Assembly: GCA_002189035.1 (NCBI GenBank)
Contig: NEEC01000007.1
Location: forward strand, 744,001-808,000
Origin: Utricularia gibba
Taxonomy: Eukaryota; Streptophyta; Magnoliopsida; Lamiales; Lentibulariaceae
DNA: 64,000 nt
Direction: 5' to 3'
The first letter of the stretch is position 1; each line of letters begins with the position of its first letter. Shown piece after piece: positions 1-64,000 of the stretch. A model generated the notes under the pieces. The model did not search any database and was not told the origin of the DNA. It saw only the letters and a list, made by a program, of their open reading frames with translations. A program made the translations under genes and the position numbers.

Positions 1-1259
1 AAATTAGGCCGATACTGTGTGAAGGCGTGAGGCAGTGGGAAAAATGAGTAATCGACACAAGGAGAAGAAAAAGTGCAGGGGAGTTGTCTCTGACTCTGAT
101 GATGTTGTTGTTGGGTAGCGTCGACGGGGACCTAACGGGGCTTTAGCAGCGTAATTTCACGGCAATGACAAGGTCAAAACGGTGAACTCACCGGCCAATG
201 GCGCACTGCATTGATGGCGATGCCCCGCATTTGACAAAAAGAAAAAAAAAAAAGAAACGAAATGGGAGCAAACAATGATGTAGAGAAAGAAGGTTGCAAG
301 TGTTCAGAAAGAGGGAAAAACGGGAAGCCATACGCAACTCATCATCACTTTCACTTCATTACATGATTGAGGGTGGGATAAGAAGAAGAAGAAAAAAACA
401 GAGTGTCTCTTGCTACTCTTCTTCTACTTGTTTATCCTGGTGAATTCTTCGTTTCTGTCGGAATCGCATATTCAGAGTCCGCTTTTTTCCAGTGGAATCT
501 GATGCCACTTTTGATTTTGCATTTGGGTGGTGGCTGTTGGCTACTCGTTGCAAAGTACCAATCGTTGGCATGGTGACACTTTTTGGTCTCTTATCACCAT
601 TGAAAAGAGAACATCTGTTGTTGGTTGTGTAGAGATCTCAGCACAGACAAGGGTCTGTTGAAGAACCGCTTTGTTCTTGTTTCTTTACAGTTTCTGGGTT
701 ATTCGGTCTGGGATTTTCACTTGCTTCTGGCATCTTTTTGCCTTCTTGGGTAGTGATTTCTTGGTTTTCTTTTTTTATCCGCGTTTCTGGAACTGGGAAG
801 TTCCATCCCAAAGCAAGTGCCCCAATTTTCTGGAGAATAGTATGTCTATCGCTACCCCAACTTTTTGCTCTGCGTTTCAGTGCTGTTTTCGACTTCCCCG
901 GTGTCCCTTTTCTGGAGTTCGCAAGACCTCTGTTTCTTTCGTTTAAACCACATAAAATGACGACCACTGAGCTTTATGTAAGCTTCAGAATTTCATGAAT
1001 CCCTTGTTTCGCAGCTCCTAGCTCAATAGTTACACATAAAATAACGTTTCCTTTGGCTAAGATTTCATTTCTTCGGCGATATTTCCTCCATTCATTCGTA
1101 CTTTTGCTGTTTTCCAGGGTTCAACTAAACTAATGATGAGATCTTGAAGGTGGGTTTTGCTTCTGGGTCAGAGTGAAAAATTATTGATCAGGTTTTGGGG
1201 TAGGAGAAGTTCAAAGCTCTTGTGACTGTTTTCAGACAGCACAAGAGGGAAGCGAATTG
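1..1259 (+). promoter_or_regulatory. Upstream region and probable 5' UTR of the HAPLESS 8-like gene
   Basis: No convincing coding exon is visible. The stretch from about 400 to 1259 is rich in pyrimidine tracts, splice-like sites and short upstream ATGs, as expected of a plant promoter and leader with possible leader introns. The first ATG that continues in frame into recognisable protein is at 1260. The transcription start cannot be placed from sequence alone. Confidence 0.4.
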
Positions 1260-4200
1260 ATGTTTACCAATGAAAACCCTCCACATAGTTCCCCATTTTA
1301 TCGTGAAAATTCACAGCCCGGTGACGATTTGTTGGAGTCAAGCAGCAATGTTGAAAACCCACTTCCTAAATTCTCCATAAGGTTGATTTCTGTACCATTT
1401 CTACTCTTTTGTTCTGTTCTCGTGGCATATTTTCTCTGGTTGTTCAGATCCAAGAACATGGGATCTTTTTCAGAGTCCAAACTTGGTTCTTGATCAACTT
1501 TCTTTGTTGAATCCTGGAAATTTATCATATCAAAGTTGTCATTTTATGCTTTTATTCTGCTAGTTAAACCTGATTACGCATCTTCTTGTTTTTCTGTGGC
1601 TAAGGAAGAGCTCATAAATGTTGCAGAGATTTTGTTTCTCAGAATCGGGTGAGAGATCTGAAGAATAACTGGCCATTCTCTCAGGAAAGCTTGCAATTTT
1701 GCTTAAAGAATGAAGTGGATGATGTACTGCCGCCTTTTCAGTCACTGGATTCTCTGAGAAATCGCGGTAAGTTGACAAAAATTGCTTCTTTAAAAGAGAA
1801 AGCTGCCGGGGTAGTGGAGAACGTTGCCTCATTTGAGCTTGAAGGAGATGAAGAATTCCCATCAAGAGCAAGAAGTATACTTGTTTCTGCCTTGAACTCA
1901 GTTTCCCCAAAAATAAATCCCGAGGAAAGGACTGAATTTGCTGTTCTAAAGAGCAACAAGAGTAGCATTCGAAGCATAGATAAGAAACGTAGATTTCCAG
2001 TTGCTGATCGAATAACTAAAGAAGATTCAGCTGTGAACTCATCGATGGCATCAGAGACAATGGCATCTCAAGTCTGCCCAGTTTGCAAGTCATTTTCTTC
2101 ATGCTCAAATACCACTTTGAATGCTCACATTGACCAATGTCTCTCTGTGGTTCCCTTATCTAGCTCGCAAGCATGTGAAAAAGCTTCCAAGCATAAGATA
2201 AAGAGAAGGCGAATTCGATTAATGGTGGATATATATGAAACAGCTTGTTGCTATACACTGGAGGATCTTGATCGAAGGAATGGAACGAACTGGGCTTCAA
2301 ACTTGAGCGAACTGCCAGAGAACTCAGAGGCAGTTGCTGAAGAGCATGATAAAGTGCAGGCTTCAAGCATCCGTGATAAGGATGATGTCTTCATTGACTC
2401 TAATGGCATGAAGCTTCGCATTTTATCTAGAGTCGATGGGAGACGTTCAGAGGAGAGATCCAAAGGTGGCGGCTCTGAGCCAACCGAGCTTGATGATGGC
2501 GAATGTGGAAACAGATCTTTGTTAGCAAAGAAGAGGAAGCATCTTGTGCAGAAACTTAAGCTTCCTCGTCCAGCCTGCGGACAATGGGGTGGTTCTGCTA
2601 ATTCCACCTTGAATCACCAGGTATGACCATTTTCTTTTTAAGTAATACAAGTTTGAAGCTTGGCTTTTGTGCTCATGAATTCACGTTTAGTTGAGCATGT
2701 TAGGCTATTAAAAATAACTTCTCTTTGCTTGGATCAATCCAGATTAGAGCTACACGGCTGACAAGATTCTCACCTGATGTTTCCAAGAAGGGCCTTGTGA
2801 AGCCTCGAAAGAAGAAGGTGATGAAAGATTCCATAGAAAGGGTGGTCAACGTGAAGCTGAAGAATGCTTTACCATCCCCTAGGGACGAGGTATTGAAGAG
2901 AAAGAGTAGCTCAATATCTGCATCATTTTTTGATGAGGATCATCCTCTAGCTAGTGACAGCTCGAAAACAGATTCAGATTCATCATTCAGTTATTCTGAT
3001 GAATGTCTTGAACCACTTTCTGTGAGGAGCGTGGGATTTCTGTCGTTGAAGAGAAAAGATGATAAGCGGCGTATGCCATCTTGGCGCATACCCAAGGAAT
3101 CGCCAAAAGATAACTTATCTGTTAATGGTGGACATGAAGACTCCCAGAATTCTACTCAAAGTCTTCTCTCTTCAGTTAAAAGGAAGGCCAAGATAAGTGG
3201 TTATTCAGGCTCTATATGTGATGGTAAGAAGTTGTCACCTTTGGGAAAGTCTTTGATCTGCTCGTCAGGATCTGATGAAGAGGGTGTGCTAGTATCACAG
3301 TCTACAATACACAGGAATGGAAAATTGGTGGAAACAACGAATAAGCATCAAGGCCAGCTTGAAAAGTCCAGTAGCAATCCATCAGTTATTAGTTCAAAGC
3401 GATTGGCTCCGGTGAGCACTCATGATGGAAGCTTGAAGACATCGTGCGAATCAGATGTGAGTCATCCGGGAAAAACAGCCAATACTGGTTACAAAGGAGC
3501 TCATGCATTCAGTTTCCGAGATGAAGGTGAAAGATCCAATAAAGTTCCTTGTGAACCTATTCATGAAGTGGCTAGAGATGCATCGCACTCTTCCTACAAT
3601 GAGATAAATGGTTCACTTCATTGTGTTGTAGCATATAACCCTTCTGATATACTATTGTGTCAAGACTCAGTTACTCCGAACCATCAACTATTGGTGCAAA
3701 AGGATGATGCTCTTGAGGCTCCCAAGGATTCCTGTCCAGATGTTGCTCCGATTCTCATACCAGAACCACCTGGTTGCTTTTTGCCTAGTCCTGGCCATGT
3801 CAGCTCTGATGAACTTCAAGCAAATTCATCACTAACAACCTGCAGGCCCCCTTCTGATGATGAGCAAGGAACAGTTGATACAAATTCCTTGAATACGAAT
3901 GCTGTTGCAATTGCTGAGAAGTTGCATGCATATTCACATGCTCAATATCCAACCAGAGTCAGCGTCTTGGAAACTCGAAACAGTTCTGCAGTTGAAGATT
4001 GTACTTTGTCGGAAAAGCTAGTTGGTGCAGAGAAGCAGGTCAACAGTTTGATTTCACCCCAAGTGATTCGTAAGAGCTTTTGCTCCAGGGAAGATGCAGC
4101 ATTACAAAATGCACCACCAAATTATCCCGGTTCACATTTTTATGGAGAACTAGCCGAACAGTGTGATTATCAGGCTTGTGAAGATTACATTTTCAGCCCG

Positions 4201-4875
4201 AAATCAAGATCACCTCATGATGCATGGCGGAATCCTGAAGCTCAACGGAATGAATCACACTCCAATGCTTATCCTCTAATGTCTTCTCGTTCTCATTCCG
4301 AGGCAATGCTTCCAGCTCTAGGGAATTTCAAGTCATCTCCTGAACCTGCCTCAAATCCTGTTCTAAGACTAATGGGGAAGAACTTGATGGTTACGAGCAA
4401 GTATGACAATCTTTCTCGTCAAACCAAGTGCAGTGAGACCAGCTTGATACGGCAGAATTGTGTCGATAACCCTTGTAACATCAACAGTTTGACGCCATCC
4501 ATGAAAACCGGTATCCCAGTGCAGCTCATTCGTTACCCGCGGTCGGATGGTTTTGCTGCTCCAGCTCATTTCCCCCATCCAATGGTTGGGAGAAATTACA
4601 CTGGGCATCACGGCTCAGAATCGACTCTCATGGACTATGATTGCGCGAACAGAAGGGGCCTGCCGATACCTGAACAGCAGCTTGGATCCATAATCAGACC
4701 AGACGCCTGTAGAGCATATGTTTCAGGTATGATGAATTCCATCACCCGGATGCCAAGTGAAGCTGCTTGGGTGCGTAGGTGTCACCAAATGAATGCGCAG
4801 GTGAAGCATCACGATCCATTCCGACCGGTGCTTCCCCCAAGGCCTTCCCTGTACTTTCCGCAAGGCTTTTCCTAA
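1260..4875 (+). CDS. HAP8: HAPLESS 8-like protein with a UBZ4-type zinc finger
   Basis: Three exons join in phase: 1260-1381, 1627-2620 and 2743-4875, giving about 1,082 residues. The first exon reads MFTNENPPHSSPF and ends with PKFSIR; the second completes that arginine codon and continues into NWPFSQESLQFCLK and VLPPFQSLDSL, blocks I recognise from Arabidopsis HAPLESS 8 (At5g56250). A UBZ4/Rad18-like finger lies at about 2075-2150 (CPVCKSF, then NAHIDQC), spacing C-x2-C-x13-H-x3-C. UBZ4 fingers usually bind ubiquitin; that is family knowledge, not shown here. The rest is Ser-rich, low complexity and probably disordered, with basic patches such as KRKHLVQKLKLPRP that could be nuclear localisation signals. 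The product is longer than my recollection of the Arabidopsis protein. The function is poorly known; the hapless name comes from a gametophyte transmission screen. Confidence 0.8.
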
Positions 4876-4951
4876 CCTGATACGCTGTTCTCAGGATCGT
4901 GAAACCTGGTGTTCCTCGTCATGTTGAAAGTCGTTAATGATGCTTCACCCT

Positions 4952-5025
4952 GGCCTATTAGCTCAGTTGGTTAGAGCGTCGTGCTAATAACGCGAAGGTC
5001 GCAGGTTCGAGACCTGCATGGGCCA
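4952..5025 (+). tRNA. trnI-AAU: tRNA-Ile (anticodon AAU)
   Basis: This 74-nt cloverleaf has an acceptor stem GGCCTAT paired with ATGGGCC (one G-T pair), a D arm containing AGCTCAGTTGGTTAGAGC, and an anticodon stem TCGTG/CGCGA around the loop CTAATAA with anticodon AAT at 4986-4988. The T arm is GCAGG-TTCGAGA-CCTGC. CCA is not encoded, as normal for a nuclear gene. A-box-like (TAGCTCAGTTGG) and B-box-like (GGTTCGAGACC) internal Pol III promoters are present. There is a run of T about 10 nt downstream (ttcttttt), suitable as a Pol III terminator. It lies only 76 nt after the HAP8-like stop codon, so it may sit within that gene's 3' UTR region. Confidence 0.96.
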
Positions 5026-5478
5026 CGCACGTTCTTTTTGTTCTACGTTTTTGCATGTTTTTATCACTTCTGTTTCAATTTACCACTGCCATGTAATTTG
5101 CTTTAAAGGAATTACCTTAATGCATGTAAAAAAATATCAAACTGGAGTAAATTTGCTCTGTATGCTGATGAGAAACACTACTGTTCTACAAGATCAAGAA
5201 GTACAAAAGCAAACAATGGGTTCAGTAACCCTTGCATTCATTGTACTTTTTTTATTTTCTGACAATAAAATTTTTTTTACTAACCTAAAAAACAGAGTAA
5301 AAAAGTCGAACTTTGGAACATTCATTGAATGGTGGAACCAGGATCCTTCATCTGCTGTTACAGAACAATGTGCTGCAGTTGCACTGCTATCAACATTTGA
5401 AATAATAAAAAATTATACACAAAACGAATAGTGTTGTTGTTGGTTTTTTTTTTTTGTTTTGTTTTGTTTTACAGGCAG
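5026..5478. other. Intergenic: tRNA to transporter 3' end
   Basis: AT-rich with T-runs, including ttttttttttttg near 5440 that would be transcribed as poly-A from the minus strand. A 137-residue open frame on the plus strand has no recognisable family or codon pattern and is probably chance. The tract near 5440 lies close to the 3' end of the minus-strand transporter. Confidence 0.5.
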
Positions 5479-7505
5479 CTAGAGCCCCAAAACTTTGGAC
5501 AGCCTCTCTGAGAGATTGGCTATCATAAATCCTGCAAACACCTGCAGAAAACAACACTTTTATGCATCACCCTCCCCTGGAAAGCATACAATATGGTCGT
5601 CTGGCTCACCTGGATAGATCCCAGAATGTAAACTGCCGAGTAATGCCGGCCATGAATCACCATGTCGGCCAGCATGGCGACGGGGATGGTCAGCGACATG
5701 CCCAAGGTAGCAACAAGAGGTGTCGTCCAGACGACAGATAATGCCCTGGATAACAACGCACACACACACTGGTTAGCATCATCGGCTGCAGTTTCCGGTA
5801 GGGCGGAGGGGAGTGCCGGACAGTGTACCATATGTAGTCAGACAGAACGCTGCCTATCAGCCCATTAGCGATAACAACTTCATCCACTTTAACTGAGTGG
5901 GGAACTGTGAACTTGGGTTCGATGCCGACTGCTGTCAATGGCCAAACTGAAAGCAATGCGGGATTCAGCAATCAAGTATCAGAATCATGTAATCTGGGAG
6001 CAGGGTTTGAGTTCTTACCCAACCACCAGAGGGCCACAAGAGTGAACAGTCCGATGTAACCAAACAGCTTCTGAACATCGACTTTATCCTCTTCCTCACC
6101 ACAGAATTTCTTCAGAAGAACTGCAGTGTCATGCCAAGAAGAAGAAAAGGTGTTACTGATGATGATGATGCCTTGATTTTGTGTTGTGGGAGATGCTCAC
6201 CGGTGAAAAAGCCGTAAGTCATTGCTGACATGAGGCCAAACAGATCCCCAATGAGAGTGCGCTCGCTGGTTCTTTAACACAACAAAAAAGGAGCCATGAG
6301 TCAGTCAGTCACCTGGATATGCATTAAACCCAGAGACTACTTGCTACTTACGAAGATGTATTCACTTCTGAATCATCAGTAGCCCAGGTTTTTCCGAAAG
6401 TTGTCATCACAACACCAGCAATGCTTACAAGCACAGCTGCTACCTTTGCAACGGTTAATGAATCACTCCCAGAAACGCCCCGATAAACAGAGTAAACAAC
6501 CCTGAAGTAGAAGATAATACTGTAGTGCTTGCAACACTAGTACGTGCAAGAGCAGCATTTGATAAATACTGCAGTAGAGAAATAAAATGCATATGAGGAA
6601 AATCCATCGATCTTTAGAAAGACAAATGAATGGAAAGTTATGGCATTTGGTTAACTTTTGATCTGAAATCAGTGCACATAGATGAGTCGTATAAGATTTA
6701 GAAACAAGACATATGGAGAACCTTCTCCATCTAAATGTAACACAAGCGAAATTACCTCAGTCACAAACCAAATAGGGGCAATGTAGAACCCATAGGTAGC
6801 AATATCTTTTGTAGTCATCACTTTTCCAGTCTTAATAATGCTAGCATTTTCCGGTGTTCTGGACACTAAAGGCATCCCCTCTTCATGTACTGATAAGTCG
6901 ATTTCACTGTTCTTCCTGTCGAGAGGTAATTGAATTTCCATTTCAAGGTTTTTCTGCCCATTAATGAACTCCAGAGGACGATGGCAAGCGTTGCTCTTCA
7001 CATCTGAAACTTTTTTGCTGTGTCTCTTAATCATATTCCAAATACAATCTTTTAAGAACGCTATTGGAAGATAAATCACCATCAAAGAAGCCCCGAGATA
7101 CGTCAGAGCAAACGGCTGCTTATAATCTACGAAAATACCCTGTTCCAAGAACCACATTGAAGGTTAAGGTGTTGGCTAATTTACATACGAACACAATCCT
7201 ATCTTTTTATCTTTTTTGGGCAGAACTGCACTGCAAGCCGGCAGCGACCTCAAGAAACTTACGGACAAAAGAAGGGGAAAGCAACTGGAAAAAAACCAAA
7301 TTGTAGATGGACGCTGGAAACCAACAAGCGAAAAAAGAACGAGCTTTGAGCTACCCAAGTCATAAAAGAATCTGTGATCTTAAGTTCGAGCAGGAAAGAA
7401 AAAAACAAAATAGAGACAACCGACCTGAGTAACCTCTGCAGAAGAAACCCATATGATCACCACCGCAGCAATTAACACTAACCCGACCTTATACCTCCAG
7501 CCCAT
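5479..7505 (-). CDS. EamA/SLC35F-type membrane transporter, with an apparent 1-nt frameshift
   Basis: Eight minus-strand exons: 7505-7425, 7139-6756, 6568-6352, 6265-6201, 6120-6019, 5946-5829, 5745-5610 and 5541-5479. Joined, they give about 388 residues provided one nucleotide is restored in exon 3. The start reads [20 protein letters not shown], a first membrane segment. Later blocks include [50 protein letters not shown] and [19 protein letters not shown]. These match plant EamA/DMT proteins such as At3g07080 and At4g32140, related to yeast YML018C and animal SLC35F5. About ten transmembrane helices are expected; the substrate is not established. In exon 3 the frame runs GAFLG and then meets a stop within five codons. 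Near 6467-6472 a missing base in a GGG run would reopen SDSLTVAK, the conserved continuation. Every other junction holds phase, so this is either a sequencing indel or a fresh null allele. Confidence 0.8.
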
Positions 7506-8320
7506 CAAGAAAGAGCCAATTTTGATCCACCAGCAAATCAAGATCTCAACAGATCACCAATTACCCTCAAGATTGGATTTTTTAAAAACGCCTGCAGAAG
7601 GGGGCAACCGAGACAGAATAAAAACAGTAACCAAAACGTGACGTTGCAACAATAAATCGTACAATCTTCGTGTCGGTGTAAGATATGTTGAACGCTAGCG
7701 CCAATCAGAGAGCCTAAGGTCTAAGAGTAGAAGGGAAAGTAGTGGGAGGGTGACGACGGCGAATCTACTGCAGTAAAAGTTTCCAAAATCACATTCTCTC
7801 CCTGGGTTGATATCCATCTCCCTCGTCAGAATTTTACTGTCCTTAATCGAATGATCTTCGAAGGGCAAATCTAGAGTTCACAAAATAAAAAGCAGATGAG
7901 TCTTCACACAGAACTGTAAATAACCCGTGGTAATTTATTGTTACTGCTCCTTATTCTCTAGATTGGCAAACCCAAAATCTCCATTTTCCCATAACACAGA
8001 TATACATTTACTGGATAATTTTGCATTCTTCGACCACAAAAAAAAAAAAAAAATCCAAACTTCAGGGAATCTCTCACCTTCACACGTTAATTCCAGGAAA
8101 TGTGATCCCGAGAAAAACGGCCCGCAGTGAAAAATGTCTCATTTACCGTTCAAAAATGACAAGTTCCAAACTTTTTACCTTCAAAAGGAGTAAAACCCAA
8201 TTTTTTTATCCTTCTCACAAAGATCATAGAGTTCTTACTGCCATTGATTTTGCGACGATGGTAGGATCTACCACATGAAACTACCGCAGATCATCTTTCT
8301 TTCTTAAAAGTTTCGGAATC
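7506..8320. promoter_or_regulatory. Divergent promoter region between transporter (-) and pectin acetylesterase (+)
   Basis: About 815 bp separate two divergent start codons. The half nearer 7505 should hold the transporter 5' UTR and promoter, the other half the pectin acetylesterase promoter. It contains a 13-A run at about 8038-8051. No long coding frame with family signatures is present. I cannot assign individual TATA boxes with confidence. Confidence 0.4.
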
Positions 8321-8828
8321 ATGGCAAATCCGTGGTTCATCTTTCTCCTGTGTTCGTCCCTGGGACTAAGTTCTCGAGTCCTCGCCCTCAGAAATGTAAA
8401 CTTTACCTTGGTCAGGGATGCAATTAACAAAGGAGCAGGTGCCTTTTTCAGATTCTTTTCTGTGTTCACGAAACTATGTTGAATGTCCATATTGAAGAAT
8501 GTTGCGTGTAATCTGCACTTAGTGTGCACGGATGGCAGCCCTGCAGCCTACTCCTTCCTACCAGGGTCTGAATCCGGAGTCGACAATTGGATAGTCTTCT
8601 TAGAGGTTGTTGATGGTCTCATCACCCTTAAGGAAACATTTCTAAATTTCGACATTTTATCGACGAAAAATATGAACTTTCGCTACTTCTAAAGGCGCTG
8701 TCCTGATTTTGTGCACAAGGGTGCGCCACGGACGGGGGTTGCAACGAGAGACGCAGTCTAGACGTAGGAAGCACAGCCCACCACCAGAAGATCAATTTCA
8801 CCGAGATTTTAGAGGAAAACCCCGCGTT

Positions 8829-8833
8829 CAATC
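8829..8833. repeat. Left target-site duplication (CAATC)
   Basis: CAATC immediately precedes the left LTR and is repeated at 14403-14407 right after the right LTR. Five base pairs is the usual target duplication of Copia integrases. The duplicated bases are part of the pectin acetylesterase exon 3 codons for Asn-Pro. Confidence 0.95.
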
Positions 8834-9279
8834 TGTCAGCAAGTGGTGGAGCAACGAAGATCCGGGAAGTCTCAACCCGCGAAGATGAATGGCGCGCGAC
8901 CTCTGTTCCTCCCATGAGAAGCAACCCTCAATTAGATTGGGAAAAAGGCCTTATCATACTTGGGCCTCAACATTCCAAACTACTGGCCCAAGAAGAAGCA
9001 TCTGAAGCCCAGTCCATGAAAGAAGTCCTAGTAAATTCTGGCTGCTACACAGTAGATGAACAAGAGGACTAATCTACAGACTAAAGGCAACGGTCATATT
9101 TTAGGCCTGATATGATCCAACGGGCAACTCTCCTCATCTATATAAATCCCTGTTTGCTTTATGAAAAAAAAGGAAAGTTCTTTTCGATCCAAAAACAATA
9201 GTCAATATCCACAAACTTCAACATTCTCTCAACGTTCAACCAAGTCTCCAACAAAATCAAGCAGCCAAAAATACTTTTA
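8834..9279 (+). repeat. 5' LTR of the Copia element
   Basis: It begins TGTCAGCAAG and ends ATACTTTTA, so its ends are TG...TA rather than the canonical TG...CA. The end is fixed by the last base shared with the right LTR and by the target duplication. It carries a TATA box (CTATATAAAT, 9138-9147), placing U3 to the left and R/U5 to the right. An open frame through most of U3 matches the C-terminus encoded by the 3' copy. Confidence 0.95.
9138..9147 (+). promoter_or_regulatory. TATA box in the 5' LTR
   Basis: CTATATAAAT lies about 140 bp before the LTR end and 200 bp before the gag start, a sensible place for Pol II initiation of the genomic RNA. The same box recurs at 14261-14270 in the 3' LTR, where it could drive outward transcription into the remaining pectin acetylesterase exons. 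Confidence 0.7.
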
Positions 9280-9297
9280 TGGTGAACCCGACGTGAA
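9280..9297 (+). other. Primer-binding site of the Copia element
   Basis: TGGTGAACCCGACGTGAA abuts the 5' LTR without a spacer. It begins TGG, complementary to a tRNA CCA end. It is not the common plant Copia site TGGTATCAGAGC that pairs with initiator tRNA-Met. I could not name the priming tRNA from memory. Confidence 0.8.
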
Positions 9298-9329
9298 GAT
9301 ACTTCACCGACTCCCATCTCCTCTTATCA

Positions 9330-12300
9330 TTGCAGTCTCTCAGAATGGCAGCCCTCCAACAAGCTCCTCCAATCTTCACTGGTCAGCGCTACGCTTCTTG
9401 GGCAGTACGAATGGAAAGTTACCTGCAAATGAACGACTTATGGTCTGTGGTGGATCCTGTACGTCCAGACTCCTCTGAAATAGCCACAGCAGAAAGTCTC
9501 AAACTCACAGATGCTCAAGTAAAGAAAGCTAAGTATGCTCTGGATCAAGCCTTATCTGAAGAAGTGTTCAACCGTGTTATGCTACTGAAAAGTCCCAAAG
9601 ACATCTGGAAAAAATTGGAGGAATTCTACGGAGAGGATACGGAAGCCCGTGAGAGCCGCATTCAACGTCAATGGGAGCTCTTTGACAACCTGAAATTCTT
9701 ACCAGGTATGAGTATCTCTCATTTTTCAGAAACGCTAATCAAAATTGTCACTGAGTTACAGACCTTGGGAGAGCCCTTGGAAGACAGAAGAATTAAATCA
9801 AAAATACTCAGTTCCCTACCGCGGTCCTTTGCCCCTGTAGTCACTACTTTGCGGGTCACAGGCATTCACTCCATATCCTCCAGAAAACTACTAGAAAGAC
9901 TCAGTGAATCCGAAGTTGAAGTCGGACTTGGTGAAGGCCAGGAACTTGCCTTCAAGGCAACAGAAAATCAGAAAGGCTATGGTTCTCAATCATCAAATGA
10001 ACCGGTGATCTTTCAAGCAAAAATTGAGAAACCAAGTACTGGAGATTCATGCCCATTCTGCAAGCGAAAAGGCCATTCACCAACACAATGTTTCTGGAGC
10101 CCTGACGCCAAATGCCTGTACTGTTCTCTCCAAGGTCATGTGGACAAAGTGTGTCCCCTGAAAAAATACCATCAGATTGGAGGAAAGGCTGCAGATCCTA
10201 AGGACAAACTTACTAGCGCTATGAATGATGTAAATCTCGCAGCTGAAATGAATAAGAAGAAGATTGATATTTACTCTCTGCGCCGCAAAACTCTAATCAC
10301 ATCATTTGTGGATCTAAGGAAACAAGACATCTGGTTTATCGATAGCGGATGCAGTCATCATATAACCAACGACAAGAGTCTATTCACAACCTTCATCGAG
10401 CTAACTGGGAAAGTAATCGAAATTGCTGATGGAAATCACTTACAGGTCATCGGTCAAGGAACAGTTTGCCTTGAAACTGTCCAGAAATTAATCAAGATCA
10501 CAGACGTGTATCTGGTGCCCCAGGCCTACCACAATCTACTAAGCACTGGCCAGCTGGTTGAAAAGGGGATGAAAGTTCATCTGGAAAGTAATGAGTGCAA
10601 AATATTAGATGAAGAAGATAATATACTCCTTACGGTTGCTATGACTGATAGGGTCTTTCCACTGCTTCCGAATGCTACATCCATCGATTACAACATTTGC
10701 CTCAAGTCCCTAGAATCATCTGAGATTTGGCACCAACGGTTAGGTCACCATCACTATGCCTCCCTTATATCCATGAAGAAGAGAAACCTGGCAGAGGGGA
10801 TTCCTAATATAATTCCTGAGGAAAAACACTGCAGAATATGCTTTCAAGGGAAGATGAGCCGAACACCACTCCCTAAGTCCAGCATTCATTCTCAGAAAAA
10901 ATTGGAAGTTGTTACCAGTGACGTCTGTGGGCCCATGGCCTCTCCTACTCGAGCCGGCAACAAATATTACGTGATCTTTATTGACGAATATTCAAAGTAT
11001 ACCTGGATCTATCTCCTGAAGCATAAATCAGAGGTTTTGCACCACTTCCAAGTCTTCAAGGTCCTTGCAGAAACTCAAAGCAATAGTAAGATTCTAACAC
11101 TCCGGTCAGACAACGGAGGTGAGTACAAATCAACTGAACTGAGACACATTTGTGAGACAAATGGTATTACTCACCAGTTTACAACGCCATATACGCCAGA
11201 GCAGAACGGCATATGTGAACGAAAGAACAGGACAATAGTCAATATGGCTCGGTGTCTACTCTATCAAAAACACTTACCTCTAGAATTCTGGGGCGAAGCA
11301 GTCAACACAGCCGTGTATCTGTTGAACCGCCTGCCAACCAAAGGAAATAAAGACTGTAAAACTCCTTATGAGCTATGGTACAACAAAATTCCAAGCCTAG
11401 ATCACATGAAGGTATTTGGATCACCCTGCTATATATACATTCCAAAGGAGAAGAGATCAAAATGGGACAAAAGATCTGATGAAGGAATTTTCCTGGGATA
11501 TAGCAATACAAGTAAAGCCTACAGGGTACTGAATCTAAGAACAAATGAGGTGGAACTCAGTCGTGATGTAACAGTAGACGAGACTAGAATTTACAACTGG
11601 AGTTCCTCGACAACACATGACAAAAATCATTCTTATTCAGAAAATATATGGAATTTATTCCCTCAACAAGGACATGATGCAACAACCGAACCCCTCAGCA
11701 TCCACCCAGCGAGGAACAGTCCTAGTCAAGACTCTATTCAACAAGAAATGACAGCCTCAGGAACAAATATGTTAAGGGTCCAAGCAACCCTAGAAGATCA
11801 AATCACAAACTCAAATGATCGAGCCTCAAACTCAACAGATTTAAGAGGACACTCGGTGTCAACGACAGACATCCTAGAAGTCTCTAATAGCGAAAATTTG
11901 CCACCACCTAGTCCTGATGTTCCGAGAACAATTGAGCCCGAAAGCCCCTGTACAACAGAAGATCCTGTTAATACCCAACAGTTTCCAGAAGGCTCCTTGG
12001 CCACTACTATCGAAGACATGAGATATGAGGATGCAGACTCAGAGCACATACCTGAACAAACTCTAGAATGTCATGAAACCCTCATCAACAGCATCAGAAA
12101 TCCAAAGGAAATCACTGAGCTATCATCAACCGATACATCAGAAGAAGAAAACTCATCAGGAGAAGATGAAGAAACTCAAAACCGAGGACCCAACCTAGCA
12201 GCAAGAAATCCTATACTCATTCCCTCACCTCAAAGGCAAAGTTACCTGGAAGATTACGGACAAGAAGGGGTTCCTTACACCCCACATCATCTATGTATGG

Positions 12301-14195
12301 ATCTGAAACAAAATGAAGACAGCTCACCTGTGCGAGGATATGCACCAATCAACGATATCTATGATAGGGCATTGAGCACCTATGAACCAGCAAGCGTTCA
12401 GGAAGCTCTCGCTGACCCAGATTGGAAGAAATCCATAGACGAAGAATTCAACTCCATCCAGAAACACGGCGTTTGGACAGCAGTGCCTAAGCCGAAGCAG
12501 AAAAAACCTCTGGACCTAAAATTCATATTCCGTCCCAAGTTAAATCCTGATGGCACTCTGAACAAAAGAAAATCCAGACTGGTGGTAAAGGGATATTTAC
12601 AGAAAGAAGGGATTGATTACCTGGAAACCTTCGCTCCGGTGGCAAGATTAGACACCATTAAGCTGATTATTGCACTTGCGGCCTGCAACAAGTGGTATTT
12701 ACATCATCTGGACATAAAAACGGCCTTTCTGCATGGAGAGTTAAGCGAAGACATATATGTGAACCCCCCTCCAGGTTTCATCATCCGAGATAATCCAGAA
12801 TATGTACTGAAATTAAATAAAGCTTTATACGGACTCAAGCAGGCCCCCAAAGAATGGTATACTACCATTGACACTTTCTTTCTAGAGCTGGGATATACAA
12901 GAAGTCAAAATGATACTACATTATACATATCTGAGGATATCCAAGGAAAAGTTATTGTCTCCTTATACGTAGACGACATTCTAATCACAGGCAGCAGTGA
13001 AGAACGAATTTCTGAATTACAGAAGCTATTGCAGCAAAGATTTGAACTCACCAATCTGGGACATGCACGTTATTTCCTAGGAATGGAGATCATTCAACAT
13101 AAAGACTTCATATTTTTGAACCAACGTAGATATACAGAGGAACTACTCAAAAAATACAGCATGGAATCATCAAAAGTATCTACTACTCCTTTCTCACCAG
13201 AAGTTAGAAAGAAATTATCTGACCTTAATTCTCATCCAGTTGACTCTCATAACTACCAGAAACTCATTGGCGCTCTGATGTATTTAACTGCTACTAGACC
13301 GGATATAACCTTCGCCGTATCATTTCTGGCCAGATTCATGCATCAGCCACACAACACACACCTGGAAATAGCAACACGTATCCTGAAATATTTGAAGGCC
13401 ACAACTTCCTTTGGTTTATATTACAAGAAAGGTACTAACCCTATTTTGCAGGGATTTGTTGATTCAGACTTTGCTGGCGACGAACAAGATTGTAAATCTA
13501 CCACAGGCTATCTATTCAACTTAGGATCAGCGGTATTTTCATGGAACAGCAAGAAACAAGCCGTCACTGCACAATCATCGGCAGAAGCCGAATACATCGC
13601 AGGAGCTGCTGCTGCCAACCATGCGCAATGGTTGGTGAAATTATGCGATGACCTGAAAATTCAAATTACAAGACCGATAATACTCAAGATAGATAACAAA
13701 TCTGCCATTAGCATCGCAAAAAATCCTGTGATGTTCGGTCGGACCAAGCACATCAAGCTTAAATACCATATACTCAGAGATTATGTGAAGGAAGGACTGA
13801 TTAAACTTGAGTACTTACCATCGGATGAGCAACCTGCAGATATTCTCACCAAATGCTTATTCCCAAGGAATTTCAACAGAATCAGAGAAATGCTGGGAAT
13901 TCGGAGAAATCCTCTTGTGACAACAGCCGGATCTTCATTACTCCCTCAGGGAGGAATGTCAGCAAGTGGTGGAGCAACGAAGATCCGGGAAGTCTCAACC
14001 CGCGAAGATGAATGGCGCGCGACCTCTGTTCCTCCCATGAGAAGCAACCCTCAATTAGATTGGGAAAAAGGCCTTATCATACTTGGGCCTCAACATTCCA
14101 AACTACTGGCCCAAGAAGAAGCATCTGAAGCCCAGTCCATGAAAGAAGTCCTAGTAAATTCTGGCTGCTACACAGTAGATGAACAAGAGGACTAA
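9330..14195 (+). CDS. Copia gag-pol polyprotein, apparently intact
   Basis: One uninterrupted frame of up to 1,621 codons. The likely start is the second Met (9345, MAALQQAPPIF) rather than 9330. From the N-terminus: a UBN2-type Gag; two CCHC knuckles from about residue 241 (CPFCKRKGHSPTQC, CLYCSLQGHVDKVC); aspartic protease FIDSGCSHH with Asp near residue 338; integrase with an HHCC part (WHQRLGHHH, CRICFQGK) and DDE catalytic Asp in SDVCGP (about 531) and RSDNGGEY (about 594), with Glu in QNGICERKN; reverse transcriptase with LDIKTAFLHG and YVDDI (about 1215); and RNase H with DSDFAGD (about 1378), QSSAEAEYIA and a C-terminal PADILTK. No stop or frameshift is seen. Unusually, the frame crosses the purine tract and ends 239 nt inside the 3' LTR, adding about 79 LTR-encoded residues. 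Confidence 0.95.
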   Translation: MQSLRMAALQQAPPIFTGQRYASWAVRMESYLQMNDLWSVVDPVRPDSSEIATAESLKLTDAQVKKAKYALDQALSEEVFNRVMLLKSPKDIWKKLEEFYGEDTEARESRIQRQWELFDNLKFLPGMSISHFSETLIKIVTELQTLGEPLEDRRIKSKILSSLPRSFAPVVTTLRVTGIHSISSRKLLERLSESEVEVGLGEGQELAFKATENQKGYGSQSSNEPVIFQAKIEKPSTGDSCPFCKRKGHSPTQCFWSPDAKCLYCSLQGHVDKVCPLKKYHQIGGKAADPKDKLTSAMNDVNLAAEMNKKKIDIYSLRRKTLITSFVDLRKQDIWFIDSGCSHHITNDKSLFTTFIELTGKVIEIADGNHLQVIGQGTVCLETVQKLIKITDVYLVPQAYHNLLSTGQLVEKGMKVHLESNECKILDEEDNILLTVAMTDRVFPLLPNATSIDYNICLKSLESSEIWHQRLGHHHYASLISMKKRNLAEGIPNIIPEEKHCRICFQGKMSRTPLPKSSIHSQKKLEVVTSDVCGPMASPTRAGNKYYVIFIDEYSKYTWIYLLKHKSEVLHHFQVFKVLAETQSNSKILTLRSDNGGEYKSTELRHICETNGITHQFTTPYTPEQNGICERKNRTIVNMARCLLYQKHLPLEFWGEAVNTAVYLLNRLPTKGNKDCKTPYELWYNKIPSLDHMKVFGSPCYIYIPKEKRSKWDKRSDEGIFLGYSNTSKAYRVLNLRTNEVELSRDVTVDETRIYNWSSSTTHDKNHSYSENIWNLFPQQGHDATTEPLSIHPARNSPSQDSIQQEMTASGTNMLRVQATLEDQITNSNDRASNSTDLRGHSVSTTDILEVSNSENLPPPSPDVPRTIEPESPCTTEDPVNTQQFPEGSLATTIEDMRYEDADSEHIPEQTLECHETLINSIRNPKEITELSSTDTSEEENSSGEDEETQNRGPNLAARNPILIPSPQRQSYLEDYGQEGVPYTPHHLCMDLKQNEDSSPVRGYAPINDIYDRALSTYEPASVQEALADPDWKKSIDEEFNSIQKHGVWTAVPKPKQKKPLDLKFIFRPKLNPDGTLNKRKSRLVVKGYLQKEGIDYLETFAPVARLDTIKLIIALAACNKWYLHHLDIKTAFLHGELSEDIYVNPPPGFIIRDNPEYVLKLNKALYGLKQAPKEWYTTIDTFFLELGYTRSQNDTTLYISEDIQGKVIVSLYVDDILITGSSEERISELQKLLQQRFELTNLGHARYFLGMEIIQHKDFIFLNQRRYTEELLKKYSMESSKVSTTPFSPEVRKKLSDLNSHPVDSHNYQKLIGALMYLTATRPDITFAVSFLARFMHQPHNTHLEIATRILKYLKATTSFGLYYKKGTNPILQGFVDSDFAGDEQDCKSTTGYLFNLGSAVFSWNSKKQAVTAQSSAEAEYIAGAAAANHAQWLVKLCDDLKIQITRPIILKIDNKSAISIAKNPVMFGRTKHIKLKYHILRDYVKEGLIKLEYLPSDEQPADILTKCLFPRNFNRIREMLGIRRNPLVTTAGSSLLPQGGMSASGGATKIREVSTREDEWRATSVPPMRSNPQLDWEKGLIILGPQHSKLLAQEEASEAQSMKEVLVNSGCYTVDEQED
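13948..13956 (+). other. Polypurine tract of the Copia element
   Basis: AGGGAGGAA directly precedes the TG of the 3' LTR, the expected plus-strand primer. It is interrupted upstream by CTCCCTC, so it is short. It is also coding, lying within the gag-pol frame. Confidence 0.75.
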
Positions 14196-14402
14196 TCTAC
14201 AGACTAAAGGCAACGGTCATATTTTAGGCCTGATATGATCCAACGGGCAACTCTCCTCATCTATATAAATCCCTGTTTGCTTTATGAAAAAAAAGGAAAG
14301 TTCTTTTCGATCCAAAAACAATAGTCAATATCCACAAACTTCAACATTCTCTCAACGTTCAACCAAGTCTCCAACAAAATCAAGCAGCCAAAAATACTTT
14401 TA
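13957..14402 (+). repeat. 3' LTR of the Copia element
   Basis: A 446-bp direct copy of 8834-9279 with no difference seen by eye. It contains the last part of the gag-pol frame (stop at 14193-14195), the TATA box at 14261-14270 and the same ATACTTTTA end, followed at once by the second CAATC. Confidence 0.95.
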
Positions 14403-14407
14403 CAATC
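14403..14407. repeat. Right target-site duplication (CAATC)
   Basis: Matches 8829-8833. It is followed by CAG|GTAATG, the original 3' end and donor site of pectin acetylesterase exon 3. Confidence 0.95.
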
Positions 14408-16018
14408 CAGGTAATGATCGATATTCATCTGTCGACACGACCACAGCCACCAATGACAATCACCCAACTACTGTAGGCTTCTATAATTGGAACAAAGTCT
14501 TCCTCATCTATTGTGACGGCGGCTCCTTCACCGGAGATGTCGAACAAATGTATCCGGTGAGAAGCTTGTTAACCTTTTGTCATTACAATGGATTACTTTC
14601 ATGACATTCGGCTTGTAATTATTAGCAATACAAGCTGTGGATGAGGGGCTCCAGGATCTTTAACACCGTGATGGATGAGATACTGGAGTTGGGATTGAAG
14701 AACGCTCAAAATGTAACCAGCCCTTCATCTCTTTTAACGCATCGCGTTTGAAATCTGAACCCGTGGCCTTCGTAAAACCAGGCCATACTCGCCGGCACGT
14801 CCGCCGGGGGTCTAGCCACGTACTTGCATTGTGACATCTTCCGGGAGCTGATTCCTAAGACCCAGAGGGTCAAGTGCATCGCTGATTCCGGGTTCTTCTT
14901 CTATGGGTAACTTCGTTAATCATCAATAATTTTTTCCTATGCCCTGGAAATTTCCGTCAAAATGAAATTGCTTTTTCCGACAGGGAGAATCATAAAGGGG
15001 CTGACTTCAGAAAACAGTACAACGTGAATCTTCTCGAATACCATGTAATTAATACCTACTACAGATTTTATTATTACAATTTAACCTTAATTTTGTTGTC
15101 TTAATTGTTAATTAACCATTCAGGGAATGCTGAAATTCCTACCGAAATCATGCACTTCCAGAATGGATCCTGCATTGGTCCGATATGAATCCTTAATTAC
15201 GGTTTAATTGTGTTGTTAAATTAATGATTAACCCTAATTACCCTCTCCCAAACCTCCCTATAGTGTCTCTTCCCAGAAAACATCGTGGCTGATATCAAAA
15301 CCCCAATTTTTATACTGGAGTCTGCATTTGACTGGTGGAAGGTAACGAATTCATACCCAATTCTGAATTCTAAACCCTAAATTGATCAATTTTGTTGCAA
15401 AACATCACCCGCTAAGCTAATTTCTTCTTGTTAGATAAAATGGAGATACCTCCTTGACGACAGCAAAGATCCTACCTGGCAGCAATGCTTGAACAACATA
15501 ACAAACTGCGGAGCTCCACAACTCGCAGTGCTCTATGGTACGATCAATTTGATTTTTTTTCTACTGGTAAAAAGAGTTCCAACGCGACTCTGCGTCAGAT
15601 TTCCGGAACGCATTCTTGGAGTCATTTCGAAAGGCCGGTTACTCTTCCTCTCGGGGAGTGTTCGTTCACGACTGCTACGGCCACGGCCACATCATGACCA
15701 CCCCGGAGATGTGGAGATGCCCACACATTGCGGGAGACACGGTAAATGAAATCACAACTAGCGCTACTATTGCTTACAGATGTTAAATGACGCGATGCTC
15801 CTTGCGAACTGAGGACGATCTGTCGTTTGCAGACGGTTGCGAAGATGATCAGCGATTGGTACTTCGATCGGAAAACCGTCCAGATTATGATGCCCCCTGG
15901 AAACCCTAGAAATTGCAGTCGCACGCCGCAAGAGATACAATTGCAAACTCAAATGGTGATGTTACCGTTACAAAAATCATTACCTTCAATCTCAAGTTTT
16001 TATATAAGAGAAAAATAA

Positions 16019-16727
16019 AAAAAGGCATTCTTTTGTATTCTTTTTAGATAATTTCAATAATATTTAGGTTTTAGTAAATCTCCTTTCATATCCATCTCTA
16101 TAAAAAAAAATCGTTCTATGATATTAAAGAATACTTTAATAAAAAAAAATATTACGAAAAATAAAATCAAAACTCAAATTAAGTATTAAAAATATAATAA
16201 AACAGTAACAATTGCAGTAACTTCACAAATAAACCTTCATCACACATCTTTAGTAGCAAATGGCTAGACGCGGCTAAAATCCACACCATATCCACTAAAC
16301 CATTCAATGCGAGGCATATAGAACCTGATGTTTCGTATGGATTTCATTAAGAAAAACGTTAATAAATGTTTGATATAGACGGAATTAAAAAAAAAATTTC
16401 TAGAATTTTTTAGATCACGAAAAATATTATATATATTTATATTAATTATGGAATATAATATAAAAATGGAGCATGCCAGCAACGAGGGTATGCTTTTTAA
16501 ATACAATGGATTGCTAGTTTGTCTTCTAGTCCGTGCTTCTAGCAGTTTCAGTCAACGTACACCAATCATTTAAAGGGAATTTTCTTGTAATATATGAAAT
16601 AGTAATTGTGTAAAATTTATTATTGCAAGAAATTTTTTGTTTATAAATAGGAGATGGTGAAGTTTCTGTACACTATTAGCTAATTGCTGCCTCTTCTGGG
16701 ACTTGTGTTGCAGGGGATTCTGTCACA
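16019..16727. other. Intergenic, AT-rich; promoter of the ADH-like gene
   Basis: Low-complexity A/T sequence with long A runs (for example near 16140) and a block of TA-rich repeats near 16420-16460. TATAAATAG near 16642 lies about 85 bp before the ADH-like start codon and is a plausible TATA box. No gene is seen. Confidence 0.45.
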
Positions 16728-18379
16728 ATGGCAATCAGCCCATCTCCAGGAGTCATTACATGCAAAGGTGGTTTATATTTCTACTTCTTTGTCACTAGAA
16801 ACTTTTCATGTTGGTTTCTTGAGCAGTGCTGATGTACCAGTTTGGTTGTGTTTTGTTTTCCGGTGTAGCCGCGGTTGTGAGGAAGTCCGGCGAGCCGTTG
16901 CAGGTGGAGGAGATTCAAGTTGATCCACCCAAGTCCTCTGAAATCAGGATCAAGATGCTTTGTGCCAGCATGTGTCACACTGATATACTCTGTTGCAATG
17001 GCCTACCTGTTGTAAGCTACTCCATCACTCTTTTAGCGTTTCAAAACCATAGAAACAGTCTAGACTTTGTCTCATTTCATTACGAAAAAGCAAAGCAGCT
17101 TATTTGCTTGACTTGCTTTTCAGCCTTTGTTTCCTCGAATTCCTGGACACGAAGGTGTTGGGTAAGTCTCTCGTTCTCTTTACATTTCAAGGAATTCGAA
17201 ACCATCTTCGGTTGGCGATTTGCGTTTGTATGGATGTCGCAGGGAAGTGGAGAGTGTTGGTGAAGGGGTGGCACACATCAAGCCTGGAGAAATTGTGATG
17301 CCACTGTATTTGGGCGAGTGTGGAGAGTGCCTCAACTGCAGCTCCGGGAGGACAAATCTATGCCACAAGTATCCGCTTGGTTTCAGCGGAGTACTGGCGG
17401 ATGGAACTTCAAGAATGTCAGTCGGAGGAGAGAAAATCTACCATCATTTCAGCTGCTCCACATGGTCTGAATATGTTGTCATTGAAGCAAACTACGCAGC
17501 GAAGGTGGATCCAAGAGTTTCTCTTCCACATGCAAGTTTCCTCTGCTGTGGCTTCACTACAGGCATCGGATCAACATGGAGAGAAGTTGACATTGAAAAG
17601 GGAGCAACTGTTGCCGTCATTGGCCTTGGTGCTGTTGGACTTGGGGTAATCTCAGTCCCTTCTAGAATTTGCTATACCGATTGAGTTCATCTGAACAGCG
17701 TCTGCGTATGATCCTGTAGGCGGTGAAGGGAGCTCAGCAGAAGGGAGCCTCCATGATCATCGGAATCGACATCAATGACAAGAAGAAACCAAAGGCAGAA
17801 GCTTTTGGAATCACACACTTCATAAACCCGAAGCTCTCCCTGGACAAGTCTGTCTCTGATCTGGTAAAGGAAGCAACCGGAGGACTGGGAGTCGACTACT
17901 GTTTCGAATGCACCGGGGTGCCAAACCTCCTTAACGAAGCCGTAGAAGCCTCCAAAGTGGTGAGAAAAACTCCAAAATCAACACATACGAACACAAAGTA
18001 TATCTGCTAATGACTGAGTTACTCTGCAGGGACTAGGGACAATTGTGTTTATAGGCGCAGGGCTCCAGAAGAGTGGAGAGCTGAACTATATACCACTCTT
18101 GTGTGGAAGGACGATCAGGGGATCCATTTATGGTGGAGTTAGGCCTCAGTCTGATCTCCCAGTCATTGTGGAGCAATGCGTCAATAAGGTAAGCATCTGT
18201 TCAAGTGCAGCATTTCAAAGCTAAGTTCCACACTTGAGACTAGAAGTCACTTATGGAAATCTGGACAGGAAATAGATCTTGATCAGCTCATCACTCACGA
18301 GGTTTCACTGGCTGAGATTAACAAGGGGCTGGAGTACATGAAGCTGCCTGACAGTGTGAAGGTGGTGATCAAGTTTTGA
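16728..18379 (+). CDS. Zinc alcohol-dehydrogenase-like protein (medium-chain, plant ADH-like family)
   Basis: Seven exons in perfect phase: 16728-16767, 16869-17011, 17124-17161, 17243-17645, 17720-17959, 18030-18188 and 18269-18379, giving 377 residues, the normal family length. It is an NAD(P)-dependent medium-chain dehydrogenase acting on alcohols or aldehydes, probably cytosolic. Visible features: catalytic zinc ligands CHTD and [15 protein letters not shown]; the structural zinc loop [15 protein letters not shown], where four cysteines are spaced as in plant ADHs; the later catalytic Cys in FLCCGFTTG; and the Rossmann motif [13 protein letters not shown] followed by IIGIDIN, whose Asp favours NAD over NADP. 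The start [16 protein letters not shown] fits the ADH-like proteins of the At1g22430/At5g42250 type rather than classical ADH1. The exact substrate is not predictable. Confidence 0.93.
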
Positions 18380-18817
18380 TGATCATTCAGCCCATGGGGA
18401 TGGGGAATATGACAACAGGGGTTGTTTATTTACATGTTATATGTGGATAAATCAACTCAATAAAAAGAATTTGATGCAAAAGATCGAAATTTTAATACAC
18501 CATGCTTCAAAATTTTGATTTTGACATTAAAAAATACAGTAGGAAGTTTTGGAAAACCATTCGATTTTTCCACACAGCAACAATCAGCCAGGCACCTGTG
18601 GGGCCGTTGTGTAATTTCAGAAAGTGTTGGGGAAATAGAAAAGGTGTTACTGTAAATAATGAAAAGATTTGGGATTGCAATATAAATTAGTCATCGAATC
18701 AGAAATTTTGAAATTTCATTTGTCGACAACGATACCGAGATCCGCGCCTCAGTGTTCTCAGCGCGAACTCGCGGGTCTTCAACGTGGAAGGAGTGTAGGC
18801 CGAGAAGGCTTCGGTCC
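18380..18817. other. Intergenic between ADH-like gene and TEBICHI
   Basis: It contains the ADH-like 3' UTR, with a candidate AATAAA-type signal (caataaaaag near 18460), and the promoter and leader of the following gene, including the GC-richer stretch from about 18730. Nothing else is supported. Confidence 0.45.
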
Positions 18818-21800
18818 ATGGATGCGAATCCTAATCGTGCCCGTATTGATCAGGTTTGGGTTAAATTTCCAGTGTCTCGTGCTTTGTTCGGATACTTCGT
18901 TGAAAAATATGTTCTTTTTTAGAACTTTTGATGAAGACGAGGCTCATGTATTTGAATTGATTTAAATGTGCAGTATTTTTCGTCGAAGAAAAAGAGAAAG
19001 ACTCTGTCGCCGGTATCAAAATCTGGAGGAGGCGAGAGAGAGCCACAAATCCATGTTGAAGGTTCACGCGGTATAAAATTTTCTCTGGGAAGCTTTTTGC
19101 TTGGTTGTAAAAAGGATTCTTCTTCCGAGGCATCAAACTCTAGTTGTGAGGAGAAGGCATTATCACGTGGAGAAGAAAAGGGCGATTCAGGAAGATGCTC
19201 GGATAGAGTAAAGTTTGAATCTTCTCGAGGTACGAGTGAAGGTAAGAACATCCATGACAAGAATTCTTCTGATGCTGGCTCTGTCGCGAAAAACCCCGAG
19301 CTGAGTGAGTTCGCCACTGGCTTCCTGTCACTGTATTGCAGGTATTAAAATATCATCTCTGAATCGTTTATCCGATCCCTGTCATTGAAAATTATCGATT
19401 TACCGATTTTTGTGTATGCTTTCCTTGCTTATTAATTTCATCTATGGAATTGTACTTGGTCCTGCACCTTTTTGATGTGTTTCACAATTTTATGTCTTAA
19501 AAAGTGATATACAGCCGTGTTTCAAATTTCCATCACGAGAAACGGAAATTGCTCGTCAAGTAGAGGAGATTTCCCCCAAGAAAAAACGATGCAGGAATGA
19601 TGAGAATGAGCCCTATGCGCCAAATACATTGAACTGTTCCCCCGTGGACATAACAGAAAAGATTTTTTGCAAATCTCTTGAGAATTCAAGCGGTTTAGGA
19701 AAGGTGATTTTATACAAGTGATTACATTTCTGCTTATATGCAAATGAATGAAAGTTTGGTCAAACATGTTGACAGGATGCCATGCAGAACGGTCATTTGG
19801 TATCTCCAGCAGGTTTAAGAAAATGCAGTCATGCAATTTCTTTAGCTATAGCCGAATGCCAAACAACTGGCTCTTCAGATACTGGGAATGGTGTTGGAGG
19901 AACTCCTCATTCATCAAAGGGAAGCTTGAACATATCACCTGGGGAAGCTTTCTGGAATGAAGTAATCAATGTCGCTGATGGGCTCGTTGCAAATGAAGGT
20001 CTCTGTTCTCATGTTGGAAAAGATACTCGAGCCCTACATGTTGGAAGTGGGCATTTTATTTCTGAAAAAGTGAAAGTTGGAAGTCATGATCACATTTTAA
20101 ACATGGGTGCCGATGGCATGAGTTGTGATGCTGAGCCTCATTCTTCCAGAGCCTCAGTCAGGATTCAAGGAAAACATCCAGAAAAAGAACTATCACCTTT
20201 GCCTGTGAAGCACATTGATTTTGCTTCTGAAGTTGACGATTTTGACTTTGGGCAAGATGCTAACAATTATTCCAGGGTTGTAGACCCAGGAAAAAAGGAG
20301 ATTGTGTGTGCATCTAGTCATTATTTTTGTTTTCAAAATAATGCTGGCGTAGCAGCTTCTAGAAGCATTAAAAACAAACCAGCGGAGACATTGCATCAAA
20401 GCAGTGGGAATTCTACTTCTAATTGTTCTACTCATGAGCATGGTGTGGCCTCTATTCAGGAATGCAAAAGCATTGGCACCCCAGCAAGTTCCTTGTCCAA
20501 GGGCTGTTTTAAAATTGATAGTTTGCTGCCACCTGAAATATGCAATGTGTACAAGAAAAAAGGGATATCAGAACTCTTTCAATGGCAGGCATGCTTTTTT
20601 CCTTCAATTTTACGTTGTTGAGCTTAACTTCCGAGATTTAGTGTTAATTTGATAGTTTAGGATGCTGAACTAGCCCCAAGGGTTTTTGCTCTCATAACAG
20701 AATTTTCTTACTGCTTTAGGTTGACTGTCTTCAAGTTGATGGTGTCTTGAATAATCGCAACCTTATTTATTGTGCTTCTACAAGGTGATTAAGTTGTGGG
20801 CAGATTACTGTTGTGGTGTGACTGTTTATTTCATACTAATGTTACATTAAGCGATCCTTTTGGCATGTTCCTTGTTCTGTATTATATAGTGCGAATCAGG
20901 TTCTGATTTAAGATTATCGTATTTTTACTGATTTCTTTTTTACTTCAAGCTTGGTGAATTCTACATTGAAACTCATGGCAGTTATGAAAAGTTGGGTGAT
21001 GTAAAAGAAGGCAATGTTTCCCCACATATTGTTTATTAGATGGCGAAGTGAATTTGGACTTGTCTAATGATTCTAGCATATATTTCTTCAATGGACTGCT
21101 CCCATTTCAGTGGGAAAAGAGCTTCGTTGTACTGGATTTTTGCTATTTTTGTAGTGTTTCACCTTTTTTTCACCCACCTATTTTCTTGTGTATAATTCCA
21201 ACATTTGATCATGGATATTGCCAGTTTTAACATTTTTTTGTTCTTACAGTGCTGGTAAAAGCTTGGTCGCTGAAATACTGATGCTTAGAAGAATTTTAAC
21301 AACCGGGAAGATTGCCCTTCTTGTGCTACCATATGTATCTATTTGTTCAGAAAAGGTGCAGTGTTTTTTTCTTTATTAATCATTCAAGAACATTTGCTTA
21401 CATTTGTACAAGTATCTCTCAGGCTGAGCATCTTGAAGCTCTTCTAGATCCAGTTGGAAAGCATGTCCGAAGTTTTTATGGCAATCAGGGTGGAGGTAAT
21501 GTTCCTAAGGACACTTTTGTGGCTGTTTGCACAATTGAGAAAGCCAACTCATTAATCAACAAGTTGTTGGAAGATGGGCGTTTATCAGAGCTTGGTACAG
21601 TTGTAATTGATGAGCTACACATGGTATTCAACTTAAATATTACAGTAGGTTTTTGGGTGTTCTGATAGTTTCTTATCACAATAATTGACAATAATACCAG
21701 GTTGGTGACGAAAGCAGGGGCTACCTTTTGGAGCTCTTGTTGACCAAGCTTCTATATGCAGCTGGTGAAGGCAATGTAGGATCTTCTAGTGGAGAAAATT

Positions 21801-24800
21801 CCAGAACAAGTAGTGAGAAATCTGATACCGTTTGTTCTCTCCAAATTGTTGGGATGAGTGCAACACTTCCAAATGTTGCTGCAGTTGCACATTGGCTTCA
21901 TGTAAGCTTTATAATCAATTGTCACATTGAACCTTTTTTGACATGGTTTCCGCTTCATACTTGAGGAAAGCCTTGAGAACTGTGATTGGTGAATGACCTG
22001 TGTTTTTTCAGGCAGCTCTCTATGTGACTCACTTTCGTCCTGTTCCTTTGGAGGAATACGTTAAAGTTGGAAGCACAATTTATAACAAGGACATGGAAAT
22101 TGTTAGGACCATAACCAAGGCAGCTAACCTTGGTGGTAAAGATCCAGATCAGATTGTTGAACTCTGCAATGAGGTATAGTTTTTCCTTTTCTTTCCAGCT
22201 CTCGATGTATCTCTCGAGTGCTGAATACAATTTCCACGTCTGTAGGTTGTACAAGAAAGTCACTCAGTTCTTATATTCTGTTCCAGTAGAAAAGGATGTG
22301 AAACAACAGCTAGGCATATCGCAAAGTATCTGAAACGATTCTCTATGGGACCTTGTGTTGGGGAAGGGGAGTCCTTTGACATCTCCTTTGCCCTTGAATT
22401 GTTACGACGATCTCCTGCTGGATTGGATCCTGTACTTGAAGAAACTCTTCCTTTTGGAGTTGCTTATCATCATGCTGGGCTCACGGTACATCAAACATGT
22501 GTTATTACTTCATATATTTCAAACTACATCAATGTGCTCAGTGTTGAGGAAATTTTTGGTATCTTGGCTACTTATATATTTCTTGCATCTAGAAAGGTTG
22601 AGGAAAGGGAGACAGTTGAAACATGTTATCGCAAAGGACTTGTTCGTGTCTTGACTGCTACATCAACTCTTGCTGCTGGGGTTAACTTGCCAGCCCGGAG
22701 GGTTATATTTAGACAACCACGCATTGGTCGTGACTTTATTGATGGGACAAGGTATAAACAGATGGCAGGGAGAGCTGGTCGGTCAGGAATTGACACAAAA
22801 GGGGAGAGCGTAAGCTTCTTCTTTAAAAATTATCTGATGTTTTAATCCTGAACTTACTGTTACTTATGCCTTAATTGGCTGATAAAATTTTCATTTTTAA
22901 TTATTATAGTAGAATGTCTTCCAGAAATGCAAATGAGCTTCACTGATTTGTATGATGTTTCACTGCCAATCTGTTATTGACAGGTGCTCATCTGCAAACC
23001 AGAAGAAACCAAAAAAGTATTGGCACTTCTGAATGATAATTGCTCTCCACTTTGCTCTTGTTTGTCAGAAGATAGGAACGGGATGACCCATGCAATACTT
23101 GAGGTTGTCGCTGGAGGGATAGTTCAAACGGCTAATGATATTAATCGATATGTACGGTGTACTCTACTCAATTCCACGAAGCCTTTCGAAGATGTTGTAA
23201 AATCTGCACAAGATTCTCTTCGATGGTTGTGTCACAAGAAATTCCTGGAATGGAACGAGGAGACTAAATTATACACCACTACTCCATTGGGTCGTGCCTC
23301 CTTTGGCAGCTCTCTTTGTCCGGAGGAATCACTTGTAAATCACCTTGGACTAATGTGCATCGTAAACAAGTTTTTTTTTTTGGAAATTTTTATTTATTTT
23401 TCCTGAGCATCAATATACACAACATATTCACCATTTCTGCCCAAGTAGAAAGACATTTCCTATTTACTCTTAGTGCCCAATGAAAGTTTAAAGTAACATT
23501 TTTTCTCATTTTATGTTAAGTAATATATTTAAGCATTGCAGGTTGTATTGGATGATCTCATGCGAGCTAGGGAGGGTTTTGTGCTGGCATCAGACCTGCA
23601 TTTGGTATACTTGGTGACTCCGATAAATGTGGATGTTGAACCTGATTGGGAGCTCTATTATGAGAGATTTATGCAGTTGTCAATCCTGGATCAGGTATGC
23701 TCTTTATATTTTCTTGTTTTTAGCTCTATGCAAAAAGAGAGAAAGTGAATTCTTTGTAAGGTGTACATTGAGGATGTTTTTGGGAGGAGAAAATGACCTT
23801 CATTATGATAAAAAGTCTAGTTTGCAGACCACTAGCAGTTCAAATTCCATTTTCAGACAAAACATCAAATTTTGAGCTATGTTCCTTTACCTGTTGCTGT
23901 GGTCTACCCATTCATTCCATGGAATTTTCACAATAGAGAATATGTGCATTTGGATGCTTACAGCCAAAAGTTGTTGGAATTTTGAGCAAAATATATTTCA
24001 TTGCAGTCAGTGGGAAATCGGGTTGGTGTGCATGAGAGTTTTCTCATGCAAATGGCTCATGGAGCACCATCTAAGGGATTAGTTAGATCAAAGAATAATG
24101 CAATGGCTAAAGGAAAATCTGAAAGCGTACTGACTACTCCATCCCATGGCAGCACACTGTCAAATGAGAAGATGATAAGAGTGTGCAAACGATTTTATGT
24201 TGCTCTTATATTATCAAGGATTGTGCAGGTACCTTTTGTTGAGATTTTTATGATCTTTTTCAATGGCTCTTTTTTCTACACCAAGAAGTTGCTTTGTGAG
24301 ATAATTTTGGTGCTTCTCAGGAAGTGCCTATTGGTGAAGTTTGCCAGGGTTTTAAAGTTGCAAGAGGCATGGTTCAGTCATTGCAAGAAAATGCAGGGAG
24401 GTTTGCGTCAATGGTGTCTGTTTTCTGTGAGAGGCTCAGTTGGCACGACATTGAATCTTTAGTTTCAAAATTCCAGAATCGAGTTTCATTTGGAGTTAGA
24501 GCTGAAATTGCGGAACTTACAGCCATTCCTTATGTCAAGGTTAAAATGTTAACTGATATTTAATAGATATTGATATTCTTCATTAACGATTTATATGATT
24601 GTGTAGGGTTCACGAGCTAGAGCACTTTACATGGCTGGTTTACGAACGCCTCAGGCTGTAGCAGAGGCCTCCATTTCAGAAATCATGAAAGCACTATTTG
24701 AATCTTCTTCATGGGACTCCAATGGTGACAACTACTTTTCTAAAAAAAATATTTTTATTCACATACTTCATCTCTTCTCTTGATCAATTTTTATTTGTGG

Positions 24801-27800
24801 ACATGTCCAACAGCAAGGCCAATGCAACTTGGGGTTTCTAAGAAGATAAAAAATGGTGCTCGGAAGATTGTACTTGAAAAAGCAGAAGAAGCAAGAGCTG
24901 CCGCATTCTCAACATTCAAATCTCTTGGATTTAACATCCCACAGTTCCCCCAGCCAGTTTTTTCCTTTAAAACTGAAAATGATGTCCAGAAAGAGTTGAC
25001 ATCTTCTTCAGAGGATGATCGGAGAAGTGGATATGTTGTCTCATCAAAGTTGAAGCATAATATTAATGCAGTACCATCTGGGGAAAGACAGAATATTCCA
25101 GGATCTGAATCTGAAGTTGGGGACAAATTTTCCAAACCGGCAGGAGCTGATAATGGGTCTATGGTGGAAAAGCCTGCTTCTGCAGTAATTACTGGAACAA
25201 ATAGCACTAAAGAAATTGCATTTACAAAATTTCACGAGGGTCCTGTGAGTGCGGCAAGCATTATGGGAGGGGTTGATTCTTTCTTGGATCAGTGGAATGC
25301 CACGGCTGCCTTCTTTTTTGACGTTCATTATACTAAGAGATCAGAGTTTCACTCAAGTGCTGCTCCATTTGAAATACATGGCATAGCAATTTGTTGGGAA
25401 AACTCTCCAGTGTATTATCTAAATATTCCAAAGGACTTGCTACGTGGCAGTGCTCGAAATAGCAATACAACAGCAAGCAAGGATATCAAAGTACCAGAGC
25501 TGCAAATGGAAATGCTCAATCAACGATGGGCCAGGATTAGTAGAATGATGACAAGGGATGTCAGAAAATTTTCTTGGAACTTAAAGGCACAGATCCAGGT
25601 GCTCAATTGTCCATCTGTCAGTGCCAGTAAATTTGGAAGCCTGCATGGTGGAATAAAAAGTCTTGGTGTTGAACTAAATGGCAATTCGCTTATGTTCACC
25701 CCTATCCGTGTCAAAGGTGCAATTGATATGGCTGTTGTTGCATGGATTCTTTCCCCTGATGAGGAGAAAAGCTCTTACCCTAATCTGGAAAAGGTAAACT
25801 CTGCTCATTGATGCATTTCAACTCTTAAGTTGTTAAATGGGTGATGGGATGTTCTTTAAAAAAAATGTTCTCTACATCATGCTTATCTTTCATCAGTTAT
25901 TTTTTCAGAATAGATTAGTTCAATTGGCAAATGTTAATGGAGCTTTCTTTCTTGGATAAATCTTTATGCATATTATTTTATATTATTTAGGAAAGGAATA
26001 TGTTCTCAAAACAATTTTGATCTTCATCATAATTGCTCATCATTATATGTCAACCAATCCTTTAATAAACGTCTTTATCGCTGATTCTCAACAGGAAGTC
26101 AAAAAGAGGTTATCTAGTGATGCTGCTGCCTCGGCCAAAAGAAGTGGCAGATGGAAAGATCAAATGCGAGCTGCTGCACATAATGGCTGTTGCCGCAGAG
26201 TTGCCCAGACTCGAGCTTTGTATTCTGTTCTCTGGAAATTGTTGGAGTCTGAAAACCTAATGGAACCACTTTTGGCCATTGAAGTTCAACTGGTAAGGAT
26301 TCTCATTATCTATATTTAAGAGGATCTGGCCATCTCCCAGAGTTTTATAATTTTGGCGGTTTTTATATTTTTGAAATTTCACATTTAAACTTATTTTTGA
26401 AATTTCACGTTTAAACTTCAATGTGGGTCGAAACAAAAAAGGTATAAGAATATATTATGCATCTGTTTGTGTTGCAGACCAATGTCCTTGCTGATATGGA
26501 GATGTGGGGAATAGGCGTTGACATGGATGGATGCCTTAGATCACGGAGTATTGTAGGAAGAAAACTTAAATGTTTGGAGAAGGAAGCATACACATTAGCT
26601 GGGAAAACATTTTCATTATCAACTCCTGCAGAAGTGTCAAGTGTTATCTATGAACACTTGAAGCTGCCAGTCCCTGAATCGCATAAAGGGAAACAACACC
26701 CAAGTACAGATAAGCATTGTTTGGATCTTCTCAGGTACTACAGGGGTTTTCTCGGTTTGCCAATACTTATTCCTATGATCTAAATAATTGTGATTCAGTT
26801 AATCATTTTTCTAGTCCCTGATGTCATGACCAATAGAAATTGCTGTTTCAGGAATGAGCATCCTTTAGTATCCATAATTAAAGAGTATCGGACGTTGTCT
26901 AAACTCCTTCATTCAACTTTGGGATCAATCTGCTCGCTAGCAAGACTTTGTGCCAGGTCTCAGCGGTATACGGTTCATGGGCATTGGCTCCAAACGTCCA
27001 CTGCTACTGGTAGACTTTCAATGCAGGAGCCTAATCTTCAGGTTTCCCTTTCCTAATAATTCTAAGTTTTTCACTGTTCTTTTGGTATCCTAGTGTCACT
27101 GAATGATGCCCTAAAATTTCTGTGGGTTTTCTGTAGTGCGTTGAGCACACAATTGAGTTCAACATGAAAGATGATGATGGGGAATCCTGCATCTACAATA
27201 TTAATGCACGTAGTCTATTTGTACCATCTCAGGTATTCCTGTCTGTATTTTAATTTTTCAATTGTATTGCATGTCAACGTTCAATTTCTTTACATCTTTT
27301 ATCTTTTTTTTTATCGTAGGAGGATTGGTTACTTCTAACTGCTGATTACTGCCAAATAGAGTTGAGACTTGTTGCCCATTTCTCAAAGGATGGTACACTG
27401 ATTGAGCTCCTAAGCTGTCCTGAAAAGGATGTTTTTACCATGATTGCTGCCAAATGGAACAACAAACATGAATCCATCGTGACTGCTGGAGAGCGTGATG
27501 AAACAAAGAAACTAGTCTATGGATTGTTGTACGGGATGGGACCAGAAAAACTTGCCCGAGGGTTGGAGTGTACCCCAGATGAAGCAGAAGGAAGAATACA
27601 GAACTTCAATGATTCTTTTCCTAGCGTTGCTTCCTGGCTTCAGAATGCTGTCACGACATGTAAAGAGAAAGGGTGATGCCTCTAGATTCTATTCTAGTTA
27701 TTTATCTGGAAATATCTATAGTACTGGTGTTTTTTTCCTTTAGACTATTAACGTTAACAGTTAGTACAGTTAGAACTGAGTCTCGTATTCTTTTTCTTTT

Positions 27801-28726
27801 CTTATCTTGTTGAATCAGTTTTTCCCCTGATGAACTGTACAATTATTTGTGCTACAGTTATGTGGAAACTCTCAGAGGGAGGAAGCGTTATTTGACAAAG
27901 ATCAAACATGGGAGTGGCAAAGAAAAATTTAAAGCTCAAAGACAAGCTGTAAACTCTATATGTCAGGTAGTTTTCTCTGTCAATGCCGTCAGTGGTTTTT
28001 CATTTAAATACGGTTTGTTCTTTAATTTCAATTTTGTTTTTATAAGTTGATTTACATATTTAAACCATTTGTTGTTTCTCTTCTAGGGATCTGCAGCTGA
28101 CATAATAAAAATTGCTATGATTCACTTACATGATATGATCAATGAGTTTTCTGAGGCTGCTTCACCTTGTTTCCTACAAAATGGAGACTTTCAAATGCTG
28201 AAAGGTCACTGTCGTATTTTGTTACAGGTAATGCCTTTTGGGGATCTAGCCATAATTATAATTCTTAATCATGCTAATGGAACCATTAATGAGAAAAATA
28301 ATGAAAAGGATAATACGTGAAAACTGCCTGAGCATGATAATCATGTTATCGTCAACCCTACATTAGGCTTGAAGATACACAATTTTCATCCAGCCAACTT
28401 GAAAGTTTGTAAAATTTTTCATCCTTCGATTTTCAGGTACATGATGAACTACTACTGGAAGTTGATCCCTTGTTTGTAAAAGAGGCGGGTTCATTGCTTC
28501 GTCTATGCATGGAAAATGCTGCGACACTTGCCGGTATGGTGCTGTATAGGGTTATAATGTACATAAGTGAAGCAGTTTCAGAATAATAATAATAAACCTA
28601 GATTGCTGTTGCTTGTTAGTTTTTATGTATCACACAAGATATGCGCATTTTGCAGTGCCATTGCCTGTCAAACTGAAAATTGGGAAAACATGGGGAACGA
28701 TGGATCATTTTGTGCCAAACTCGTAA
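18818..28726 (+). CDS. TEB: DNA polymerase theta (TEBICHI): helicase plus family A polymerase
   Basis: Pol theta carries out microhomology-mediated end joining of DNA breaks in the nucleus. I place 26 exons (18818-18853, 18974-19341, 19515-19703, 19776-20588, 20720-20784, 21250-21355, 21423-21623, 21701-21901, 22012-22173, 22246-22485, 22597-22809, 22984-23334, 23542-23694, 24007-24228, 24321-24539, 24607-24724, 24814-25793, 26095-26292, 26478-26734, 26852-27041, 27137-27232, 27320-27672, 27858-27966, 28087-28227, 28437-28533, 28656-28726), about 2,050 codons. Helicase: Walker A TSAGKS, DELH box [14 protein letters not shown], and motif [10 protein letters not shown]. Polymerase: motif [12 protein letters not shown], motif [13 protein letters not shown], motif [11 protein letters not shown]; the ends and core match Arabidopsis TEB. 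The exonuclease-like part is degenerate, as expected. The N-terminus has [16 protein letters not shown]-box/NLS-like. The chosen exon 2 to exon 3 junction is out of phase by one nucleotide; all later joins hold. Confidence 0.93.
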
Positions 28727-29617
28727 GAGTTCCATAGCCAGTCTAGTTGGATTCATGGGAGAAAAACCTGTTGCCAGGCCTCCGTATTGCAAAAGGTATC
28801 CATTTCAGATCTCCCAGATATTCGTTTTGTTTCCTGCAAGTTCTCATCTTTTTTTTTTTTTTCAAATAAGCATATTTCACATGTTTGGGTCCTGAAATTT
28901 GCGTCAGCTACCAATGTCAGTTGGGACCTCCTATGCTCTGTAGCTCCAGTCATGTGAAAAAAATATAGAGAAGTTTACTTCATCATTATCGTTGCTTTGT
29001 ATAGTTCTCTCTTATTTTTGGTTACTGTGACTTTTGTTACGTGCGTCGTGTTAATCATATGACTTAACTGATGCACATTTCTAAAACAGTAGAGGGTGTT
29101 GCAGTCTAGAAGTATGTTGATGCAGATTGACATCCTTCCTAATGTTTACCGCTGAAGTTGTCGTAATCCTAATCAAGTGACAAGAACTGAAAGGATTTTT
29201 TGATTAGTTCTTGATTACCCTCATAAGAGCAATGAGAGGCACACAGAGTAAGCAGCGCAGAATGGTCTTTGTAGTCAGGATTTGGGACACGAATTAAACA
29301 TGAATTTGATTTCTTCTTTCTACACTGGTAACACCCCTTTGTAGAGTTGTATAGAGTCTGATTTTGTAGTTTCCTTGCAATCCTTGGAAAAGTAAACAGG
29401 GGATAGAAGTCTGTAATAACATCTTTTTGCTTCTAGGACATACAACACAATTTATTGATTACTCTTTTCCTTATCATGGAATGAAATCCCAAGGAGCATC
29501 AGCCATCATGTGCGCATATATTGCATTATCATTTATATGAATTACACCATAGGTGCATCCATAGTTACGATTTCAGATTCAACCATTGTGAGGAAGCTTA
29601 TTACTTTCCTATTGTTA
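28727..29617. other. Convergent 3' ends of TEBICHI and the BURP gene
   Basis: No coding exon is seen. It contains a short T13 tract near 28850 and should hold both 3' UTRs. The spacing of about 890 bp leaves room for both polyadenylation sites without overlap. Confidence 0.45.
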
Positions 29618-30894
29618 CTACTTGGAAACCCATACAACGTGATCTTGTGGAAGAAAGTGGCACACTGGGACTGTTCCTGGCTGCACCTTGAGGACCTGGA
29701 AAGCAAGATGCTTTGCATTCCATGCTGCTGTGTCCCGGTGACAGATAGCTACTGCTTCTGCCCGTGATCCGTCAATTGCGACCATCTTCACCTTATAACT
29801 CACAGTTTTTGATGTCTTATGGCAGAGGAAGACTGCGTATGCATACTCCTGTCTATGGCAAACAACAATACCTTCTGCATCAGGTGCTTTCTCCACTCTA
29901 GTTACATGATACTCTTTCCTGTGATCGCTTGCACTTGTTGACATGGCAGTTACATCTTTTCCTAGATTGGATTTGCTGAAATCAACCATGGCCTCTAAGG
30001 AAGTCGCGCAGAACTTTTTCTCTCCTTCTATGGCTTTTTCCTCACACTCTTGAATTGTTTCCTTCATTGCCTCTGCCTCCTCAGAATGGGGATCCACTGA
30101 AAACTTGGCCAGAATCTCAGGAAATCTTTTTGAGGAAAAGGGTATGGATTCAGCAATTTTTCGGGGCAAGAAGGTTGCTTCATTTGATGTTCTCGAGAAA
30201 TCCAAGTTCATCTTTTTTCCTATGCGCAAGTCTTTCTCTAAGAAGAACAGAGCTACATTTGGATCTTCCTTGAGCTGAGTTTCTGTAGCAGCATAGTTGT
30301 ATATAAATGGCCCTTCTTTTACACTAATTGGTTTTCCTTTTCTAGGGGGGTTCCAGCAGTCACGCCACCTCTTCCAATACCTACATTAGTTCCACCACCA
30401 TGCTTCCCCCCTCCAGAACGCACTACCACGCCGCCACGACCAACGTGGACATTTGTCCCAGTTCCACGAGGTTTGACTGCCGGAGTGTTAACATTTACGC
30501 CCCCCTTACCTATACCAACTGAAACAACCTTGCTTTCTCCCTTTTCTGCTGCAACTGAGAGGATTCAAGAAAGAATGCTCAGATTATATATGATAGATAT
30601 ATGGTTTGAATACAGACTGCTGGGAAAAATACTAATCAGATTTTGTTGAAGCAGCCCACCAGGTATCAAATCTTTGACAATTTGAGGAATATCAGAGTTC
30701 GGAAGCATGGCTTTCCAATACCCCTCCGCTGTAAAAGCTGCTCCAATCTCATAGTTTTCAAGCACCAGGAGTAGCACCTGAAAAATCGAAGAGAAAAAGC
30801 AAGTAAGCATTTTTCAAGCAAGTTCTACATCTCATACATATCTGCTTACCAAGAGAAATCCAAGTAGTTCATGGAACTTGACGATGAATGCCAT
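29618..30894 (-). CDS. RD22-like BURP-domain protein, with an apparent 1-nt frameshift
   Basis: Three minus-strand exons: 30894-30850, 30777-30660 and 30554-29618. BURP proteins are secreted plant wall or apoplast proteins, often stress or ABA responsive (RD22) and related to the polygalacturonase beta subunit. The N-terminus is a signal peptide (MAFIVKFHELLGFLL, then VLLLV), followed by the segment YWKAMLPNSDIPQIVKDLIP typical of the family. A Gly/Val-rich repeat region comes next (GKGGVNVNTP, GRGGVVVRSG, GRGGVTAGTP), resembling RD22 repeats. The C-terminal BURP domain is complete, with the pattern CH-x10-CH-x25-CH-x25-CH. Between repeats and domain, the C6 run at 30345-30350 leaves the frame one base short: the repeat frame stops within ten codons, while the BURP frame opens upstream as PRKGKPISVKEGPFIYNY. 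Seven Cs would join them. Confidence 0.87.
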
Positions 30895-31836
30895 AGATGC
30901 AGCTAGAGAGAGAACTCTCTCCCTGATGATCTTGAGCAAGTTCCAGTGAAGCAAGCTGGTATCTTATAATGATGAAAATAGAATTAAATAAATTCCCATA
31001 TTGATGAATAGCCATTGACAGGTATTGATACAGGAAAAGGACATCAAGGGCCGAGATTTAAGCTCATTTATAACCTCCAACTGCATCATCATTGTTGATA
31101 AGTTAAGGGCCTTCACCTTTTTCAACATCTCAGTTGAATGCACGGTTTATGTTGGATTATGATTCTGAAGTAAACAGTAAAAGGATAAAGGAAGTTGAGT
31201 CGTGAAGAGTCTTGACGAGGACTTACTGTTTCTGTTTTATGGGTAAAAAGTTTATTACATTTTACTGTATCATGTGTTTGCAACAAGTCAAAGGTTGTGC
31301 ATTCCTAGGTTTTGGAATAGTCGGACTAGGCGAGTACGACACTCATCGGTTTGCACAACGAGGCAGCTGGTTGGTGACGGTCGCCATTAAATGCCCAATT
31401 CCATTATTCTGGAATTTGGATGGCTCCGTGATTGCTGTTTTTACTGCTAATAGTTGGTTGGTGGGTGGAATTTGAATGATTTGTGACAGACATGCTGGCT
31501 GCTGCTGAAGAGCAGCCCAACCATACCCCCTGACTGATCATGGTTTAATTCATGCAGCTCATGGAAAAGGATGAATCCTGAAGTACCTGTCTTGGCATCA
31601 CTTTTTTTCAGTTCTCAGAAGTTTATATACTGCTACATCTAACCCCCCCCCCCCCCATCACTGCCATTAGCAAAATTTGAGGAAGGCCCCAAGCAACAAA
31701 CATTAACAAAAAGATTCACAAGGATGCTGCTTGGCTCCACTTTCCCAGCAGCGGCACTGCTAAGGGTTGATGTCAGTTGGCTTGAGTTCCAAAAAGTAGC
31801 AGACACAACTCCAGGATAAGATTTCTACTCGCAAGC
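30895..31836. other. BURP gene promoter and DDR4-like 3' flank
   Basis: No gene is supported. It contains a C14 homopolymer at 31643-31656, which is rare in plant DNA and a likely sequencing weak point. An open frame of 87 codons on the plus strand (31212-31475) has no family resemblance. Confidence 0.45.
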
Positions 31837-34317
31837 TCATTCACCATCTTCTGAATCAAGAACAATTGTAATTGTGTCTACTGAAGGCCTCTGTGTCAAC
31901 CTTTTTCCAGCACCCAAATTCAGGCCTTCAGCAACAGCATAACTAGGAATCCCAGCAAGTCTCTTGCTAAACCGCAACCCCCTGGACTTGATAATAGGGA
32001 AACCAACTTTTTCTTCTTCTCCACTGCTCTTTTTTCGTTGCCTTAAACTAGTGTATTCTTCGTAATAAGATTCATCACTGGAATCTTGCTCCTTGTCATC
32101 ATGTCCTTTGCCGTCAACAGGGAAATTGGTATCTTTTGGGCTCGTGGACTCTGGTTCAGTCCTTTCAACATGCTGAAAGTGTTTCTCTTCCTGGCCAATG
32201 CCTGTCTTCCTTTCGCTAGAGTATCCAAGGGAAATAAGATAAGCGACCAAGCAAGTCATGAAGTCCCAAGTTTAAAGACAGGTAAAACAGCACGTATGTA
32301 AATCCAAAGGGGAGTAAAAATATACTTTGCATACTGTATGGCCTCTGCAATTGCTTTGTCATAATTGTCTGCAATAAGAACATTCCAAGAATTACAATGA
32401 AACACATACAAGATTACATGCATGAAATCTTTGGCAAAATTCATAACTCGAAATCAGCAGAAGGTGAAAACACAAAATCCTGCTGTTTCAAAATCATTTC
32501 TCATAAAAAGAAGGTATTACCTACCAAATGTGTAATCTACATTTTTTTGACTGCGGCATGATCGAGACAATCCAGGACACCTAAAACCTCCAAGAAGCAA
32601 ATTTTGTCGCTGCCTTTGAAGCATTGCCCTTTGTTTCTTCTGTCAAAGTAACAATATAGATATTTTCTCATTCATTGCATCAGAGGGAGGCCAAAACAGA
32701 AAGCTTTAATCAGGAAATACAGAAGGAATCAAATTGATGACCTTTTGATGTTTTTCAACAATTGGAATAACATCAGTTTGCAGGCGTGCACCAAGACCGG
32801 ATTCCCATTTGACTTCACTGGATGAATATGCTGCCTGTCATCCAAATAAAGCAGTAAATTAAGTGTAAAAAAACTAAAATTCAAAAAACAAGTGGACATA
32901 CCGTAGTTTTTTGGAATCCTTCAAGATCAGTAGCAATCGTAAACCATTGAAAACTGGTCAAAGCATCAGGACTCGTAAGTTCAGCATGGTTATACTCACA
33001 GGTTCTGACTGCTTTGTATAATCTGTAACCTATGGCTTCACCACCATCATACCTACATAAATAAGATAAGTTGATGTTCCAGGACAAATGGTATTAAAAC
33101 CACCATTCACAACTTTTACCAGAACGAAATTCCAGCCTCATCCCCTGCAAGTTTCTTCTTTTGGAATTTGGTTATTGCAGTTCCATTCTTTATTCCTTCA
33201 TTCACATAAGACATAGCATCGTGTTGCTGCAAAGAAACAACATATTAGAGCTGTGGAAATGAAACAGGACAAAGAGGCATCAAAGTTACATACATCAGAG
33301 CGAACTTCACAAACAGCTTTAAGGATCAGCAACCGAGTGATTGGTTCAAGCTCCTTATATCTAGATATCTCCTCCCTAGCAGATAGAGAAACAAAACAAA
33401 GAAATTAATATTGACAGCCATCAATCATTTTAGGTGGCTAAAAGTCAATAATAATTATACCCTTTGCAAGCAGTTAAAGGAAACTCCCCTTCTGCAACCT
33501 ACACGTTAAGATAAGTTACATCAGAAATTCTGATAAACAAATCAGCTCCAAAAGTTCAATTGCTCTGCATACCCAGGGCCACCATTTTGGTAGCATCTTG
33601 GTCATAGCAACAATCCAAGCATCGGTGCAGTTCAAAGGCTTGCTCCATGGGATAATACCCTAAAAAGTGCATTTCAAATGCCTACTTCACTTAGTCGAGC
33701 ATATATACAAGAACCTAATAATGTACAAACATCAATCAACACATAGCATCAATTGAAAACACCATAGAACAACCAAAATCGGGATGCATGACATGATAAC
33801 TCTTGTGTTCAAAGTGAAGAGAGAGCATAGCCATCAGTCTAGATTGCCAATCGTAAAACCGAACAGTTTACTGTGAATACAGTCCTTTGAATAGGAGGAA
33901 TAGAAGTTCATGCTAATCTAGATAAGAAAATGAAGACCTTCAACAGCGCTATATGAAGTTGCGCGAGCACAGTATTCGGTTCTATAAGTGCAGTTTCCAA
34001 TTCTTCAGCAGATAGCCTGATACTCATGTCAACAAGTGGCTCAAATACCTGCACGTACAGCAAACATCGACCTTCAAGGCTCACAAATGGTAACTCAAGA
34101 AAAAAAAAACGAAGCCTTTAACCCATGGAGCCAACAAAAACCCCCGGCAGAAAATAAGAAGAGAATCTAGAGAAAGCGTCATCAATACATGAAGAAAGTT
34201 GAGAACAGAAGCCAACTCCCAACGCTGCCGGAGTTGATTTATCTGGTCAGATACCATAACATCATCATCCGCTGAATCGCTTTCCCACCTCGCCGACCGT
34301 TTGCGAACTCCGATCAT
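31837..34317 (-). CDS. DDR4: DDR4-like DDT-related protein (ISWI chromatin-remodelling partner)
   Basis: Multi-exon minus-strand gene beginning MIGVRKRSARWESDSADDD at 34317. Exon 1 is 34317-34189, exon 2 is 34048-33938, and further short exons run down to the stop at 31837. Recognisable blocks are RQRWELASVLNFLHVFEPLVD, AQLHIALLKGI, DAWIVAMTKMLPKWWPWV, SRYKELEPITRLLILKAVCEVR, SFWYDGGEAIGYRLYKAV, a Lys/Gln-rich coiled segment near 32620-32760, and SRSCR with DYTFDNYDKAIAEAIQ. These match Arabidopsis DDR4 (At1g18950) as I remember it. DDT-related proteins bind plant ISWI ATPases (CHR11/CHR17) and affect nucleosome spacing. The last exon (32259-31837) is acidic and basic, low complexity, ending DTITIVLDSEDGE; the C-terminus is the least certain part. 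Nuclear location is inferred. Confidence 0.8.
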
Positions 34318-35123
34318 ACTTTGCTGAAGATGTGAAAAGGAACAGATTTGAAAAGTTACCGCAATGGTAAAAACACCTGCAGGGGAAAGATGGAATTCCA
34401 AGAGTGAAACGGGACTGTTCACCCACTTTCCCGCCCAAATGAACTGAGATTTTGCCCCGTTCAGCCACTTTTATGATTAATGAACCAGAAGCCCAGTTCC
34501 CCTTCCCCCTTATTCGCGCTTGGCCTTCCAGCTATTTCCAAAATCCGCCGACCATCTTTGGCCGCTGAAATTAAAAACCTAGCATCACTGGGAAGAAATC
34601 TGGAATCGTTACGAGGAAAAATGGAGCAATACCTGCCTAGAAGATTCAGTGTGCTTTGCCCATTTGTGGAATCTCCTCCCGATTTTGCTTTCGGAGAAGA
34701 TGATTCCTTTCGCAAAATGGAGGGAGATGCTCTAAAAAGAAATAATTTTTCTTTAACTGAATGATTATTGTACAATTAAGACCTGATTCTAGTTCTATGT
34801 TCAAATTTCAGAAAGAAATGTATGGAATTAAAGTTCGAATGTAAACCTCAAAAACTCGGTAACAATAGATTTTATTTTTTAAAAGTTGTTCCTTTTCCTG
34901 TACATTTATGTTGGTGAATCCTGTTAGGAAGATGGTGTTTTCTTCTAAACAACACATTATCCAAAGGGATTTCCTCCTTTTGGTTGGTGAATTGTGTTGG
35001 AACATGAAAACGAAGAGTAGCTTCCCAAACCGGCTACTCCAAGTGGCCTGTTGGAACATGTATCAAGTCACAAGGGGCAACAGTAACATGATGCAGGCGC
35101 CAGGCTCAACCAAAAGACATGTT
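34318..35123. other. DDR4-like promoter and AGD14-like 3' flank
   Basis: Open frames on both strands at 34461-34775 overlap each other almost completely and carry no family signal; I regard them as chance. The stretch to the left should hold the DDR4-like 5' UTR and promoter. The right part holds the 3' UTR of the Arf-GAP gene. Confidence 0.4.
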
Positions 35124-37975
35124 TCAGCAAGTAGTTGCTACCCATAAATGGTTGTGTACAGCATACCTGGTAAATTGCATGTTATCTGTTAACTGCCCCG
35201 TATAGGCTCCAGGGACTGTAGAGTGAACAAACGGGCAGTAAATCAGGAGATCTTGGTGACTCTAGCAAAGTGATCCTTTTCTCTGGTGCAAAGAAAGGTC
35301 GCCTTACCTGGCGCCATGGTGATTTGACTAGAAAAACTAGAAGGATAAGGGTATTGCTGAGGCGCTAAAGACTGTGAATGCAGATTGTTCGGTAGAGATT
35401 GAAGTGGTTGGATAGAAGGAAACTGATTGAAAGCAGAATGTAAGAGGAATAATCAAGTGTACAGAGTAACAAAAAGACACACATGATTACCCTTGGTGCT
35501 TCAACTTGGAGCCTTTCATCACCAATATCAAATGGGTTTCTACTTGATGGAACATACTGAAAATCCGTTGCAAGCTGTAGCAAATGTTCAGTTGCTTAAG
35601 AATTTTCCCCACGTTATTTCATGAGATGGAATATGAACTTACTGTTACTGGTAATCTGGGTTGCACAGCATAACGAGTGCCAGGAGGGTGATGCATATGC
35701 CAACCAACAACTTCTGGTGTGAAGGAACCGAAGCTTGGCCAGAAGAGATCCTGCATAAACAAGTCACTGACTTCAGATAATGCCATCAGAATTTGAATTC
35801 AACAAGTTGGAAACACCTGTGGGAGTTCTTTTCTTGCACTAATTTTTATTCCATCATCGTTTGTACTGAGAGTCTTTGATGCTTTGTTCACAGGAAATAA
35901 ACCTTTAGATGGGGTTGGCTCCTTCGGTACAGCTGAGTTATCCTCCTGATAAAATAGTCGCATCGTGAGTTCCATTGGCTACTAATCATCTAGTCCAGAA
36001 AATGTCACCTGGTTATTCAGTTCTGCTTTTGGAGATGTAACATTTCTTTCCATACTAATGATGTTCGGGCTCTCTGATGATATCAAGGCCTTATTTTTCA
36101 GTCCAGGCAGCAGCTGCCGAGCGTCTTGTAACATAGGATCTCCTGCATTGAGTCTTGTAGGCCCATCTTTTTTGGTAGCATCAGCACCATTGGAAACTTG
36201 GGATGGTCTTGTTGACTCAACACCAATCTCCTTAGGACTGCTTGCTTGCTCTTCAGTTACGCTAGATGAAGTTGTGGACACAGGTTCAGGCAACTCATAT
36301 AACAGAGATTCCAAGGAAGTCATTTTGGGGAGATTGGCATCTGTTTGTGGTTTAAGGGATGTAGACTCATCAAATAAGCAATTCGAATTAACAGCGCCAG
36401 TATGAGTTTTCATTTTCAGCTGAGTTGCTGGCCTGGGAACTGTGGGAATTTCCATGTTCTGCCATTATAAATCTGAATCTTCATTCTGCAGGTCTCAGCA
36501 TGTGGAAGAAATCATACTGCTTACCGCATGCATTTGCATCAGTTAACAAACTCACCGGTTCTTTAGCAGAGGATTTAGATTCCTTGACCTCATTGGCCTT
36601 CAGTTCAATACTCTGTGCTTGAAATGGTGTCTCAGTGGCCTTCTGCACTCCAAAATTTTCATAATAAAACAGTGAAAATGAAACAAGGAAAAAGGTTTCT
36701 CTGATTCTCTGTGCCATACTGAAATGCAGACCTTGAAACTCACCATATCCTTGGCAAATGTCATAGAACCACCAATTTCCAAAACCACTTTGTTCCCAAT
36801 AAGATCTTCTACAGCACAGACCTTCGGTAAACTTGAGCTCCTCCCTGAACAAGGAGACATGCTCCCAGCTCTAGAATCCTTACCCAGATACCTCTCATAT
36901 CGCTTCACATTGCCGTCTTCACGAAACCTATCATCTACTATTTCAAGCTTGGCCACTCTAGTCCTTTGTCGGCTGCATCTCAAGTCTTCTTCCATGTTTA
37001 TGGAGCTTCTTTCCTCAAAGATATCCCTAAAGCTTCTCCCTTTATTTCTCAGAATACTACTCTTTTGGTCTATGAAACACCGGTCCGCAAATTCATCCTT
37101 GTTACTGCCACCACCCAGTTTTTGAATTCCATACCGATCCTCGGTCTTGTTTGCTGCATCCTGAAACTCTTACAGAATCCAGCTGCGTGTTAGTAGATAA
37201 GGGTCTGAAAATTAAGCAAAATACATTCCATAGATGCTGTTCAACAAGCTAAATCAACCGTACCTTGGAAGAACTGTTTGAACCAGCATACTTCTTGTCT
37301 ATATAGACATGTTTGATAAATTCTCTAAGCTTCTGAGTATTGCTGAATCGCAACAAAATTGATGCCAGCAGCCACTTTCATTCAACAAGGTTTTCTTTGG
37401 AAAATTCAAGAACATTTTACCTTCGATCAGGGTAATGATCACGCTGCGGATTCCAATCCTTGAAGTAAATCTCCCTAGCTCTCTACACAGGTAATTCTTC
37501 AACTAAGAGTAATGCTTTGTGATAACAAAAGATGAAGAATGGCTTTTGACTGAAACCTTGTTTCCACAAGCCTCAAGAGCAGCAGTTTCTTCTTCACTGA
37601 ATTTCGCCACTGAGACCGATTTCACACGATGGGTAAAACCCCGGCTGCAAGAGATAATCAATGTCGCTCAATGCCCCTCGAACATGCATCCACCTAGATA
37701 CTAGACAACAAGGATGTTAACTTACTGTACGCCACTACAGTTTGCGCAGACAAATGTCCAGAATGTTGTGCAAACATATTGCGGCCCCTGTTGAAAAACA
37801 GAGCAACCCCATTTCACTTGAAGAACAAGGAAATCGTGATGGAAAGCAAAAGGATAACATTGGCAAGAAAGCATACCAAATTATTACAATTGATGCATCT
37901 TCTGTTCTCTGGTTGCTTCAGCAGACCGCGAATTATCATCACGATTCTGTCTTCTCCCTTACCACGGCGAGACAT
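35124..37975 (-). CDS. AGD14: AGD14-like ArfGAP-domain protein
   Basis: Start MSRRGKGEDRIVMIIRGLLK at 37975. The ArfGAP zinc finger is split over introns: RRCINCNNL, then GPQYVCTTFWTFVCANCSGV, then HRGFTHRVKSVSVAKF. This gives the C-x2-C-x16-C-x2-C pattern and the catalytic Arg region of Arf GTPase activators. The next blocks EAAL-like EACGNKRAREIYFKDWNPQRD and KLREFIKHVYIDKKYAG match Arabidopsis AGD14/ZIGA4. The long C-terminal part is Ser/Pro/Gln-rich and poorly conserved (for example SLESLLYELPEPVSTT). Such proteins stimulate GTP hydrolysis by Arf in vesicle traffic, or have been linked to splicing in the human AGFG relatives. The usual HREFTHR is HRGFTHR here. The last exon, ending near 35124, is my weakest call. 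Confidence 0.78.
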
Positions 37976-38693
37976 TTTTCCCAACGCACACCAGGCAATA
38001 TAGTTTACTTCCTAATCGGAGTGCAGGATGCAACGAAGGAAATGCCAGGGGGGAATACAGTGTTGAAATGTTCGGGGACGAAGAGAATTGAAAAAGAAAG
38101 TTTTTTTAAGCGTATGGTTTAATGGAATTCTCCTCCCTCCAACCTGGAGATGAAAAAGAAACCAAAGTCAGCCCAATATTCTGCCACCATGGAAGGTTTA
38201 GAGGTATTATCGGGGTATTTGGTGGTTGAAGTCATCTTTCTCTGTTGAGTGTTTACCAAAAAAATGGAGGTTCAGAATGAAAAGGATCGGTTAACCCATT
38301 AGACCCATGGATTCTTGCCAATATTTCAGATGTTTTCGTTGATACAGTGTTTGTTTTTGGCAACTAGATTCAGTGCTAAACCTTCCCTTCAATTGAGATT
38401 TTGAACTACTTTTAAGTTTTACAGAATACAGTTTCAAGCAATGGGGAAACGCCTACAGTCGCCATCAGCCAGCCAGTGGTTAGCTGCTGTCAATAATGAA
38501 TTAAGGTGCTTAACAATCCTTCCCTTCACAGTTTCCTGCTACTAAGTCAACCTGGAAGACAAGAAAGCACCCCCTGTCTTTGGACAAAGAATGAGGACGG
38601 GGACATTAGCATTAATCAGATGCTTGTCATCAGTCCGATTGCTTAACTTCAAGCTTCTTCATGTCAACAGATGATAAACAGTTGATCAGTCTA
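37976..38693. other. AGD14-like 5' flank and CYCA2 3' flank
   Basis: Contains the AGD14-like leader and promoter (rich in G and purine near 38000-38250) and the cyclin 3' UTR. No further gene is seen. Confidence 0.45.
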
Positions 38694-41047
38694 TTAGGAT
38701 TGGAAGAGCGATTCAACGGGCTGTGAAGAACACAGAGTCGAAACAGCCTTGAACTGTTGGAACAAAAACCATGGATACATTACTTTGGCATATGGAGTTG
38801 AAAAGATTGCTTGATTGAACCTTTACCTTGGGTTGCTTGTATTTTTCACGGATGGCATTAAGCGTGCATTTTCTTGTGTTGAGCTGTAAGTTTTGCAACT
38901 CAAGAACTGCAAACTCTAGCTCTTTGGTCTTGTATCTTGTGTAGTGTTCCAATGTTGAGTTCTGCTAAGGCTTGTAATCATTTAGCTACTCTGTTTTCAG
39001 GAGGTAAAAAGGGAGTTTATTGGGGAAGAAGAAGCTGACCCATGGATGTACTGACTGATCAAGTGTCCATTTGGCTAGAAACACAGCAGAGGCAGCAACT
39101 AGAGATGGGAGATACTTGAGGAAATTGTAGTCTACTAGTGTGAGCTCTGCTAGATAATTGGCCAAAAACTCGAATTCAACTGAAGGAACCTGAAAAAGAG
39201 AAGCGCTTGCTTTTGTAACAAGGAGTGATTGATTGATCATTCAAATGACAACAGTAGTATGACTATATCTACCTCATAGGCAACTTGTGCAGCTTGAATG
39301 AATCTCCTACAGGTTCATTAGCACCAAAACAAGTAAGATGGAAAGACAACTTTTGAAGGTTGTGGTAAGTCGAAATCTAAGTTAGTTTTTAGCTCACCTG
39401 AGGAACTTTTTTGTGGTGGGAACGGACAACTGAAACCGTAACAAGTTAAGAACTCGGGCCTCCATGTTCACTACCTGCAATGACACCATGAACATGATTG
39501 GCTGTTTGCTGGTCGATATACAATACAGTAGACACAGAGAAGAAATGACTAAGCCAAACCTCTTCTTTGGAATAGGTACTGTCTGTGATAAAGCAGAAGT
39601 CTTCTACTCGTGGGGCGCAAATTTCTTCATATTTCCTTCAGATCATAAACCACAGGATGAAATATAGGAATGATACCATGTGCAGTTTAACACTTTTTGC
39701 TTGGGAAATTCAATCAATTGTAGAACTTACGAGGCAGTGAGCATGCAGGTTACACCAAGAAGTTGCAACTTTTGTTTCTCAACGTAGTTCATTGACAGAT
39801 ATCTATCTATTAGATTTACAGTGAGGTAGAGTGTGTCGGGGACCAGCCTGTATTCCTCTGAGACCTGATAAGGTGGTTAATGGTAATAAGTGAACCTAAG
39901 AACACATAATGTTCCAAAACTGCAAAATGCTCTGCGTACTTCAACAAGCCAATCAATCAGAATAGCCCGCATGCTCTTAGTTACGTCTTTCTGTAGTTTC
40001 TCCATGTAATCAGGCAATGGCCTCTGGTCAACCTACAGAAACAAAATGAAGGGAGATGTACATTAACCTTAATAAGCTCCTCGTCAACCAAGGTAACATC
40101 AAGAAAACTATGGACAACACGTATATCCTGAAGCAGGAGAAACAAACCTCTTTAGCATACATATTATGATATATGTCAGCTGCATACAGACCACACATTT
40201 GTAGATTGTTGCTCTTTTTATCTATATCAGTAACCCCCCTATCTTCCAACACCTCCAACCTCATCCATGTATCGCCATCCTCTGAATGATCAGTAAAACA
40301 ATGTTTAGCAAACCATCCTTCTATCAATGGTCAAGCTGTATCTAAAGGCTCAAAAATAATAAATACAAGTCATATATGGTCCTAGAATTGAACAAGACAT
40401 GTCTCTACTTGAAACTTTCTTGGCAGGGAAGCTAGTTGTTGCAGGCATCTTTAAGTTGTTAGATTCAGATTGAGACGCTGAGTTGGCTATAGAGCTTATT
40501 TCCTGCAATTCCTCCTCTGTCTCTCTACTTTCTCCCTGTTCGCTTTTTCGTCTAGATCCCGAGTCATTAGATCCCTTCGAAAACCGAAAACATGCAGGTC
40601 TTCCTTTCTTCTCCAACCTACCCTTTTCATCCCGCCTGGTGGGCTGGAACAAGCAGCACCCATTATCAGTATACAATCTTGATTCATGTTGTCGCTTACA
40701 AGTAACAGGATTCTTGATGAGATCAAGAGTAAAACAACTGATCTTGAAACATAAAATCTGAGAACTAAAATGACCTCTATCTTTGCGGCAATCCTGCGAC
40801 TGATCTGCAGTTTGTCACATGTAACGTTAGTCACGTCCTTCAAGACAGCCCTTTTCTTCTGCCTACCGGATGCAGCTGAACTCCCAGCTTCTCTTTTCGA
40901 ATCCGATCTCAATCTTTGATTCTCATCTTGCTTTGACGGATACAAAGGTGGCAATTCTTTGACTACGCCTAAAGCCTTAGCACGCGCTCGCGTAAGCCGC
41001 ATCACTGGATCTTGAACATTGAAGGAGGAACTATTTTCATCCTTCAT
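38694..41047 (-). CDS. CYCA2: A2-type cyclin
   Basis: Start [14 protein letters not shown] at 41047, directly after a leader intron acceptor; stop at 38694. The N-terminus has [12 protein letters not shown] and the destruction-box-like RAVLKDVTN, both typical of plant CYCA2. After a variable linker the cyclin N-box spans several exons: [90 protein letters not shown]. The [12 protein letters not shown] element is the cyclin box signature. The C-terminal box follows ([48 protein letters not shown]). All exons I traced join in frame and the gene appears intact. CYCA2 binds CDKs, drives S to M progression and restrains endoreduplication, and is degraded through the APC. Confidence 0.92.
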
Positions 41048-44000
41048 GTCTCTGCTTTCTGTAACACAAATCATCAAAACATTTATCATTCACCCCACGA
41101 ACAGAATCATCAACTTATACATACATACAACACTACAGAGATCGACAATCACGCCATAAATCTGATACATTTCCATCGAGGAATAGTGTACAAGATCTCC
41201 AAGAACAACTCCAACATTTACCCACGTTTTGAAAAACCACAGTATATATTCCTTTCCCATCTCCATCCTCTCCAATCACACAACCCAGTGGATTCAACCA
41301 GGACAGCTGGATTCATTAGATTCACATTACAAGAACGCTAAAACTCCTCGACTTCCTTACATTTTTTTCAAAAAAGAAAAAAGAAAGATAACGCCGAAAA
41401 TAATAAAAAAAAGATACAAAATTGCCAGTTTACCCAACCCAGAGATCTCTGACAAAAAAAGATTGTTTTTCAAATCGAAACTTCAAAACCAGAGCTCAAA
41501 CAACTTCTCGTCACCCATTCCGGCAGCAGATACCAAAAATCATAAAACAAAAACGGGAGGAGGGGGTGGTAGCTGAGCTCACATTCAAGCAGGGGAGACA
41601 CCAAATCGGAGTTAGATTTTTCTAGCAGAAGTTCACCAAAAAAAAATGCATATAAAAGAGGCGTGTAGACGGATTCAAGATTGAGATGAAGCTGAGGAGT
41701 TAAGAAGAAACCAGTTGTCAGGTTAGGTTTTTGATGAGGAAGAAGGGAGGAGGAGCGTGAGCACTGAGCGGGATGAAACCACAGTTTCAAAAAAAAGCTT
41801 TGAAATTCATTAATACAGCGACGTGGCTATCTCCAATACATGTTTTACTATTGCCAGATCATAATTATTCCTCGGAAAGGTTACTATTGTTCTAACACGA
41901 ACATCCATGATTTTGTTTTTGAATTATTTAACCTTAGTTTCCAATTCTATCCCCATTCATCATTTGTCCTTTTTTGTACACCTTGCTTCCTTTCCATTTC
42001 ATTACTAAACAAATCCGAGGGCGTTTTTGGAAATAAAACATGCTCTCCCATCTTCTTACAAACTTGATAAAATTCTGTAATAAAAATGGGTAAGAATATT
42101 AGAATAAAAATACATAAAATCTTAACATATTTAAAATTTCAAAATTCATTCATTTGAAACTCGGATATATTTCAATTTTTCAAAAGCAACTTCGAATCAT
42201 TGCCTCTGATTCCCCATAGCTTCATATTTATTGAGCTAAGCCCGACCTATTAATGAATTTGTTATATAAAAAACTAATTCAAAAATGACAATTTTGGCCT
42301 TACAGATTATTATTTAAATTAATTTTTACGAAATGGAGCAATTTGCAGGGAGGACAAATAATTATGGTATTTACGTATTTGGTGAAGAGCGAGGGGGGGG
42401 GGGGGGGCGACTATAATTTAATTAGAGTGGCGGGGTCTTCCCGGAGGCACGTAAAATTGATGACATGGGCCGGCGATACAGTTAATATATTCAGTTAGAA
42501 ATGGAGCCCTAGCCTAGCCTAGGCGTAGGCTGGCTGGCTACCCCATTCTGTTTGAAAACACGTTGACGGCTCGGTTTCGGTTGACCGACAAACATTTACC
42601 ACAGCCTATTTCATGGATGAATGATGGAAATCCATATTTAAAAAATCATGATTAAATTTAGATTGTTAATTATTTATAATAAAATTGAATAAAATACTAA
42701 TCTCTGTAGTAAAAAAATGAATTATAATTCATTAATGATTTAATCATGATTTGATGCTTTTGTAATGAAAATATAAAAAACTTTTTTAAAAAACAACAAG
42801 TCAATAACAATTTGAATTATGGTCCAATTATCAAAACCACAATTGATGTATGTTTTAGTCATCTAAAGTACTCTTTTATTTCATGAGTTTATTAATCAAA
42901 CGAAATATATTTTTTCATTTATTTTAAATATATTTATCAAATACACATTTAATTTTAATTATGTATTTATATTTATTTAAATACATATCATTTATATACA
43001 TTATTACTTGATCCAATCATGCATTTTGAAAATCTTCAAAAATTGGACTTTTTTTAACCTTTTTATTTTTCCATAGTTGAGTGAAATTAAATTCATGGCA
43101 TGGAAAGCATGAAAAGTGGTAGAGGTGAGGAATTTGTATTTACTTTTTAAATGTATGGCAACTCATGATTTTCTTTTATTATTATTATTATGACCTACTT
43201 TTAACAGCTGTCATCTGCTTTGCTCATAGAAGCTCCAAGATTCAAATGCACGTGCTTTGAATGGATGAATTCACGTGCCACTGAAACTGCCTGGTGGAGT
43301 AAATTTGAAGCGGAAACCAATAACCAACCAAAATCATTGGCGATTCTTAATAAAATAGAAATTTAGGGTTTGAATTATCACACTGCCAAATGGAGATGAA
43401 GTCACGTGGGAATAACCATTACCATCAGGAATGGGCCGACTGGGTCTGGAGCTAACAGGCCCAATGGGCCGTATCATCTGTAGATTGTAATGACGTGATG
43501 TGGTCGCAGGAACCATAAGATGCAAAGTACAAGAGACAGCGTACTTTGTGTTATGTTCTTATGCGCTCGTTACGTTTTGCACCAGACAGGACGAAACCCC
43601 AGTCATCTTTTTAGTGGACGGTTGTGAAATCATATGTTATATGCAATTTGATGTATATATTAAGGTAAAAATTTAATCAGTGTTGATTTCTATCTCATAT
43701 ATTAAGGTAAAAAATTAAAATTAAAAAAGGATCAAATTATTCAGAGAGATAAAATGATAACTAGAAATTGTACATCACTCTGAGCAACCTTAAACCGTAT
43801 TCAATAATTGGTTGCCGACCCAGTGGCCGTTTTCTTTTTTTTTTTTCCTATTTTTTTGGTTTTCGAAAATAGATGATGGAGAGGAGAGAGACGTGGGATG
43901 CCAGTTGCTGCTAAAAAGGGGGGAACTAATTTCTGTTTTAACCAATAAACGTACGGTTTTGGCAACTATTCATTTATTGCGCCGCAGGGGCGGTACACTT

Positions 44001-46111
44001 TTCGTGTTTCCGAAAACGTCCTCCTACCACGTGGCATCATAAGTGGAGTTAAATGGCACGCCTGCATTAATCCCTTGTTGTTAAGGACTGTAATTACAAA
44101 CTTATCCATTTTCATCATCAACTGATTAGGATTGCTTGATTTCCAAAAATTGATATACCAAAAAATGCTTCAATAGGGAAATATTTTTTATGGATTTATT
44201 TTTGAGTAAAAGGAATTATATCTTTTTTAACTGTATAGTATCGAATTCAACAAAATTTTAAAAAAGGTAAAGAATCAAAATTAAAAGTACATAATAGAAA
44301 ACTCGGCATCGAGTAAGAATAATTGAAATGACATGAAATACATAAAAATAAATAATTTTTTTATCAATGTGACATTAAAAATAGAAAAAAAAATTATATT
44401 ATATTATGTGGGATATCCAAATGCCACATGCCTCCCATCTACTCTTCACATGATCTCTCAAATACTATATATTTAGAATCTTTAATTCATAATTTATATT
44501 TTTTAAATATACAGAGTAAACAACGAGATATGATTTCTTAAATAATCATGGTTTAATGGATCTCAACCATGGTCCGATTGATTCGAACCATGATTTGTTT
44601 AGTTTCTAGAATGGATTCTGTGATTTATGATCACAGTCCCTAAACTCTAGGGATTTAATAACATATTCCACATAGAATATAAATTCATTTGAACAACACT
44701 TTTTTCATTAATACGAACGAAATTTGATTAAATTGATATTTATAAATGGCGTTATTTCATTTTTAAATGATATGTTTAATTAGAAACTATTTAAAATGTG
44801 AGCATTTCGCATTCAATCCCATAATAAATCAAATCTCAAACTATATCTATCAAACATGATATTTTATTTGTCATCCTCTTAAATTCCTATGATTATTCAC
44901 TATCAAACACACACATTCAGTCTCTTATGTGAACATAATTTTTTTGAATCGATTCTATTTATTTTTTAAAGATTATAATATTTAACCATTTATAGTAAAA
45001 TCAAAATTTCAAATTATGTGTTTAACTTTCAAAATTATTTAATTTTATATAATGATTAAATAAAATATTAATTAAATAAAGCATATTATTCATTGCATAA
45101 ATAATTTTAAAATATATTCATATAATAATATTAAATTATATAACAATTTAATATATATATCAAACTGTTTAAAATATAATTAATTTTAATAAAATTTATA
45201 TTTTAATCTTATATTATCTCATAAAATATTTTTTAATATTAAATTGATTCTATTTACATAATATCGAAAAATCGAAATTATAGATTCAAAATACATTAAA
45301 GACCCATATTGCCGTAATGGAGGAAGAGGGAAGAAGGGAATCGAGCGGAACAGCCACTTAATATTCGAGCCTAGACAGTGCATGTTGCGCATTAAATGAT
45401 GTGAATTATTTAGTCGGAAATTTGAAAAAAAAATAGAATTAAAAAAAAAAAGGTAAAACGAACTCTAAAGATACCTTTTTTCCCGGTTGAGAGCTGACAT
45501 AAAGCTGGAATCTTGAACTACTTTTTTACCGTATTCAGTAACTGTCTAGTTTATTATAACCCTACAAAAGGACAAATTTTAACGCCTGTGGGCATTTATA
45601 TATATATAAAAATATACTAGAAAAAAAAGAAGTTATATATTGGCAAAAATGGCAGTCACTTTCTTGATCCATGCTGCCAGAGTGTTGTAAAAGTAGTAGT
45701 TTAAAAGGGGTGATTTTTGCGAGCTCCACTCTGAGTCGTAATGATCCTTTACTGCCTCCTACCAGCTATCGTTCTGGGGATTGTGGTGGGTGTTAAAGCT
45801 TGCCATGAATGCAGCAGGGGTCATCAACAATAATAATTTCACACGCTTAAGTAAAAGAGAATTTGAGGGTGTTTTTCTCCAATCAGCCATTAAAGGGTCC
45901 ATCAACAACCCGTCTCTAGCCACCAAAGTTGTTGCAGATTTGACGGATTCATATGGAAGACAGAGGGAGAGCGACCCCGGCTTCTTCTTAGTCGTTACTG
46001 AGGAAAAAAACCGACCTTTTTCTTCTCTACCTACATTTAAATCACCTCACTTTCTGCTTCAACAAGCTGTCTGCATCTGCTCTGGGGAGTTGGGGGAACC
46101 CCCAAGAAACT
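41048..46111. other. Long AT-rich intergenic spacer, 5 kb
   Basis: The first 700 bp hold the cyclin leader intron and 5' UTR/promoter. From about 41.8 to 45.7 kb the sequence is strongly A/T rich with no coding frame that resembles a protein family. It contains a G15 run (42393-42407), short palindromic AT repeats and scattered TA microsatellites. The last few hundred bases before 46112 should be the promoter and leader of the ABCG gene. No transposon protein was recognised. Confidence 0.5.
42643..42752. repeat. 110-bp sequence with 15-bp perfect inverted ends
   Basis: AAATCATGATTAAAT at 42643-42657 is the exact reverse complement of ATTTAATCATGATTT at 42738-42752. The interior is AT-only in most places and non-coding. 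This could be a tiny MITE-like element or a chance palindrome in AT-rich DNA; I see no clear target duplication. Confidence 0.3.
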
Positions 46112-49100
46112 ATGCTCGCGAGAAACTCTCTTGGCAATGGCGTTCATGGCAATGAAGAAGAAAAGGCTCGTGTCTTGGCGACTAGGCTGCTGCGTGCGCC
46201 TACATTTGATCGGGCAAGATTGGCTTTTTACAGGAACTTGGATGGGGAACTTTCGTTGGCTGATGTTCGGGAAGTTAAGGATCAAGAAAGGGTGCATATT
46301 TTGGATAAGTTTGTTAATGCCGTGAATGAAGATATCGAGGGCCTCTTCCGAAGAGTTAAGCAGAGATTTGTGGAGTAAGGGTGCATACTTTGCAAGAGTC
46401 GTTGTCATGATTTGTGGGTTCCTTTGAAATCACAACAATTTGCTGTTGTTGCTCTGTTTGATCCATTTGTTTTTTCTCCAAGTCTGTTATACTCATTTTT
46501 TTAATGGAAAATGTAATTGCAGTGTGGAACTCGAATTCCCGAAGGTTGAAGTTCGGTTTCAGAATCTCAAGGTGGATGCATGGGTTAACGTTGGAAGCAG
46601 GGCGTTGCCCACAATTCCCAATTTTGTTCTTGACATGACTGAGGTATGCAGTACGGAATGCCGACAAAATGAATTGTCTTCGTTCGGAGTGAACCTTATT
46701 TTCGTGTTCCCTGCAGGCTTTCTTGAGGCAGCTTAAGATATTTTCTGGGGGGAAACAGAAAGTTTCCATCCTCAACGATGTAAATGGTATCATACGCCCT
46801 TCCAGGTAGAAGATTACTCATTACATTCCGTTACCAAAGTTTTAATTGATGGAACAGTGAAGCATAGATATTTACATCTGATGAGGTGATTGTTTAGGCT
46901 TACCCTTCTTCTGGGACCTCCGAGTTCTGGTAAATCGACATTCCTTTTGGCTTTGGCTGGTCGTCTTTCGAAGAGTTTGCAGGTACCCAGATGAACCCAT
47001 ATGGAGTTTATTAGCATATATGATAGCGCTGTTTCTCTTTTGAAATTCGCAAGATAATGTTGGCATTGAGAGAAATTTGGCTCTATAGTATTCCTCCGTA
47101 GTTCGTACTAAGAGAGTGAAACCTACCTTGAAGATGTCAGGGAAAGTCGAATACAACCGACAAAATCTTAAGGATTTTACGGCACAGTTAACTTCAGCGT
47201 ATGCTAGCCAGGAAGATTGGCACATCGGAGAGATGACTGTCAGGGAGGTTCTTGAATTTTCAGGAAACTGTCAGGGACCTGGATTTAAGCAAGGTAATTT
47301 CCTGTGCATTCAACTTCAAATTTAATTTCGTTGTTCACATTGTTTGCTCTGATTTGGATTAATCAACATGTAGACTTGCTCATGGAACTTCTTAGAAGGG
47401 AGAAAAATTCTGGAGTACAACCAGATGAAGATCTTGATTTTTTTATCAAGGTACAACTTCACGATAGATGTAGTCTTTGATTGTTTCTGTCATTTAAACT
47501 CTTGTTTTCTCCTAGGCAGTAGTTTTGGGGCAAGAAGCAAGTTTTCTGGCGGACTATGTCATGAAGGTATGCTATATGATCTTACACTGTACGAAAAAAA
47601 GAGTCAATTTTCAAAAATTTTGAAGAATGCTTTTCCAAAGGGAGGGTGGCTTTTATTCTTTTCCAGTGATTATGGTTACCCAAATACAGATGTTCTTGTG
47701 TCTAAAAGTTTGGAAGAGCATAATTTTTAGCACTCTTATATGTTCTCTAAAATATGTATGAAGATTTTAGGCTTGGATATTTGTGCTGACACACTGGTGG
47801 GCGATGAGATGCTCAAGGGGATATCTGGAGGCCAAAAAAAGAGGCTTACAACAGGTTTTTCCTCTATTGCTTTTATGGTGTTGCATTTGCTGTTTTATGA
47901 GCTTCTCTGCGGTCTAATTCAAATTCTACAGCTGAACTGCTGATGGGAGCTTCAAGGGTGCTTCTCCTAGATGAGATATCAACCGGACTAGACAGCTCAA
48001 CTACGCATCAGATTGTCAAATATCTTCAACACACCACACATGCTTTTGATAGCACAACATTAGTTTCACTCTTGCAACCGGATCCTGAAACTTTTAACAT
48101 GTTCGATGACGTCATTCTCTTAAGTGAGGGGCAGATCGTTTATCAGGGACCTCGTGAAAATGCTCTTGAGTTCTTTGCATTTATGGGATTCAAGTGCCCA
48201 CCCAGAAAAAATGTTGCTGATTTTCTCCAAGAGGTACTTTGTCTTCTACGTGTGACTAGTTCTTCATTGGGTCTTGGATCTCGTTTGTAACTCCTAGTAT
48301 GAAAATTAGGTGATATCTGAAAGAGATCAAGAGCAATACTGGTTCCTCAATACCCAATATGCCTATGTATCTGTGAAGGAGTTTGTAGATGGTTTTCGAT
48401 CATTTCATGTTGGTAATAAGTTGTCAAGGGAAATGGAAGTTCCACTTGACAAGAGCAGTCATCCAGCAGCTCTTTCTACCAAAACTTATGGCGTAAACAG
48501 GGCTAAACTCTTCAAGATTAGTTTTTCATGGCAGTTACTACTACTTAAGCGGAATGCGCCTGTGTTCATATTCAAATTCATTCAGGTTACTTCAGTTCAC
48601 AAGTTTTTCTTCTCATCACCATCATCTTTTCCAACAAAGCTAACATTTGTGTGCGTAAAATCTTTTGCTCTGCAGCTCATTCTGATTATTTCATTAATGA
48701 CAAGCGTGTTTTTTCGGACGACAATGCATCATAACACACTTGAAGACGGAGGCATCTACCTTGGAGCTCTTTACTTTGCAATAGTTATGATTCTTTTCAA
48801 TGGATTTATGGAGGTTCCAATGTTGATAGCGAAGCTTCCTGTTCTCTACAAGCATAGAGATCTTCATTTCTACCCCTGCTGGATGTTTACTCTTCCTTCC
48901 TGGCTTTTGACTATTCCTCTTTCTCTTATCGAATCCTTTCTCTGGGTAGCGGCTACCTATTATTCCATTGGATTTGATCCTCTAATAACAAGGTATTTCC
49001 ATATGATGTGCTCTGGATTTTTTTTTCCTCTACTGCATCATCCCTTTTGTTATATCCGAACTTACATGCAGATGCTTCCGGCAATTTTTGCTCTACTTCG

Positions 49101-52100
49101 CCTTGCACCAGATGTCAATATGTCTTTTTCGTGTGATGGCATCATTAGGAAGAAATATGGTGGTAGCCAACACGTTTGGATCTTTCGCTTTGCTTGTTGT
49201 CATGATTCTTGGAGGCTTCATACTATCAAGAGGTCAGAAAAACTATCAATATACTGTAACGCTTGATAGTGCTGCCAAGTTTTTACTAAAGCTGAGAACT
49301 GGATCCAACAGATAGTATTCCGGTTTGGTGGATATGGGGTTATTGGTTCTCCCCAATGATGTATGCCCAAAACGCAGCTTCAGTAAATGAGTTTCTTGGG
49401 CACTCCTGGGATAAGGTAGTATCAAATGAACTGTTATTTTATTTGTTTTCACTCTCCAGCCATCGTCATCATTTTTCTTCTCGAAGAAAACAACTGTGTT
49501 ATGTCATTGTGACAGAAATCTGTAGTTGATACTTCCCATTCTCTCGGAGAAACGCTGCTGAATGTTCGCAGTTTGTTCCCGGAAAACTATTGGTATTGGA
49601 TCGGAGTTGGAGCTTTAGTTGGATACACTCTTCTTTTTAATGCTCTCTTTACCCTGTTCCTGAATTACCTAAACCGTAAGTAGCATTATTCAAACTTTGT
49701 GCTGTATGATTCCAGGTCTCAGTCAACCAGCTTCTCTGTAATGCCATTTGTATTTTTTTTTCTCAGCTTTGGGGAATCATCAAGCCATTATTCCCACAGC
49801 CACAGGCGACCCTCATGTCAAGGACAAGGAAGAACAAGAAACTACACGTGAAAGAATTACCTTTGGGGAGTTTCTGGAACGTTCACTTTCATTCACAGGT
49901 TTCTTTTTGTAACCAGGATTAACTTGCGGATTTATATCCTTACCAGATATACCAGTTTGACTTGTAATCTGTGACAGGGGAGAATTTTAAAAAAAAGAGA
50001 GGAATGGTTCTTCCATTTCAACCACTCTCGATGTGCTTCAGCAACATCAATTATTATGTTGATGTTCCCTTGGTAAATTCTGACTCAAATTCATCATGAC
50101 TTAATTTATGGAAAGGGCATAAACATGCATCAGTTCATTTATTTTTTGTTTATGTCATACTGCAGGAACTCAAGGGGCAAGGCATACAAGAAAGCAGGCT
50201 GCAACTACTGGTTGATGTTACTGGTGCATTTCGGCCTGGGGTGCTCACTGCACTGATTGGTGTAAGTGGTGCTGGAAAAACAACCCTCATGGATGTATTA
50301 GCTGGCAGGAAAACCGGAGGACATATCGAGGGGCAGATCTACATTGGGGGATACCCCAAGAATCAACAAACCTTTGCAAGAATTTCGGGATACTGTGAGC
50401 AGACTGATGTACACTCTCCATGTCTCACCGTGCTTGAGTCGCTTGTATTCTCAGCTTGGCTCCGGCTCTCTTCCCAGTGTAACTTCAGCACCCAAAGAGT
50501 AGCCACCTAACCGTGCTTCATTTTCTGCATTGACATCCTTATAACCCCTGCCTCTCAAGTAATTTATATAACTGCAGGCATTCGTTGATGAGGTTATGGA
50601 ACTAGTTGAGCTAAGTCCATTGAGTAGAGCATTGGTTGGGGTACCTGGTGTCAATGGTTTGTCTGTTGAGCAAAGGAAAAGGCTGACAATAGCTGTTGAG
50701 CTTGTGGCAAATCCTTCTATTGTTTTCATGGACGAGCCAACCTCAGGGCTCGATGCCAGATCTGCAGCCATTGTCATGAGGGCTGTTAGGAACATTGTGG
50801 ATACTGGCAGGACAATTGTTTGCACGATTCACCAGCCTAGTATCGATATATTTGAATCATTTGATGAGGTTTCTTCTTCTCCTTCCGGCACTGAATCCTC
50901 ATGATTTCCTTCCTAGTGTGATGTGTCATCTTCTCTATTGTGTTCTCAGCTTCTGTTGATGAAACGCGGTGGCATGCTCATTTACGCCGGTCCACTGGGC
51001 TCCAAATCCATCCAACTAATCCAGTATTTTGAAGTGAGTAGAATGTTATCTCCTTCATGCTTATCACCACCTATTGATGCCATCTGCTGTGCGTTTCTTT
51101 TGTCTCAGTCTATTCCTGGAGTGGAAGAAATAAGACCTGGGTGTAATCCAGCAGCTTGGATCCTGGATGTCACGTCTACAGCCGAAGAAAATCGACTCCA
51201 GGTGGACTTCGCCGAAATTTACCAGCGATCACGGCTGTTTCAGTGAGTTGTTTGCTTACTTTCCGATCGAGTCAGATCTTCAACATGAGCAGCTCGTAAC
51301 ATGTATGCTTACAGGGAAAACCAAGAGCTGGTTAAGAGATTGAGCAAACCAGATAAAGATGCATCTGAACTGAGCTTCCCAAGTGAATATTCCCTGACAT
51401 TTTTTGGACAACTTCTTTCTTGCCTTTGGAAGCAGAACCTGTCCTACTGGCGGAATCCTCAGTACACGGCCGTCCGATTCTTCTACACCGCCATCATCTC
51501 ATTGATGTTTGGAACGATATGTTGGAAGTTCGGTTCAAGAAGGTAGGCAGTCAGCATATTTTCAAGTGTTTAGGATGGATTTGTAGTTGAAGGGAGAGCA
51601 TTCACCATCTTGAATGAATACAGGGAAACCCAACAGGACATATTCAACGCAATGGGCTCCATGTATGCAGCCGTTTTGTTCATTGGGATCACCAATGCGA
51701 CGTCTGTACAACCGGTTGTTTTTGTCGAAAGATACGTCTCCTACAGAGAGAGAGCTGCCGGGATGTATTCTCCCCTGCCATTCGCCTTCGCCCAGGCACG
51801 CATTTTGGCTCCTTCCTTCGTTGGCTGCACTGTGTACTCCCGGCTGACTTCATTTCACACGTTTGGTGCAGGTCATTGTTGAGTTCCCTTACGTGTTTGT
51901 GCAGTCCTTGCTATACAGCACCATCTTCTACTGGATGGCAGCCTTCGAGTGGAACCTCTGGAAGTTCCTCTGGTACATCTACTTCATGTACTTCACTCTC
52001 CTGTACTTCACCTTCTTCGGAATGATGACAACCGCAGTCACCCCCAACCACAACGTCGCCGCCATCCTCGGTGCACCGTTCTACATGATGTGGAACCTCT

Positions 52101-52480
52101 TCAGCGGCTTCATGCTTCCACAAATGGTACGCTACCTTCACACAAACACAGACAGAACCACAGATGAGTTATCTGAGTGACATGGGCTGCTTTTTCATGT
52201 GAAACAGAGGATTCCCATATGGTGGAGATGGTACTACTGGGCGAACCCGATAGCGTGGAGCCTGTACGGCCTGCTCACCTCCCAATACGGAGACGTCACC
52301 AGCGAGGTGAAGCTGAGCGACGGCGTGCATTCAGTGCAGGTGAAGCAGCTCCTGGAAGTGCAGTTTGGATTCAAGCACGAGCTCCTGGGGGTCGCCGGTT
52401 TTGTCGTGGTGGGCTTCTGCGTTGTCTTCGCCGTCACCTTCGGCTTCGCCATCAAGTTCTTCAACTTCATGAGGAGATAG
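46112..52480 (+). CDS. Full-size ABCG transporter (PDR type, ABCG31/ABCG32-like)
   Basis: Multi-exon gene, about 1,400 residues, in the reverse (NBD-TMD)x2 order of PDR transporters. Start [19 protein letters not shown] at 46112; exon 1 ends at 46374 (GTGGA|GTAAGG) and joins 46523 in phase to give [20 protein letters not shown]1: Walker A GPPSSGKS (near 46915), signature [10 protein letters not shown] (near 47830), Walker [16 protein letters not shown]1 includes [20 protein letters not shown] and [16 protein letters not shown]2: [21 protein letters not shown], signature [12 protein letters not shown], Walker [19 protein letters not shown]2 includes [14 protein letters not shown] and [18 protein letters not shown], ending [11 protein letters not shown]. 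It resembles Arabidopsis ABCG32 (cutin precursor export) and ABCG31 (pollen coat); which ortholog it is cannot be settled here. No stop or frame break was found at the junctions I checked. Plasma membrane location is expected. Confidence 0.92.
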
Positions 52481-53960
52481 ATACCATACAAATGTTGCAT
52501 GAATACACCGCAAGTGCACAGCAGACCGACCACAACCTCTCTTCCATTCTGCTGCTCAGAGTACATAACAAAACATATTCCATTCAAATAGTCTACTTCT
52601 TTGTAAAACCTCAAACTTAATACACTTTTTTGGTGTCTTTTTCATCGTTGTTGATAAATACAAACATTTTTTGGGGATTCAAAACCGTATTTAAATCCAT
52701 GGAGACAGCATTTGTGGCTTGTCTTTACTTCAAGCAAGAAAATTCGGTTTCTTCATTATGGAGGCAGGGATACAGTGCCCCCCGGTCCACCTACACCCAG
52801 TACGACCGACCACTCTCCGCTTAATTTAAATTCAAATGCAGCCCAAACGGTTCCACCGGTCAGAACAAAAACACGGCGGCGGCGCGTGAACGCCACCATA
52901 CGACCATGTCACTATTATACATATATTGATTATTTAAATATTAATTTTTTGAGAGAGAAATTGATGGTTACAAGAAAATAACATTTAAAATACATAATAA
53001 ATCAGAAATTGGTGAGAGATTTTCATCCTAACATTAATTACATAGAGAAATTAAGATTAGGGTGGACGTTAATCCATGGGATTAATTAGGGTTCCTGCTC
53101 CAATTGTCAAAGCGGAAGCCCCAACCGCTAAACCTAACCATTGACCTGCTCTCTTCCCATTAACTCATCGGATCAAACCCAATCTTGTTGTCTGACCTGA
53201 GGTTCTTTCTTACACCACGCGTGTGTCCCACGATCTGCTGCTGGATGCAATAAAAAAAGCAGATATTCGACGCTGTCTGAAAGTATTTTGCTCTTCTTGT
53301 TTTCAACAACCTGTCTCCAGTATCGCCTGGATAAGACACCAATGGTGTGGAGATGGATATGTAGTTAATACTCGACTTTATGAAAGAGGGGAAAAAAAGA
53401 TATAGAACAGTGAGTCGTGGAGCCCAAAAACGGACACTTTGGGAGAATCTTGGGGCAGGAAGTAATGATCATTCATTGGTGAAAGGGAATCCAAAACCTT
53501 GAAAACGATGGTGAGGAACTCCGGCAACGGTAGATTGCAGAGAAGGAGAGTCGAATGAGATGAATGTCTTTTGGGGGAATCGATCGCTGCCCATCACTTT
53601 CCTTCTCCCAGATAACAACCGTTTATTTTTTTATCGTGAATTCTTCTTCGTCTTCTTTGAACAGTTTGCTTGCTGAAATCCCGCTGAAAAGATGCTGCTG
53701 CTGCTCCTGCTTTTGTAGTAAAACAAGAAAGCACATTTGTTTGTGGGGGAAGGGAAAAGGGAGCACCTTTTCCTTTTTTCCATTTGCGTGTACCCCCACC
53801 TTGTGAAACACACTACAATTCTTTCTCTTTCAATCTCTTTTCTCTTCTAACCCCCCCGGGTTTCAGGATTCGCTTACCCCTTGTTGCTCTCTTGGTTAAG
53901 ACTCTCCAAAGTTTCGTTCTTGACTTAAAGGATCGGTGGGTAGTGGTTATTTCACCATAA
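52481..53960. other. Intergenic between ABCG and TIFY8-like genes
   Basis: It starts with the ABCG 3' UTR. The part from about 53400 is pyrimidine-rich (for example near 53820-53870) and is likely the TIFY8-like promoter and leader. No gene is supported between. Confidence 0.45.
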
Positions 53961-55268
53961 ATGGCTCATGCACAGAGCAACAGTAAAAGTGTTCTCGGGA
54001 ATGTCTTCGTGGGAGGTGATGGAGAAGTTAATCCCTCCACTTTTCATGATTTTCTTGGTAACAAGCGTCAGGGACAGGTAGCTCCGCCGCCGGAGGTGTC
54101 TGTGTCCATGCCCGTGTCCGCCACTTCGGATCTGGGCTCTGGTGAGCTGACAACGGAACCTAGCTTTCCTTGTGTTTTACCTTTTGAATTCCCTTGTTCT
54201 GTGTCTAAATTTATTTGAAACTCTCTTGCTGTAATGGTAGAGAGACATGTGCGTAGTTACTTAGAGGGAATAGCAGTCTACGGAATGAAAAACAATACTG
54301 CAATGGCAGCAAGCAGCAGTAATTTTATCGGCAACAAGAGAAGCAACTCAAATTCACTTGCAATTTCAGCAGGGCAAGGTGATTCACAAGACAGAGACAG
54401 TCCCTTTCTCACTAAGGTAATTGCTTTCGCTTCTGGTTCCGTCGCAGATACATTATACCAGAACATTTACGATTCATGGTGTGCTTACAGCTTCTCCGGT
54501 ACTCGGGGCACGAAGAGGATACAATGTTTGCTAAACAATCTCCAAGAAATGATGCTAAATGGGGTAGAGCTGCCCCTCTAAGTAGTCCAGGGCCCTTGTT
54601 TCATAATCCCCAAAGCGGTGCTCCATTTTGTTATGCAAACAGAATGAAAGATGCAAGTAACGTCAGCATCTCATTCTTGTCACAAACAGCTGCTGATGAA
54701 GGGTCTAGAACTGGAATCAAGAGGCAACGATTCGCTGATTCAATGAATGCAGCAGCACCAGGAGCTATCCCTGGAAATGCAAGACATCCAACTGGTAAAC
54801 AACCAATTGCTTGTGAGCCTGAAGCAACCACAAATCTCAGGTTCGGCTCTTAACATACAAACACCGTGTATAGTCCACGAGATTCAATTCAACTTATGCC
54901 CATGTTTCTGAAATAATATATCTGGAGCTGTGTCATCAGTGAGCATGGAAGGGAATCAAGTGGCGGGTCTGGGCAGATGACAGTTTTTTACCGTGGCCAA
55001 GCTCATGTTTTCGATAATGTTCCTCCCAATAAGGTGCTCTACAGGCATTGCTATTTGCTTTCACGATCAGTCTGATCAATTAACCATAGGTTCATAACTG
55101 ATCTAAACACATCAGGCCGACGTTATAATGGCGCTTGCCGGATCAAGCGGAGGGCGTTGGTCCACTGTGTACCAACAACAGAAGCCACCAACGGACAGCA
55201 AGACGAAGGAGCCTCCCGGCTGCACCAGCAGCAAGCAGGGGATCGGAAACCCGGACGGCGTAATGTAA
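53961..55268 (+). CDS. TIFY8: TIFY8-like protein (TIFY domain, no Jas motif seen)
   Basis: Start MAHAQSNSKSVLGNVF at 53961. Exons, by splice phase: 53961 to about 54140, 54231-54416, 54489 to about 54840, 54941-55033 and 55114-55268. The third-last junction links NL-S to EHGRESSGGSGQM. The TIFY domain reads MTVFYRGQAHVFDNVPPNKAD, then VIMALAGSSGGRW. The core is TVFYRG where most family members have TIFYGG. After the domain a short tail ends DGVM. I find no Jas degron and no CCT or GATA finger, so it is neither a JAZ repressor nor ZIM. Arabidopsis TIFY8 (At4g32570) has the same layout and a similar distance from TEBICHI in its genome. TIFY8 recruits TOPLESS corepressor through adaptor complexes. 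Confidence 0.85.
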
Positions 55269-56816
55269 GCGAAATCTACTCGGAAACATTTTGTGATTTA
55301 CAGCGCAATCGGATTCACTGCAAGTCGTTATTTTCTTCCCTATCCAATTTTGTATTATTGCCCAAGAAAAACAACAAGAAAAAGGAAATTTTTAACATAA
55401 TGGGCTTTTTTACTCAGAATATCATTATTGGGCTGGGCTGTTGGGCCTCTCTTAATTCCCATTGGGCTTGCACATAGGAGAGGCATTTAGGGGGGTTCAC
55501 CGATCTATTCACACAATAATTTTGATAATATATATTAATATATGTCAGTAATAACACTAATTTATAAGGGCTGCATTTAATAGGTTTATTCATATTTTTA
55601 TATTAAAAATTACATTCATTTAATAGACATGTTTTTTTAGTACATGTATTATCTATAAAATAATTACATAATTCAGTACATTAAATCATAAAAAAAAAAC
55701 ATGAATTGATTGCATAAAAGCTAACAGTTTGAAAGATTCAACTATAATTCAAATAATAAAAAACATCGAATCATAATTAAATTATTTTTGAATCATGATT
55801 GAATCATAATTTATTTTTTTATTTTAAAACATTTCGAATTTAATTGAACTATTTTGATAAATGGTTCGCAATGTAACTATGGTTAATCTATGATTTTTAA
55901 AACACAAACAGAATCTTTCAAAACTTGTTTTATGTGAAATTTATTTATTTATTTTAATCATATAATATATATTTATTTAACTATATATAATTCAAATGTA
56001 TAATAAATTAAAGTATCAAAAGGGTGTCAACAAGGGTGGACACTCTATGGCTACACATTATTTATTATGGGCAGTGGGCAGTCTAGCCAGGGGAAAAATG
56101 TATATATTTAATTACCATATGTGTGGTGCAATCACTCATTTGATACTAGGAATTAGTGTGTGTAACTAACCACCATTCTATGCTGACTTTTAGGCCCTCC
56201 CTAACAAAATTTTTTAGGACATCTTTCTAGACTTGTTTCTTAGTGCAGGTAGATCACTAAATACTTTTTTTTATTTAACAAAATAAAAAATATTGAAATA
56301 TACATAATTATAATTATAAAATTTTTAGTGTACTAATGTATGTTTTGGAAGATGAGGTATGTGTATCAGCCACATGTTTTGATTTAAAATGTTAAAATTT
56401 TCATATCTTATATATTAATTAATGATATATTGTAAAATATTCAGAAAAGTCAATTGTTTTATTTATTTTTATTAAATAAAAATAAAGTTTTAATTTAGGT
56501 ATTTTTATAGGGTATAAAATTAAGTATTTTCCACCTGGGAAAAGAAAAGTGAATTATTACTATTTTGAAAGCGCAGCTTCAGCACTGAATACTGAATACG
56601 CCATGCATTCAAATCGCGTCTGGGCAATGTCGCCACGGGCAGCGTCCTCTACAGGGTAATGTTAGTGTTGTAACATTATAGGTAGCGCTCCACAACGCCT
56701 CCATTCCCTTCTTCCGGGAATAGGCGCGGTGCCCTACTCTTTCTCTTTCTTCAAAAGGAGAACGAATGAGTCTGAGTGAGTGAATAAGCATCTATCACTC
56801 GTGTTTCTGGGTACCG
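55269..56816. other. AT-rich spacer and KCS promoter
   Basis: Low-complexity A/T tracts between about 55500 and 56550 with several near-repeats of AATCATAATT/AATCATGATT. No coding frame with a family signature was found. The last 250 bp before 56817 are richer in GC and form the likely KCS promoter and first leader exon. Confidence 0.45.
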
Positions 56817-57168
56817 GTAAGTTTTTCATAATTTTCCCTCGTTTAGTCTTTTTGGCTTTTCTGGGTTCTTGGAAAGGGGAATCTTTGGGATGAAAGCCGA
56901 TCCCCGTTGTGTTCATGATGAAGGGATGTTGGTTTTCTTAGGAGATTTGTGAGATCGTGGGCTACATTGCTGCATTCTTGACTTTGGGAGTGGAAGAACG
57001 TTGTTTCTCAAGAAAGTCTTCTTTGTGGTTGTGGGTATCTAGCTAAATCTCTCGATCTGTGGGCATATTCGTTTAGATCCGGAAAATTTTATAATGTTTG
57101 TGATTTAATACTCTCCTTAGAGGTGATAATGAGGAAGTGTTAATGTGTTTCGTCTTGTTTATTCTCAG
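56817..57168 (+). other. Leader (5' UTR) intron of the KCS gene
   Basis: A donor TACCG|GTAAGTTT at 56817 and an acceptor TTCTCAG at 57168, preceded by pyrimidine-rich sequence, bracket 352 bp of noncoding DNA. The exon after it begins 25 bp before the KCS ATG at 57194. A single leader intron is common in such genes. Transcript evidence would decide it. Confidence 0.6.
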
Positions 57169-57193
57169 ATCCCTCATTGATATCATTTAGCGT

Positions 57194-58735
57194 ATGAGAA
57201 TGGGTGAAATCAAAGCAAATGCACGGAATGCTCCTCCATCCTCTTCCCAGAAGCTACCAGATTTCAAGCAGTCTGTGAGACTCAAGTATGTGAAGCTGGG
57301 ATATCATTACCTCATAACCCATGGAGTCTATCTTTTTTTGTCCCCTTTGTTGGTGCTTGTTGCAGCCCAAATGTCCATGTTTTCCCTTGAAGACCTTTAT
57401 CTTCTTTGGGATCACCGCAGATTCAACCTGATCTCCGTAGTTGTCTGTTCAGTTTTAATAGTGTTTTTGTCAACTGTCTACTTTCTCACAAGACCTGGCC
57501 CTGTGTACCTTGTGAACTTTTCGTGTTATAAGCCAGAGGATGATAGGAAGTGCACAAGGCATATTTTTATGGAGAGATCAGGCTTAACAGGCACATTCAC
57601 TGATGAAAATCTTGCTTTCCAAAGGAAGATCCTTGAAAGGTCTGGCCTTGGTGAGTCAACTTATCTCCCGGAAGCCGTACTGCGAGTACCTCCAAATCCA
57701 TGCATGGCAGAAGCAAGGAAAGAAGCTGAGATGGTTATGTTTGGTGCAATTGATGAGCTTCTTGGTAAAACTTCTCTGAATCCAAAGGACATTGGCATAT
57801 TGATAGTGAACTGCAGTCTTTTTAATCCCACACCATCTTTATCGGCTATGATCATCAACCATTACAAGCTCAGAGGAAACATAGCTAGTTATAATCTTGG
57901 TGGAATGGGATGTAGTGCTGGCTTAATATCTATTGACCTTGCTAAGGACCTTCTCCAGGTTCATCCCAACACATATGCTCTAGTTATCAGTATGGAGAAC
58001 ATTACATTGAATTGGTATTTTGGGAATGATAGATCCATGCTTGTTTCCAACTGCCTATTTCGCATGGGAGGTGCTGCGATTTTACTCTCCAACAAAAAAT
58101 CGGACTGCTGGAGATCCAAGTACCGTTTAACTCATACTGTCCGAACCCACAAAGGTTCTGATGACAAATGCTTCTCTTGTGTAACACAAATGGAGGATTC
58201 CACCGGAGAAGTAGGAGTTTCCCTGTCGAAAGACTTGATGGCCGTTGCTGGTGATGCTTTGAAGACAAATATCACAACTTTAGGTCCCCTTGTTCTGCCC
58301 ATGTCTGAGCAGCTGCTTTTTTTCGCAAGTTTAGTTGGGAAAAAGGTCCTGAAGATGAAGATGAAGCCATATATTCCTGATTTCAAGTTGGCTTTTGAGC
58401 ATTTCTGCATTCATGCTGGTGGAAGAGCCGTTCTGGATGAACTGGAAAAAAATCTTCAGTTACGGGATTGGCACATGGAACCATCAAGGATGACTCTATA
58501 TCGATTTGGCAACACATCGAGCAGCTCTCTGTGGTATGAGCTTGCATATTGTGAAGCTAAAGGGAGGATTAACAAGGGAGAAAGGATATGGCAGATAGCA
58601 TTTGGATCTGGTTTCAAATGTAACAGTGCTGTGTGGAAAGCTCTCAGGACCATAAATCCTGCCAACGAAAAAAACCCATGGATCGATGAAATTCAGAGCT
58701 TCCCCGTGGAGATTCCCAAGTTTTCAGCCATTTGA
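57194..58735 (+). CDS. KCS: 3-ketoacyl-CoA synthase (very-long-chain fatty acid elongation)
   Basis: One exon, 513 residues, a normal KCS length. KCS performs the condensing step, joining malonyl-CoA to an acyl-CoA, in the endoplasmic reticulum elongase, for waxes, suberin and sphingolipids. Two N-terminal hydrophobic spans ([20 protein letters not shown] and [20 protein letters not shown]) anchor it. The FAE1/CUT1 domain shows the active-site Cys in GGMGCSAG, the His in [13 protein letters not shown] and the Asn in [13 protein letters not shown]. The segment PIPNCLFR, usual as MLIPNCLFR, is MLVSNCLFR here. The start MRMGEIKA has a second Met at residue 3, so either could be used. The sequence resembles KCS4/KCS9/KCS17-type enzymes; substrate length cannot be read from it. 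Confidence 0.96.
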
Positions 58736-59301
58736 CTTCATCCGTTTTCCCATGGTGACCTCGCTTTTTTAATGGCGGTTTATGTGTCTGGTTTTGTAAG
58801 GTAGGAGATGGACAAGCTCGCCTAGTTGTCATGTCTAGTAATGTTATTGTTAGTTGTCTGCACTCCTAGACTCCTACTTTGGAGTACCATAAATATGAAC
58901 TCCTGTTGGGAATGCGTTCACTTTTCTGGAGGAGTTTTGAGGAGAGCTTCCCAGACATATTGTGTTGCATACTGCTTATGGTTGATTACATCTGCAGTTT
59001 CCATGAAATCTCAATTCTGTCAGTGCAATTACACGAAGGAAGTTATGGTTCTTCCTTCATCATCAAATATATAAACCTAACAAATGTCTACAAGCAAGAT
59101 TACATTGCATTAAGTTTGAAATGAAGCCCAAAGTATAGAACTCTGAAACAGAATCCAAACCAGGGTTTTCAAGCAAACCAGAGGCACAGGTCCATCTAAC
59201 AAGCGTTCTGTTGAAAACCTGAAATCCTGAACTTCCCATAACATATACTAAGTCAACTAATACCTGATCAATGGAACAAGGAGCATGTTACTGGAGCTTG
59301 C
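58736..59301. other. KCS and H2A.Z convergent 3' flanks
   Basis: No coding exon is seen. It should hold both 3' UTRs. The interval is about 566 bp. Confidence 0.45.
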
Positions 59302-60374
59302 TTATTCCTTGGATGATTTGTTGATGAGGGATTTGTGTATATGTGGAATCACACCACCACCGGCGATGGTCCCTTTTATAAGGGTATCAAGTTCCTCGTC
59401 TCCCCGGATAGCTAGCTGGAGATGCCGAGGAGTGATACGCTTCACCTTCAGATCCTTGCTAGCATTTCCAGCCAACTCCAGTACTTCAGCAGTTAGGTAC
59501 TCAAGAATGGCAGCAGAATAGACTGCAGCTGTAGCTCCGACTCTTCCATGGGCAGTCACTCGCTCCTTCAAGATTCGGTGAATGCGGCCCACAGGAAACT
59601 ACAAGAAAGGTAGATAACTAAGTTCCTCAAATATGGAGCAGGAATAACGAAGAAAAGAATATCCAACTTTTATGAAAAAAAAAAGTGTTGAATAATGACA
59701 CTCGCAAAACTGCTCTCATTAAAAATCATTGTAGATGACCAAACTTGTCACTCATGGCGTTAAGGGGCAAACATCAGTACAAGAGTGCATTGTATTTCTT
59801 GTTTTCTTGACAACTCCACGAGAGATCATTTTCATCACGATCACACAGCTAGTTCTTTTTGTCTGATGAGGTTTCACTAATCAAGAAACACAGGAACCCC
59901 GACGCAACTCATCAAAATCCATCAAAGATCAAGCTCATATTTTCAAAATTTAACTAATTCAGTGAACAAAGAAAACCCACATGGCACCTAGAAGGAAAAT
60001 GCTCTGTTACCTAAGTCATCACACTTTCCCTTCCTCTAGAACCTGATCAACACTCAAATCCAGAATAAACAGGAATATATTTCAAGCCCACTCACTAATC
60101 ATTGCCAAAGACCCAACACATCCAGAATAAAACAAAAAAAGAGCCACATCATAGCAGAATCTCCAAAACAGTCCGAAAATGATAGACAACACCCATATCC
60201 AGTACACAGATGAAAATTGAAAACCCGAAGCAGCGGGAACGATAAAAAAGAGAAACAAAAAACCTGCAGTCCAGCACGAGAAGAGCGAGAGGTGGGTTTC
60301 TTCTTATCCTTGTCTTTGTCCTTCGACGCCGGCGCCTTCCCTGCCAACAATCCCTTCGCTCCCTTACCTGACAT
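59302..60374 (-). CDS. Histone H2A.Z
   Basis: Two exons: 60374-60264 ([13 protein letters not shown] to RAGLQ) and 59598-59302 ([14 protein letters not shown] to the stop), 135 residues, in phase. H2A.Z marks +1 nucleosomes and is deposited by SWR1, with roles in temperature and development responses. H2A.Z hallmarks are [36 protein letters not shown] with the extended acidic patch, and [17 protein letters not shown]; there is no SQEF (H2A.X) and no long SPKK tail (H2A.W). The N-terminal tail has an unusual alternating [10 protein letters not shown] stretch, where other plant H2A.Zs I recall have more Ala and Ser. Confidence 0.96.
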
Positions 60375-60786
60375 TTTCTGACAAACAATTCTTCCGCCAA
60401 GCACACAGATCTGCGAAATTCTTCGCACGAAGGAACACACGGTAGAACAGACGAGAAGAAAAGGATAAATCAGATGACGAGCCGAGCAGTTGGGCCAAAA
60501 GCTGATTAAACATTAAATGGGCCACTATTTTAATCCCACATAGGCCCAATCCTATCATAAATTAGTCCATTTATATTATTTGGAAATGAAACATAAAAAT
60601 GACAATTCGATATTTAAAAATAATAATATAATAATGTATTTAAAATTCAAATAAATTTTAATATTTATAGTTATTTAATAAGTGTTCCATGAGAATGTCT
60701 AAAAATTAAATAATAAACCAAAAACAAATATTATAAATATTATTCTTTTTTTTTCATTGAAACGTAAAAAAATAGAAAGATATCTT
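60375..60786. other. H2A.Z promoter and UGT 3' flank
   Basis: AT-rich; contains a GGGCCCA-like element (tgggccac and taggccca near 60515-60550), a telo/site II-like motif common in front of histone and ribosomal genes. No gene is seen. Confidence 0.4.
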
Positions 60787-62367
60787 TTAATTTATGTTCC
60801 ATTTTTGACCCAGAGATGCCAATGCTTTTGCAGAGGAACCATCTTCATTGATGACCGTGAAGCTCGCTTTCTTGAGTTCCCTCATTCTTTCTCTCAAAAC
60901 CTGCCCCTCGTCTTCCTTCATTAACCTTCTTGCTAAGGCCTCGATTTGCTGGGGTTCGACAATGCCGCTCTTGTTCTCCCTTGCTCTCAGCCCAACCTGA
61001 ATGGCGAACGGAATAATCAGAGAATCTACTTTCTTGAATCAGTTATTGAATACTTCTGCTCACCTTGAGAACTTCACTAAGCATCACTGCATTCATTTTC
61101 TGCTCCGCGAACAATGGCCAGGCAATGACCGGCACGCCGTTCACTATGCTTTCCAGGGTCGAGTTCCACCCGCAGTGAGTCAGAAATCCACCGACCGCGG
61201 GGTGTCGGAGAATCTCCGCCTGAGGAGCCCAGTCCCGGAGAACGAAACCCCGGTCTCTGGTTCTTTCGATGAACCCTTCTGGTAGATAATCCTGTTCCTC
61301 CTCTGTGCCTTTACTATGGAAGTAAGCAGCGCTTTTGTCTCCATCATTTGGTCTTCTACCCACCAGAAGGAATCTCTGTTGGCTGCCTTCTAAACCGATG
61401 GCTAACTCCGTCAACTGGGAACGGGACAGAGTGCCCCCGCTGCCGAATGAAACATAAAGCACTGAATTAGCAGGTTGGGCTTCCAGCCACTTCAATGACT
61501 CTGCTCCCGGATCGCTGATGGAAATCGAATCGTATCGGATCAGGGGCCCGACACCGTAGATCGGTGGGACATCAGCATATCGATTCCCTTGCAGTGCCCT
61601 GAAGGCATCAGGTTCCAGGTCATGAAAACTGTTGACTACAATTCCATCCGCGAGGAGATAGCTTTCCATCATCTTGAGGATCATTTGGGCGCCTTTGGTG
61701 CGCCGATCCTGGATCACATCCGGTAAATCGGAAACGTCGATCGCAGGAAAACCTGGAAGAATTAAAGAAAGAAAAGTTACTAGTAAGGATATTGATTTTA
61801 TCGGGACGAACAAGTTAGAAGTGTAATTCATTTATTGCGGTAAAAAAAACTACCTGGAAATTCCAGCGGTGCCTGTAAATCCTTCAAGTCACCATCATGA
61901 GATTGGCAGTGTTCCCGGTAATAAAAACCGACGGACAAAACCGCCGCGGCGGAGGAATCGAAAACGTAGGCGGGGATCTGGAGCTCCTTAATCAAGCCTA
62001 TAGTGAAGGAACAGAACCCATCAACCAGGACGCCCAACAGCAGATTAGTCTTCTGTAACTCGGTAAGTAGGCGACGGAGAGGCGGAATAGATCGAATAAG
62101 GCCGCTAATAATTTTCGCCTCGAGAGAATCATATTCCTCGTCTTCTCCTTGTTCCTCCGCCGCGAGAACCACGGGATTAATTCTGGGAAGTCCCCTGATG
62201 ACGGATTTTTTAGACTCCAGGGACGACTCCGTGGTGCCGGAGAAGATGATCGTGATGGTGAGGTCACTGTGGTTGTGGAGTAGTTTTCTGGCGAGCTCCA
62301 CAAGGGGAATCACGTGACCCATTCCCGGCGATGACAGCATCACCACATGCGGCGGAGGTTGTTCCAT
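60787..62367 (-). CDS. UDP-glycosyltransferase, UGT72-like (group E)
   Basis: Three exons in phase: 62367-61854, 61752-61064 and 60996-60787, giving 470 residues. UGTs transfer sugar, usually glucose, from UDP-sugar to small molecules such as phenolics, in the cytosol. The start MEQPPPHVVMLSSPGMGH puts the conserved catalytic His in SPGMGH; an earlier in-frame MRTA at 62379 is a possible alternative start. The PSPG box begins WAPQAEILRHPAVGG, continues FLTHCGWNSTLES and ends PVIAWPLFAEQ. The final Gln fits glucose donors. The acceptor cannot be told; close relatives are hydroquinone/monolignol glucosyltransferases. Two introns are notable because many UGT72 genes lack introns. A related gene follows at the window edge. 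Confidence 0.92.
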
Positions 62368-63874
62368 GGCGGTTCTCAAGATAGTTCTCTTACAACACAG
62401 AATAGTTTTTTATACGGGTGGGAAGAACGGGAAAAATACTAAAAATTGTGGGCCAAATTTTACAACAATAATTAAAATTATATTATTTAAAAGAAAACAT
62501 AAAAATAATATTATGGGCTCTGTAACAAACACGGTTTCATTTCACACCATCCCCTATGACACAAATATTATAATTACAAAAATAATTTCTCAACAAAAAA
62601 AATCAAATAACAAAAAATCATTTGTACCTTCCACCATTTTATTACATAATATTATCCACTTTAATTACTAAATCCAAATAGTTTTACATTTTCAACTTTC
62701 TAAAAAAAATATCATGAAAAATTATACTATTATTCTATTTAATCATGATATTTCATCCCTACGTAATTAATGTGAGATATCGTTACAATGATCTTGATCT
62801 TACATCATTTCGTCTAAGATTATTTTCTATATGGGTTCTCGAAAAATAATAATCATTTCTAAAACTTTTCGAAAACAAATTCATTAATATGTAATAACAA
62901 AATTGATTTGATATGAAAACAAGGCCGTTGAAAAACACTCACTACCAAGTCCGAAATTGGCCCACAACCCCCATCAATTGGAAACGGTGGTTCATTGATG
63001 AAAGGCAGTAATTTTCCACGCCTAGAACATACGCTATCCCTCCCTCCCTCGTAGCACAATTACACGACAGTTTCCATGTTAAAAATAAAAGGAAATCTCG
63101 CGGTTGCACAGACAAATTCGTCGGTTTCTGTCCTTGTCCATGTTTTGCTGTTTTTCTGGACCTCTGGCCCCTGGGATGGCGCCCCACCGCCGGATCATAC
63201 TATTGAAATAAATGGTTAGATGTATGAATGTATACATGAACAATAAAATTATATTAAAAAAGATTAGATATTATCTATTAATATTAATTCATAATTTTTT
63301 ATATACGTGATTATTTCAATTTTAAATACCGATTTAAAATCATTTGTTCGATATACCGTGGGTCTCATACTGTACAACAGAGAGTCGTGGCACCCCAGCG
63401 TTTCACACATTCTTATGACGTGGAGAGATACCAGAGGGGGTGGATGTGCCGCACCCTAAAACTCATCTACTCTCTCACATCTAAAATCAAAAATTTTATG
63501 ATAAATATTATTAATTTTTACATATTTATATGACCACGTGACTACATTTCTGAGCATACGTGTATCAGATGGCTAAACCTGGTGTGCCTTTTCTTGTTGG
63601 CTGACGCATGAACCCGATGCAAGAGATTGGACAGTTATCTGTCCAAACATGAATGCGCATATAACATTTTTTAAATATTATTGATCTGTAATTTTTTACA
63701 TAATTAATTAATTATTACTATAATAAATATTAGATTACAATATATGTGGCATGCTTAAAACCTAATTTAATGGCAGTCACTAGCATTTGAGAAAGATGGT
63801 CTGGTTCAAAGGACTCTTTGAGTTACTGAAGCAATTCAACATACGCACGTGTTTTTGAAGCTCAAACTCAGTGG
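62368..63874. other. Intergenic between two UGT genes
   Basis: AT-rich, with A runs near 62590 and 62700. Contains the promoter and leader of the left UGT and the 3' flank of the right one. No gene is seen; small open frames near 62859-63187 on the minus strand have no family match. Confidence 0.45.
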
Positions 63875-64000
63875 TCACGCAGTGAGATGCCATTTCAGGG
63901 CGAGATAAGCAAGCGCTTTCGTGGATGAGCCATCTTCATTGATTGCGGACCTGCTCAGGTCCCTCAGTTTCTCCATGGTTCCCCTCATGGCATGCCCTTC
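63875..64000 (-). CDS. UDP-glycosyltransferase, 3' end only (truncated by window edge)
   Basis: The 41 C-terminal codons read GHAMRGTMEKLRDLSRSAI, then NEDGSSTKALAYLALKWH, stopping at TGA (63877-63875). They align with the end of the neighbouring UGT (RERMRELKKASFTVINEDGSS, KALASLGQKWNIN), which has the same INEDGSS-x-KAL-A-L block and a similar length. The gene lies on the same strand about 1.5 kb upstream of the left UGT, so this is probably a tandem duplicate. The rest is outside the window. Confidence 0.85.
   Translation of the reverse strand, partial: EGHAMRGTMEKLRDLSRSAINEDGSSTKALAYLALKWHLTA

Follow-up and report, generated by a model that had tools for sequence, protein, structure and literature searches.

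Recent insertion of a Copia retrotransposon into exon 3 of a pectin acetylesterase-family gene, probably already damaged, in Utricularia gibba

In a window of 64,000 nucleotides of the Utricularia gibba genome, a retrotransposon lies inside a gene of the pectin acetylesterase (PAE) family. We estimate at about 85% the probability that this is a recent insertion of a tRNA-Trp-primed Copia element into exon 3 of a gene that was probably already damaged at its exon 2/3 junction. The element is one of a family of 11 near-identical copies in the 100-Mb assembly, and most of these copies have an empty counterpart in the same assembly.

The element and its primer

The window contains a complete Ty1/copia element on the plus strand (8834-14402, or 8829-14407 with both copies of the CAATC target-site duplication, which directly abut the LTR ends; Table 1). 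Direct-repeat comparison finds its two LTRs identical at 446 of 446 bp. Gag, integrase and Copia-type reverse transcriptase (RT) domains are all matched by Pfam within the insert on this strand, and the integrase core (rve) lies upstream of RVT_2, which is the Copia domain order. The initial annotation had described a Copia retrotransposon inserted in exon 3 between 5-bp duplications and in the same orientation as its host gene, and the domains, the LTRs, the CAATC copies and the strand shared with the PAE exons bear this out. Pfam returned no match for the pieces 11619-12419 and 13350-14195, and no name for a 162-aa ORF upstream. The start ATG of gag was picked by eye from the ORF, and the purine run before the 3' LTR presumably acts as the polypurine tract. 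From this anatomy, reverse transcription would have started from a tRNA-Trp primer, and the element's own integrase would have placed the copy into the PAE exon, duplicating CAATC.

Table 1. Features of the Copia element and of the interrupted PAE gene (window coordinates)
Feature	Position	Strand	Basis or remark
Host PAE exon 1	8321-8438	+	spliced model
Host PAE exon 2	8523-8605	+	to 8615 with donor 10 bp downstream
Host PAE exon 3, part before element	8720-8833	+	start 10 bp short relative to paralogue C505
Target-site duplication CAATC, copy 1	8829-8833		flank comparison
5' LTR	8834-9279	+	TGTCAG at the start, CTTTTA at the end; TATA-like box at 9139
Primer-binding site	9280-9297	+	18/18 complementary to tRNA-Trp 3' end, CCA added
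Gag part of long frame	9345-10319	+	Retrotran_gag_2, DUF4219 (Pfam)
Pol_BBD, gag_pre-integrs, integrase core, SH3_retrovirus	10320-11618	+	Pfam
Copia-type reverse transcriptase	12420-13349	+	RVT_2, 258.6 bits
End of long frame	13350-14195	+	RNase H expected by position; stop codon inside 3' LTR
Purine run AGGGAGGAA, likely polypurine tract	13948-13956	+	read from sequence, precedes 3' LTR
3' LTR	13957-14402	+	identical to 5' LTR; TATA-like box at 14262
Target-site duplication CAATC, copy 2	14403-14407		flank comparison
Host PAE exon 3, final three bases after element	14408-14410	+	donor at 14411
Host PAE exon 4 (GFYNW...)	14477-14556	+	spliced model
Host PAE exon 5	14626-14712	+	spliced model
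Host PAE exon 6	14782-14906	+	GTSAGG, nucleophile Ser position
Host PAE exon 7	14984-15044	+	spliced model
Host PAE exon 8	15124-15177	+	spliced model
Host PAE exon 9	15264-15341	+	Asp position
Host PAE exon 10	15435-15537	+	spliced model
Host PAE exon 11	15599-15741	+	His position
Host PAE exon 12, coding to stop	15833-16018	+	spliced model

The element resembles plant Ty1/copia elements in its gag-integrase-RT order on one frame, its LTRs and its 5-bp duplication. Its LTRs, however, end in TG..TA where theirs end in TG..CA, and its pol frame extends into the 3' LTR. The primer-binding site also differs, matching tRNA-Trp here and tRNA-Met there: PMC6317226 gives complete tRNA-Met in every Ty1/copia lineage that uses complete tRNAs. 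Of 40 related RT matches, 27 have this tRNA-Trp site ahead of them. The relatives of the RT, in a search that scored only candidates of 0.55-1.75 times the query length sharing most words, are plant Copia-type proteins (best match 59%, best named matches 50-52% in Sesamum, among the best 120 of 6104). Given these values, we rejected the idea that the element had recently come in from a distant plant.

A family of 11 copies

The family is sharply bounded: 11 RT matches are about 100% identical over 928-930 of 930 bases, and every other RT match stands at 70% or below. There are likewise 11 LTR pairs, whose 22 LTRs are 98-100% identical to the window LTR, with small gaps in some; in the window copy and four others, both LTRs are all the same 446 bases. 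The ten other copies carry target-site duplications of 5 bp (nine copies) or 4 bp (one copy), and the duplicated sequence differs from copy to copy. For 8 of the 11 copies the assembly also contains the empty site, making these insertions polymorphic in the assembled material, and the flanks of the eight full and empty pairs differ by 4 substitutions in 16 kb. Because of these empty sites and this near-identity, we conclude that the family transposed very recently. Its expansion is recent enough for eight insertions, the window copy not among them, to stand beside an empty allele. No empty site was found in the assembly for the window insertion or for two other copies, so that the recent movement of the window copy itself rests on the identity of its LTRs.

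Our literature searches brought up no account of Copia activity in Utricularia, although the U. gibba long-read genome paper may already contain one. Tos17, Tnt1 and ONSEN are recently active plant Copia families, young, low in copy number, and present in genes and between them. In these broad traits ours is alike, being young, low-copy, and both genic and intergenic, but its activity is deduced from empty and full pairs, not observed. As read from the flanks, five of the 11 sites fall in coding exons, two in introns and four near genes or in unclear surroundings. The coding exons belong to the window PAE gene, an ABC transporter, a PPR gene and two further frames: an NLP-like one, whose GAF_NLP match of 23.5 bits falls just short of the cut-off at 24.1, and one with no Pfam match that we take to be MLF-like. 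The introns belong to a thioredoxin-domain gene and to a kinase that we read as CRK-like, its Pfam match lying below cut-off. Since about 48% of the U. gibba genome is genic, according to PMC10663240, 11 sites are too few to speak of a preference for genes, and we claim none.

The interrupted gene and competing explanations

The host is a 12-exon PAE (PF03283) gene. When the insert and one CAATC are left out, the two parts of exon 3 join (the second contributing only CAG) and end in AFNP, which splices in phase to GFYNW, just as the initial annotation had proposed, across a 66-bp GT-AG intron. The resulting 414-aa model, which requires an exon 2 donor at a position different from that of the paralogues, matches PF03283 at 356.2 bits over profile positions 8-354 of 355. 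A single model thus spans both flanks, and the idea that they belong to two different genes was rejected. The Ser, Asp and His positions, presumably the catalytic triad, agree with 113, 109 and 111 of 113 aligned homologues; more distantly, the host protein matches 8 Notum chain sequences. A 145-aa PAE fragment used as query retrieved no homologue. Compared with plant PAEs, the host matches nearly the whole profile and keeps the three residues, but it lacks a loop and has an element inside it.

The loop is lost at the exon 2/3 junction, where 10 bp are absent relative to paralogue C505. Both inspected paralogues have the missing motif, GG[G/A/S]W, as do 110 of 113 aligned homologues; two of the other three homologues retain GGW and one is gapped there. 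The Notum alignment also reads GGW at this place, which has an oxyanion role. A Genlisea PAE record is without the loop solely since it begins downstream of it. With the paralogue-type exon 2 donor, the host frame is lost; a donor 10 bp downstream (after 8615) restores it with no gap relative to the paralogues, and VVDG then replaces the loop. Because the loop is gone, and the frame too with the paralogue donor, the target would be either an existing pseudogene or a protein that has the PAE fold but is unlikely to work as an ordinary esterase. What the element struck was thus probably not a working wall enzyme: the initial annotation is right about the insertion but goes too far in seeing a wall-modifying enzyme clearly disrupted. 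Given the youth of the element, we infer that the junction lesion came before the insertion. A dN/dS near 0.2 against two paralogues speaks against a gene long dead, and with the shifted donor a modified protein may still be translated. In the interrupted allele, the host frame is predicted to enter the 5' LTR and to stop at 9070-9072, ahead of the catalytic serine, and would therefore yield no esterase. This damage was probably largely redundant, because loop or frame had already been lost at the junction.

The in-frame shifted donor, the retained Ser, Asp and His positions and the low dN/dS would also suit a functional pectin acetylesterase that tolerated VVDG in place of the loop and was then knocked out by the element. 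We consider this improbable, since homologues as distant as Notum keep at least GGW, apart from the one gapped sequence. Somewhat more weight, though still a minor share, goes to the view that the eight empty and full pairs are older alleles that the population has retained, or that they reflect the pooling of different plants. The assembly by itself cannot separate heterozygous, pooled and somatic origins, and one pair shows 11 gap positions in 2 kb; except in an inbred stock, old alleles should nevertheless have diverged by more than 4 substitutions in 16 kb.

The element might instead act as promoter for a shortened PAE gene and provide its 5' end, as an ATG at 14284 in the 3' LTR, downstream of the TATA-like box at 14262, opens a frame that is in phase with NP-GFYNW and runs to the gene's own stop. 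This ATG, however, lies 22 bases from the start of that box and, by the usual spacing of TATA box and transcription start, is probably ahead of the start of transcription. Its product would have no signal peptide and would miss the first part of the fold, and domestication is unlikely for so young an insertion; we regard this scenario as very improbable. Finally, 11 near-identical copies may mislead an assembler into setting a repeat copy into the gene, but the perfect duplication at the exact LTR ends, flanks without a second close match and a different duplication at each other copy led us to reject a misassembly.

Meaning for the bladderwort genome

The exon insertion is itself ordinary in kind; the noteworthy parts are the burst and the tRNA-Trp priming. 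At the locus the lesson is one of caution: the element did land in an exon, but in a gene that had probably been damaged beforehand. A truncated DCL3 and few 24-nt siRNAs have been reported in U. gibba, whose genome is reputed for retrotransposon silencing and whose low transposon load is usually credited to silencing and deletion. Tentatively, we envision that the bladderwort carries a tRNA-Trp-primed Copia group, one family of which may be jumping now, into genes and between them, and that weakened RNA-directed DNA methylation (RdDM) may permit this. Priming by tRNA-Trp in Copia would broaden the primer use known for the superfamily. If the family is still moving, retrotransposition could be followed live, as a natural case, in a flowering-plant genome that is among the smallest; the eight full and empty sites would then be ready markers for its rate in clones, and the influence of weak RdDM could be tested.

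A Copia element within an exon

The insert, searched against Pfam in pieces, holds in order Retrotran_gag_2 with DUF4219, Pol_BBD, gag_pre-integrs, the integrase core, SH3_retrovirus and a Copia-type RVT_2 (258.6 bits); two pieces, 11619-12419 and 13350-14195, matched no Pfam family. Its two ends are identical 446-bp direct repeats. It is a Ty1/copia element, lying on the + strand, the same strand as the host gene. The insertion described in the initial annotation (an element in exon 3 with a CAATC duplication and the host orientation) is borne out. Its LTRs start with TG and finish with TA, whereas passages in PMC3701649 and PMC5659011 give CA as the terminus in most plant elements. The long frame of the element stops at 14195, within the 3' LTR.

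The element, its target-site duplication and single LTRs of its family (positions in the window)
Feature	Position	Identity to the LTR	5-bp duplication
Copia element	8834-14402
Target-site duplication flanking the insert	8829-8833 and 14403-14407		CAATC
Single LTR L074		98%	GCTTC
Single LTR L075		91%	TTCTT
Single LTR L076		76%	none seen

We positioned the 12 host exons by hand, guided by two paralogues, one on contig C505 and a neighbour on C213. All 11 introns are GT-AG, and every junction but that of exons 2 and 3 is in phase. With the flanks joined, the end of exon 3 (AATCCAG) and the start of exon 4 (GCTTCTAT) give NPGFYNW, as had been read from the sequence at the outset. The resulting 414-aa model, in which exon 2 ends at a donor 10 bp downstream of the paralogue position (model B), matches the pectin acetylesterase (PAE) family PF03283 at 356.2 bits over profile positions 8-354 of 355. 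Its relatives are plant pectin acetylesterases: 657 proteins were above threshold, and the best 120 of these include many Lamiales proteins and a single one of Genlisea. The sequence of the model also matches 8 distinct Notum chain sequences. The genome holds 59 exon matches, which we grouped into 11 PAE-like loci; thus other PAE genes exist beside the interrupted one. A second PAE gene with an intact GGGW loop lies about 60 kb downstream of it (C213:819306-820638), and just downstream of the host gene is an alcohol dehydrogenase-like coding sequence (17220-17684; ADH_N, 35.5 bits).

The host frame is predicted to continue directly into the 5' LTR and to end at a TAA at 9070-9072, so that the model B product would be 187 aa long and lack the catalytic serine. 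The upstream host frame shares its phase with the LTR reading frame in which pol ends. A short open frame in the 3' LTR, starting at an ATG at 14284 (14284-14410), is in phase with the remaining host gene; this ATG would lie near or before the likely transcription start, given a TATA-like box at 14262.

A further lesion at the junction of exons 2 and 3

Across this junction the paralogues read LE-GGAWCATDGGC (C505) and LE-GGGWCTCDGGC (C213). Between the exon 3 acceptor and TGCGCC there are two bases in the host gene and twelve in C505. Using the donor at the paralogue position (model A) breaks the host frame and leads to a stop; model B keeps the frame and reads LE-VVDG-CATDGGC. We aligned 113 of the best 120 homologues (those of 330-530 aa), dropping 7. 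At the loop position, 110 of the 113 have GGGW, GGAW or GGSW, and the rest have QGGW, VGGW and a gap, once each. GG[G/A/S]WC is also present in six of the seven dropped homologues, and the seventh, a Genlisea record, begins past the loop. The same position is GGW in the Notum alignment, where it presumably plays a role in the oxyanion hole. The host residues at the Ser, Asp and His positions are shared by 113, 109 and 111 of the 113 homologues. The host allele, the insertion aside, is thus either frameshifted or devoid of GG[G/A/S]W. The view of a clear insertional disruption of a wall-modifying enzyme gene therefore stands as to the insertion and is too strong as to the enzyme, since loop or frame is also lost at exon 2/3.

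The youth of the element suggests that this lesion is the older of the two. Against a long-dead host gene speak the comparisons with the two paralogues (dN 0.27/dS 1.33 and dN 0.31/dS 1.54, ratios near 0.2), which draw on nine of the 12 host exons (276 codons) and whose dS values above 1 are near saturation.

A young family with empty sites

In the assembly (100.09 Mb, 516 contigs), searching with the LTR yielded 29 matches. Eleven pairs, one of them that of this copy, account for 22; the 7 others have 76-98% identity. Three of these seven, whose sequences we inspected, are older single LTRs (see table). The family thus predates its current burst and loses copies to solo LTRs. Searching with the reverse transcriptase (RT), where 40 of 44 candidates were scored, yielded 40 matches. 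Eleven of them are about 100% identical along 928-930 bases; the other 29 lie at 65-70%, and the highest-scoring of these has 67%. All ten other family copies have a target-site duplication, of 5 bp in nine and 4 bp in one. The copy at C422:39210-45387 is about 0.6 kb longer than the others between primer-binding site (PBS) and RT, perhaps through a nested insertion.

We then joined 160 bp from each flank at all 11 sites and searched them against the assembly. Eight sites have a second place that matches straight across the junction. In four pairs the full site is on a 30-60 kb contig and the empty site on a 0.7-3.5 Mb contig; in the other four the full site is on a 2.6-6.8 Mb contig and the empty site on a 25-39 kb contig. 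We compared 2 kb for each pair (16 kb altogether) and counted 4 substitutions between full and empty flanks, plus 20 gap positions. One pair accounts for 11 of the gap positions; the gaps may be long-read errors. With empty sites for 8 of 11 copies and near-identical flanks, the family moved very recently. LTR identity by itself, at a rate of 1.3e-8 substitutions per site per year, is compatible with an age of as much as about a quarter of a million years, 3/(2 x 1.3e-8 x 446).

Four copies (C451:6125305, C413:428201, C236:14925 and C422:39210) interrupt apparent coding exons, those of an NLP-like gene, an ABC transporter, a PPR gene and a frame without Pfam match, and each has an empty allele in the assembly. 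The joined-flank search found no empty site in the assembly for C213:1916707, C321:1510365 or this copy. The only matches to the flanks of this copy are the flanks themselves and, at 73-78%, the C505 paralogue. This copy is perhaps homozygous; alternatively, the assembly may lack its other allele.

Primer use and silencing

The 18 bases following the 5' LTR are complementary to the 3' end of tRNA-Trp including its added CCA. Five places in the genome match that 3' end, and ARAGORN called each of them tRNA-Trp(CCA); for three of the five, the 18-base run was counted. The exact PBS occurs at 40 places in the genome, its reversed control at none. All 11 family copies have it on their own strand, 3.0-3.7 kb upstream of the RT match, as do 16 of the 29 RT matches outside the family; no exact PBS was found for the remaining 13, and 13 of the 40 sites have no assigned RT match. 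The genome has 30 matches to a tRNA-Met-type pattern made up of TGGTATCAGAGC and four more fixed bases. PMC6317226 reports complete tRNA-Met for every Ty1/copia lineage whose primer is a complete tRNA, and gives tRNA-Trp as a primer of non-chromovirus Ty3/gypsy elements; apart from that source, our literature search for tRNA-Trp together with Copia turned up only a fly paper. From this survey and the literature result, a tRNA-Trp-primed Copia group looks unusual.

A second Copia family has RT matches on contigs C508, C304, C245, C244, C234, C213, C4, C3 and C2. Nine matches all have 65% identity to this element at 134 bits, one more scores 126 bits, and all ten have the tRNA-Trp PBS about 3.0 kb upstream. 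The equal RT scores suggest another young burst.

Passages in PMC8333044 describe a U. gibba DCL3 that lacks its N-terminal domains, a lowered proportion of 24-nt siRNAs and low CHH methylation, and LTR-retrotransposon silencing in this species is spoken of in part of PMC6982007. A Copia insertion in an exon is ordinary in kind; what raises its interest is the family's young burst, for which the same assembly has empty alleles, together with tRNA-Trp priming. The paired full and empty sites speak for a recent escape from silencing by at least one family, and we hypothesize that this escape may be linked to RdDM.
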